Shown here: piece by piece, positions 1 through 45,293 of the stretch
How the letters are laid out: every line of letters begins with the position of its first letter
Position numbering within the stretch: the first letter of the stretch is position 1
Origin: an uncultured Hyphomicrobiales bacterium
Lineage (GTDB): Bacteria; Pseudomonadota; Alphaproteobacteria; Rhizobiales; Beijerinckiaceae
Length of the DNA: 45,293 bases
Assembly (NCBI GenBank): GCA_903877935.1
Contig: CAIRGA010000206.1
Coordinates: 1 to 45,293, forward strand
Direction: 5' to 3'
The notes under the pieces: model-generated
The model's input: the letters and a program-made list of their open reading frames with translations, nothing else
The model's database searches: none
What the model was told of the DNA's origin: nothing
Made by a program: the position numbers and the translations under genes

Positions 1-61
1 AATCATCGACCAGCCAGCAACCTCTTGAAGACGCTCGCCGAATGGGTCAAAGTATAAATAC

Positions 62-1009
62 TTAAACCTTATCTATGTCAGCCCCTTGATTTTTTAATTC
101 GATGTCCCGGACGATGGACATAAATTCACGCAGGACGGGGGGCAAGGCGCGGTTACGCAGATGCGCAAATCCGAAATGGGCGCGCAACCCTTGGTGTCGA
201 AATTGGTCCAAGATGACAATATCATGCCGCTCGACCATACGCTGGATGACCCTTCTTGGAGCAAGGCTGATCGCGTCCGAATGGGCCAAAACCTGGAAAA
301 TAGCCGAGAGGTTGTAGGTATGAAGTGCCGGCATAATAGTGCCGGTGAGCGGTTCATAACGGCCTAGCGCCCCTAAATTATCGCCAAAAAACGATGCGGC
401 GCGGGGCGGCAATTGTCCGTTGCAGAGCGGAAATTTTTTAAGATCATCCAGAGTCAACGTCTCGAAATGGACCAAAGGATGATCGGGCCGCACGAAAAAG
501 CAGACCTCGGACGTGTTGAGAAGTTCGGTTTGAAATTCGGGATCCGCCTGTGCCAATCCTAAATCGATCACGCCAAGATCAATCTCGTTGGCCAGAATTT
601 CTTTCGAAATGACATGCCAGTCTTTTTGGATAATCTCGATCTGCAGCTTGGGGTAGATTTTACTCATCGCGCCAACGGCTGCGTAAACCGAGCTGTGACC
701 GGCAAAGAGGCCTGTTGCAACCGTTAGCGTGCCGCCGCTGATGCTTTTGATCTGGTCAATCTCGTTGAGGATGCTCGAAAGGCTCGTCGCGATTTTTGTG
801 TAATGCGTCAGGAAGGTTTTTCCCGCTTCCGTTGGCTCAAGCCCGCGTGGGGTGCGGGAAAAAAGCTCCTTGCCGATTTGATCTTCAACGGTCTTGATCG
901 CGCGTGTCAGCGCAGGCTGGGTCATATCCAGCATTGACGCGGCGCGCGTAATGCTTTGGCATTTCGTCACGCTCTCGACCAGCTCAAAATGACGTAGAGT
1001 TATATTCAT
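62..1009 (-). CDS. LysR-type transcriptional regulator
   Basis: This is a 315-residue protein of the usual LysR family length. The N-terminus (about residues 3-62) is a winged helix-turn-helix, with the typical core SITRAASMLDMTQPALTRAI followed by the wing motif LFSRTPRGLEPTEAG. The rest fits a periplasmic-binding-protein-like effector domain (LTVATGLFAGH at the start of its first lobe). Family members bind DNA as tetramers and respond to a small molecule, often controlling a divergent gene. The gene across the divergent intergenic region is the 137-residue unknown at 1123, so that gene and its own promoter are the natural targets, by inference. The ATG at 1009 directly precedes the conserved HTH, which supports this start, although no strong ribosome binding site is visible. 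The effector cannot be read from the sequence. Confidence 0.9.
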   Translation of the reverse strand: MNITLRHFELVESVTKCQSITRAASMLDMTQPALTRAIKTVEDQIGKELFSRTPRGLEPTEAGKTFLTHYTKIATSLSSILNEIDQIKSISGGTLTVATGLFAGHSSVYAAVGAMSKIYPKLQIEIIQKDWHVISKEILANEIDLGVIDLGLAQADPEFQTELLNTSEVCFFVRPDHPLVHFETLTLDDLKKFPLCNGQLPPRAASFFGDNLGALGRYEPLTGTIMPALHTYNLSAIFQVLAHSDAISLAPRRVIQRMVERHDIVILDQFRHQGLRAHFGFAHLRNRALPPVLREFMSIVRDIELKNQGADIDKV

Positions 1010-1012
1010 CGA

Positions 1013-1044
1013 TTGACACGTCTCACTATATCACCAACTTATAT
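1013..1044 (+). promoter_or_regulatory. candidate sigma-70-like promoter in divergent region
   Basis: A perfect TTGACA lies at 1013-1018. AT-rich hexamers follow (ACTTAT and TTATAT within 1037-1044), giving a spacing of 18-20 bases, slightly long. It points toward the unknown gene at 1123 and lies in the gap between it and the divergent LysR gene, where a LysR operator would also be expected. The -10 assignment is ambiguous. Confidence 0.3.
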
Positions 1045-1122
1045 CGCAATGCATAAAATCTATTATGTCTAGGAAAGGATGGTCGCTATAAAATTGAGTT
1101 AGGTCAAGGATTAATAAATACG

Positions 1123-1536
1123 ATGCCTGTAAGTGTTAAGCGCAACCCTTTCAAAGTACTAGAAGGCGGCAATCGAATTCTAACAATAGAAGCTGAAAAC
1201 GAGCCATCTGGCCCGAAGAATGACCATATGTTTGATGATATCAACGAGGCGCGGGATGAATTTGACCGCGCTGTTTCCAAATATTACTTGCAAAAGTCCG
1301 TAGAAAGTGACCCGTCTCTCCTGCCGTTGCTTGATGAAGGGCAGCCAGGCTCTGAAGAATTTGCACAGAACTTGTTGGTAATTCCTTCGCGCCAACCGCG
1401 TCATGTCTTGGTCAAGCTTAATATTCTTGAAAATGAGCTGGCGACCGATATGGATTTGGCGGCACCGGTTGACGGCAAACATCTTCGCATGTTTGCGGCA
1501 CTCAAAGCGGATATGATCGCGTTATTGGCGCAATAA
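1123..1536 (+). CDS. hypothetical protein, 137 residues
   Basis: I do not recognise this protein. It is soluble, rich in acidic and amphipathic segments, and has no signal peptide or membrane helix. The middle (about residues 35-60, FDDINEARDEFDRAVSKYYL) looks helical. The C-terminal third (NILENELATDMDLAAPVDGKHLRMFAALKADMIALLAQ region) also looks helical and ends in a hydrophobic tail. An AAGGA stretch lies 13-14 bases before the ATG, which is a weak and rather distant ribosome binding site. The gene is divergent from one LysR gene and convergent with another. Codon use resembles the neighbours, and the product looks protein-like rather than random, so I accept it as a gene without assigning a role. 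Confidence 0.6.
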   Translation: MPVSVKRNPFKVLEGGNRILTIEAENEPSGPKNDHMFDDINEARDEFDRAVSKYYLQKSVESDPSLLPLLDEGQPGSEEFAQNLLVIPSRQPRHVLVKLNILENELATDMDLAAPVDGKHLRMFAALKADMIALLAQ

Positions 1537-1557
1537 AGGGAAGCCGCGACACAGCGC

Positions 1558-2505
1558 TCAATCTTCGCTTAGGCGTTGGCGCTCGATCTGTTTGATGCTG
1601 TCCACGAATTGTTGGAGCGCTGGCAGAGAGGCCTTTTCGCGCAAATAAACGAGGACGAGATTAATAACGAAGCGCGTGTTTCCGGCAATCTCGAGGGCCA
1701 CAAGGCTGCCTTCCGCCAGTTCACGCTCGACCGTTGAACGCGGTACAATCGCAAGGCAATCCTGGCTGGTCACAACCGAGATCAGAAAATCGAGCGTTTC
1801 GGTCGGCGAGCTGAGCGTTGGCCAGCCCGTGGACATGTCCAACCTACCAAATTCGCCATTTTCTTCATTAAACAGCCGCAAAATAACCGGATAATTAAAA
1901 TGGCCGGCAAGGGGAAAGGCGCGGAGTTGATCGAGTGTGAGATCGTTTTGTCGCGCAAGCGGATGGGTAGGACGGCATATAAAGATGACCCGCCATTGGC
2001 CAAGCGGTTCAATGATGATGCGTTTGGAGGCTTCCGGAATGAGATCGGTCATTGTTACGCCGATATCGACCTCATCACCAATCAGGCGGGAATAGAGCTG
2101 CAGAATGTCATTATCGACGTTTAGGTGCAGGTCCGGATTGGAATGGCGCAAGGCGTCAGTGGCGGCATCGACCCAAATTTTACAACTTCGAATACCAGCG
2201 CTGACGCGTAAATGGCGCGGTGAAGGTGCGGCTTTTGTCTGTGCCAATTCCAGCTTGGTTTCCGTCAGACCAATCCGGATCGTGTCGATATGATTCAAAA
2301 AGGGTCGGGCAAAGCCAGTAGGCTGCAATCCACCCGGGCCGCGGTTGAACAGCGTGATGCCGAGCTCGGCTTCGACCGATTGAAGCCCTTGGGTTAAAGC
2401 GGGCTGCGAAATACCCAACGCCTCCGCCGCCGCGCTGACCGAGCCGAGCTTGGCCACGGCTTCGACCATCTCCATTTTCCGAAAGGTCAAACCAGATTTT
2501 GCCAT
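1558..2505 (-). CDS. LysR-type transcriptional regulator, paralogue 1
   Basis: This LysR-family regulator has 315 residues from the ATG at 2505. A TTG two codons upstream would also be in frame, but a GGGA-type ribosome binding site sits better before the ATG. The HTH core is SVSAAAEALGISQPALTQGL (about residues 20-40), and the wing motif is LFNRGPGGLQPTGFA. The protein is strikingly similar through the DNA-binding half to the next gene upstream at 2608-3567: both share FRK-(M/I)-EMVEAVA and GSVSAA, then SQPALTQGLQS. They look like a tandem duplication. The stop lies near the end of the convergent 137-residue gene. No metabolic gene sits beside it, so the target is unknown. Confidence 0.88.
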   Translation of the reverse strand: MAKSGLTFRKMEMVEAVAKLGSVSAAAEALGISQPALTQGLQSVEAELGITLFNRGPGGLQPTGFARPFLNHIDTIRIGLTETKLELAQTKAAPSPRHLRVSAGIRSCKIWVDAATDALRHSNPDLHLNVDNDILQLYSRLIGDEVDIGVTMTDLIPEASKRIIIEPLGQWRVIFICRPTHPLARQNDLTLDQLRAFPLAGHFNYPVILRLFNEENGEFGRLDMSTGWPTLSSPTETLDFLISVVTSQDCLAIVPRSTVERELAEGSLVALEIAGNTRFVINLVLVYLREKASLPALQQFVDSIKQIERQRLSED

Positions 2506-2607
2506 GGTCAATCCCGCGTTAACCGCCTGAACCGACGATTACGATGCACTTTTCTGGCGCATCATGATCGAATTGACAAGCGGAGGTTTGATGGCGCGCG
2601 GTGACGG

Positions 2608-3567
2608 TTAACGATCATAATCAACAAAAAAATGTGCATAGTTGAGCTCGGCTGAACGCAACTCTTCAATGAATTGCTCGATATCGGGATCTTTGGACCG
2701 GCTTCTATGGTATCCGATGGCGACGGGCAGGTCGGGCAGGCGGCAATCTGACGCATCGAGTAAAACCAATCGTCCTTCGGGGATCAAACGGCTGAAGAGT
2801 TCCTTCGGCAAAAAGCCCACAGCTTCGCTGGTTTCAAGCTGCGAAAAAATATCCTCAAGATCGATCGCTTGAACGGCCGGAACAGTCTGCCCTGTTGCAT
2901 TATCGCGGGTTGCGAATTGGCCCAATTTGCCATGAAATTCGGTCAAGTAACGCCGTGGAACCACATCCCCGCAGAGCGGATAGTTTCGCAGGTCCGCAAA
3001 AGTAGGACGACGGATCGAGATTAGCGGATGGTCTGGGCGACATAGGATGCGATTTCTGACGGCAGCAAACGGTTTGAATATGAATTCATCACGCTTTGGA
3101 ATGGCACTCGGGGGCACAATGGCGAGATCTACCTTTCTATCTAAAAGATTTTCATAAATCGAACGAATGATCGGCACGGTCTCTATCGTGATGTCCTTGT
3201 TTTTCTCGGCAAGGGCTTGGATCGCGGGCTTTACCCATAATTCCATCGCGCGGGGGCCCGTTTGTACCGTCAGGCGGCGTCGGGGTAGGGCATCCTTCCC
3301 CGATAATTCACGCTTGGCCGCCTGAATTTCGTCCCGCATGGTCTGAATATGGGTAAGGAAAGGCGCCACATAGGGCGTCGGCTCGAGCCCTCGGGGGCCC
3401 CGCGTGAAGAGCAAAACCCCGAGTTGAAGCTCGATGGATTGCAATCCTTGCGTAAGCGCAGGCTGGGAAAGTCCTAGAATTTTTGAGGCTGCACTGACTG
3501 AGCCGGTTAAGGCGACGGCCTCAACCATTTCAATTTTTCGGAAGGGTAGGTTGGATTTTAAGGCCAT
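2608..3567 (-). CDS. LysR-type transcriptional regulator, paralogue 2
   Basis: This 319-residue LysR-family protein has an N-terminal HTH (GSVSAASKILGLSQPALTQG, about residues 21-40) and the wing LFTRGPRGLEPTPYV, then an effector-binding domain beginning near RLTVQTGPRAM. It is the closest relative in the window of the regulator at 1558-2505, with the same strand and a 102-base gap, and is probably its duplicate. It is divergent from polA across about 180 bases. LysR proteins often regulate divergent genes, but control of polA would be unusual and nothing in the sequence demands it. The ATG at 3567 begins just before the conserved FRKIEMVEAV, which supports the start. No clear ribosome binding site is visible. 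Confidence 0.88.
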   Translation of the reverse strand: MALKSNLPFRKIEMVEAVALTGSVSAASKILGLSQPALTQGLQSIELQLGVLLFTRGPRGLEPTPYVAPFLTHIQTMRDEIQAAKRELSGKDALPRRRLTVQTGPRAMELWVKPAIQALAEKNKDITIETVPIIRSIYENLLDRKVDLAIVPPSAIPKRDEFIFKPFAAVRNRILCRPDHPLISIRRPTFADLRNYPLCGDVVPRRYLTEFHGKLGQFATRDNATGQTVPAVQAIDLEDIFSQLETSEAVGFLPKELFSRLIPEGRLVLLDASDCRLPDLPVAIGYHRSRSKDPDIEQFIEELRSAELNYAHFFVDYDR

Positions 3568-3749
3568 TTTTATTGAGGCGATCTCTCATAACTTACTGAA
3601 AACATTTCACACTATCGTTACCTCAAAGTGGACGGCGTTAAAATGTATCGCGAAATATTGCGGCCAAATGAGAACCGGTCGATTGAATTTTGATCCGGCG
3701 CGCCGGGCGTGCGATGATGTGAATCAATTTTCAACCTCAGGACGGCAGA

Positions 3750-6716
3750 ATGCTCAATAAACCGGTCAAAAGCGGCGATCATGTATTTCTCGTGGACGGA
3801 TCGGGCTATATTTTCCGCGCTTTTCACGCGCTTCCGGCGCTTACGCGGAAATCCGACGGACTGCCGATTGGAGCGGTGGCAGGCTTTTGCAACATGTTGT
3901 GGAAGCTCATGCGTGATTCGGTTGCGGGTGAGCGGCCAACCCATTTGGCGGTGATTTTCGACCATTCCTCGGAAACTTTCCGGAACCGGCTTTACAGTGA
4001 ATACAAAGCCAACCGCACCGAGCCGCCGGAAGATTTGCGGCCGCAATTCAAGCTGATCCGCGATGCGGTGCGCGCCTTCGACATTCCCTCGATCGAGCAA
4101 AAGGATTACGAGGCGGATGATTTGATCGCCACCTATGCAAGGTTGGCGTCGGAAGCGGGGGCTACCACCACCATCGTCTCGTCCGACAAGGATTTGATGC
4201 AGCTCGTCGGCAATGGCGTGTCGCTTTATGATACGATGAAGGACAAGCGCATCGGGCGCGAGGAAGTGATTGAGAAATTCGGCGTCGGGCCAGAGCGTGT
4301 GATCGACGTGCAATCTTTGGCCGGCGACAGCGTCGACAATGTCCCCGGCGTACCGGGCATTGGCATCAAGACGGCGGCGCAGCTCATCGAGGAATATGGC
4401 GACCTCGATACGTTGTTGGCACGCGCGGGCGAGATTAAACAGCCCAAGCGCCGCGAAGCACTGATTGAGCATGCGGACAAAGCCCGCATTTCGCGCGATC
4501 TCGTTCGGCTCGAAACCCATGTGCCGCTCGATGTGCCGCTCGAAGATTTGGCCGTGCATGATCCTGATCCGCGTTTGCTGATCGCCTTTCTAAAGGCGAT
4601 GGAATTTAATTCGGTGACGCGCCGCGTTGTGGAGGCGTATGATGCGGAAGCCTCGCTGATTGAGGCTGATCCTGAGCTTGCCAAACCCGGTGCTGGTACA
4701 TCTTGGCAAAGTGGGGCGACAAAACCTGTCACGGCGGATGATAGGCCTGCGCGTAATGCCGCGGTGTCTGGGGTTGAAACGGTTGCTGATGCGCCTGATG
4801 CAGGCCTCTGGACGCCGCAAGCGCTCGTGGCTGAACGCGCGGCAGAAGCTGTTGCGCACGCCATTGATCGCTCCGGCTATCTCACGATTACCGATCTCGC
4901 AGCGCTCGACGCTTTCATTGCGGAAGCGCGTGAGGAGGGCGTGGTTGCCGTTGATACGGAAACCAGTGCGCTTGATGCGATGGCAGCCGATTTGGTGGGT
5001 GTGTCGTTAGCCGTTCGCCCGGGCCGCGCGTGCTATATTCCGCTTGGCCATCGCAGCGAAGGGTCGGCGGATTTATTTGGCGGCAATGAAGTGTTGGCGG
5101 GGCAAATTCCGATCCGCGAGGCGATCGCGCATTTAAAGCCTTTGTTGGAGGATCGCGCCGTTCTGAAAATTGGCCAGAACCTCAAATATGATTGGAACGT
5201 GTTAAAGCGCCACGGCATTGAAGTGGCGCCCTTCGACGACACGATGCTGCTGTCTTACGTGCTTGATGCCGGACGCGGCAGCCATGGCATGGATGAGCTC
5301 TCGAAACGCCATTTAGGCCATGAGACGATTCCGTTTGCCGAAGTCGCGGGCTCGGGTAAAAATTTTATCGGCTTTGCGCGGGTGCCGCTTGATAAAGCGA
5401 CAGCCTATGCGGCGGAAGATGCCGATGTGACGCTGCGCTTATGGCGTGTGTTGAAGCCGCGCCTTGTGGCAGAACATATGACCAATGCCTATGAGACCTT
5501 GGAGCGGCCTTTGGTTGATGTGCTCGCGCGCATGGAGCGGCGCGGTATATCGATTGACCGACAGATTCTCTCACGCCTTTCGGGTGAGTTCGCGCAAATC
5601 ATGGCGCGCCTCGAGAGCGAGATTCACGAGCTTGCGGGCGAGAGTTTCAACCTCGGATCGCCTAAACAATTGGGTGATATTTTATTCGGTAAAATGGGTT
5701 TGCCGGGAGCGAAGAAAACCGCAACCGGGGCTTGGGCAACCGGCGCGCAAATTTTGGAAGAACTCGCTGACCAAGGCTATGAATTACCCAAACAGATTCT
5801 GAATTGGCGGCAGCTTTCCAAATTAAAATCGACCTATACGGATGCGTTGCCGAATTTTGTGAATAAGGAAACAGGGCGCGTGCATACCTCGTTTTCGCTC
5901 GCGGCCACAACGACGGGGCGCTTGGCATCCTCAGAACCGAATATTCAAAATATTCCGGTGCGCACCGAGGAAGGCCGCAAAATCCGTGCGGCTTTTATTG
6001 CCACACCGGGACATAAACTTATCTCGGCCGATTACTCGCAAATCGAATTACGCGTGCTGGCGCATATGGCGCATATTCCGCAACTCACCAAAGCCTTCGC
6101 CGATGGCATTGATATTCATGCGATGACGGCTTCCGAAATGTTCGGCGTGCCGGTGGAAGGCATGGACCCGATGGTGCGACGTCGTGCGAAGGCGATTAAT
6201 TTCGGAATCATCTATGGCATTTCGGCGTTCGGTCTGGCCAATCAACTCGGCATTGGGCGCGAGGAAGCGGGCGCTTACATCAAGAAATATTTCGAGCGCT
6301 TTCCGGGTATCAAAGACTATATGGAAGCGACGAAAAAATTCGCGCGCGAACATGGCTATGTTGCAACCGTGTTTGGCAGGCATTGCCATTATCCGCAGAT
6401 TGCCTCGTCTAATCCGAGCGAGCGGGCGTTTAATGAACGCGCGGCCATTAACGCGCCTATTCAAGGCACCGCCGCCGATATTATCCGCCGCGCGATGATT
6501 CGCATGGAAGACGCGCTGGAGGCGGCTAAACTGAAAGCGGGTATGCTGTTGCAAGTGCATGACGAATTGATTTTCGAAGTGCCGGACGACGAGATTGAGG
6601 CAACGATCAAAGTCGTCACCCGCGTCATGGTGGACGCGCCGCACCCGGCGGTGCAACTGACGGTACCGCTACAAGTCGATGCGCGTGCAGCTTCGAATTG
6701 GGATGAGGCGCATTGA
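3750..6716 (+). CDS. polA: DNA polymerase I
   Basis: Family A DNA polymerase of 988 residues, which fills gaps and removes RNA primers in replication and repair. Three domains are visible. The N-terminal 5'-3' exonuclease (about residues 1-300) starts FLVDGSGYIFRAFHALPALT. The 3'-5' proofreading domain (about 380-570) keeps the catalytic D-x-E in VAVDTETSALD, so proofreading is probably intact. The polymerase domain (about 600-988) carries motif A ADYSQIELR near residue 761, motif B RRRAKAINFGIIYG, and motif C LLQVHDELIFEVP near residue 936. AGGA lies about 8 bases before the ATG. Length is normal for alphaproteobacteria. It stands alone between a LysR gene and an intergenic palindrome cluster, and no T-rich terminator is visible after it. 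Confidence 0.98.
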   Translation: MLNKPVKSGDHVFLVDGSGYIFRAFHALPALTRKSDGLPIGAVAGFCNMLWKLMRDSVAGERPTHLAVIFDHSSETFRNRLYSEYKANRTEPPEDLRPQFKLIRDAVRAFDIPSIEQKDYEADDLIATYARLASEAGATTTIVSSDKDLMQLVGNGVSLYDTMKDKRIGREEVIEKFGVGPERVIDVQSLAGDSVDNVPGVPGIGIKTAAQLIEEYGDLDTLLARAGEIKQPKRREALIEHADKARISRDLVRLETHVPLDVPLEDLAVHDPDPRLLIAFLKAMEFNSVTRRVVEAYDAEASLIEADPELAKPGAGTSWQSGATKPVTADDRPARNAAVSGVETVADAPDAGLWTPQALVAERAAEAVAHAIDRSGYLTITDLAALDAFIAEAREEGVVAVDTETSALDAMAADLVGVSLAVRPGRACYIPLGHRSEGSADLFGGNEVLAGQIPIREAIAHLKPLLEDRAVLKIGQNLKYDWNVLKRHGIEVAPFDDTMLLSYVLDAGRGSHGMDELSKRHLGHETIPFAEVAGSGKNFIGFARVPLDKATAYAAEDADVTLRLWRVLKPRLVAEHMTNAYETLERPLVDVLARMERRGISIDRQILSRLSGEFAQIMARLESEIHELAGESFNLGSPKQLGDILFGKMGLPGAKKTATGAWATGAQILEELADQGYELPKQILNWRQLSKLKSTYTDALPNFVNKETGRVHTSFSLAATTTGRLASSEPNIQNIPVRTEEGRKIRAAFIATPGHKLISADYSQIELRVLAHMAHIPQLTKAFADGIDIHAMTASEMFGVPVEGMDPMVRRRAKAINFGIIYGISAFGLANQLGIGREEAGAYIKKYFERFPGIKDYMEATKKFAREHGYVATVFGRHCHYPQIASSNPSERAFNERAAINAPIQGTAADIIRRAMIRMEDALEAAKLKAGMLLQVHDELIFEVPDDEIEATIKVVTRVMVDAPHPAVQLTVPLQVDARAASNWDEAH

Positions 6717-6750
6717 GGGTTTTAGCTTTTAACGATGTTTGAAGACTAAT

Positions 6751-6806
6751 TTCCCTCTCCACTTGGGGAGAGGGTGGCCCCCGAAGGGGGGCGGGTGAGG
6801 GTCTTA
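6751..6806. repeat. intergenic palindromic repeat, copy A
   Basis: The stem CCCTCTCC (6753-6760) pairs with GGAGAGGG (6767-6774). A second small stem follows, GCCCCC against GGGGGC around CGAA, and the element ends in GGGTGAGGG. The layout (clamp hairpin, inner hairpin, GGxTGAGG end) is the same as copies B, C and D, so this belongs to a dispersed REP/RIME-like family. It lies just downstream of polA and is oriented opposite to copy B. Confidence 0.75.
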
Positions 6807-6850
6807 TGGTAGCCGTTAAGTGCAGCACCGATTCAGCTCAAAAACAACCT

Positions 6851-6904
6851 CCATTCCCTCATCCGTCATGCTACGCATGACACCTTCTCCCGGACGGGAG
6901 AAGG
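6851..6904. repeat. intergenic palindromic repeat, copy B
   Basis: The element begins CCCTCATCC, then has an inner hairpin (GTCATG, loop CTACG, CATGAC) and a terminal hairpin (CCTTCTCC, loop, GGGAGAAGG). It is the inverse orientation of copy A, so the two form one larger inverted pair behind polA. Confidence 0.8.
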
Positions 6905-6925
6905 AAACCTAACCTAAACCCGCCT

Positions 6926-7045
6926 CTAATGCTTCACGCCCGATATCCGATCCGTCCACGCACGCAAACGCTCCGAGACCACAAACGTGCTATGGATACC
7001 GATATACACGGCACGTTCGCGGTCGGTGACGGTGTGGATGGCCAT
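6926..7045 (-). CDS. possible 39-residue small protein downstream of msrA
   Basis: An ATG at 7045 opens a 39-codon frame whose product begins MAIHTVTDRERAVYIGIHST and ends RISGVKH. The ATG lies 11 bases after the msrA stop codon. An AAGGG stretch overlapping that stop sits about 9 bases upstream, a good ribosome binding site that also suggests translational coupling to msrA. The peptide is mixed and protein-like, with no membrane segment or signal peptide. I do not recognise it. The palindromic repeats begin just beyond its stop. Without a conservation check, it remains a candidate. Confidence 0.45.
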   Translation of the reverse strand: MAIHTVTDRERAVYIGIHSTFVVSERLRAWTDRISGVKH

Positions 7046-7056
7046 TGAGCGTGCCC

Positions 7057-7713
7057 TTACGCCGCCGCCACCGGTAGGCTAATCGGGCAGCTGACGCCTG
7101 TGCCGCCCAAACCGCAATAGCCGTTCGGATTTTTGGCGAGATATTGCTGGTGATAGGTTTCGGCAAAATAGAAGGTTTCGGCGGGGATGATCTCGGTCGT
7201 GATCGCGCTATACCCCGCTTGGGTGAGCTTTTGCTGATACATCGCTTTCGAAGCCTCGGCAGCGGCCTGCTGGGCGGCAGAATAGGTGTAGATGCCCGAG
7301 CGATAGGTCGTGCCGACATCATTGCCTTGCCGCATGCCTTGGGTCGGGTCGTGCGATTCCCAAAACAGCTTCAAAAGCTCGTCAAAGGTCACGACGGACG
7401 GATCAAACACCACAAGCACGACCTCATTATGCCCCGTGAGGCCGGTGCAGGTTTCCTCATAGGTCGGGTTGGGCGTAATACCGGCAGAATAGCCCGCGGC
7501 GGTCACAAAAACGCCCGGCATCTGCCAGAATTTGCGCTCGGCGCCCCAGAAACAGCCTAAACCGAACATCGCCGTCTCACTTCCGGCTGGATAGGGGCCT
7601 TTGAGCGGGTTTCCGTTCACAAAATGCGTCGATGCCGTCGGAAGCGGCGTCGAGCGGCCCGGCAAAGCCTCATCCCTCGTCGGCATTTGGGGTGATTTAC
7701 GGAAGCTGAACAT
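7057..7713 (-). CDS. msrA: peptide-methionine (S)-S-oxide reductase MsrA
   Basis: MsrA reduces the S form of methionine sulfoxide in proteins, repairing oxidative damage with electrons from thioredoxin. The catalytic motif is present as [13 protein letters not shown] (GCFWG, nucleophilic Cys near residue 52). The family motifs [22 protein letters not shown] and [23 protein letters not shown] follow. The C-terminus carries further cysteines in [14 protein letters not shown] that fit the resolving positions. At 218 residues it matches the longer MsrA type, with an N-terminal extension of about 45 residues and no export signal. A possible small gene follows 11 bases downstream. Confidence 0.96.
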
Positions 7714-7866
7714 GCGGATTCTCCAGTTCTGAACGAGGCGCAGACCCTATGTAAGCATGGATTGGCCCCGATGCCAGATCCCTTGTGAGCCGAAATGGTT
7801 GCAAGCCGTGCAGTTCTGTCTATAAGAGCGCAAGTTTTCCGCGGTGTGCTTAGGCGCACCAACGAC

Positions 7867-7896
7867 GGAGGGGTGGCCGAGTGGTTTAAGGCGCAC
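7867..7896 (+). pseudogene. tRNA-Ser 5' fragment (partial duplicate)
   Basis: These 30 bases are identical to the first 30 bases of the intact tRNA-Ser at 7959 (acceptor 5' strand, D arm and the start of the anticodon stem). The identity also extends 11 bases upstream, so 7856-7896 equals 7948-7988 over 41 bases. No anticodon loop, variable arm or T arm follows. Instead there is a small hairpin, GGTCGCC-TTT-GGCGACC (about 7899-7915). It is a broken copy and cannot encode a tRNA. Confidence 0.85.
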
Positions 7897-7945
7897 TAGG
7901 TCGCCTTTGGCGACCGTTATTGACTAAGGTTTCGCGTGCGCCTTA
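7887..7945. repeat. inverted repeat within the tRNA-Ser leader
   Basis: TAAGGCGCAC (7887-7896), the end of the broken tRNA copy, is the exact reverse complement of GTGCGCCTTA (7936-7945). The shorter GGTCGCC/GGCGACC hairpin lies inside. The whole segment between the two tRNA copies can therefore fold into one long stem-loop, either as a scar of the duplication event or as a structure in a long precursor. Confidence 0.7.
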
Positions 7946-7958
7946 ATGCACCAACGAC

Positions 7959-8048
7959 GGAGGGGTGGCCGAGTGGTTTAAGGCGCACGCCTGGAAAGTG
8001 TGTATACGGGAAACCGTATCGCGGGTTCGAATCCCGCCTCCTCCGCCA
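7959..8048 (+). tRNA. tRNA-Ser (anticodon GGA)
   Basis: This is a complete 90-base class II tRNA. The acceptor GGAGGGG pairs with CTCCTCC (one G-T pair), followed by discriminator G and an encoded CCA. The anticodon stem CACGC/GTGTG encloses the loop CTGGAAA with anticodon GGA at 7993-7995, which reads serine codons UCC and UCU. The long variable arm (TATACGG-GAAA-CCGTATC type) is typical of tRNA-Ser. The T stem GCGGG/CCCGC encloses TTCGAAT. Confidence 0.98.
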
Positions 8049-8077
8049 GTCTAAACGACCAACCACCTGATAACCGA

Positions 8078-8096
8078 GCTATGACAGGGACATAGC
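8078..8096 (+). terminator. weak hairpin after tRNA-Ser
   Basis: GCTATG pairs with CATAGC across a 7-base loop. CCGA before and GGG after may lengthen the stem. There is no run of T behind it, so it may be a processing or weak termination structure. Confidence 0.35.
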
Positions 8097-8150
8097 GGGT
8101 TAATAGGCTTGGCCTGCGGTTCGTCGCCCGTCTGTTGATGAGTAAAAACC

Positions 8151-9155
8151 ATGGTAGCGTTATCGATCCTTGATCTTGTGCCGGTTGTTGAAGGCAAAAC
8201 GCCTGCGGATGCGTTTGCCAATACCAGAGACCTTGCTCAACATGCAGAGCGATGGGGCTATCAGCGATATTGGGTGGCGGAGCATCACAATATGGTTGGT
8301 ATTGCGAGTGCCGCGACCTCGGTTGTGATTGGTTTTATTGCCGCGCATACATCGACAATCCGGGTCGGGGCAGGTGGCATTATGTTGCCTAACCATTCCC
8401 CTCTTATCATTGCCGAACAATTTGGGACGCTTGAATCGCTTTATCCCGGGCGTATCGATTTAGGATTAGGTCGTGCGCCGGGCACGGATCGCGCAACCTC
8501 GCAAGCGATGCGGCGCGATAGCATGGCGTCGGATCATTTCCCTGATGATGTGCTTGAATTGCAGTCCTATTTTGGACCGTCGGAGCCTGATCAAGCCATT
8601 CAAGCCGTTCCGGGTGCGGGCTTAAAAGTTCCGCTTTGGATTTTGGGTTCGAGCCTTTATGGCGCGCAATTGGCAGCGGCCTTCGGATTGCCTTATGCGT
8701 TCGCATCGCATTTTGCGCCTGACGCGCTTGACCATGCGCTCGCTCTTTATAAGGCGCAATTTAGGCCTTCAGAGCAAATGGCCAAGCCTCACGCAATGGC
8801 TGGTGTGAATGTGGTGCTGGCCGATAGCGATGCCGAAGCCAATTATCATTTCAGCTCCATTCAGCAGCGCTTCACCGATATGGTGCGGGGTAAACGAGGC
8901 TATCTGAAGCCGCCCATTGACGATATTGAGAGCTATTGGTCAAGGGAAGAAAAAATTCACGCCTCGCGCATGTTGGCTTGTTCGTTTGTCGGCTCGCCCA
9001 ATACCGTGAAACGAAAGCTTGATGCGTTTGTGGCCTCGACAGGCGTTGACGAGCTTATGGTCGCATCCGCCCTTTTTGATCATCAGGCACGCTTGCGGTC
9101 TTACGAGCTCTTGGCCGAATTGAACGAGCACGCCATACTCGGCAAGGCGGCATAG
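8151..9155 (+). CDS. LLM-class flavin-dependent monooxygenase (luciferase-like)
   Basis: This 334-residue protein is of the bacterial luciferase-like superfamily, which uses reduced FMN to oxygenate organic substrates. The start [12 protein letters not shown], then [26 protein letters not shown] and [15 protein letters not shown], are hallmark motifs of the MsnO8/YhbW-like branch. The ATG at 8151 is right before the conserved strand, so the start is credible. The substrate is unknown. It stands alone between the tRNA gene and the convergent amidohydrolase operon, and the flanking genes give no hint of substrate. Confidence 0.9.
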
Positions 9156-9196
9156 GGTTAGGGAAATCCGGCCTGGTTTTTCATCATCCGTTTTCG

Positions 9197-10426
9197 TTAT
9201 GGGGGATGGACGACAGGCTTTGGCCGCGTAAAGCTGCGGCGCCCGCTTTTATAACCGAACAGCGGTTGGGCAAGTTCGGCAATGGCGGATGCCTTGTCGT
9301 CTGTATCGAGTGCGATGAATGTTGCGGGGTTGCCAATGGCTACGCCGTAAGGGCTGATGTTCATCAAGGATGCGGGGCGCGTTGAGACCAAATCAAAACA
9401 ATCTTCAAGCCCTGCATGATCGCCAATCTGCGCGATATTGGCGTAGAGATTGGCCATGCGGATCAGCGAGCAATCGCCAAAGGGTGTGAAGGGATTAAGC
9501 ACATTATTGGTCGCGAGCGAGCCATTGACGCCGTGCTTTAACATAAGATGCACCAAGGCGACGCCGCGCGGCACGAGATGGGTGGCGTCGCGGCCCATCA
9601 AAAAAAGATCGGTCGCGGGCAGCACGGTGAGGGCTATGCCGGCATCGGCCAAGCGACGGGTAATGGCTTCAAATTCCGATGGCGGTTGTGCGGATAGTTG
9701 GGTGACATGTCCGACCGCCACGCGCCCGCTATATCCGTGATTTATGGTGTGTTGGCATATTTCTGCTAAATCGCTTTTTGATGGGTCGAGATTAAAGTCG
9801 AGATGGAAATCGATATCGATATCGAAATGGCGCGCGATGTCGAAGATGCGTGCGATCTGCTTTTTAGGGTCTGTGTCGGTATAGGGACAGCCGCCAATCA
9901 GATCAGCGCCGGTCGTGCAGGCCTGCCATAAAAGCTCATCCGTACCCGGATCGTTCAAGAGCCCCTCTTGCGGAAAGACGCAAATTTGCAGATCAATCGC
10001 CCACGCATAATCGCGCTTTAAGTGCTGGATGGCATGAAAGCCTTTCAGGCCAATCCTTGGATCCAATTCAACATGCGTGCGCATGGCGGTGGTACCTTGA
10101 AGAATGGCCTTCTCAAGCGTGCTTTTGCCGCGGGCATAAATATCGTCTTCGGTGAAATTCTGTTTGGCTTTTGCGGTTTCCGATATCGCTTCTTGCAACG
10201 TGCCTGTGACGCAGGCGCAGCGTCCTGAGATGCAGGATTTATCAAGATGGACATGGCTATCGACAAAGCCACCTGTCAGCCATTTGCCGTCCAGAAATTC
10301 GGTTGGGCAGTCGCATTCAATCGTGGGTGCGATATCGACAATGATACCATCTTTGACACCGATATCGAGGCGCCGCGTCGGATCGCTTGAAAGGCGCGCG
10401 CTTTTAAAGAGCAGATCGAGGCTCAT
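9197..10426 (-). CDS. CodA-like amidohydrolase with altered active site
   Basis: This is a 409-residue amidohydrolase-superfamily protein that aligns by eye with E. coli cytosine deaminase along its length. Metal ligands HVH are at 58-60 (DSHVHLDK), the substrate Gln is in FPQEG (Q153), and His ligands are at 208 (DFHLD) and 240 (VGHVT). The positions of CodA Glu217 and Asp313 appear as Phe211 and Asn307 (ATNNVLNPF in place of GHDDVFDPW), so cytosine deaminase activity is doubtful. It is the last gene of the operon, and its ATG overlaps the racemase stop in ATGA, so the two are translationally coupled. The context of importer plus racemase points to breakdown of a cyclic amide, hydantoin-like or related compound, by inference only. 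Confidence 0.85.
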   Translation of the reverse strand: MSLDLLFKSARLSSDPTRRLDIGVKDGIIVDIAPTIECDCPTEFLDGKWLTGGFVDSHVHLDKSCISGRCACVTGTLQEAISETAKAKQNFTEDDIYARGKSTLEKAILQGTTAMRTHVELDPRIGLKGFHAIQHLKRDYAWAIDLQICVFPQEGLLNDPGTDELLWQACTTGADLIGGCPYTDTDPKKQIARIFDIARHFDIDIDFHLDFNLDPSKSDLAEICQHTINHGYSGRVAVGHVTQLSAQPPSEFEAITRRLADAGIALTVLPATDLFLMGRDATHLVPRGVALVHLMLKHGVNGSLATNNVLNPFTPFGDCSLIRMANLYANIAQIGDHAGLEDCFDLVSTRPASLMNISPYGVAIGNPATFIALDTDDKASAIAELAQPLFGYKSGRRSFTRPKPVVHPP

Positions 10427-11160
10427 CCGCGTGGCGCGAAATTGGCAAAGGATCCGAGATAGGTTTTAGGCCGCGGTTGTGCGTAGGAGCTGATCTTGGA
10501 CGTCATGAGACCTAACGTGCCAAAGCCTTCCGCAAGCTTCACGGCGCACGCAACGCCATCGACAACTGGAACGCCATGTCTGAGCGTCAGGCGTGCGGCG
10601 AGATCCGCCATGCCCGCGCAGCCGAGAACGATCACCTCGGCATGGTCTTGCGCTTTCGCGCGTTCAATCTCGGCGCTGATTTGGGCGGAGGCGTTAGAGG
10701 CGGGGTTATCCAATTCGAGCACCGGAATTTCGCACGCACGGACTTTCGCGCATTTGGCGGCGAGGCCATATTTCATGAGGTTGGTTTCAATCGCCGCAAT
10801 CGAGCGTGAAAGAGTCGTGACAACCGAGAAGCGATGGCCGAGCATCGAGGCAAAATGGAAGGCTGCTTCACCAATACCGATTACAGGCGCTTTGGCGATG
10901 CTGCGGGCCGCTTCTAGTCCCGTGTCGTCAAAACAGGCAATGATATGGGCAGCGACCCCTTGGTCCTCACCTTTGGCGATTTCTGCCAAGAGACCGGGCA
11001 CGGAAAAAACTTCGTCGTAATAGCCTTCGATGGAAACGGGTCCGTCAGTTGGATTGACCGCGATGATCTCGGTGTCGTGCGCTGCAACGGTGCGGGCAGC
11101 GGCACCAATCTTCTCGGTCATGGATGCCGTGGTGTTGGGATTAACGACGAGGATACGCAT
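10423..11160 (-). CDS. Asp/Glu/hydantoin racemase family protein
   Basis: This 245-residue protein begins MRILVVNPNTTASMTEKIG, the standard opening of hydantoin racemase-type members of the Asp/Glu racemase superfamily. The two catalytic cysteines are visible in IACFDDTG (Cys about 75) and VLGCAGMADL (Cys about 181), so cofactor-independent two-base racemisation or a related isomerisation is possible. The start codon overlaps the upstream permease stop as TAATG, and its stop overlaps the next start as ATGA, so it is coupled on both sides. An AAAGG stretch lies about 10 bases before the ATG. The likely role is to interconvert enantiomers of an imported compound before the amidohydrolase acts. 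The substrate is not readable from sequence. Confidence 0.88.
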   Translation of the reverse strand: MRILVVNPNTTASMTEKIGAAARTVAAHDTEIIAVNPTDGPVSIEGYYDEVFSVPGLLAEIAKGEDQGVAAHIIACFDDTGLEAARSIAKAPVIGIGEAAFHFASMLGHRFSVVTTLSRSIAAIETNLMKYGLAAKCAKVRACEIPVLELDNPASNASAQISAEIERAKAQDHAEVIVLGCAGMADLAARLTLRHGVPVVDGVACAVKLAEGFGTLGLMTSKISSYAQPRPKTYLGSFANFAPRG

Positions 11161-12062
11161 TAGACGAGGCCTTTTCCAGCATCAGAGCCATAGCGCTTTT
11201 GCCGCGCTTGAAGGGCTTGAATAATAAAGAGCGCGAGGAAGATCACAAGAAACGACACCGCACTTGTGATGGTACCAAGCGCGTAAATGTCAGGCTTTGT
11301 TACCGTCGTGGTCAGGCCCTGCAATTCGAGCGGCAATGTGTTGACCGAGCCGATGGCTTGGCTGGAACGGGCGAGCTCGTCCCATGAGAGCGTAAAGCCG
11401 AAAAGGCCAATGCCGACCACCGATGGCAAGATGATGGGCAAGACCACATAGCGAAACGTCTGCCAAGGCGTTGCGCCCAAATCGCGCGCGGCTTCTTCTA
11501 GGCGGCCATCGAAGCGATTGAAAATGGCGAACATGATGAGCAAGCCGAAGGGCAGCGTCCAAGTGAGATGCGCGCCTAGGCCTGAGGTGAAAAGCCCCAT
11601 GGCGGTTGTCCAGCCCTCGGCAAACCAGCCAAGGCCTAAATCATTGGCGTGATTGATCATCACATCATCAAGCAGGCGAAACTCAAGCGCGATGCCGAGC
11701 GAGGTGATGATGGAGGGCATGATCAAGGAGGCAATCGCCGTGTAAAATAAAACGACGGCACCCTTAAAGCCTTTGCGGAAGGCCATGCCGGCGGCAACGG
11801 AAAGCACAACGGTGATAAGCATCACAACCGTGCCCAAAGCGAGCGAGCGCTTAAACGCCGCGCCGATATTCACGACACCATTGCCCTCAAACACTTTGTA
11901 AAACCAATGCAGCGATACGCCGTTCATCGGGAAGGTTAAGCCACCTTCAGGCCCTTGGAAGGACAAAACGAAAATCGCAAACATTGGCCCATAGAGAAAC
12001 AGAACATAGGCGATGAACACGGCAGCCAGAATATAAAAGCTTTTGCCTCGTCTCGTTTCCAT
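11160..12062 (-). CDS. ABC transporter permease, PotC-like
   Basis: Inner-membrane permease of the spermidine/putrescine (PotC) type, 300 residues from the ATG at 12062. I chose this ATG, not the TTG nine codons upstream, because AAGGAG lies 8 bases before it, inside the end of the preceding gene, whose TGA is one base away (TGAGATG). About six membrane helices are visible, starting FYILAAVFIAYVLFLYGPMF. The conserved EAA loop is present as LEEAARDLGATPWQTFRYVVLP, the site that docks the ATPase. Its stop overlaps the racemase start. Substrate class cannot be fixed, as this family carries polyamines, opines, iron complexes and other small compounds. Confidence 0.92.
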   Translation of the reverse strand: METRRGKSFYILAAVFIAYVLFLYGPMFAIFVLSFQGPEGGLTFPMNGVSLHWFYKVFEGNGVVNIGAAFKRSLALGTVVMLITVVLSVAAGMAFRKGFKGAVVLFYTAIASLIMPSIITSLGIALEFRLLDDVMINHANDLGLGWFAEGWTTAMGLFTSGLGAHLTWTLPFGLLIMFAIFNRFDGRLEEAARDLGATPWQTFRYVVLPIILPSVVGIGLFGFTLSWDELARSSQAIGSVNTLPLELQGLTTTVTKPDIYALGTITSAVSFLVIFLALFIIQALQARQKRYGSDAGKGLV

Positions 12063-12063
12063 C

Positions 12064-12945
12064 TCATAGCTCCTTGCGGATATCGACAAGGCGGGTCAGC
12101 GCGGAAATGATGACGATCGTAATGCCGAGCAGGATAACCGCATTGGCAGCGGCGGCTGGGAACTGCAGCGCATTCAGACGCGTCTCGATAATCTTACCGG
12201 CGGAAGCGATTTGTTGCCCGCCCATCACACCGATGGTGACGAAATCGCCCATCACGATGGTGATTACAAAAATTGATCCGATCACGATGCCGGGCTTGGC
12301 GAGGGGAATGATGATGTTGACGAGTGTTTGAAAGCCGGTTGCGCCTGCATCATAGGCCGCTTCGATCAATTTAGGATCGATGCGGATCATCGAGTTGAAA
12401 ATTGGCACCACCATGAAAAACGTAAACAGGTGCACAAAGGCGAGCACAACGGAGAATTCCGAAAACAGCAGCCATTCCAGAGGCACTTTGATGAGGCCTA
12501 AATCAATGAGGCCTTGGTTGACGAGGCCATTGCGACCAAGCAGCGGCACCCAAGCAACCATGCGGATGACGTTCGACGTCCAAAACGGAATCGTACATAA
12601 AAGCGAGAGCACGATCTGCCATGTTTTCGAGCGAACATGGAAGGCTAGGAAATAGGCAATGGTAAAGCCGATGGTAAGCGTAATGGCCCAAGTCAGAAAG
12701 CACAGCTTCACCGTCTTGGCATAGGTTTTTAAAATCGTGCAGAGATCGGGAAGTTGCGCGATGCAGCCTTCAAACGTGTCGGTATAGCCGCGGAAACTGA
12801 GCGCCGGCAGCATTTCATATTCATTATAATCCCATGCGCTAACGATGGTGACAAAGACAAGGGGAAGAAGAAAAAACGCACTAAAGACCAGCATCATCGG
12901 TCCGGCCTGGAGCCACGCGATTAGGGAGTTGCGGTCTTTGGTCAT
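12064..12945 (-). CDS. ABC transporter permease, PotB-like
   Basis: This 293-residue inner-membrane permease pairs with the PotC-like protein. The first helix is LIAWLQAGPMMLVFSAFFLL, and the EAA loop is LIEAAYDAGATGFQTLVNIIIP. It has about six helices and a periplasmic loop after helix 1 that is longer than average (YNEYEMLPALSFRGYTDTFE region). The start ATG lacks an obvious ribosome binding site. It follows the binding-protein gene after a 219-base gap filled by a large inverted repeat, so its expression may be lower than that of the binding protein. Confidence 0.92.
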   Translation of the reverse strand: MTKDRNSLIAWLQAGPMMLVFSAFFLLPLVFVTIVSAWDYNEYEMLPALSFRGYTDTFEGCIAQLPDLCTILKTYAKTVKLCFLTWAITLTIGFTIAYFLAFHVRSKTWQIVLSLLCTIPFWTSNVIRMVAWVPLLGRNGLVNQGLIDLGLIKVPLEWLLFSEFSVVLAFVHLFTFFMVVPIFNSMIRIDPKLIEAAYDAGATGFQTLVNIIIPLAKPGIVIGSIFVITIVMGDFVTIGVMGGQQIASAGKIIETRLNALQFPAAAANAVILLGITIVIISALTRLVDIRKEL

Positions 12946-12989
12946 GAAGGCGGGAACTCGGTGGGGGTCTGTAAAGGGAGCAAGATGAT

Positions 12990-13152
12990 CCTTCTCCTCT
13001 TAGGAGAAGGTGGTCGCGGAGCGACCGGATGAGGTTCTGGTGGTAATTTGATGGGCGCTAAACCTTTTATAGCGTTTTGTTTAGCGCCTCTGCTGCTACC
13101 GTTAGAACCTCATCCGTCGCCTTCGGCGACACCTTCTCCCTCAGGGAGAAGG
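12990..13152. repeat. paired palindromic repeats, copies C and D
   Basis: Copy C (12990-13037) reads CCTTCTCC hairpin, GGTCGC-GGA-GCGACC hairpin, then GGATGAGG. Copy D (about 13104-13152) reads CCTCATCC, GTCGCC-TTC-GGCGAC hairpin, then CCTTCTCC hairpin. The two are inverted relative to each other around a spacer of roughly 65 bases. The unit is the same as in copies A and B behind polA. The pair sits inside the ABC operon, between the binding-protein gene and the first permease gene. Confidence 0.85.
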
Positions 13153-13164
13153 GAGCTTATTTAA

Positions 13165-14457
13165 TCAAGCAGCGATAAACTCGTTCCACTTGCGGACCAT
13201 GTAGTCGTTCTCGTCCATCACGGCGTTCCAGCATGCGACGCTGCCCATGCGGTCCTCATAGGAGCCGCCGTCACGCACAGCGCCAGCTTTTTCAAGCAAT
13301 GAGCCGTCGGGAGCCTTGATGTCACCAACCGCTGCCTTGCCTTCCATCCAGTAGCCCCACTCATCGGCCGTCATGTTGGCTTTTGCGGTGGAGAGAACGG
13401 CGGAATAATAGCCCTGACGGTTGAGGTAGCCACCAGCCCAGCCCGAGAGGAACCAGTTGACGAATTCATAGGCCCATTCAAGCTTTGGACCCGTCGTGGC
13501 CTTCGAGATGCAGAAGCCGGAAGCCCATGAACGATAGCCTTCTTTGAGCGGCTGGAACGTGCACGGAATGCCCATGGAGCGAACCTTCGTCACAGCTGGC
13601 GACCACATCGACTGGATGACGGTTTCACCCGACGCCATCAAATTGACGCTCTCGTTGAAGTCCTTCCAGAACGCGCGGAACTGACCTGCCTTTTTGGCTT
13701 CGGTCATGATCTTCATTGTGAGGTCGATTTCTTCCTTCGTCATATTGCCCTTATCGGCATATTTATGCTGACCGGTGGCTTCAATGACCATGGCTGCGTC
13801 CATGATGCCGATCGACGGGATGTTGAGGATCGAAGCTTTGCCCTTGAATTCAGGGTTTAGCAGTTCAGCCCATGAGGTGATGGGGCGCTTGATGAGGTCC
13901 GGACGGATGCCGAGGGTGTCGGCATTGTAAACGGTCGGGATCAGCGTGACGTAATCGGTGGCGGTCTTCGAGAAGTTCTTCGAATTTGCGCCTTCGAGAT
14001 AGAGCACCTTCCATGGGGCCGTACCTTGATCGCCGATCTTCTTGCCGTTGGGCAGTTGGCCTTTGGTGAAGACGGGAGTGATATTGTTGAATTCTTTGAT
14101 TTTCTTGGCTTCAAGGCCAAGGATGTTGCCCGATGGAACGAGCTTTTTGAGCGAGAAATATTCGGTATCCAGCACGTCAAACGAGTTTGGCTGGGTAACA
14201 ACGCGCTTGGTTACGTCGTCGGTGGTTGCCGAAATATATTCGATCTTGATGCCCGTATCTTTGAAGCATTGTTGACCGATCAAATCGCCTTCGTTCACGC
14301 CCGTGCCGAGGTAACGCAACACTTTTGGCTCGGCCGAGTGGACATAGGGAAAGCCCGTGATGGCGCCCGAACCTGCGGCAAGGCCTGCAATACCGGCGGC
14401 ACCTTTAAGCAGCGAGCGACGGCTCACTTTGGCATCTAATTTTACTGAGTCAGTCAT
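13165..14457 (-). CDS. ABC transporter substrate-binding protein (Tat-exported, PotD-like)
   Basis: This 430-residue periplasmic binding protein is of the spermidine/putrescine/iron-type cluster. The N-terminus has a twin-arginine signal, SRRSLLKGAAGIAGLAAGSG (residues about 12-32), so it is probably exported folded by Tat, which is common for this group in alphaproteobacteria. The mature part shows the family features VLRYLGTGVNEGD and LDTEYFSL, and a late WAYEFVNWFLS helix. GGAG lies 7 bases before the ATG. It lies between the ATPase gene (20 bases upstream) and a palindromic repeat pair. The ligand is unknown. A nitrogenous substrate is suggested by the racemase and amidohydrolase downstream. 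Confidence 0.92.
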   Translation of the reverse strand: MTDSVKLDAKVSRRSLLKGAAGIAGLAAGSGAITGFPYVHSAEPKVLRYLGTGVNEGDLIGQQCFKDTGIKIEYISATTDDVTKRVVTQPNSFDVLDTEYFSLKKLVPSGNILGLEAKKIKEFNNITPVFTKGQLPNGKKIGDQGTAPWKVLYLEGANSKNFSKTATDYVTLIPTVYNADTLGIRPDLIKRPITSWAELLNPEFKGKASILNIPSIGIMDAAMVIEATGQHKYADKGNMTKEEIDLTMKIMTEAKKAGQFRAFWKDFNESVNLMASGETVIQSMWSPAVTKVRSMGIPCTFQPLKEGYRSWASGFCISKATTGPKLEWAYEFVNWFLSGWAGGYLNRQGYYSAVLSTAKANMTADEWGYWMEGKAAVGDIKAPDGSLLEKAGAVRDGGSYEDRMGSVACWNAVMDENDYMVRKWNEFIAA

Positions 14458-14477
14458 TGTCTACTCCAGGTAAAAAG

Positions 14478-15509
14478 TCACGCCGCGCCAGCGGTCGAGA
14501 CGGTTGCAAAAGGATGGGCACCCAACGCATGCGCGTTGGCAGCATTCCAGGTGACGAACACGCGGTCACCGACCCCGTAGCCCGTTTGATCGAAATCTGT
14601 TTCGGAAAGTTCAGCGGCCAAATCTGTGCCGCCTTCGCCCGCGATTGAGACGCGGATAAAGGTGCCTTGATATTCGACTTCTGTAATGGTGCCCGCGATA
14701 AAATCACCCGAAACACCGGCACTTGGGGCGTTTAAAATCAAGCGATCATTGCGTACGGCGAGGGTTTCATCGCCTGCCCTAATAACCGCATGGCCGCCGA
14801 TGAATTTGGCGACGAATTCTGTTTTGGGATGGTTGAAAATGTCGCGCGGGCTGCCTTGTTGTTCGATCTTTCCGGCATTCATCAGCACAACAAGATCGGC
14901 CAACGCCATCGCCTCGTCTTGGCCGTGGGTGACGTGAATAAAGGTAATGCCGAGTTCGCGTTGCAAGCGCTTTAATTCTGCACGCATGCGGAGGCGCAAG
15001 AAAGGATCGAGTGCTGAAAGCGGCTCATCAAGCAATAGAATTTGCGGCTTTGTGATGAGTGCGCGTGCGAGTGCCACGCGTTGTTGTTGGCCGCCCGATA
15101 ATTGCGCCGGTAAGCGCTGCTCATAGGCTTGCATATCGACAAGCGCCAAGAGTTTGCGGGCTTCAGTGTGGCGCTCGTCTTTTTCGACACCGCGCATTTT
15201 TAAGGCGAAGGCCACATTGTCGAGCACGCTGAGATGCGGAAACAACGCGTAAGATTGAAACATCATCGCCGTGTTACGACCGGCGGGTGGAAGATCGGTC
15301 ACATTGTTGGCGCCGACAAGAATATCGCCTGACGTTACCGATTCATGGCCCGCAATCATGCGAAGCGTCGAGGTCTTACCACAACCCGATGGCCCCAAGA
15401 GACAGCAATAGGAGCCGGAGGGAATTTTGAGGTCGATACCATCGACCGCGATGGTCGAGCCAAACCGCTTGGTGACACTGACGAGTTCAAGGGTAGCCTT
15501 GGAAATCAT
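14478..15509 (-). CDS. ABC transporter ATP-binding protein, PotA-like
   Basis: This 343-residue ATPase drives the importer. Motifs in order: Walker A LLGPSGCGKTSTLRM (about 35-50), Q-loop MMFQSYALFPHLSV, signature LSGGQQQRVALARAL, Walker B ILLLDEPLSALD, and switch His in VTHGQDEA. A C-terminal TOBE-like regulatory domain of about 100 residues follows (QQGSPRDIFNHPKTEFVAKFIGG, then FIAGTITEVEYQGTFIRV). It is the first gene of a six-gene minus-strand operon. The 159 bases between it and the NTF2-like gene must hold the promoter, but I see no clear consensus there. Confidence 0.95.
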   Translation of the reverse strand: MISKATLELVSVTKRFGSTIAVDGIDLKIPSGSYCCLLGPSGCGKTSTLRMIAGHESVTSGDILVGANNVTDLPPAGRNTAMMFQSYALFPHLSVLDNVAFALKMRGVEKDERHTEARKLLALVDMQAYEQRLPAQLSGGQQQRVALARALITKPQILLLDEPLSALDPFLRLRMRAELKRLQRELGITFIHVTHGQDEAMALADLVVLMNAGKIEQQGSPRDIFNHPKTEFVAKFIGGHAVIRAGDETLAVRNDRLILNAPSAGVSGDFIAGTITEVEYQGTFIRVSIAGEGGTDLAAELSETDFDQTGYGVGDRVFVTWNAANAHALGAHPFATVSTAGAA

Positions 15510-15668
15510 ATGAAACGGGCCTGTTCAAAGTCTTGAGACAGGAAATGCAACGGCTGTGCCATTGCAATTTATTCAATCATTACAAGGCGAGTGCCCATTA
15601 AATGCGCTGCGGCGCCGATAGCTAGCGATTAAAAAAAGGTATTGTGATGAATTTTTAGGCTGATTTAC

Positions 15669-16091
15669 TCAGGCGGTAATCCCCTGGCGGGTCAGGAGAC
15701 GCTCGGCACTGTCGTTCCACACGTCCATTTTCACGATCAGGCCATCGCGAACCACGAACCGATCGACATAGCGGTTGCCCTGAAAGGGTGTCCCGTCGGG
15801 CCAAGCGCCATAAAGCGTTCCGATATTATAGACGATGCATTCACCGACCCCTTGTGAGGCGTCCGAACGTTCGCGCTTTTTCTTGACCCATTGATAACGC
15901 CCGGCATTAAACGCGGCAGCATCGCGGGGATGTGCAAAGCGTCGGCCGCCGGTGAAGGTGAAGACGAGATCCGGTGAAATATACCGCGCGGCGGTCTCGG
16001 GATCGGGTACCATGGATGCATCAAGATAGGCTTCGACGATGCGGATGGCGTCGTTCAGGATCGATGAGGGTTGGGTCGCTCCATCATTCAT
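15669..16091 (-). CDS. NTF2-like/SnoaL-like protein
   Basis: This protein is 140 residues from the ATG at 16091, which has GGGAG about 8 bases upstream. The frame stays open for another 66 codons, but those look non-coding. The segments DAIRIVEAYLDASMVPDPETAARYISPDLVFTF, then YGAWPDGTPF and RYVDRFVVRDGLIVKMDVWNDSAE, fit the alpha+beta cone fold of the NTF2-like superfamily. That superfamily includes ketosteroid isomerases, SnoaL cyclases and many proteins of unknown function. No catalytic residue set is obvious to me. It stands alone, divergent from the helicase gene and behind the ABC operon promoter region. Confidence 0.7.
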   Translation of the reverse strand: MNDGATQPSSILNDAIRIVEAYLDASMVPDPETAARYISPDLVFTFTGGRRFAHPRDAAAFNAGRYQWVKKKRERSDASQGVGECIVYNIGTLYGAWPDGTPFQGNRYVDRFVVRDGLIVKMDVWNDSAERLLTRQGITA

Positions 16092-16559
16092 GCGCAACGC
16101 TCCCAAGCTTGATAAAAGTGAAATGCCGCACACGATGACAAGCGACGAGGTTGACCTATTCCATCCGCTTTGCGATCCGTCATGTGTCCCGCCTCTCCCA
16201 ATCCTGTCTGCATGAAACATGGTTAAAGAAGCCCAGCCCGTCAACTCTTCGGCTTTATTGGATGCAGGATCATCGCCAGGATCCATCACGATTGGCTTGC
16301 CCGCTTGCTCACGATGGGGTGCTCAACGCGCATCGGGACGATGATTGGGGGAGGTGGATGCTCGTTTTATTGCATATCACGTCGTTTCAAGGCTGAATTG
16401 CCCCGTTAAGCTTCGGGAATGGCGGATTTTAAATTAATTCGTTGTGATTTCCGCCCTACTGGAATATTCAGACGCATCATGAGACGGGGCAGGGCGCTTT
16501 TTTTAAGCGAACGCCGTCTCCGCTAAAGTTTTTTGCGCTTCATAAGGCTGCCTTCATTC
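16092..16559. other. intergenic region with a helicase leader hairpin
   Basis: This 468-base region separates the NTF2-like gene from the divergent helicase. Open frames in it look random. The one structure I see is a two-part hairpin at 16481-16520: outer stem GAGACGG/CCGTCTC and inner stem CGCTT/AAGCG, just upstream of the helicase start. Nothing else is recognisable. Confidence 0.5.
16481..16520 (+). promoter_or_regulatory. leader hairpin upstream of DEAD-box helicase
   Basis: GAGACGG (16481-16487) pairs exactly with CCGTCTC (16514-16520). Inside, CGCTT pairs with AAGCG across a T-rich loop. It ends 39 bases before the ATG at 16560. It could be a terminator of an upstream transcript or a structured leader. 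Helicase mRNAs often have regulated leaders, but that role is inference. Confidence 0.4.
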
Positions 16560-18698
16560 ATGACTTCTGTATCTGAGACTTCGCCCGTGGCCGTGATGGC
16601 TGCTATTCATCCTGCTTTGGCTTCCGCATTAGCCAAACAAGGCTATGAGACGCTCACGCCTGTGCAAACTTCGGTGCTGGAGGCGGACGCTGAAGGCCAT
16701 GATCTTTTGGTGTCAGCGCAAACAGGCTCCGGCAAGACGGTTGCCTTTGGGCTTGCCATTGCGCCGACTTTGTTGGGCAAGGCGCAGAAATTTCCGCCGA
16801 AGGGTCGGCCCTTGGGTCTTATTATCGCGCCCACGCGCGAATTGGCGTTGCAGGTTCAGCGCGAGCTGAGCTGGCTCTATGCCGAGGCCGGTGTTGTTAC
16901 CACCTCCTGCGTCGGCGGCATGGACATGCAGAAGGAGCGTCGTGCTTTGCAGCAGGGCGCGCATCTTGTGGTTGGAACGCCCGGCCGTTTGCGCGATCAC
17001 ATCACGCGCGGTTCACTCGATTTGACTGATCTCCGCGCCGTCGTGCTCGATGAAGCCGATGAGATGTTGGATCTTGGCTTTCGCGAGGATCTTGAATTCA
17101 TTCTAGCCGCAACACCCGACGAGCGTCGGACGCTGATGTTTTCGGCAACCGTGCCACGCTCTATTGCCGAGCTTGCCAAAACCTATCAACGTGATGCCAT
17201 TCGATTAACGGCGAATGCGGCGAGCGAGCGGCACGCTGATATTGAATATCAAATGGTGGTCGCGCAATCGCATGAGCGCGAGAATGCCATTATCAACACG
17301 CTGCTCTATTTCGATAGCGGCAGCGCGATTGTGTTTTGTCATACGCGTGAAGCGGTGAAACAACTTACCACGCGCCTTGCGGATCGCGGATTTGCGGTTG
17401 TCACTTTATCGGGCGAACTCTCGCAATCAGAGCGTACCAATGCGCTGCAATCGATGCGTGATGGTCGTGCGCGGGTGTGTGTTGCAACCGATGTGGCGGC
17501 GCGCGGTATTGATTTGCCTAATCTGGATCTCGTCATTCATGCCGATGTGCCATCCAAGCCAGACACTTTGTTGCATCGGTCTGGGCGCACGGGCCGTGCG
17601 GGGCGCAAAGGTGTGTGCGTGTTGATCGTACCAGTGCGGCGCTATGCAGCAGCACTTCGTGTTTTGGATATCGCCAATGTGAACGCAATAACCCGCGGAG
17701 CACCAACGGCGAAAGAGATTGACGCACGCAACCGCACGCAGATTTTAGAAACGGCTGCTGCGGCACCGATGCCTGAAAGCGGCGAACAAGAAATGGTTGC
17801 GGAATTGCTGTCGCGCATGTCGCCGGAGCAATTGGCGGCAGCCTATTTACGTCAGCAATATCAAACCCGCCCGCCGGCGGAATATATTTCCGATACGCCA
17901 TTGCCTGACCGCTCAGGCAGGCCGCGCGACAGAGATCGCGATAGCACACGCGCTCCACGCGAGCGGAACGGCAATGACAGACCGCGTGAGCGCGATAGCA
18001 GTGAGCGGCCACGTGAGCGTGATCGTGAGCGTGATCGTGATCGCGAGGATATGGCGGGTGCAGGCTGGTTTACGCTATCGCTGGGCCGTAAACATCGTGC
18101 CGATCCGAAATGGCTCTTGCCGATGATTTGCAAGGCTGGCGGCGTGACCAAACGCGACGTCGGCTCGATTAAAATTTCCGACAACGAAACGCGGTTCGAA
18201 ATCGTAGCTCAAATGGTGGATGAGTTTGCCGCCAAAGTGGCACGCGATGGCAGTGGCGAGAAGGGCGTAACCATTGCGCTTGCGAGTGGACGGCCAACCG
18301 AACAGCGCGCATCGTCGCCCGGCAATTATCCGCCACGCCCGCCACGGCCGCCGCGTCAACGCTCCGCAGAACCAAGACGCTCGGAAGATGCTCCGGTCGA
18401 TACACGGCCGGTTGAGGCAAGACCCACATCACCACAGCCTCACGCCGAAAGGGGCCCGCGCCTAAAAATTCGGTCCGATCGCGGCGAAAAGCTTGAGCAG
18501 GCGCCGGAAGCAGCGCCTCCAAAAGCACGTCCGCATCAGCCTGCGCGCCTGACAAGGCCGTGGAACAAGGACAAGCCGAAGGCCGGTGCCGAAGCTCGCA
18601 CGCAAGAAGGTCGCGAGCGCCGCTCCAATACCACCGAGACGCGCACGCCCGGTGTGAAGCCCTGGAAGGGTTCGGCACCGAAGCGCGGGGGGAAGTAG
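16560..18698 (+). CDS. DEAD-box ATP-dependent RNA helicase with DbpA-like RNA-binding domain
   Basis: This 712-residue helicase remodels RNA using ATP, probably in ribosome assembly or RNA decay at low temperature. Motifs in order are AQTGSGKT (I), PTRELALQV (Ia), TPGRLRDH (Ib), DEADEMLDLGF (II), SAT (III), IVFCHTREAV (IV), ATDVAARGIDLP (V) and HRSGRTGRAG (VI). After the core (about residues 1-400) comes a low-complexity Arg/Asp/Glu stretch with repeated RERD and DRDR units. Next is a DbpA/CsdA-type RNA-binding fold (WFTLSLGRKHRADPKWLLPMI), then a disordered Arg/Pro tail. A TTG nine codons upstream is possible, but the ATG fits better. Neither has a strong ribosome binding site. The stop lies 3 bases from the convergent oxidoreductase stop. 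Confidence 0.94.
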   Translation: MTSVSETSPVAVMAAIHPALASALAKQGYETLTPVQTSVLEADAEGHDLLVSAQTGSGKTVAFGLAIAPTLLGKAQKFPPKGRPLGLIIAPTRELALQVQRELSWLYAEAGVVTTSCVGGMDMQKERRALQQGAHLVVGTPGRLRDHITRGSLDLTDLRAVVLDEADEMLDLGFREDLEFILAATPDERRTLMFSATVPRSIAELAKTYQRDAIRLTANAASERHADIEYQMVVAQSHERENAIINTLLYFDSGSAIVFCHTREAVKQLTTRLADRGFAVVTLSGELSQSERTNALQSMRDGRARVCVATDVAARGIDLPNLDLVIHADVPSKPDTLLHRSGRTGRAGRKGVCVLIVPVRRYAAALRVLDIANVNAITRGAPTAKEIDARNRTQILETAAAAPMPESGEQEMVAELLSRMSPEQLAAAYLRQQYQTRPPAEYISDTPLPDRSGRPRDRDRDSTRAPRERNGNDRPRERDSSERPRERDRERDRDREDMAGAGWFTLSLGRKHRADPKWLLPMICKAGGVTKRDVGSIKISDNETRFEIVAQMVDEFAAKVARDGSGEKGVTIALASGRPTEQRASSPGNYPPRPPRPPRQRSAEPRRSEDAPVDTRPVEARPTSPQPHAERGPRLKIRSDRGEKLEQAPEAAPPKARPHQPARLTRPWNKDKPKAGAEARTQEGRERRSNTTETRTPGVKPWKGSAPKRGGK

Positions 18699-18701
18699 GC
18701 C

Positions 18702-19784
18702 TTACCCCTTCGCCAAAATTTCCCGCACCATGGGCGCGACTTTGGTGCCGTAAAGTTCGATGGAGCGCATGGCCGCTTCATGGGGCATGGTGCCCATGGA
18801 GTACTTCATATCGAAACGCATCAGACCGAGAGCTTGCATGGTCGCTGCGATTTTTTTCGCAACCGTTTCTGGCGTACCGACATACATTGAGCCATTGGTA
18901 ACTTCGTTATCAAATTCAGCGCGCGACGTTGGCCCCCAACCGCGTTCGCGTCCGATCCGGTCGCGTAAGGTTTTATAGCCTTGATAGGCTTCATCCCGCG
19001 CGCGCTCGTCCGTATCCGCAACATGGCCGGGAGAATGCACACCAAGCGGCTTAGGCGCGCGTTCCGTTTGTGCATAGGCGCGTTGATACAAATCGACATA
19101 GGGTCGAAAGCGCTTCGGGTCGCCGCCAATAATTGCAAGCATCATCGGCATATCGTAGCGCACTGCCCGCACAACGGATTCGGGTGACCCACCGACGCCG
19201 ATCCAGGTCTTCAAGCCACCAGCAGCGAGGGGAGGGAAGATTTTTTGGTGCTTGAGGGGCGCGCGGGTTTTGCCTTCCCAATTGATCTCTTTATCGCGCA
19301 GCAAAGCGGCGAAAAGATCGAGCTTGTCCTCAAACAGGATTTCATAATCATGCAGCTCATAGCCGAACAGGGGGAAGGATTCGGTAAACGAACCACGGCC
19401 TAAAATCACTTCCGCGCGGCCGCTTGAAACCGCGTTCAGTGTTGAAAAGCGTTGAAACAGACGAACCGGATCATCCGAACTCAAGACGGTAACGGCGGAG
19501 CCTAATCGAATATGGCTCGTTTGGCTGGCGATGGCCGCTAAAACAATTTCCGGCGACGAGACAGCAAAGTCGTCGCGGTGGTGCTCGCCGATCCCGATAA
19601 AATCGATACCAACGGAGTCCGCCAATACACCTTCGGCCACAACATGCCGCAAGACTTCATCATGCGGTAAAAGCTTACCATCAGAACCGACAGTGACGTC
19701 GCCGAATGTGTCCAGACCCAGTTCAATGTGCGGTTCCAAAGGGGAAGCCTTTTTAAGGATTGCAGATTGCTTATCTTCTGCCAC
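18702..19784 (-). CDS. LLM-class flavin-dependent oxidoreductase
   Basis: This 360-residue luciferase-like protein differs from the one at 8151. Motifs IDFIGIGEHHRDDFAVSSPEI, RLGSAVTVLSSDDPVRLFQRF and VILGRGSFTESFPLFGYEL mark the group annotated as LLM-class oxidoreductases of the CE1758 type. It probably binds FMN or F420-like flavin, with unknown substrate. The start is GTG at 19784 (product MAEDKQSAILKK) without a clear ribosome binding site, so the exact start is uncertain. It converges on the helicase gene with stops almost touching, and is divergent from the DCC gene. Confidence 0.88.
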   Translation of the reverse strand: MAEDKQSAILKKASPLEPHIELGLDTFGDVTVGSDGKLLPHDEVLRHVVAEGVLADSVGIDFIGIGEHHRDDFAVSSPEIVLAAIASQTSHIRLGSAVTVLSSDDPVRLFQRFSTLNAVSSGRAEVILGRGSFTESFPLFGYELHDYEILFEDKLDLFAALLRDKEINWEGKTRAPLKHQKIFPPLAAGGLKTWIGVGGSPESVVRAVRYDMPMMLAIIGGDPKRFRPYVDLYQRAYAQTERAPKPLGVHSPGHVADTDERARDEAYQGYKTLRDRIGRERGWGPTSRAEFDNEVTNGSMYVGTPETVAKKIAATMQALGLMRFDMKYSMGTMPHEAAMRSIELYGTKVAPMVREILAKG

Positions 19785-19863
19785 GACTTGGCAAGGCTGA
19801 AAAGAGCCCGGCGCATGAAAGGGATAGGCTTGAACTAGGCTCGCAAATTCCTTATCAACCCGG

Positions 19864-20235
19864 ATGCTTCTGATTGTGTATGATGGCGACTGTCCTCTGT
19901 GTAGCCTTTATGTGACCCGTCTGCGGTTACAGGCGCATTGCGGCGAGGTGCGCCTTCTGAATGCGCGGCTCAAGGATAGAACGGTCGAATCCTATTGGCA
20001 GCAAGGCTTTGATCTCGATGAAGGCATGCTCGCTGTTTGGGATGGTCAAGCCTATTATGGTGCGGACGCGGTGAGCCTGTTGGCGCGGCTGGCTGACCCG
20101 AGTGATGTGTTTAATCGCTTGCACCAATGGCTTAACGCGCGACCTATGATGGCTCGATTGCTTTATCCCGTCTTCAAGCGCGCGCGCCGGGTGGCCTTAG
20201 CGCTGAAAGGGTGCGGACCTTTGGTACGTTCGTGA
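19864..20235 (+). CDS. DCC-family (DUF393) thiol-disulfide oxidoreductase-like protein
   Basis: This 123-residue protein starts MLLIVYDGDCPLCSLYVTRL, the defining DxxCPLC motif of the DCC (DUF393/YuxK) family. These proteins have a predicted thioredoxin-like fold with a CxxC pair here as CPLC (Cys 11 and 14). Later come ADAVSLLARL and a C-terminal amphipathic part. The family's biochemical role is poorly known, and members frequently accompany HTTM-type membrane proteins, as here. The gene converges on the HTTM-like gene, with the stops one base apart. No strong ribosome binding site is visible before the ATG. Confidence 0.9.
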   Translation: MLLIVYDGDCPLCSLYVTRLRLQAHCGEVRLLNARLKDRTVESYWQQGFDLDEGMLAVWDGQAYYGADAVSLLARLADPSDVFNRLHQWLNARPMMARLLYPVFKRARRVALALKGCGPLVRS

Positions 20236-20236
20236 T

Positions 20237-21037
20237 TTAAGCCAGCTGGATGGCCGCGAAAAGTAAGGCCGGATAGGTCGCAGCCCATGCAAAGAAAAAG
20301 CGATTAAGGCCGAAAAACCAAAAGACCAAAAAGTGAAACATCAATCCAATGCCGCAATAGATCACCATCAAACGCGGATCGATAAAGGCCAGAGGAATAG
20401 TAATTTCCCAGAGAATAAAGGCCCACGAACAGACAATGGCGACGGTATGTTTCCAAAACATACTATCCCGAGGTAGAGGGCCATAAATGCCAGCGTCTAA
20501 AAACAAGGGGAGCGCTTTACCCGAACGCCAATCGCCATTGAAGAGCTTGACGCCGCCCGACAAAAAATAAGAGGAGGCAGAATGGATCGCAATATACATC
20601 AAGCCGGCTTGCCAAGCGATTTCGTGGTTATCAAGCGCGGTACCCAGCGAGCCGGTCAGAAGGCCAGTGAGCACAACAATTGTCATAAAATCACTGCCGC
20701 CATTAAACGCACCGCGCCAGCGGGCGAGAATGAGGATGGTTCCCAAAAACAGAAATACAAGAAGCGCTAAAGAAGAGCCAAAGGCGATGAGAATAAAGCA
20801 GGCTATCAAACGAAGGATGAGATGCGCTTGGGCGACTGTTTCCCGAGCCATAAAGGCAAAAAAATCTTTGATCGGTTGCGAGGCATGCGAAACATCTCCG
20901 CCTTGAATGGCAAAAGCCCAAACGCCTTTATCGCTCATCGCCTGCGTTAAGCGCATAAATTCCAACGTTTGAATCACGAGGCTGATGCCACAGGCTATTT
21001 CGGTTCCACGAATGGCTAATCGCAAAATCTCATTCAT
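20237..21037 (-). CDS. HTTM-like integral membrane protein
   Basis: This 266-residue protein has about six to seven hydrophobic helices (ILRLIACFILIAFGSSLALLVFLFLGTILIL region, TIVVLTGLLTGSLG, VAIVCSWAFILWEITIPLAFI, FLVFWFFGLNRFFFAWAATYPALLFAAI). The helix-flanking GGSDFMTIVVL and FWEHT/FWKHT-like segments, and the late HFLVFWFFGLNRFFF, resemble the HTTM (vitamin K-dependent gamma-carboxylase-like) membrane domain. The carboxylase catalytic part is not present. It is co-transcribed with the 174-residue gene upstream (8-base overlap at ATGAATGA) and faces a DCC gene, the usual partner of HTTM proteins. Function is unknown. Confidence 0.72.
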   Translation of the reverse strand: MNEILRLAIRGTEIACGISLVIQTLEFMRLTQAMSDKGVWAFAIQGGDVSHASQPIKDFFAFMARETVAQAHLILRLIACFILIAFGSSLALLVFLFLGTILILARWRGAFNGGSDFMTIVVLTGLLTGSLGTALDNHEIAWQAGLMYIAIHSASSYFLSGGVKLFNGDWRSGKALPLFLDAGIYGPLPRDSMFWKHTVAIVCSWAFILWEITIPLAFIDPRLMVIYCGIGLMFHFLVFWFFGLNRFFFAWAATYPALLFAAIQLA

Positions 21038-21554
21038 GGTTCAGGCTCAAAATGGACGATTGCAGCGCAATGTCCGTTGTAAAGTCGACGGGCTTTGTCA
21101 TGTGGGGCAAGCACAGGCAAAATTGAATGGCGGATGGCGTGGGCATTTGCTCAAGGATTTTTTCACGTACCAACCGTTCGACCATGCGATAGGATACCCA
21201 TTCGTGTAGCTTTTCGGTGTCAGAGCGGTCGGCGAGATCATTGGCCAATTGATCAATTAAAGTTTGCTGTGCATGCGCAAGATTGACCACGGGGTTATGG
21301 ACGAGATGGATCAAACGCCGTTGATGGGGCGACAATAAAGGCTGCCAATCGGGTTTATCGTTTTCAAGGCCGCCTATAGGAGCCGGCCGCCAATAGATCC
21401 GCGGTGTATGGCCAAGCCCGTGATAAAATTGCCAATTCGGGAAAAAGCTCCGCAGCAGAAAAAGCCATGGATGGCTCACTGAGCGGCTGCCTACCAGCAA
21501 TGCGCCGAGGAGAAATCCAAAATAGAGCCAAAATGGAACGGAACTGAATGACAC
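21030..21554 (-). CDS. hypothetical protein with N-terminal membrane helix
   Basis: This 174-residue protein starts at GTG 21554 (product MSFSSVPFW). One hydrophobic helix (about residues 5-25, FWLYFGFLLGALLVG) is followed by an aromatic motif LRSFFPNWQFYHGLGHTPRIYWR, then a soluble helical region. The FFPNWxFY motif reminds me of unnamed proteins found beside DCC/HTTM genes, but I cannot assign a family. It overlaps the HTTM-like gene by 8 bases, so the two are probably translated together and may form one membrane unit. The gap upstream is the divergent promoter region shared with hemN. Confidence 0.7.
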   Translation of the reverse strand: MSFSSVPFWLYFGFLLGALLVGSRSVSHPWLFLLRSFFPNWQFYHGLGHTPRIYWRPAPIGGLENDKPDWQPLLSPHQRRLIHLVHNPVVNLAHAQQTLIDQLANDLADRSDTEKLHEWVSYRMVERLVREKILEQMPTPSAIQFCLCLPHMTKPVDFTTDIALQSSILSLNHE

Positions 21555-21647
21555 TTACACTACCTACGCCTATTGTGTCGCCCGATGAAGCGACACCTCA
21601 CAGGAGTAGGGCAAGGCCCGTCAAAGGAAAAGGGGCTGACATTAAAT

Positions 21648-21661
21648 TTGCGCCAGATCAA
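21648..21661 (+). promoter_or_regulatory. FixK/Fnr-type box upstream of hemN
   Basis: TTGCGCCAGATCAA matches the consensus TTGAT-N4-ATCAA in 8 of 10 fixed positions, and the right half is perfect. TTGCGC-type left halves occur among alphaproteobacterial anaeroboxes. It lies 34 bases before the chosen hemN ATG, and hemN is a classic target of oxygen-responsive Fnr/FixK regulators. Confidence 0.6.
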
Positions 21662-21695
21662 AGAGAGCGGGCTCGTTTCGATTTTCAATCGCCTC

Positions 21696-23042
21696 ATGAA
21701 AACATCTTGGCTGACCCATCTGGATGCGCGGGTACCGCGCTATACGAGTTATCCGACCGCTCCGCATTTCCACGCCGGTATTACGGGCAAGGATGTGGAT
21801 GAGTGGCAAAGTAGCCTCGATCTCGCAAAGCCTTTGTCGCTTTACATCCACGTGCCGTTTTGCGCGAAGCTTTGCTGGTATTGCGGATGTAATGCGGAGA
21901 TTGTGAAATCAGACGCCCCTGTTGCCGAGTATCTCGATTTACTGCTCGGCGAGATGGCAAGAACGGCGGCGCTATTGCCGGGGCGCATGAAGGTTTCGCA
22001 TCTGCATTTTGGCGGCGGCTCGCCCAATATGCTGTCATTGCCGGCGTTTCATCGGGTCATGGATGCCGTTGAGGCGAGTTTCGACTTTTTGCCGGATGCG
22101 GAGCGCGCGATTGAACTTGATCCGCGCGGGCTCGATCTTGATCGGGTGAAGGCCTATGCGACACGCGGCATTGATCGCGCCAGCATCGGCGTGCAGGATC
22201 TAGATCCCGAAGTACAAAAGGCCATTCACCGGATCCAGCCGCTTGCGACGGTGGCCCGCGCCGTTGATCGGCTGAGGGGCAATGGCATTGATGCGATTAA
22301 TTTCGATCTGCTCTACGGCTTGCCGCTGCAAACTGTCGCCACCATCGAGCGGACGGTCGAAGCGTCGTTGGCGCTTTATCCGGCCCGGATTGCCCTTTTC
22401 GGGTATGCGCATGTGCCTTGGATGAAAAAATATCAAAAGGCACTTGAGCGTTATACCTTGCCCGGGCAAGCGGAGAGGGCGGCCTTGGCGCAAGCGGCGC
22501 GGACGTCACTTGAGGCCCGTTATACCCCGATCGGCATCGATCATTTCGCCAGACCCGATGATTCAATGGCGATTGCGGCGCAAAACGGGACGTTGCGGCG
22601 GAATTTTCAGGGATATACGACGGATCGGGCTGAGACCTTGATCGCCTTCGGCCCGAGCGCCATTTCGGAGATGCCACAAGGCTATGCGCAGAATGAACCG
22701 GATCTCGCGCTATGGTCAAAGCAGGCGGCGGCGGGGCAATCGAGCGTCCATCGCGGCATTGCGCTGACCGATGAAGACCGGCTCAGGCGCGCCGTCATCG
22801 AGCGGCTGATGTGCGATCTGGCTGTGGATTTGGAAGAGGTCGCCGATCGCTTCAAGGTTCATCCGGTGGTCTTTTTATTGGCCCTTGATCGGCTGGAAGA
22901 CTACGCCGAAGACGGCATGGTGGCGATTGACGGCTGGAAAATCCGCGTTCCGGACGAGGCTCGCATTGCGGTTCGCTCGATCGCGTCCGCCTTTGATGAG
23001 TGGCTCAAAACCGACCATGCACGGCACGCTGCGGCGGTTTGA
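21696..23042 (+). CDS. hemN: oxygen-independent coproporphyrinogen III oxidase (HemN)
   Basis: Radical SAM enzyme of 448 residues that decarboxylates coproporphyrinogen III to protoporphyrinogen IX without oxygen in haem synthesis. The [4Fe-4S] motif CxxxCxxCxC is present in VPFCAKLCWYCGCN (Cys 56, 60, 63 and 65 from this start). SAM-binding motifs HFGGGSPNML and ELDPRG follow, with DLLYGLPLQT later. The C-terminal HemN domain runs through RRAVIERLMCDLAVDLEEV. I placed the start at ATG 21696 because LDARVPRYTSYPTAPHF follows after a few residues, as in family members. The frame is open further upstream to 21573. No ribosome binding site is visible for the chosen ATG. Confidence 0.95.
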   Translation: MKTSWLTHLDARVPRYTSYPTAPHFHAGITGKDVDEWQSSLDLAKPLSLYIHVPFCAKLCWYCGCNAEIVKSDAPVAEYLDLLLGEMARTAALLPGRMKVSHLHFGGGSPNMLSLPAFHRVMDAVEASFDFLPDAERAIELDPRGLDLDRVKAYATRGIDRASIGVQDLDPEVQKAIHRIQPLATVARAVDRLRGNGIDAINFDLLYGLPLQTVATIERTVEASLALYPARIALFGYAHVPWMKKYQKALERYTLPGQAERAALAQAARTSLEARYTPIGIDHFARPDDSMAIAAQNGTLRRNFQGYTTDRAETLIAFGPSAISEMPQGYAQNEPDLALWSKQAAAGQSSVHRGIALTDEDRLRRAVIERLMCDLAVDLEEVADRFKVHPVVFLLALDRLEDYAEDGMVAIDGWKIRVPDEARIAVRSIASAFDEWLKTDHARHAAAV

Positions 23043-23509
23043 CGCGCCATAAGATCCGCTTTTAGCGCCTTAATCGGACCCCGGATGTGTGGGCCGGCGA
23101 CGCTTTTCGATGCGCCCCTTGCGGCGTGGACACTGTCAAAAAGCCGCGTGTTTTTTATGGATCGGGCTTCCCGCCCTTATGGGTTAACGATCCCATATAC
23201 GCCAATTTTCTGGCATCGGACGATGATGAGCGTCTTCCCGAAGATTTTTTAAGCCATTGATTTTTAAATCTAATTTTCATTTTTATCGGATCTAGGCGAA
23301 CAATTTTCTTCCCGTTGCGCCAAGCGGCACGCCTTTTGCTAATTCCCGCGGTGAGCAGCGGCAAAGCTTAACGGCCCGCCACCCGGGATCCTACGCCATC
23401 ACAGGCGTGTCATCGCGGGTGCAACGGGTCGGATGGTTTTGCTGATCGGCTTATTGATGTGGGGTGCGGCCGGTGGGGCTGCGCGTAGTTATAGGGAACT
23501 CGATCCAGA
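23043..23509. other. intergenic region upstream of the octad-repeat gene
   Basis: This 467-base gap holds the probable hemN terminator and an AT-rich stretch near 23240-23320 that could hold a promoter. It also holds a short frame from ATG 23433 with a hydrophobic start, which overlaps the giant gene. I see no clear operator or consensus promoter. Confidence 0.5.
23121..23156 (+). terminator. probable terminator of hemN
   Basis: GCGGC (23121-23125) pairs with GCCGC (23143-23147) over a 17-base loop and is followed by GTG and six T (23151-23156). The stem is short and the loop long, so strength is modest. Confidence 0.4.
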
Positions 23510-23564
23510 ATGGTCGGTGCAATCACTGGATCAAATTCAGCCGCCCTTTATCAGGCATGGCTGA
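23433..23564 (+). other. overlapping 43-codon frame with signal-like N-terminus
   Basis: ATG 23433 opens a frame reading MVLLIGLLMWGAAGGAARSY and continuing to a stop at 23562-23564, inside the first 18 codons of the giant gene but in another frame. The hydrophobic start followed by AAGGAA resembles an export signal. No good ribosome binding site precedes it. It may be chance, or a leader peptide coupled to the giant gene, or a sign that the giant gene's true start lies in this frame in other strains. Confidence 0.25.
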
Positions 23565-26500
23565 CTGGAAATCGCACCGTTACGGGGCAGGGCGGAGGTG
23601 CGCCTGCCGCACCAGACGCAACCGTATTGCTCTCCTGGCAGGCTTTGGCCAATGCCAATATGCCAACCACATTACCAACCGATATCGCCAAGCTATCCAC
23701 CGATGCGATCGCGGCTTTGCATGCTGACGTTATTAGTTCGCTGACACCGAGCCAGGTCGCGGCTTTTACGACAGCGCAGATTAGCAGCCTAAGCACGACA
23801 CAGGTGCAAGCGCTGCCCGCTACCGGTATCGGCGCTTTGAACGGGCGGCAAGCCTTAGCGATTTCGACCGATGGTATTGCCCTCTTATCCGGCGTACAGA
23901 TTTCAGGGTTCACGGCCTCAAGCTTCGGCTCCTTGTCGACCGACCAAATTCAGGCGATCAGCACGGATCAAATCTCTGGCATTTCAACCCGCCAATTGCA
24001 GGCTTTGACCAGCGCGCAAGCGCGCGCGTTAAAGACGGCGCAGATTGACAGCATTACCGCTCAACAAATCAGCGCTATTCCGGTCACCGCAATCACCGCG
24101 CTCAGCACAGGGCAAATTGTTGCGCTTGGCACGGATAGTGTCTCCGCCTTAAGTTTCAAACAGTCGAGCAGCCTTACGACCGAACAGGTTATGGCGTTGA
24201 CGACCCAAGAAATTTCGGTGCTTTCGTCGCAAACGTTGGCCTATCTTAAGACGCCGCAAGTGGCCGCGCTGACGACCCGTCAAATTAATGCCCTTAGCAC
24301 CTCGCAAATTATCGGACTATCGGGCGCGGCACTCCTGACGCTTTCGTCCGATCAAATTCAGGCCATCAAGACCGATGCGGTTAGCGCTCTAAAGGCCTCG
24401 CAAGTCACGCAATTTGGAAGTCAGCAGATCAATGCGCTGGCGACCTCACAAGTGGCAGCATTAACGACCGCTCAAGCGATCGTATTGAAGGCAACAGCAT
24501 TATCCGCCCTCTCAACCGCACAACTCGCCTCCTTATCGACAGGTGATGTTGCCGCTTTAACGCTTCGCCAAGTTATTGCCTTTACCACGACGCAATTGGC
24601 AGGCCTTACCTCTGCGGCGGTTACTGCTTTGGGCGCAGCGCAACTGTCAAGCTTCAGCACGGATCAAGTTGTTGCGCTTGGCTCGACGGCACTCTCTGAA
24701 TTATCAACGGGCCAAATTTTAGGGTTATCCGCGGCAGGCTTTGGTGCGCTAACCACGGATCAGATTAAAGCCATATCGACGCAAGATTTCGCCGCTGTTA
24801 GCTTTAGACAATTACAAGCGCTGACAACGGCACAAATACGCGTCATCTCGACGGCTCAAATTACGACGTTAAATGCTGGGCAATTGAATGTTCTGACGTC
24901 CGCGCAAACGAATGCTTTGACCGCCGGACAGGTCAGCAGTTTAACCAGCGGGCAGATTACCGGGTTAACGGTTGGCGTTATCAATAGCCTGATCGCCACG
25001 CAGATTGCAGCGGTGTCGACGACCGCTTTTGCTGCGCTGACCTTGCAACAAATTACGGGTATTCGGGCAGACCAAGCAACCGCACTTACGACCGATCAGA
25101 TTGTAGCTCTGAACGCCAATCAATTTGCGCTGCTCTCGACAGCCGATATTGCAGCGCTATCGTCGAGCCAAATTAAGGCAATCGAGACGACCGATCTTGC
25201 CGCGCTTGCGGTGAAGCAAATCCAAGCCATGTCGACGCAGCAGCTGACGCAATTGATAAATGCGCAACTGAGCGCGCTGACAGTGAGCCAAATTCGCGGG
25301 ATGGGTGGTAATCAGCTTGCCGGCTTTACGACAGCGCAGATCCCCAATTTTGCAAGCACCCAGGTTGCCGCACTCTATGGCAATCAATTTGCGTCCTTTA
25401 GCAATGACCAAATTGGAGCGCTGAATTCAACCCAGTTTTCCGCGATATCCGGCACCCAATTATCAGCACTATCGAGTTCACAAGCCGCCTCCATATCGCT
25501 AACCGATACGCAACTCTTGACGTCGGCGCAAATAACCGGATTCCGGGCGACATCGGTTCAAGGATTTCTAACAAGCCAAATTGCGCTTTTGGGTACGGAC
25601 CAATTACGATCCTTTTCCGCGGCCCAGATGGCGGCTTTCTCATCGGCGGAACTCAATGCGATTTCGACCGATCATATCTCGTCGCTAAAGGCGTCGCAAA
25701 TTGGCACCATGGGTTCAACTCAGATTTCATCGCTTGCAACGGGGCAAATTCAGGCTTTAACCACTCAACAAATCATCGCCATTTCGACCAATGCCATTTC
25801 GCAATTATCAACAACGGCGATCGCGAGCATTAGTACCGATGATTTTGCCGTTCTGACGAATGGTCAAATTTCGGCGATCACGACCGCTTCGATCAAAGCG
25901 ATTACAACCGATCAGGTGCAGGCGATATCGGCGGGGCAGGTCCGTGGCCTGACGTCGGACCAGCTTAATGTTTTGAGCAGCGATCGAATTGCCGCATTCA
26001 CCTCGAGCGCGATCAATGCGCTTTCTATTGGACAGATTAGCACCCTATCAACAACCCAAATTCGAGCCTTTACCACCGACGATATTCGCGCGCTTAATCT
26101 CACGCAGATCCATTCTTTATCGAGTGATCAACTCAGGGCATTATCAACCGATCAAATTGTTGCGGTTGCCGCGAACCAGATTGCCGGTTTCTCCGGTGAT
26201 CAAATCGGCGTTTTGACGACCCGCCAGATACCTGCCTTCGGTACAAGTCAGATTAGCGCGTTTAGCAATACGCAATTACTGGCGATGGGAACCGCTCAAA
26301 TATCGATTCTAACATCGGATCAGGCGGTAAGCTTAAGCGCTACACAGATCAATGGTTGGGCTGGTGGGCAGATAACCGCCTTATCAACGGATGCGATTGC
26401 TTCTCTTACGACCACGCAGGCTCAGGGGCTCTCGCGTCCCGCTTTGGGGGCCTTCAATACCGCGCAGGTTCAGGCCTTCCAAAGCAGCGATATCCAGGTC

Positions 26501-29500
26501 GTGGCCGCCAAGCAATTATCTGTTCTTTCGGCAGCCCAAGCTGGCGCGTTGACGACGGATCTGCTGTTGGCGCTGAACACTCAACAGCTTATCAATCTGA
26601 CATCGTCCGCCATTAGCGGCCTAACGACAGACCTTTTATCGGCCATCAGAACCAGCGACATCAGCGCGCTAACGCCATTGCAATTGCTTGGTCTTCGGAC
26701 CGGCCAGATTTCTGGACTGTTAGCGACGCAAGTGAGTGCTTTGACGTCGACCCAAATTACAAGTTTGTCGTCGGCGCAGACGCGCGCGATGACCACCGAA
26801 CAGATTGGCGCGCTTACAAGTGGACAGGTCGCGGCTTTAACAACGTCGTCGCTATCCACGCTATTGACCGCGCAGATTGCTAGCCTTTCAAGTGCAGCCG
26901 TACCGGCCTTATCAGCAAGGCAATTTGCCAAGATTACCTCGGTCCAAATTCCGGCTCTGACGACCGATCAGATTAGTGTTCTCACCACGACCCAGATTGC
27001 TGCAATAAGCGGCACGCAATCCGCCGTACTAACGACGGATCAAATTGTGGCGCTTACCACGCAACTCATGCCGGCATTGACAGCGAATGCGCTGTCCGCT
27101 CTTTCGACGGGTCAAATCGTAGCCTTCGAAGTGGCTGATTTTGCAGCCCTAACAGGCTTACAATTCAAGGCCGTCACAACTGACCAGATTTCGGCCCTTA
27201 CAACCGATCAGTTTTCGGGCCTATCGACGATTGAAATAGCCAGTATGGCTGCTTCACAGGCAACAGTTCTCCGGACAGACCAAATTGCATCCCTTACATC
27301 GGATGAGACGGTTGCGATTACCGCGAGCGCGCTTGCAACGCTATCGTCGACACAATTCAATCAATTGAGCAGTAGTGATTTTGCGGTCTTAACGACAGGC
27401 CAGATTTCGGCGCTGACTACAGTTGAGGCGGTTGGATTAAATTCGGACCAGATTAGTGCCTTTAATACCTCGCAAGTTGTGGCGCTGACGACCGTTAACC
27501 TATCGGTTCTCCCGCCTGCTAAATTAGCACTTTTATCGACCGACAATGTGGCAGCTTTAACGGCTCGCCAGATTTCCTCGCTCACATCAGCGCAGACGGC
27601 TACGCTTACCACCGATCAAGTCGTAGCCTTAACATCCGTTCAAATCGCGGCGCTGAGGACCGATCAAATTACCTCGCTGACGACCGATCAGATCGTCGCT
27701 TTGGGTACGACACAGGTTCAGGCGCTCGCCGCTAAGGAAATTTCAGCCTTTACCACGTCCCAGATTCAGGCCTTCGAAACCACTGATTTTGCTGCGATCA
27801 CGACAAAGCAAATTCAGTCGATCACGACCGATCAGGCCGCAGCTCTGACAACGGACGAGATTGTTGCGTTAACAACGGCTCAGGCGAGCGCTCTGACGAC
27901 CATTGATGTTGCTGCGCTGCTAACGGGTCAAATCGCTGCATTACAAACCGATGATCTATCCTCCCTAACGCCTAAGCAGATTAGCGCTCTATCGTCCGAT
28001 CAGATAGCGGCGCTCACGACGGATCAGGTTCCCGCTCTGACGACGTTGCAAATGGTAACATTTAATACGGCGCAGATTATTGCGCTAACGTCCGATCAGA
28101 TCATCGCCCTTAATAGCCAGCAATTGGGTGCCATTTCGGCTTCTGTTCTTCCGTCGATGCGATCGTCGCAGATTGCTGCGATTGAACCGGGTGATATTGT
28201 CGGCTTTAGTGCCAAGCAGATAGCGGCGCTGACGAATTATCAGATTATGGCGCTGACAACCGATCAGATTCCGAGTTTGGCCGTTTCCCAGATTAGCGTG
28301 TTGAATTCAACACAGGCGTCGGTTTTGAAGACGGCTCAAATTGCAGCCCTGACAACCGATCAAATTCCTGCTTTCTCGGCGGCCGATGTAACTGCGCTGA
28401 CCACAGCGCAATTGGACGCCATGACAACGGATGATTTCCAAGCGCTGACGATCCGCCAGATCGGCGCATTGACGGCGAACCAGGTCTCTCAGCTGACAAC
28501 GGATGAAATTGTTGCCCTCACAACGGCGCAAACTTTGGCCTTGTCGACCAGCAATGTCGTGGCGTTGACGACGGCCCAAATCGGTGTGTTGGGTACCGCC
28601 AATTTGTCGGCAATGGCTAACCGCCAGATCCTGTCGATGACGACGTCGCAGGTGGCTGTGTTATCTGGCGACCAAGCATCCTCGCTTGGAACGCGGCAAA
28701 TTTCTGTTTTGAGTGCTACACAAGCCAGCGTTCTTAAAACGGATGCGGTTAATGCGCTTAACGGCTCGCAAGTAGCGGCGTTCTCGGTTTCGGCGATTGC
28801 ATCGTTCCGGACCGACGAGATTGCCGCGATTACGACGACGGATGTCCCTTCGATAACCGTGAGGCAGGTAGGCGCATTGAATGCAGGCCAGATTGCTGCC
28901 TTTAGCACCGATCAGATTGTTGCGTTGAATACGACGCAGATCGCGAAACTCAGTGCGGGACAAGCGATCGGCTTGAGCACGGATCAGATGGCGGCGTTGT
29001 TGCCAGGCCAGGCGAGCGCGATAACGGTTTCAACCCTTGCTTCGCTCTCAACCGATCAATTTGTCGCCATTTCGACGCAAGATATTGCTGTATTGACGGC
29101 TAATCAAATTCAAGCGGTCAATACCCAGCAAATCGCAGCACTGACCTCCGATCAGACGGTTGCGCTAACAACCGCACAAGTGAGCTTGATCAGAGATTAT
29201 CAAGCGCCATCGTTCACGCCGTCGAATATTGCGGTCATGAGCGGATCGCAGATCGCGGCATTGATGCCGTCGGCTGTTACCTCGCTCTCGACGGCACAAC
29301 TTGTTGCCATTACAACGGATGATGTTCCGTCGATCACGACCAAGCAATTGATTGCATTGGGTGCGCCACAAATCAGCAGCCTGACGACGGATCAAATTGT
29401 CGCACTCACCACGGGGCAGGTGGTCGCGTTGCCGGGCGGACTTGTTACAGCGCTGACGACCGCGCAGATCTCCAATATGACGACCGTCGATTTGGCCGCG

Positions 29501-32500
29501 CTTAAAACCTCGCAAGTAACAGTCTTAACCACGGCGCAATTGGCGTCGATCACAACCGATCAAATTCAGGATTTGACGACAGCCCAGATTGGTGCGCTGG
29601 CAGGCTTCCAAGCCGCGGCCTTGACGACAGACCAAGTTGCCGCGCTTTTGACGAAGGAAGTTGCTGCGATTTCGGTTGGCGCTGTACCAAGCCTGACAAC
29701 GGCACAAATTATTGCCCTTGGCGATCAGAGCTTCCCGGCCCTTACAACGCGGCAAATATCGGTGTTGACGGCCTCGCAATTCCCGGCCGTTACGACCGAT
29801 CAAATCATCGCGATGCGGACGGACCAAGTCGCGGCAATTTCTCTGAGCGCATTGCCAGCCTTAGGCATCGATCAGCTGGCCGCGTTCTCAACAACCGATA
29901 TTTCGATCCTGTCGGCCAATCAGATTGGCGTTTTGACAACCACGCAGGTGGCTTCGCTCTCAACCGATGATATCGTGGCCCTTACTACGCAACAGGTAAC
30001 GGCATTGTCGATCGGACAAGCGGATGTGCTATCGACCGATCAGATTAGCACGCTCTCAACGGCACAAATTCGCGCGGTTTCTGTCGGTGCTTTGTCTTCC
30101 TTGAACGAAGATCAGACGGCAGCGATAACAACTGCTGATATTCATGTGTTGACGACGTCGCAGGCTACATCGCTCACAACGCTTCAAATTTCCGTGCTCA
30201 CTTCGGACCAAGCCGTTGCGCTGACGACACAAAATATCGCATTGATGGGCACGTCGCAAACGACGGCAATTTCAGTCACCGATATCGCGGCGCTGAAGAC
30301 AGACCAAATCGTTGCTTTGACGACATCGTCGGTAGCGGCTCTCACGCAAGACCAGATGATAGCCATCCGGACGGATCAAATTCAGGCCTTGGGTACCGGC
30401 CAGATGGCTGCTCTCACCAGCGATCAGGCGACCGTCTTGACCACCGATCAGATTGTTGCGATCACAACGGGCCAGGTCAGTGCGTTGACCACTTCGGCAT
30501 TGAGCGTCTTCTCGGCCGATCAGATTGCCGCTGTCGAAAACATCGATCTTGCAAAAATGACCACTGGTCAAATTGCATCGCTCTCGACGGTTCAGGTCGG
30601 TGCATTGCTGACGGGACAAGTAGCGTCGCTGACAACGCGCGAAATTATTACGCTCTCGACGGACCAATTGCTCGCTATGTCGGGCAATGATATCAGTGCC
30701 ATGACGACGGATCAGATCGCGGCGATTGGCACCAATCAGGTATCGGGCTTCCGCCTCGACGAGGTTTCGGCGTTCACGACGCTGCAAGCCCCAGCCTTAA
30801 AGTCGGCGACACTTGCGGCCATGAGCACCGCGCAAATTCAGGCCTTCGATCCTGAAAATATAACGCAGCTCACGACCACACAGGTATCCGCACTGACAAC
30901 GGATCAGATTGTTGCGCTGACACAGGAGCAAGTTCAGTCGCTGACAACGGGTCAGTTGAAGAATTTGGGCTCCGCTCAGATCGTTGCCTTGACGACGACC
31001 CAAATCGGCGAATTGACGGTGGATCAGGTGCCGGGTCTAACAACGACTGCGGTTGCCTTGTTGTCGAATGATCAATTGGGTGCGGTCACACCAGATGATA
31101 TGGCGGTTCTGAGTACTGGTCAGGTCGTGGCCATCACGACGTCGCAATTGGCGTCGATATCTGTCACGCAGCTTAATGCGCTGACATCGGTTCAATTTGG
31201 TGCGTTGACCAATCTCCAGATACCGGCGATTACGACGGATCGGGTTTCGGCTTTGGCAACGTCGCAAATCAACATTCTTTCCAGTGGCCAAGCCTTAGCG
31301 CTTCAGACGTCGCAGGTGGCAGCGCTCAGTGGTGATCAATTAGCCGTCCTGACGACGGCGGCGTTTGGTGCGCTCAACACGGCTCAGATTGTTGCTATGG
31401 GTCCGGCTAATGTTCCAGCTCTGACGTCCGCGCAGATCGCTGTCCTTAGCAGTGCGCAGGCGCGCGCTATGGATAATGATCAGATTGCGGCATTGACGGC
31501 CGATCAGGCGCCATCCTTGGCCACAACAACGCTATCGAACCTATTCACGACCCAGCTGGTGCAGCTGACGACGTCGGCGGTGGCCGTGCTGACAACGCAG
31601 CAAATAGCCAAGCTCACAACCGACGAGGCCGCGGCGCTTACCACGGCTCAGGTTGCGTCGTTGACGACCCAACAAATTGGGGCGCTGACGACCCGCGAAT
31701 TAGCCGCGATCAATGTCGATTCGATCCAAGCGATCGGCTCGGATCAATTGGCCGTGATTGATACAACCCATATCGCATCTCTGACAACGCTGCAGGTATC
31801 GTCGTTGACGAGCTATCAGGTTGCAAGCCTAAGCACGGCCCAGATTGCTTCGTTGACGGCTGCCCAAGTACCGACGGTGACACCGGCCGATATTACAGCC
31901 TTGTCAACCGGTCAGCTCGGCGCCTTGAAGATATCGCAAGTGACGGTTCTCACCACGGATCAAATTCTTGCGATCAATGCGCCTTCGATCGCAGCCCTTT
32001 CGACCGGCGGTATACAGGCCATGTCGACAAGCCAGATCCAAGTCCTGACGACGGATGCAATCGCCGCACTGACAACGGGACAAGTTGGCGTCTTGTCGGG
32101 TGCTAAGGTTGTTGTGTGGAGCGTTGATCAAATCGCAGCCTTCTCCGATACACAAATGGCGGCTCTGACAACGGCGGCTGTAGCTGCGCTGAGCGATGTG
32201 CAGGTTGCCGCGTTAACGACGCTTGAGGTCTCGGCCCTCACTTCGGGACAGATGGCGTCGATGGCCACGCATCAGATTGCTTCGATCACGGGCGATCAGA
32301 TCCAAGTTGTGACGCCTGCTGCGCTTGCAGCGATGAAGACGAGCCAGATAGCCGCCCTTAATGCGGATATTATGAACGTCTTGAGCCAGGATCAGATCAC
32401 GGCTCTTAAAACGTCACAGGTTGTTGCCTTGACGGCCGGACAAATTGCCTCGTTGACCACGACCCAGTTCACCGAATTCACGCCAAGCCAGTTCGCGGTG

Positions 32501-33886
32501 TTGAATATTGCCCAGTTCACCGCGCTTTCCGATGCGGATATTACGGCGATGACGGGTGATCAGGCTGCGGTGATGACAACATCGCAATTTAATACAATGA
32601 CGCCTGAAAAGATTGGTGCGTTGGCCTATGGCCAGCTAGCCGTTCTTTCGACCGCTGTGATGGGCGTGATGACGTCTGATCAACTATCCGTTATTGATCC
32701 GGCCTCAATTGCAACCCTATCGGCTTCGCAAGTTGCCGCGATCCGTCCGGCGGCCATGGCGGTACTTTCAGGCGATCAGGCAGGCTACATCAATGCGAAC
32801 CAAATTCTCAGCATGACGACGGCGCAGATCACGGCCTTGTCGAATGATGCGATTGGCGCGCTTGTGCCGGATACGGTTAGCCTGATGGGTGCGGATCTTG
32901 TCGGCGCGATCAAAGTAAGTCAGATTCCTTATGTGAGAGCCGATGCGATTGCCGCGTTTGGCCCAGATCAGATGGCTGCGATAAAAGCTAACCAGTTTGG
33001 CGCGATGACGGTTGATCAGATTGCGGCGCTCGATCCGACGCAAATTCCAAGCCTTACAACGGCAGCGATTGCGGTGTTGAGCAGCGCGCTTCTGCCATCG
33101 CTCAGCCCGGCCTCAGTTGCGTCCTTGTCGCATGATCAGGTTCAGGCCCTTGGTGGTCCGGCCGTGGCCTCGTTGACCGATGCCCAGATTGGACAGTTGG
33201 GCGATAGCCAGATTGCTGCGCTCACAACGCGTCAAATCGGTTCGCTGTCAGCTGCACAATTCGCGGTCTTCTCGGTTGATCAGGTTGCGGATTTAACCAA
33301 TGCACAATTGACCGTCATGACGACCGATCAGATTTCCGGATTTAGCCCGGAAGATGTTATGGCCCTGTCGGCAGCGCAAATTCCGGGCTTAACAGAAGCG
33401 CAGATTGGTTCGTTGTCGTCCGATCGTGTGGCCGTATTCTCCGGCCCACAACTATCGGCGATGCGAAATACCCAGCTCCAAGCCTTGCCATTGAGCGGCG
33501 TGGCGCTGTTGACGCCTGATGCGGTTGCGGCTCTTTCGAACGGACAGGTGGCGTCGCTCTCGGCTGGACAGATTGGTGCCCTTCAACCGCAGAGCCTGAC
33601 GGCATTCTCGCCAACCCAGTTCTCCGCCTTGACGCAATCGCAGATTGGCGCGTTAACGCCGGATCAAATTTCGGGTATGACCGATAGTCAGGTCAGTGCT
33701 CTAAACGAGACGCGGTTAGGCTCTATCAGCGCTACGCAGATTATCGCGTTTACGCCAAGCAGCCTTTCGGGCATGAGGGATCTTCAGTTGAGTGCTCTGC
33801 CATCGGGTGCAACCGCGTCGATAACGTCTGCGCAGAGAGCGTTGCTCTCCGATCATCAGCTCTCGATCCTCTTTCCAAACGGGTGA
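23510..33886 (+). CDS. giant octapeptide-repeat protein, 3,458 residues
   Basis: I do not recognise a characterised family. Residues 1-54 are unique, beginning MVGAITGSNSAALYQAWLTG, with a Gly/Ala/Pro linker near 27-36. Residues 55-3454 are 425 consecutive octapeptides with consensus [ST]-T-x-Q-[IVL]-x-[AS]-[LIF], and the last four residues are FPNG. I split the whole protein by eye and found no insertion or deletion that breaks the 8-residue register. I saw no cysteine, few aromatics and few Lys/Arg, so the protein should be acidic. There is no cleavable signal peptide, membrane helix, RTX motif or anchor. An in-frame stop at 23492 makes ATG 23510 the earliest start, with AGGGA 13 bases before it. 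A structural role (long solenoid, surface fibre or spacer) is inference. Confidence 0.93.
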   Translation: MVGAITGSNSAALYQAWLTGNRTVTGQGGGAPAAPDATVLLSWQALANANMPTTLPTDIAKLSTDAIAALHADVISSLTPSQVAAFTTAQISSLSTTQVQALPATGIGALNGRQALAISTDGIALLSGVQISGFTASSFGSLSTDQIQAISTDQISGISTRQLQALTSAQARALKTAQIDSITAQQISAIPVTAITALSTGQIVALGTDSVSALSFKQSSSLTTEQVMALTTQEISVLSSQTLAYLKTPQVAALTTRQINALSTSQIIGLSGAALLTLSSDQIQAIKTDAVSALKASQVTQFGSQQINALATSQVAALTTAQAIVLKATALSALSTAQLASLSTGDVAALTLRQVIAFTTTQLAGLTSAAVTALGAAQLSSFSTDQVVALGSTALSELSTGQILGLSAAGFGALTTDQIKAISTQDFAAVSFRQLQALTTAQIRVISTAQITTLNAGQLNVLTSAQTNALTAGQVSSLTSGQITGLTVGVINSLIATQIAAVSTTAFAALTLQQITGIRADQATALTTDQIVALNANQFALLSTADIAALSSSQIKAIETTDLAALAVKQIQAMSTQQLTQLINAQLSALTVSQIRGMGGNQLAGFTTAQIPNFASTQVAALYGNQFASFSNDQIGALNSTQFSAISGTQLSALSSSQAASISLTDTQLLTSAQITGFRATSVQGFLTSQIALLGTDQLRSFSAAQMAAFSSAELNAISTDHISSLKASQIGTMGSTQISSLATGQIQALTTQQIIAISTNAISQLSTTAIASISTDDFAVLTNGQISAITTASIKAITTDQVQAISAGQVRGLTSDQLNVLSSDRIAAFTSSAINALSIGQISTLSTTQIRAFTTDDIRALNLTQIHSLSSDQLRALSTDQIVAVAANQIAGFSGDQIGVLTTRQIPAFGTSQISAFSNTQLLAMGTAQISILTSDQAVSLSATQINGWAGGQITALSTDAIASLTTTQAQGLSRPALGAFNTAQVQAFQSSDIQVVAAKQLSVLSAAQAGALTTDLLLALNTQQLINLTSSAISGLTTDLLSAIRTSDISALTPLQLLGLRTGQISGLLATQVSALTSTQITSLSSAQTRAMTTEQIGALTSGQVAALTTSSLSTLLTAQIASLSSAAVPALSARQFAKITSVQIPALTTDQISVLTTTQIAAISGTQSAVLTTDQIVALTTQLMPALTANALSALSTGQIVAFEVADFAALTGLQFKAVTTDQISALTTDQFSGLSTIEIASMAASQATVLRTDQIASLTSDETVAITASALATLSSTQFNQLSSSDFAVLTTGQISALTTVEAVGLNSDQISAFNTSQVVALTTVNLSVLPPAKLALLSTDNVAALTARQISSLTSAQTATLTTDQVVALTSVQIAALRTDQITSLTTDQIVALGTTQVQALAAKEISAFTTSQIQAFETTDFAAITTKQIQSITTDQAAALTTDEIVALTTAQASALTTIDVAALLTGQIAALQTDDLSSLTPKQISALSSDQIAALTTDQVPALTTLQMVTFNTAQIIALTSDQIIALNSQQLGAISASVLPSMRSSQIAAIEPGDIVGFSAKQIAALTNYQIMALTTDQIPSLAVSQISVLNSTQASVLKTAQIAALTTDQIPAFSAADVTALTTAQLDAMTTDDFQALTIRQIGALTANQVSQLTTDEIVALTTAQTLALSTSNVVALTTAQIGVLGTANLSAMANRQILSMTTSQVAVLSGDQASSLGTRQISVLSATQASVLKTDAVNALNGSQVAAFSVSAIASFRTDEIAAITTTDVPSITVRQVGALNAGQIAAFSTDQIVALNTTQIAKLSAGQAIGLSTDQMAALLPGQASAITVSTLASLSTDQFVAISTQDIAVLTANQIQAVNTQQIAALTSDQTVALTTAQVSLIRDYQAPSFTPSNIAVMSGSQIAALMPSAVTSLSTAQLVAITTDDVPSITTKQLIALGAPQISSLTTDQIVALTTGQVVALPGGLVTALTTAQISNMTTVDLAALKTSQVTVLTTAQLASITTDQIQDLTTAQIGALAGFQAAALTTDQVAALLTKEVAAISVGAVPSLTTAQIIALGDQSFPALTTRQISVLTASQFPAVTTDQIIAMRTDQVAAISLSALPALGIDQLAAFSTTDISILSANQIGVLTTTQVASLSTDDIVALTTQQVTALSIGQADVLSTDQISTLSTAQIRAVSVGALSSLNEDQTAAITTADIHVLTTSQATSLTTLQISVLTSDQAVALTTQNIALMGTSQTTAISVTDIAALKTDQIVALTTSSVAALTQDQMIAIRTDQIQALGTGQMAALTSDQATVLTTDQIVAITTGQVSALTTSALSVFSADQIAAVENIDLAKMTTGQIASLSTVQVGALLTGQVASLTTREIITLSTDQLLAMSGNDISAMTTDQIAAIGTNQVSGFRLDEVSAFTTLQAPALKSATLAAMSTAQIQAFDPENITQLTTTQVSALTTDQIVALTQEQVQSLTTGQLKNLGSAQIVALTTTQIGELTVDQVPGLTTTAVALLSNDQLGAVTPDDMAVLSTGQVVAITTSQLASISVTQLNALTSVQFGALTNLQIPAITTDRVSALATSQINILSSGQALALQTSQVAALSGDQLAVLTTAAFGALNTAQIVAMGPANVPALTSAQIAVLSSAQARAMDNDQIAALTADQAPSLATTTLSNLFTTQLVQLTTSAVAVLTTQQIAKLTTDEAAALTTAQVASLTTQQIGALTTRELAAINVDSIQAIGSDQLAVIDTTHIASLTTLQVSSLTSYQVASLSTAQIASLTAAQVPTVTPADITALSTGQLGALKISQVTVLTTDQILAINAPSIAALSTGGIQAMSTSQIQVLTTDAIAALTTGQVGVLSGAKVVVWSVDQIAAFSDTQMAALTTAAVAALSDVQVAALTTLEVSALTSGQMASMATHQIASITGDQIQVVTPAALAAMKTSQIAALNADIMNVLSQDQITALKTSQVVALTAGQIASLTTTQFTEFTPSQFAVLNIAQFTALSDADITAMTGDQAAVMTTSQFNTMTPEKIGALAYGQLAVLSTAVMGVMTSDQLSVIDPASIATLSASQVAAIRPAAMAVLSGDQAGYINANQILSMTTAQITALSNDAIGALVPDTVSLMGADLVGAIKVSQIPYVRADAIAAFGPDQMAAIKANQFGAMTVDQIAALDPTQIPSLTTAAIAVLSSALLPSLSPASVASLSHDQVQALGGPAVASLTDAQIGQLGDSQIAALTTRQIGSLSAAQFAVFSVDQVADLTNAQLTVMTTDQISGFSPEDVMALSAAQIPGLTEAQIGSLSSDRVAVFSGPQLSAMRNTQLQALPLSGVALLTPDAVAALSNGQVASLSAGQIGALQPQSLTAFSPTQFSALTQSQIGALTPDQISGMTDSQVSALNETRLGSISATQIIAFTPSSLSGMRDLQLSALPSGATASITSAQRALLSDHQLSILFPNG
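23672..33871 (+). repeat. 425 tandem 24-bp coding units (octapeptides)
   Basis: Octad n starts at base 23672 + 24(n-1). Typical units are TTDQIVAL, STAQIQAL and TTGQVSAL. Units differ in bases and codons, so this is an old, diverged array kept at protein level and not a recent DNA expansion. Octads with Asp, Ala, Ser or Asn in place of Gln at position 4 recur at octads 20, 30, 37, 47, 57, 64, 91, 101, 118, 125, 135, 145, 155 and 162. These are steps of 7 or 10 octads or their sums. Confidence 0.93.
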
Positions 33887-33904
33887 TTTCCGATGCTTGG
33901 GCGT

Positions 33905-34825
33905 TTAAGGGTGGGCTGACGCTGCCCCCTTTCGAATTGGATCGGTCACTTCGCGGATGATATCGGCGATTTGAACAAGCTGTTGAGTGAGCGGGCTTGT
34001 TTTGCGCCATATCATGCCAATGGTTCGGGATGGTTTAGGGTCGTTAAATCGCGTGATTGAAACGGCGGCCGACCGGGTTTCAACCCCAATGGCCATTTCG
34101 GGAATCAGGGTAACGCCGATGCCAGAGCCTACCATTTGAACAAGGGTCGACAGCGAACTACCATCCAGCAATTCACGCGGCAGGGACGCGTGCATCTGGC
34201 AGAAGGATAGGGCTTGCTCGCGAAAGCAGTGACCTTCTTCGAGGAGTAAAAGGCGCATCTCCCGAAGCGTCTCAATATTCGGAACCGGCTTTCCAGCGTC
34301 ATCGCTTGGCCGCACCAGCACGAAATCTTCCTGAAAAAGGGCAATCTCGGTGAAAGCCGATTCGGAAATGGGCAGCGCCACGATGGCGGTATCGATTTTG
34401 CCGGCCGATAATTCGTGCAAAAGCTTGGGGGTCAGCGTTTCGCGAATGTGAATGTCTAAATCGGGGTAAAGCCGGGTGAGTTGTCCGATAATATTGGGTA
34501 ATAGATAGGGTGCAATGGTCGGAATTACGCCGATACGTAGGCGTCCGACTGGTCGATCATGGGACGCGCGGGCTAAATCGCCCAGTTCATCAACCGAACG
34601 AAGAATTTCACGGACACGGGGCGCAAATTCCTCGCCAAAACTGGTAAGATCAATGCGGCGTGTTCCTCGTTCGAACAGCGCGGAGCCAAGAACACCCTCT
34701 AATTCCTTGATCTGTTGAGACAGTGCCGATTGAGAAATGGCGCAGGCCTCGGCCGCTCGCCCGAAATGGCCGTGCTGGGCCAAGGCTTCAAAATAGCGAA
34801 GCTGTTTGAAGGTGAGATTGTTCAT
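33905..34825 (-). CDS. oxyR: hydrogen peroxide-responsive regulator OxyR
   Basis: This 306-residue LysR-family regulator senses hydrogen peroxide through a reversible disulfide. The HTH lies at about residues 18-40 (HFGRAAEACAISQSALSQQI). The redox cysteines are both present in EEGHCFREQALSFC (Cys 200 and 209, matching E. coli 199 and 208), which distinguishes OxyR from other LysR proteins. It is divergent from katG across 95 bases, the classic arrangement in which OxyR controls its target and itself. Its stop lies 18 bases beyond the end of the convergent giant repeat gene. Confidence 0.96.
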   Translation of the reverse strand: MNNLTFKQLRYFEALAQHGHFGRAAEACAISQSALSQQIKELEGVLGSALFERGTRRIDLTSFGEEFAPRVREILRSVDELGDLARASHDRPVGRLRIGVIPTIAPYLLPNIIGQLTRLYPDLDIHIRETLTPKLLHELSAGKIDTAIVALPISESAFTEIALFQEDFVLVRPSDDAGKPVPNIETLREMRLLLLEEGHCFREQALSFCQMHASLPRELLDGSSLSTLVQMVGSGIGVTLIPEMAIGVETRSAAVSITRFNDPKPSRTIGMIWRKTSPLTQQLVQIADIIREVTDPIRKGAASAHP

Positions 34826-34869
34826 AAGTTTAACTTATCGCTTTAATCAGAAAATACAACTTAAACTAA
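34826..34869. promoter_or_regulatory. candidate OxyR operator between oxyR and katG
   Basis: AAGTTTAACTT (34826-34836) is an odd-centred palindrome. A related half, AACTTAAACTAA (about 34858-34869), lies in inverted order about 21 bases further, so the region carries a symmetric AT-rich array. It does not match the E. coli OxyR tetramer consensus closely. The location makes it the likely binding site. Confidence 0.4.
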
Positions 34870-34880
34870 TGGCAACTGTG

Positions 34881-34896
34881 TGCTAGGGCTCTAGCA
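34881..34896 (+). promoter_or_regulatory. perfect inverted repeat in katG leader or promoter
   Basis: TGCTAG-GGCT-CTAGCA is a perfect 6-base inverted repeat ending 24 bases before the katG ATG. It could be an operator or a small leader hairpin. Confidence 0.45.
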
Positions 34897-34902
34897 TCAT
34901 AG

Positions 34903-37131
<2,229 letters not shown>

Positions 37132-37168
37132 ACCAATCAGCACACGACACTTCTTGTTCTAAATAGAT

Positions 37169-37201
37169 CGGGCGGCGTTTCATCAATCGAAGCGCCGCCC
37201 G
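37169..37201. terminator. hairpin between katG and the convergent small gene
   Basis: CGGGCGGCG (37169-37177) pairs perfectly with CGCCGCCCG (37193-37201), a 9-bp GC-rich stem with a 15-base loop. T runs on either side are short (AAAATTT after, and ATCTATTT on the other strand). It could serve both convergent genes. Confidence 0.65.
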
Positions 37202-37206
37202 AAAAT

Positions 37207-37401
37207 TTATGGTCGACGATGCTCCGCAGATTTATGTCCTTCTTGTGGCTTATTGCCATGGGATTGCGATGATGTTCTTCCAAAGTCAGAACCTGATCCC
37301 GGCGTTTTGCTTGGATCGGTCATCGTGGTCTTCATCTCTTTGTGCGGTGTGTTGCCGCTTTTCTGCGAGCCTTGTTGGCCTTTGCTGGGTGTATTTGGCA
37401 T
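37207..37401 (-). CDS. small hydrophilic Ser/Gly/Lys-rich protein
   Basis: This gene has 64 codons from ATG 37401, beginning MPNTPSKGQQGSQKSGN and ending SAEHRRP. An AGGAG ribosome binding site stands 6 bases before this ATG, which is why I prefer it to the longer frame from 37482. The protein is almost free of hydrophobic residues, is rich in Ser, Gly, Lys, Gln, Thr and His, and is surely disordered. It resembles small stress-related proteins of alphaproteobacteria in style, but I cannot name a family. It is convergent with katG and shares a hairpin with it. Confidence 0.6.
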   Translation of the reverse strand: MPNTPSKGQQGSQKSGNTPHKEMKTTMTDPSKTPGSGSDFGRTSSQSHGNKPQEGHKSAEHRRP

Positions 37402-37842
37402 TGTCGTCTCCTGTTGTGTGACGCGCGCATAAACCGCTTGCGGTATGGGCCGACGAAGAAACGGAAAGAGATCGGTGGCCATACCGTTTGATGGTTAGGC
37501 AACGCCGCCCTAAACTAGGGTTGAAAGAGGGGCGGTATAAGCGCCTAAACTACGTATTGACGCGCGACGCGATTGAGCGGTCAGCAACGACGTTGAAAAC
37601 GATAGCTTGGCCACACTCTCCTTTAGTGAAGACTGAAATTTTGATCCATCAAAAATAAAAGTTTGTGAATTTCATCTTTTTTGAACAGGCTTACGTTTTT
37701 TGCGTTGCATGCCAGAATTGCATCCCAAGCCTATTGTGTTTTTTACGGATTGCGACTTAAGTGTGGAACTAAGAATTCCTGCACGGGAATGCCGCACCGT
37801 GCTGGGACGAAAATGCGGCAACATATACGGGGAGTGAAACCT
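37402..37842. other. intergenic region upstream of the sugar ABC operon
   Basis: This 441-base region holds promoters of the divergent small gene and the sugar importer. Visible structures are an inverted repeat CCGCCC (37505-37510)/GGGCGG (37530-37535) and the operator-like palindrome at 37639. TGAAATT (37634-37640) and AATTTCA (37668-37674) also form an inverted pair around it. Confidence 0.5.
37639..37654. promoter_or_regulatory. candidate repressor operator of sugar ABC operon
   Basis: TTTTGATCCATCAAAA is a 7+2+7 inverted repeat with perfect arms, about 190 bases before the binding-protein ATG. Its form and place suit a LacI- or DeoR-type regulator, but no regulator gene is nearby in the window. 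Confidence 0.5.
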
Positions 37843-38973
37843 ATGTTTATCAATAAGTTCGTGCTGCCATTGGCAGCAGGGGCAGCCATGTTGGCTGCCA
37901 CTTCGGCCTTTGCAGGACCGAAGATTGTTTCAGGACCAGGCGCAGAGCCAGCTTGCTTTAAGCCATGGACCGACCAAACGAAATATTTCCAGTGGGACAA
38001 GAAGCCAGGTCCATATCGCATCGCGATCGTGAACGGCTTCGTTGGTAACACTTGGCGCATTCAGATGATCAAGACGGCCAAGGCCTTCGCTGAACAGCCT
38101 GGCGTTAAGGGTGACATCAAGGAATTGAAGGTTATTTCCACGGGTACCGACGTTGCAGCTCAGCTCGGTGCGATGGAAGACTTTATCAACCAAGGCTACG
38201 ACGCGATTGTTACCATCGCTGTTTCCCCTGAAGGTTTTGATCGTGTGATCAAGCTTGCCGACAAGAACAATGTCGTTGTTGTTCCTTTCGACAACGTGCT
38301 CGACACGGACAAGGTCATGATGGTCAATGAGAATCAGACCGATCTCGGCCGTATTCCTGCAGAATTCTTGATGAAAGAAATCGGCAAGAAGGAAGGCAAA
38401 ATCCTCGAAGTGCGTGGCTTGCCAGGCAACTCGGTTGACCGTGATCGCCACGTTGGTTTCCGGAAAGTTATGGAAGCTGATGGCAACAAGTTCCAGATCG
38501 TTGAAGTTGTTGGAAACTGGGATGACGGTACGGCTCAGAAGGTTACCGCTGACGCGATTGCCGTTCATGGCAAGTTCGACGGCATCTTCGTTCAGGGCGG
38601 ATCGACCGGCGTTGTCCGCGCTATGATGGATGCGAAGCACCCCTTCGTTCCAGTCGCTGGCGAATCCGAGAACGGTTTCCGCAAATTGATCGTCGAGCAT
38701 CAGAAGGACGGCCTCAAGGGTCTTTCGCTTGGTCAGTCACCAGGCCTTGTTGCTATCTCGATGAAGGCTGCGATTTCGGCGCTTAAGGGCAACCCAATGC
38801 CACAGCTGATCTCGATCCCGATCCCAGGCGGTGACTACACCACCTTGAAGGACGGCGTGAATTATTGGTCTAACCTGACCGATAACTTCTTCACGACGAA
38901 CGAGTTCGGCCCATGCGGCGTGAACATTTCTGCGCCAGAAATTATGGCGAAGGACGAGAAGAACTCGCAGTAA
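37843..38973 (+). CDS. sugar ABC transporter substrate-binding protein (RbsB-like)
   Basis: This 376-residue periplasmic protein has a Sec signal peptide MFINKFVLPLAAGAAMLAAT ending at SAFA (cleavage after about residue 24). The mature protein fits the ribose/galactose-type binding family (Peripla_BP_4). Motifs include YRIAIVNGFVGNTWRIQMI, IKELKVISTGTDVAAQLGAMEDFINQGYDAIVTIAVSPEGF, and GKFDGIFVQGGSTGVVRAM. The start is fixed by GGGGAG 8 bases before ATG 37843. The frame is open 54 codons upstream, but that extension would hide the signal peptide. It is the first gene of a four-gene importer operon, and a terminator-like hairpin follows it. The ligand is unknown. Confidence 0.93.
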   Translation: MFINKFVLPLAAGAAMLAATSAFAGPKIVSGPGAEPACFKPWTDQTKYFQWDKKPGPYRIAIVNGFVGNTWRIQMIKTAKAFAEQPGVKGDIKELKVISTGTDVAAQLGAMEDFINQGYDAIVTIAVSPEGFDRVIKLADKNNVVVVPFDNVLDTDKVMMVNENQTDLGRIPAEFLMKEIGKKEGKILEVRGLPGNSVDRDRHVGFRKVMEADGNKFQIVEVVGNWDDGTAQKVTADAIAVHGKFDGIFVQGGSTGVVRAMMDAKHPFVPVAGESENGFRKLIVEHQKDGLKGLSLGQSPGLVAISMKAAISALKGNPMPQLISIPIPGGDYTTLKDGVNYWSNLTDNFFTTNEFGPCGVNISAPEIMAKDEKNSQ

Positions 38974-38989
38974 GCGAACGAAAAAAAGG

Positions 38990-39024
38990 CCCGGATCGCT
39001 ACGATTGGCGGTCCGGGTTTCTTT
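38990..39024 (+). terminator. hairpin with T-run after binding-protein gene
   Basis: CCCGGA (38990-38995) pairs with TCCGGG (39012-39017), followed by TTTCTTT. It lies between the binding-protein and ATPase genes. Partial termination here would make the binding protein more abundant than the membrane parts. Confidence 0.7.
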
Positions 39025-39063
39025 ATCGCCTTATTCCTTGCATCGATTACCCAGTGGTTTGCC

Positions 39064-40611
39064 ATGACGATTCGTGACGCCGATGATTTGCTCGTTCTAA
39101 AAGGCATCTCCAAACGCTATGGTGGTGTAAAAGCCCTTCAAGATGTCAGTTTCAGCTGCGGCCGTGGTCGAGTGCATGCGGTGCTCGGCGAAAATGGTGC
39201 CGGTAAATCGACGCTGATCAAGATTATTTCGGGTGTCGTTCAACCCGATGAAGGCTCCATGACACTTGATGGAGCCGCCGTTCACTTCCGGTCGCCGGCG
39301 GCGGCCAATGAAGCGGGCATTGTTTGTATTTTCCAAGAATTGTCGTTGATGCCGGACCTTACCGTTTCCGACAATATTTCGATTTCATCGCCACCGCGTA
39401 AATTTGGCCTCATCGATGCCAAGGCTCAGCGGCTTCGTGCGGAAGAGCTCTTGGCGACCATCGGATGTGAAGACGTCAATCCGATGATGCGTATTCGTGA
39501 CCTGCCGCTTTCACGCCGCCAGATGGTCGAGATTGCAAAAGCACTCGGCAAGAAACCAAAGATTTTGATTCTCGATGAAGCAACGTCTGCTTTAACAAGT
39601 TCGGACGTTGAAAAAGTATATGCGATGCTCGCACGGCTGAAAGCCGAGGGTGTTGCAATTCTTTATATTTCCCATCGCATGCATGAAATTGAGGCGCTGG
39701 CGGATGACGCCTCGGTGTTCCGTAATGGTCGGCACATTGAAACCTTTATGAAGGGCGCTCGCAGCAATGACGAGATTGTCCAATTGATGATTGGACGCGA
39801 AATTTCGGCGCATTTCCCGCCAAAGCCAGCGTACGAAATTCGCAAACCTTTGCTCGAGATTCGAAATCTGTCGTGGGAAAATCGCTTGCATGATGTTTCG
39901 CTCTCTATTGGACGTGGCGAAATTGTTGGTCTTGGTGGTCTCGATGGTCAAGGTCAGAAGGAACTTCTCCTTTCGCTGTTTGGTGTTTTGAAACAGGTCA
40001 AGGGCGATGTTCTGATTGATGGCGTCGTCCAAAAGCTGAATTCACCGATTGCCGCCAAATCGGCAGGCGGCGGCATTGCCTTGGTGCCGGAAGACCGGAA
40101 GACCGAAGGCTTGATGCTGCCGATGTCGATTGCAGAAAATCTGGTGATTGCGTCGCTTGATGAATTATCGTCGGGCATTTTTGTTGATGAAACGAAAGTA
40201 TCCGCCTCCGTCGCCGATGCGATCAAGCGCTTGAAAATCAAGATTGGTAGCCCTGATGATGCCGTTTCAACCTTGTCGGGTGGCAACCAGCAAAAAGTTG
40301 TCATTGCGAAATGGCTGATGACGCGACCAGACGTGATTCTACTCAATGATCCGACGCGCGGTATCGATGTCGGGACGAAACAAGAAATTTATCGCCTGCT
40401 GCGCGAATTGGCGGACGAGGGTGCGGCGATCCTGTTTTATTCAACCGATTATGATGAATTGATCGGCTCGTGTGATCGCGTTTCGATTCTCTATGACGGA
40501 CGCATCATTTCCGAGCTTCAGGGCGACGCGATTAATGAAAAAAATATCGTTGCCGCTTCGCTCAATATAGCGGGCCAAAAAACTGAAGGAGGCGCGCATG
40601 TCGGCCACTAA
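39064..40611 (+). CDS. sugar ABC transporter ATP-binding protein (RbsA-like, two ATPase domains)
   Basis: This 515-residue protein has two fused ATPase domains. The first has Walker A LGENGAGKSTLIKI, signature LSRRQMVEIAKAL and Walker B ILILDEATSAL. The second has a degenerate P-loop GLDGQGQKELLLS, as is normal for the family, a clear signature LSGGNQQKVVIAKWL, and Walker B VILLNDPTRGIDVG, where Asn stands for the usual Asp-Glu pair in that family segment. It energises import of a monosaccharide or related polyol. It overlaps the next gene by 14 bases. Confidence 0.95.
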   Translation: MTIRDADDLLVLKGISKRYGGVKALQDVSFSCGRGRVHAVLGENGAGKSTLIKIISGVVQPDEGSMTLDGAAVHFRSPAAANEAGIVCIFQELSLMPDLTVSDNISISSPPRKFGLIDAKAQRLRAEELLATIGCEDVNPMMRIRDLPLSRRQMVEIAKALGKKPKILILDEATSALTSSDVEKVYAMLARLKAEGVAILYISHRMHEIEALADDASVFRNGRHIETFMKGARSNDEIVQLMIGREISAHFPPKPAYEIRKPLLEIRNLSWENRLHDVSLSIGRGEIVGLGGLDGQGQKELLLSLFGVLKQVKGDVLIDGVVQKLNSPIAAKSAGGGIALVPEDRKTEGLMLPMSIAENLVIASLDELSSGIFVDETKVSASVADAIKRLKIKIGSPDDAVSTLSGGNQQKVVIAKWLMTRPDVILLNDPTRGIDVGTKQEIYRLLRELADEGAAILFYSTDYDELIGSCDRVSILYDGRIISELQGDAINEKNIVAASLNIAGQKTEGGAHVGH

Positions 40612-41653
40612 GCATTCCGATTGGGGTCTCCGGATCCGTCAGAATATGGGGTTCTTTATCTCCGTTATTCTGTTTGTCATCGTGTATTTCCTTTATCATT
40701 TAGCCCATCCAAAGGGCTTCTCATCGCAAGTTTTGGTGCAAAACTCGAACGAGGTTTTCTCACTCGCGATGTTGGCAATGGCCCAGACGGTACCCGTCTT
40801 ATTAGGTGGACTTGATCTGTCGGTTGGCGCCGTGATGACCTTGGTCGATTGCTTGGCGAGCCATCTTTTGGAAGGAACGGGACCAAGCGTCGGCTTCGGC
40901 ATTATCGCCTGTTTGCTGGCGGGTGCCTTGGCGGGTTTCGTCAATGGCTGTGTTGTTGTGTTCGGTCGCATTCAACCGATCATTGCAACGCTTGCAACGG
41001 GTGCCGTTTATATGGGACTGGCTTTGTTTTTAAGGCCTATTCCGGGCGGAAAAATTAACGAAGATATCAACTGGGCGATGACAAATGCGCTTGGTGACTT
41101 CGCCGAGACCGTGGGCATCTTTGACGATGGCAAGGCCGCGTGGTTCCAACCGATTGCGGGTGTGCCTACGGCGCTGGTGCTCTTGGTCCTTGTCGCCCTT
41201 GTGACATGGGTCCCGTTCCGGCGTTCGGTGACGGGGCGTACCGTCTATGCCATCGGCTCGGCGGAGGGTGCAGCCTATATGTCAGGCTTGAACATTGCAG
41301 GCGGCAAGCTTGCGGCCTTTACAATGGCGGGATTGTTCGCGGGTATTGGCGGTATCTTTATGGCCATTCAAACCTCATCGGGTAATGCGGATATTCCGAT
41401 GGCAGGGGCCTATACGCTGTCGTCGATTGCATCCGTCGTGATTGGTGGAACGTCCTTGTTGGGCGGCACCGGCGGTGCGATCGGATCAATCTTTGGTACG
41501 TTGATTTTGAAAGTGATCTCTTTCAATTTCCGCGTGTTCGATATTGCCCCCCTGCTGCAACCGCTTTTTGAAGGCCTCGTTCTTCTTGCCGCCGTCAGCC
41601 TTGGTGCCCTGAGCATCCTCCGCGTTAAAAACCAGCTGGAGTTGTTCCGGTGA
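40598..41653 (+). CDS. sugar ABC transporter permease 1 (RbsC-like)
   Basis: This 351-residue inner-membrane permease of the ribose-type family has about 8-10 helices. Family motifs include QTVPVLLGGLDLSVGAVMTL, YAIGSAEGAAYMSGLN and YTLSSIASVVIGGTSLLGG. An AAGGAGG ribosome binding site 6 bases before the ATG lies within the end of the ATPase gene. The ATG at 40598 overlaps that gene by 14 bases. Its stop overlaps the GTG of the next permease (GTGA), so the two permeases are coupled and probably form a heterodimer. Confidence 0.94.
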   Translation: MSATKHSDWGLRIRQNMGFFISVILFVIVYFLYHLAHPKGFSSQVLVQNSNEVFSLAMLAMAQTVPVLLGGLDLSVGAVMTLVDCLASHLLEGTGPSVGFGIIACLLAGALAGFVNGCVVVFGRIQPIIATLATGAVYMGLALFLRPIPGGKINEDINWAMTNALGDFAETVGIFDDGKAAWFQPIAGVPTALVLLVLVALVTWVPFRRSVTGRTVYAIGSAEGAAYMSGLNIAGGKLAAFTMAGLFAGIGGIFMAIQTSSGNADIPMAGAYTLSSIASVVIGGTSLLGGTGGAIGSIFGTLILKVISFNFRVFDIAPLLQPLFEGLVLLAAVSLGALSILRVKNQLELFR

Positions 41654-42624
41654 TTGATATGATCAAAAGTTTCTCGCTCTCACGGCTATCGCGTGATGAT
41701 AAACCTATCGCGATTGCTGCGACGTTTATTCTGGTTATTTTGCTGGCCGGAACGGTCTATACGCTTGAGCGTTTTGGTTCGGCTCCGTTATTCTCACCGA
41801 CCTATCTGATCCAGCAGCTTCAAATCGGATCTTTCCTTGGCATTGTTGCTGCCGGCATGATGTTGGTGATCCTGATCTCGCAGATCGACCTTTCGGTGCC
41901 TTGGACCTTGGCGGCCGGCGCCATGACCGCAACGGCGGTTGGTGGCGAGTGGGCCTTGCCGGCGGCCCTTGCGGTTGGCCTGTTGGTCGGCACGGTGAAT
42001 GGCCTTGGTGTGGCCTATTTGCGAATTCCATCGATGATTTTCACGCTTGGTGTGAATGCCGTGATGCGCGGACTAATGGTGGCGCAGACCGGGGGCTTTG
42101 CACCTCAGACAAAAGCGACGGATCTGATGCGCTATATTGCGGCCGAGCGTACCTTTGGTATTCCGCACGCGATTTTTGTTTGGCTCGCTGTCTCGATTCT
42201 CATCGTGATCATGCTTCGGCGGACGTCCTTCGGAAGATCCATTTATGCGATCGGCAATAAAGAAGCCGCCGCCTATCTCTCCGGCGTGCCAACAAAGCGC
42301 GTGACGATCATCGCCTTTATTTTATGCTCGGTGCTGGCGAGCTTGGCAGGTGTTCTCTTGGCGGGATATTCTACGAAGGCCTATCAAGGCATGGGCGACG
42401 CCTATGTGCTGCCCGCGATTGCTGCCGTGGTCATCGGGGGCACGAATATTCTAGGCGGCCGTGGCCGCTATCTGGGCACCGTTGTTGGCGTCATCCTGAT
42501 TGTTCTTTTGAACAGCGTGCTTTCCATTATGGAAATGCCGGAAGCGGGTCGTCAGATCATTTATGGCTTGGTAATTATCTCCATGCTCCTGGTCTATGGG
42601 CGCGGCGAAACGGCAACCTCCTGA
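41650..42624 (+). CDS. sugar ABC transporter permease 2 (RbsC-like)
   Basis: This 324-residue membrane protein is homologous to the gene before it: MMLVILISQIDLSVPWTLAAG, IYAIGNKEAAAYLSGVPTKRV and VLPAIAAVVIGGTNILGGRG are the shared RbsC motifs. The start is GTG 41650, overlapping the upstream stop, with ATG three codons later as an alternative. It ends the operon. No sugar kinase, dehydrogenase or regulator follows, so the imported compound cannot be guessed from the neighbours. Confidence 0.93.
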   Translation: MIDMIKSFSLSRLSRDDKPIAIAATFILVILLAGTVYTLERFGSAPLFSPTYLIQQLQIGSFLGIVAAGMMLVILISQIDLSVPWTLAAGAMTATAVGGEWALPAALAVGLLVGTVNGLGVAYLRIPSMIFTLGVNAVMRGLMVAQTGGFAPQTKATDLMRYIAAERTFGIPHAIFVWLAVSILIVIMLRRTSFGRSIYAIGNKEAAAYLSGVPTKRVTIIAFILCSVLASLAGVLLAGYSTKAYQGMGDAYVLPAIAAVVIGGTNILGGRGRYLGTVVGVILIVLLNSVLSIMEMPEAGRQIIYGLVIISMLLVYGRGETATS

Positions 42625-42787
42625 TGTGAACCATAGCCGATCGCTGCCTGAAGCGACGGCAGCCCCTACACAAGGTGCGGACCCCGAATAAGAGGGACCG
42701 ATACCGTTACGCCCTGGCTGCCCATGAGGATGGCGTGGAGAGCGACCTGTCCCGTTGAAGGACGATCGACGATCTTTTTCCCGCCAT

Positions 42788-42847
42788 GACCAAGATTTGG
42801 ATGACCAAGATTTGGATGACCAAGATTTGGATGACCAAGATTTGAAT
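42788..42847. repeat. four tandem copies of a 15-bp unit
   Basis: The unit GACCAAGATTTGGAT is repeated four times, the last copy ending GAAT in place of GGAT. Each unit contains the small inverted repeat CCAA-GAT-TTGG. Read from ATG 42786 it would spell (MTKIW)3-MTKI then stop, but no ribosome binding site is present. It may be a regulatory array or a simple repeat tract. Confidence 0.85.
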
Positions 42848-43110
42848 ATGATCGTTTTATTGGCGCGCCAGTGGAGATGAAGCAGATAACGTTTATGTCA
42901 TTGAAATTATGAGGTAATTCGTCTTCGTCTGAGAACTTTTCCTCTTATTTGGATCCATCTACCTGTTCAAGCCATTCGCATCGCTTCTGCCCAATCATCG
43001 GCGTTTTCTGAGGTAGCGGGGATAATTATCTCACTTCACGGGGCCCTCGCCTCAAATATAGCCATGTTAAGTTTTAACATGAGCCCCTCAGCCAGACATT
43101 GAAATCATCA

Positions 43111-43137
43111 TTAGCACTCTCCTCAATTGAGTGCTAA
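43111..43137. promoter_or_regulatory. CIRCE operator (HrcA binding site)
   Basis: TTAGCACTC-N9-GAGTGCTAA is a perfect match to the CIRCE consensus. It lies 59 bases before the groES ATG. In alphaproteobacteria the repressor HrcA binds CIRCE to hold groESL down until heat stress. A TTGAAA hexamer at 43099 may be the -35 of a heat-shock promoter overlapping the element, though its -10 is unclear. Confidence 0.97.
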
Positions 43138-43196
43138 TGACATGCACTCGTATATTTTTAGAAGTACGCATTATTTAGTGACAAAGGAATAATCAT

Positions 43197-43487
43197 ATGA
43201 AATTTCGCCCACTGCATGACCGCGTGGTCGTCCGCCGCCTCGAGTCTGATGAGAAGACCAAGGGTGGTATTATCATCCCTGATAGCGCGAAGGAGAAGCC
43301 ACAAGAAGGCGAAATCGCCGCTGTTGGGTCAGGCTCTCGTGATGAACACGGCAATCTCGTCCCTCTTGATGTTAAGAAAGGTGATAAGATCCTATTCGGC
43401 AAATGGTCTGGCACCGAAGTCAAGATTGACGGCGTCGACCTGCTGATCATGAAAGAGTCCGATATTATGGGCGTAATCGGCAAATAA
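43197..43487 (+). CDS. groES: co-chaperonin GroES
   Basis: This 96-residue protein forms the heptameric lid of the chaperonin. [21 protein letters not shown] starts the beta-barrel, and the mobile loop with [13 protein letters not shown] binds Gro[21 protein letters not shown] and [11 protein letters not shown] complete the fold. AAAGGA lies about 9 bases before the ATG. It is the first gene of the CIRCE-controlled groESL operon, 55 bases before groEL. Confidence 0.98.
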
Positions 43488-43503
43488 GCCTCACTTTATA
43501 TAG

Positions 43504-45174
<1,671 letters not shown>

Positions 45175-45203
45175 TAAGCAACCCATTAGATCTATCTCAC
45201 GCT

Positions 45204-45247
45204 ATAAGGCTAATGTCAGGAAGTTTCAGACATTAGCCTTATTTTTT
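45204..45247 (+). terminator. strong intrinsic terminator of groESL
   Basis: ATAAGGCTAATGTC (45204-45217) pairs perfectly with GACATTAGCCTTAT (45229-45242), a 14-bp stem with an 11-base loop, followed directly by a run of T to 45247. Confidence 0.93.
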
Positions 45248-45293
45248 AGATTGTTGGGTCCTAGGCTCAAGACCCATTAAAGGGATTCACAAA

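Follow-up and report, generated by a model that had tools for sequence, protein, structure and literature searches.

Why should an intact tRNA-Ser gene be preceded directly by a broken copy of its own 5' part? The question is raised by a 45,293-nucleotide stretch of DNA (the window, analysed at its full length), in which ARAGORN finds one tRNA gene, tRNA-Ser(GGA). An exact 41-base repeat at 7856-7896 and 7948-7988, 92 bases apart, had been noticed there in a sequence-only reading, and it held letter for letter (41 of 41 bases identical at an offset of 92). Because ARAGORN places tRNA-Ser(GGA) at 7959-8048, we read the first block as 11 leader bases plus tRNA nucleotides 1-30. The locus is laid out as follows.

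7057-7713, minus strand: msrA (peptide methionine sulfoxide reductase), the divergent upstream neighbour (Pfam PF01625, E 1.2e-59)
7799-7826, plus strand: promoter-like TTGCAA-N16-TATAAG, 5' of the unit, from sequence inspection and alignment with G008, G004 and G010; activity predicted
7856-7896, plus strand: first 41-base block, 11 leader bases plus tRNA-Ser nucleotides 1-30; this is the broken 5' copy, with its tRNA part at 7867-7896
7888-7896, plus strand: AAGGCGCAC, the 5' arm of stem A, whose partner in the fold of the leader alone is 7936-7944
7899-7915, plus strand: hairpin P3, GGTCGCC-TTT-GGCGACC, a perfect 7-bp stem with arms 7899-7905 and 7909-7915; relatives have many differing stems here, nearly all fully paired
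7930-7951, minus strand: antisense copy of tRNA nucleotides 15-39 (local alignment)
7934-7944: antisense core GCGTGCGCCTT and, within it, GTGCGCCTT, the 3' arm of stem A
7948-7988, plus strand: second 41-base block, made of leader and the beginning of the intact tRNA
7959-8048, plus strand: intact tRNA-Ser(GGA) (ARAGORN; Rfam RF00005, 57.4 bits)

Between the two blocks, the sequence-only reading had described a small hairpin and an inverted copy of the block's end. Both are present, but the extent of the inverted copy (GTGCGCCTTA lies at 7936-7945) was understated, as it truly covers tRNA nucleotides 15-39: aligned with the reverse complement of those nucleotides, 7930-7951 shows 20 identities, 2 mismatches and one 3-base gap, and none of 5000 shuffles aligned as well. 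The 51 bases that separate the 41-base copies hold P3, a linker and the antisense from 7930, which reaches just into the second block (7951). The parts thus follow in the order sense, hairpin, antisense, leader and intact tRNA, all within the presumed tRNA leader, and this sense-antisense-sense build, with a palindromic hairpin that covaries among relatives, stands directly before an intact tRNA. The downstream neighbour of the tRNA is a luciferase-like monooxygenase. The upstream TTGCAA-N16-TATAAG is also kept in two species that have an empty site (alignment with G004 and G010), and the version in G008 begins with TTGCAT.

The 41-base repeat is not due to chance, because only one other exact repeat of at least this length occurs in the 45-kb window, a simple 15-base tandem array at 42786. 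Across the window genome, 1 of 37 distinct tRNA genes, namely tRNA-Ser(GGA), had more than 9 of its own bases repeated within 300 bp; these 37 were called by ARAGORN on the loci of 39 Rfam tRNA matches, and 6 of their 74 flanks were shorter owing to contig ends. A search of the genome with 281 bases around the unit recovered its own locus and, at two other sites, matches to the tRNA part only.

We examined the same locus in relatives for the fragment and found that units before tRNA-Ser(GGA) recur in scattered relatives. The genus sample held 12 genomes, with the locus readable in 11, and units were present in 7 of these 11. The window, G008 and G011 have one unit each, G003 and G002 two each, and G006 two 111-base units and a remnant, while G001 has at least two antisense copies on a contig that begins inside the array. 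The leader is clean, without a unit, in G004, G005, G007 and G010, and the genus locus search found no tRNA-Ser(GGA) in G009. In the family, a pattern of two tRNA-Ser 5' words spaced 81-111 apart occurred in 22 of 397 genomes and 8 of 43 genera, at 27 listed places, all of which proved to be units on reading; the reversed control pattern gave 1 match. In one of the 22 genomes, G054, the contig breaks off within the array and shows no tRNA; such array-internal contig ends occur in at least two drafts (G001 and G054). Different unit types occur within one genus.

Ten families of the order have like units ahead of tRNA-Ser(GGA), and one further case comes from another alphaproteobacterial order; these units usually carry the resident tRNA's own 5' sequence, are 85-132 bp long and occur singly or as two in tandem. 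A pattern of fragment, antisense core and tRNA returned 36 contigs from a named genome collection, with tRNA-Ser(GGA) in each. Two are labelled only Alphaproteobacteria and Proteobacteria, and the rest Hyphomicrobiales/Rhizobiales or families and genera thereof; a taxonomy look-up placed Chelatococcus, Xanthobacter, Blastochloris and Rhabdaerophilum in Hyphomicrobiales, and the other named genera and families we take to belong there as well. Five of the 36 entries are not MAGs (Xanthobacter aminoxidans, X. tagetidis, Chelatococcus reniformis, Blastochloris sulfoviridis and Rhabdaerophilum sp. SD176), and X. tagetidis, C. reniformis and Rhabdaerophilum sp. SD176 each have two tandem pattern matches.

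A covariance model search of 397 order genomes gave a match in 176, most of those listed being the tRNA itself (29-base, 31.7-33.9 bits), and full-length units in at least 13 (three in family f1, two each in f23, f32 and f43, one each in f9, f14, f21 and f36). Among 128 sequences upstream of tRNA-Ser(GGA), drawn from the 139 genomes with a match among 150 order genomes searched, the fragment was present at a score of at least 15 in 9 (two each in f1, f34 and f43, one each in f9, f21 and f22), and an antisense of at least 10 nt was found in 6 of these 9 loci compared to 2 of the 119 without a fragment. The class search (385 genomes) yielded five matches: the window, G012, a true unit in G1074 (L287) and two that were tRNA only. 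G1074 belongs to another order of the same class, and its fragment matches its own, differing tRNA-Ser(GGA). Over 50 distinct loci, the nearest fragment was equal to nucleotides 1-18 of the resident tRNA in 33 and at most one base off in 41; 41 loci had one fragment and 9 had two, with a spacing of 85-132, one spurious call apart. The second fragments of L006 and L065 have 5 mismatches, and that of L065 lies far off. The script behind these counts missed the fragments of L250, L089 and L092 (scored in other scans), called a spurious far fragment for L103 and read no tRNA in eight loci.

The units differ in build. In the window type (f1, f36, Xanthobacteraceae), the fragment of nucleotides 1-30 is followed by P3, a linker, GCGTGCGCCTT and leader; in a longer type, delimited by eye (f9, f14, f21, f32, f34, f43 and L287), the fragment is followed by P3, a hairpin around GCGTGCGCTTATCTT or a variant of it, mostly a third hairpin, and leader. 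In f23 (L099, L102) the antisense is present and P3 is not clear. The hairpin around GCGTGCGCTTATCTT is partly non-tRNA sequence and, by eye, is found in f9 and f43 and in altered form in f14, f32 and f34. Since such non-tRNA parts are common to several families, we regard the element as old and not as a local accident, and the sequence of this hairpin argues for common descent. Fragments altered opposite the antisense core occur in L100, L101, L105 and L123/L277, where 7-10 bases of the core nevertheless still agree with the real tRNA; in L250 and L223 (f34) the core is complementary to the tRNA over only 7 and 5 nt. Furthermore, the antisense tracks the D-loop of its host above those of other hosts (p 0.002 for 13 long-type loci and p 0.01 for 28 window-type loci, kinship uncorrected).

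Two other readings of the unit were tried and rejected. A promoter in each unit (TTGAC, then a -10-like word) was, on reading the units, legible in the window and a few others, not in most types. A mini-tRNA, with the fragment as 5' acceptor strand and CCCTCC or CTGTCC inside the unit, suits several units, not the window. In L251 (G037), the last 25 bases before the tRNA keep an antisense leader, GCGTGCGCCTTC, without a fragment; this is possibly the residue of a lost unit.

P3 changes between relatives by compensatory pairs. Over 27 script-picked stems, 225 of 243 P3 pairs were Watson-Crick; after we set aside five stems because the script had chosen another hairpin, the figure was 178 of 183 over 22 stems, with 2 G-U among the 183. 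As read, the P3 of the five set-aside loci is fully paired except for one mismatch in L032. Stem A is paired in 99.1% of cells in 31 aligned units, with almost no variation; its 5' arm being tRNA sequence and hence nearly invariant, the stem is uninformative as to covariation. In the MAFFT alignment A1, the covariation score lay above all 500 shuffles and the number of pairs changed on both sides was matched by 14 of 500; sliding A1 by -1 gave equally many two-sided changed pairs (4) and more cells (19 versus 15). RNAalifold found no pair with a kept change on both sides in the unit alignment. A1 holds 31 of 33 distinct trimmed units, two near-copies being omitted, and it misaligns P3 between two length classes; the unit set skipped five G006 and G011 entries without AAGGCGC, and 8 of the 36 named-collection loci yielded no unit because their first fragment departs from the search word.

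We consider it probable (roughly 60%) that the 92-base unit at 7856-7947 is one unit of an old, structured and often lost leader element of tRNA-Ser(GGA), of the tandem-inversion-duplication type, which folds into its own hairpin and would be transcribed and cut off by RNase P. On this leader-element reading, the unit is likely transcribed from the upstream promoter as part of the pre-tRNA. The fragment AAGGCGCAC and the antisense GTGCGCCTT would pair, enclosing P3, before the real tRNA is synthesised, and we propose that the decoy half would therefore be locked away; RNase P would then cut at the true 5' end of the tRNA and release the leader.

Predicted folding agrees with part of this scheme. 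A long stem had been suggested as a possibility, and the window leader folded alone does pair the fragment with the antisense, as a prediction. The 110 bases before the tRNA are also more structured than their own dinucleotide shuffles where units are present (median z -2.30 in 39 unit loci versus -0.41 in 106 unit-free loci, p 3e-12). The companion suggestion, that the precursor might be processed wrongly, found little backing in the models, since predicted pairing between leader and tRNA hardly exceeds that of unit-free leaders: the median gain from cross-pairing was 4.9 kcal/mol with units and 3.3 without (p 0.04), the number of cross pairs did not differ (p 0.74), and at least 15 cross pairs were predicted for 20 of 39 unit loci and 42 of 106 unit-free ones. 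For the window precursor the best fold is chimeric (-96.3 kcal/mol versus -90.1 for leader and tRNA folded separately). The probability of the true acceptor stem was below 0.1 in 17 of 30 precursors, and therefore the energy model alone does not show the decoy to be harmless; this probability depends on the leader length supplied, as in L042, where it was 0.02 and yet the acceptor stem forms in another fold.

These folds bear on a switch in tRNA maturation, in which the antisense would pair either with the decoy half, leaving the tRNA free to fold, or with the real 5' half; under the second pairing, the decoy and the 3' half of the tRNA would together form a chimeric cloverleaf. If true, the output of tRNA-Ser(GGA) would be set by the winning pairing, a riboswitch-like control on a tRNA and not on a message. 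The models yield folds with the antisense on the real 5' half for the window and other loci, but with no clear excess over unit-free loci. Because unit-free leaders cross-pair too, folding by itself is not a discriminating criterion, and we rejected the notion that the energies demonstrate a switch, which we judge improbable. We suggest only tentatively that the leader hairpin has been retained since it tunes the folding or maturation of tRNA-Ser(GGA). Retention across families and strong structure speak for usefulness; patchiness and nearly pure Watson-Crick palindromes, which template switching also makes, speak for debris. The patchiness, including close sisters that differ, is odd for something useful, and template-switch correction explains a nearly pure Watson-Crick P3 as well as RNA selection does.

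The layout of the unit hints at how it arose. Tandem inversion duplication was reportedly described by Kugelberg in 2010. The window has the corresponding arrangement, with antisense of nucleotides 15-39 between two sense copies of nucleotides 1-30, and a snap-back palindrome, P3, marks the first junction; in the window type the second one is harder to make out. An ancient tandem inversion duplication may thus have copied the 5' part of the tRNA, in both senses, into its own leader. Slippage, as proposed earlier, fits insofar as the layout suggests template switching or tandem inversion duplication and the tandem units suggest repeat recombination, but the shared non-tRNA parts make the event old and not local. 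Once present, the 41-base repeats would allow recombination and conversion that keep the copies alike, multiply units or delete them cleanly, which would account for units in tandem, for the agreement of fragments with the resident tRNA, and for empty sites and patchiness. When the window and G008 were aligned with G004 and G010, the latter showed an exact empty site, as direct-repeat recombination would leave. On a tree of msrA from 39 loci (25 with a unit and 14 without), presence of the unit required at least 10 changes, 4 of them forced by well supported branches, and showed no significant clustering (as few changes in 80 of 500 shuffles). The tree counts L013 as without a unit (score 12.5, cut-off 14), though a degenerate unit is readable there, and it says only that presence is scattered, because the sample was chosen for units.

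Comparison with known systems places the unit near other tRNA-borne repeats. The rtT repeats after E. coli tyrT are tandem, carry the 3' end of tRNA-Tyr, and lie downstream in the tRNA transcript. The likeness lies in tandem repeats with a piece of the neighbouring tRNA, within what is here probably the tRNA transcript; our unit differs in holding the 5' end of tRNA-Ser, upstream, plus an antisense copy, and it has neither the 3' end nor the downstream position. In its way of working, the unit would by analogy come closest to the rtT kind of tRNA-borne repeat, though it sits at the opposite end of the gene and includes an antisense copy. With tandem inversion duplication and quasipalindrome template switching it shares the sense-antisense-sense order and the palindrome at the first turn. 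It is far smaller than tandem inversion duplications usually are, is kept before the same tRNA over an order, and has an interior that covaries. The 3' external transcribed spacer of glyW-cysT-leuZ pairs with RyhB (PMC6191717); it resembles the leader as a spacer cut from a tRNA precursor, the cutting being presumptive in our case, with a possible role of its own. That spacer lies on the 3' side and is not known to contain a tRNA copy; its pairing with RyhB is demonstrated, and a comparable role of the tRNA-Ser leader would be hypothetical. When window positions 7600-8300 and 16 loci were compared with Rfam 15, only RF00005 (tRNA) reached the gathering cut-off, and a literature search, mainly of open papers, found nothing on a tRNA-Ser(GGA) leader element among the matches listed. 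One study set its tRNA start sites aside (PMC9320726).

The closest competitor of the leader-element reading is DNA-level debris: a tandem inversion duplication made by template switching, whose RNA does nothing, with P3 kept perfect by template switching and units copied and deleted by repeat recombination. This account has its anatomy in common with the leader-element reading, and the odds of the two overlap; we regard it as a lesser, though substantial, possibility. It is favoured by the almost pure Watson-Crick palindromes (2 G-U in 183 kept pairs), by patchy presence and clean loss, by differing unit types inside one genus, and by another serine isoacceptor in G006, which is likewise preceded by leader repeats and a broken copy of its 5' part. 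Template switching is also described as making imperfect inverted repeats more perfect (PMC7202029, PMC8604942). The partly non-tRNA hairpin that is common, by eye, to several families and the antisense core kept where the fragment has changed suggest retention instead, and the structure is strong beyond dinucleotide composition. If the RNA acted, it could also do so in trans, the leader freed by RNase P acting on other RNAs by analogy with the glyW-cysT-leuZ 3' spacer, a precedent from E. coli (PMC6191717). In favour of this, the leader is compact, structured and probably co-transcribed; however, its loop and linker sequences diverge widely between families and the loci scanned matched no known sRNA family at cut-off, and we think this role unlikely.

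A past integration into tRNA-Ser, with the 5' part restored by the element, had been raised from the sequence as well. Genes for tRNAs are common integration sites, the tandem units and exact target copies resemble att repeats, and contig L290 carries a serine recombinase gene roughly 0.9 kb beyond the 3' end of the tRNA. That recombinase is, however, on the other (3') side of the tRNA; the units are 85-132 bp long, and the 51 bases between the window copies contain no gene, recombinase or element. The same tRNA is concerned across the order, a motif scan places msrA upstream in 28 of the 45 unit loci whose upstream sequence extends for at least 1000 nt, sisters have empty sites, and the unit interior covaries. 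By eye, no recombinase was seen among the listed window ORFs. A pattern search of a plasmid collection returned no unit, its one match being a tRNA read as SeC, and an exact-pattern search of a viral collection returned one contig, L290, which has the host msrA-unit-tRNA locus and, beyond msrA, an ORF that by eye is like the polA of the window. We therefore consider a mobile-element scar very improbable. Least credible of all is an assembly error in the window contig: its genome is a 226-contig assembly, but a like unit with different letters stands in G008, and units occur in separately assembled named genomes, isolates included.

A mirrored, self-pairing 5' copy in the leader, found ahead of one and the same tRNA in many families of an order, offers a test of whether tRNA leaders regulate, and it lends itself equally to asking what lets sense-antisense-sense rearrangements survive. 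Should the element prove functional, it would represent a cis-element of a new class acting on a tRNA; should it not, the lesson would be that RNA covariation can be imitated for long periods by template switching together with repeat conversion, which is a warning for RNA-motif discovery.

Several minor observations accompany these results. In a sister species, L018 (G006:C19, about 1330-1590) contains tRNA-Ser(UGA); roughly 152 bases ahead of this gene stands a broken copy of its 5' part, and there are leader repeats of the GTGTTCCGCGGTATGGACAAGAGACGC type, in each of which the leader end is joined to the first tRNA bases. Upstream of tRNA-Ser(GCU), a third serine isoacceptor, L021 (G011:C122) has repeats of about 22 bases that begin with GCGCCGCGGCATGAAAA. 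The viral-collection contig L290 encodes, at 316-2108, a serine recombinase (Resolvase and Recombinase domains) and a DUF2924 protein 3' of tRNA-Ser(GGA), and its unit looks the same as that of G008. The tRNA read as SeC (anticodon tca, ARAGORN) lies at 1503-1592 of L291, a Pelagibacterium sp. H642 plasmid typed as non-mobilizable, and has a serine-tRNA-like 5' part. Elsewhere in the window, a 3458-residue ORF (23510-33886, plus strand) consists nearly entirely of repeats of the type ALTTDQIAALTTAQ, with 24-base DNA repeats at 27169 and 28225. The exact 15-base tandem array at 42786-42844 comprises 3.9 copies of ATGACCAAGATTTGG, with stop codons nearby in the translated frame, and sits between a transporter-permease-like ORF and a GroEL-like ORF (names from translations).
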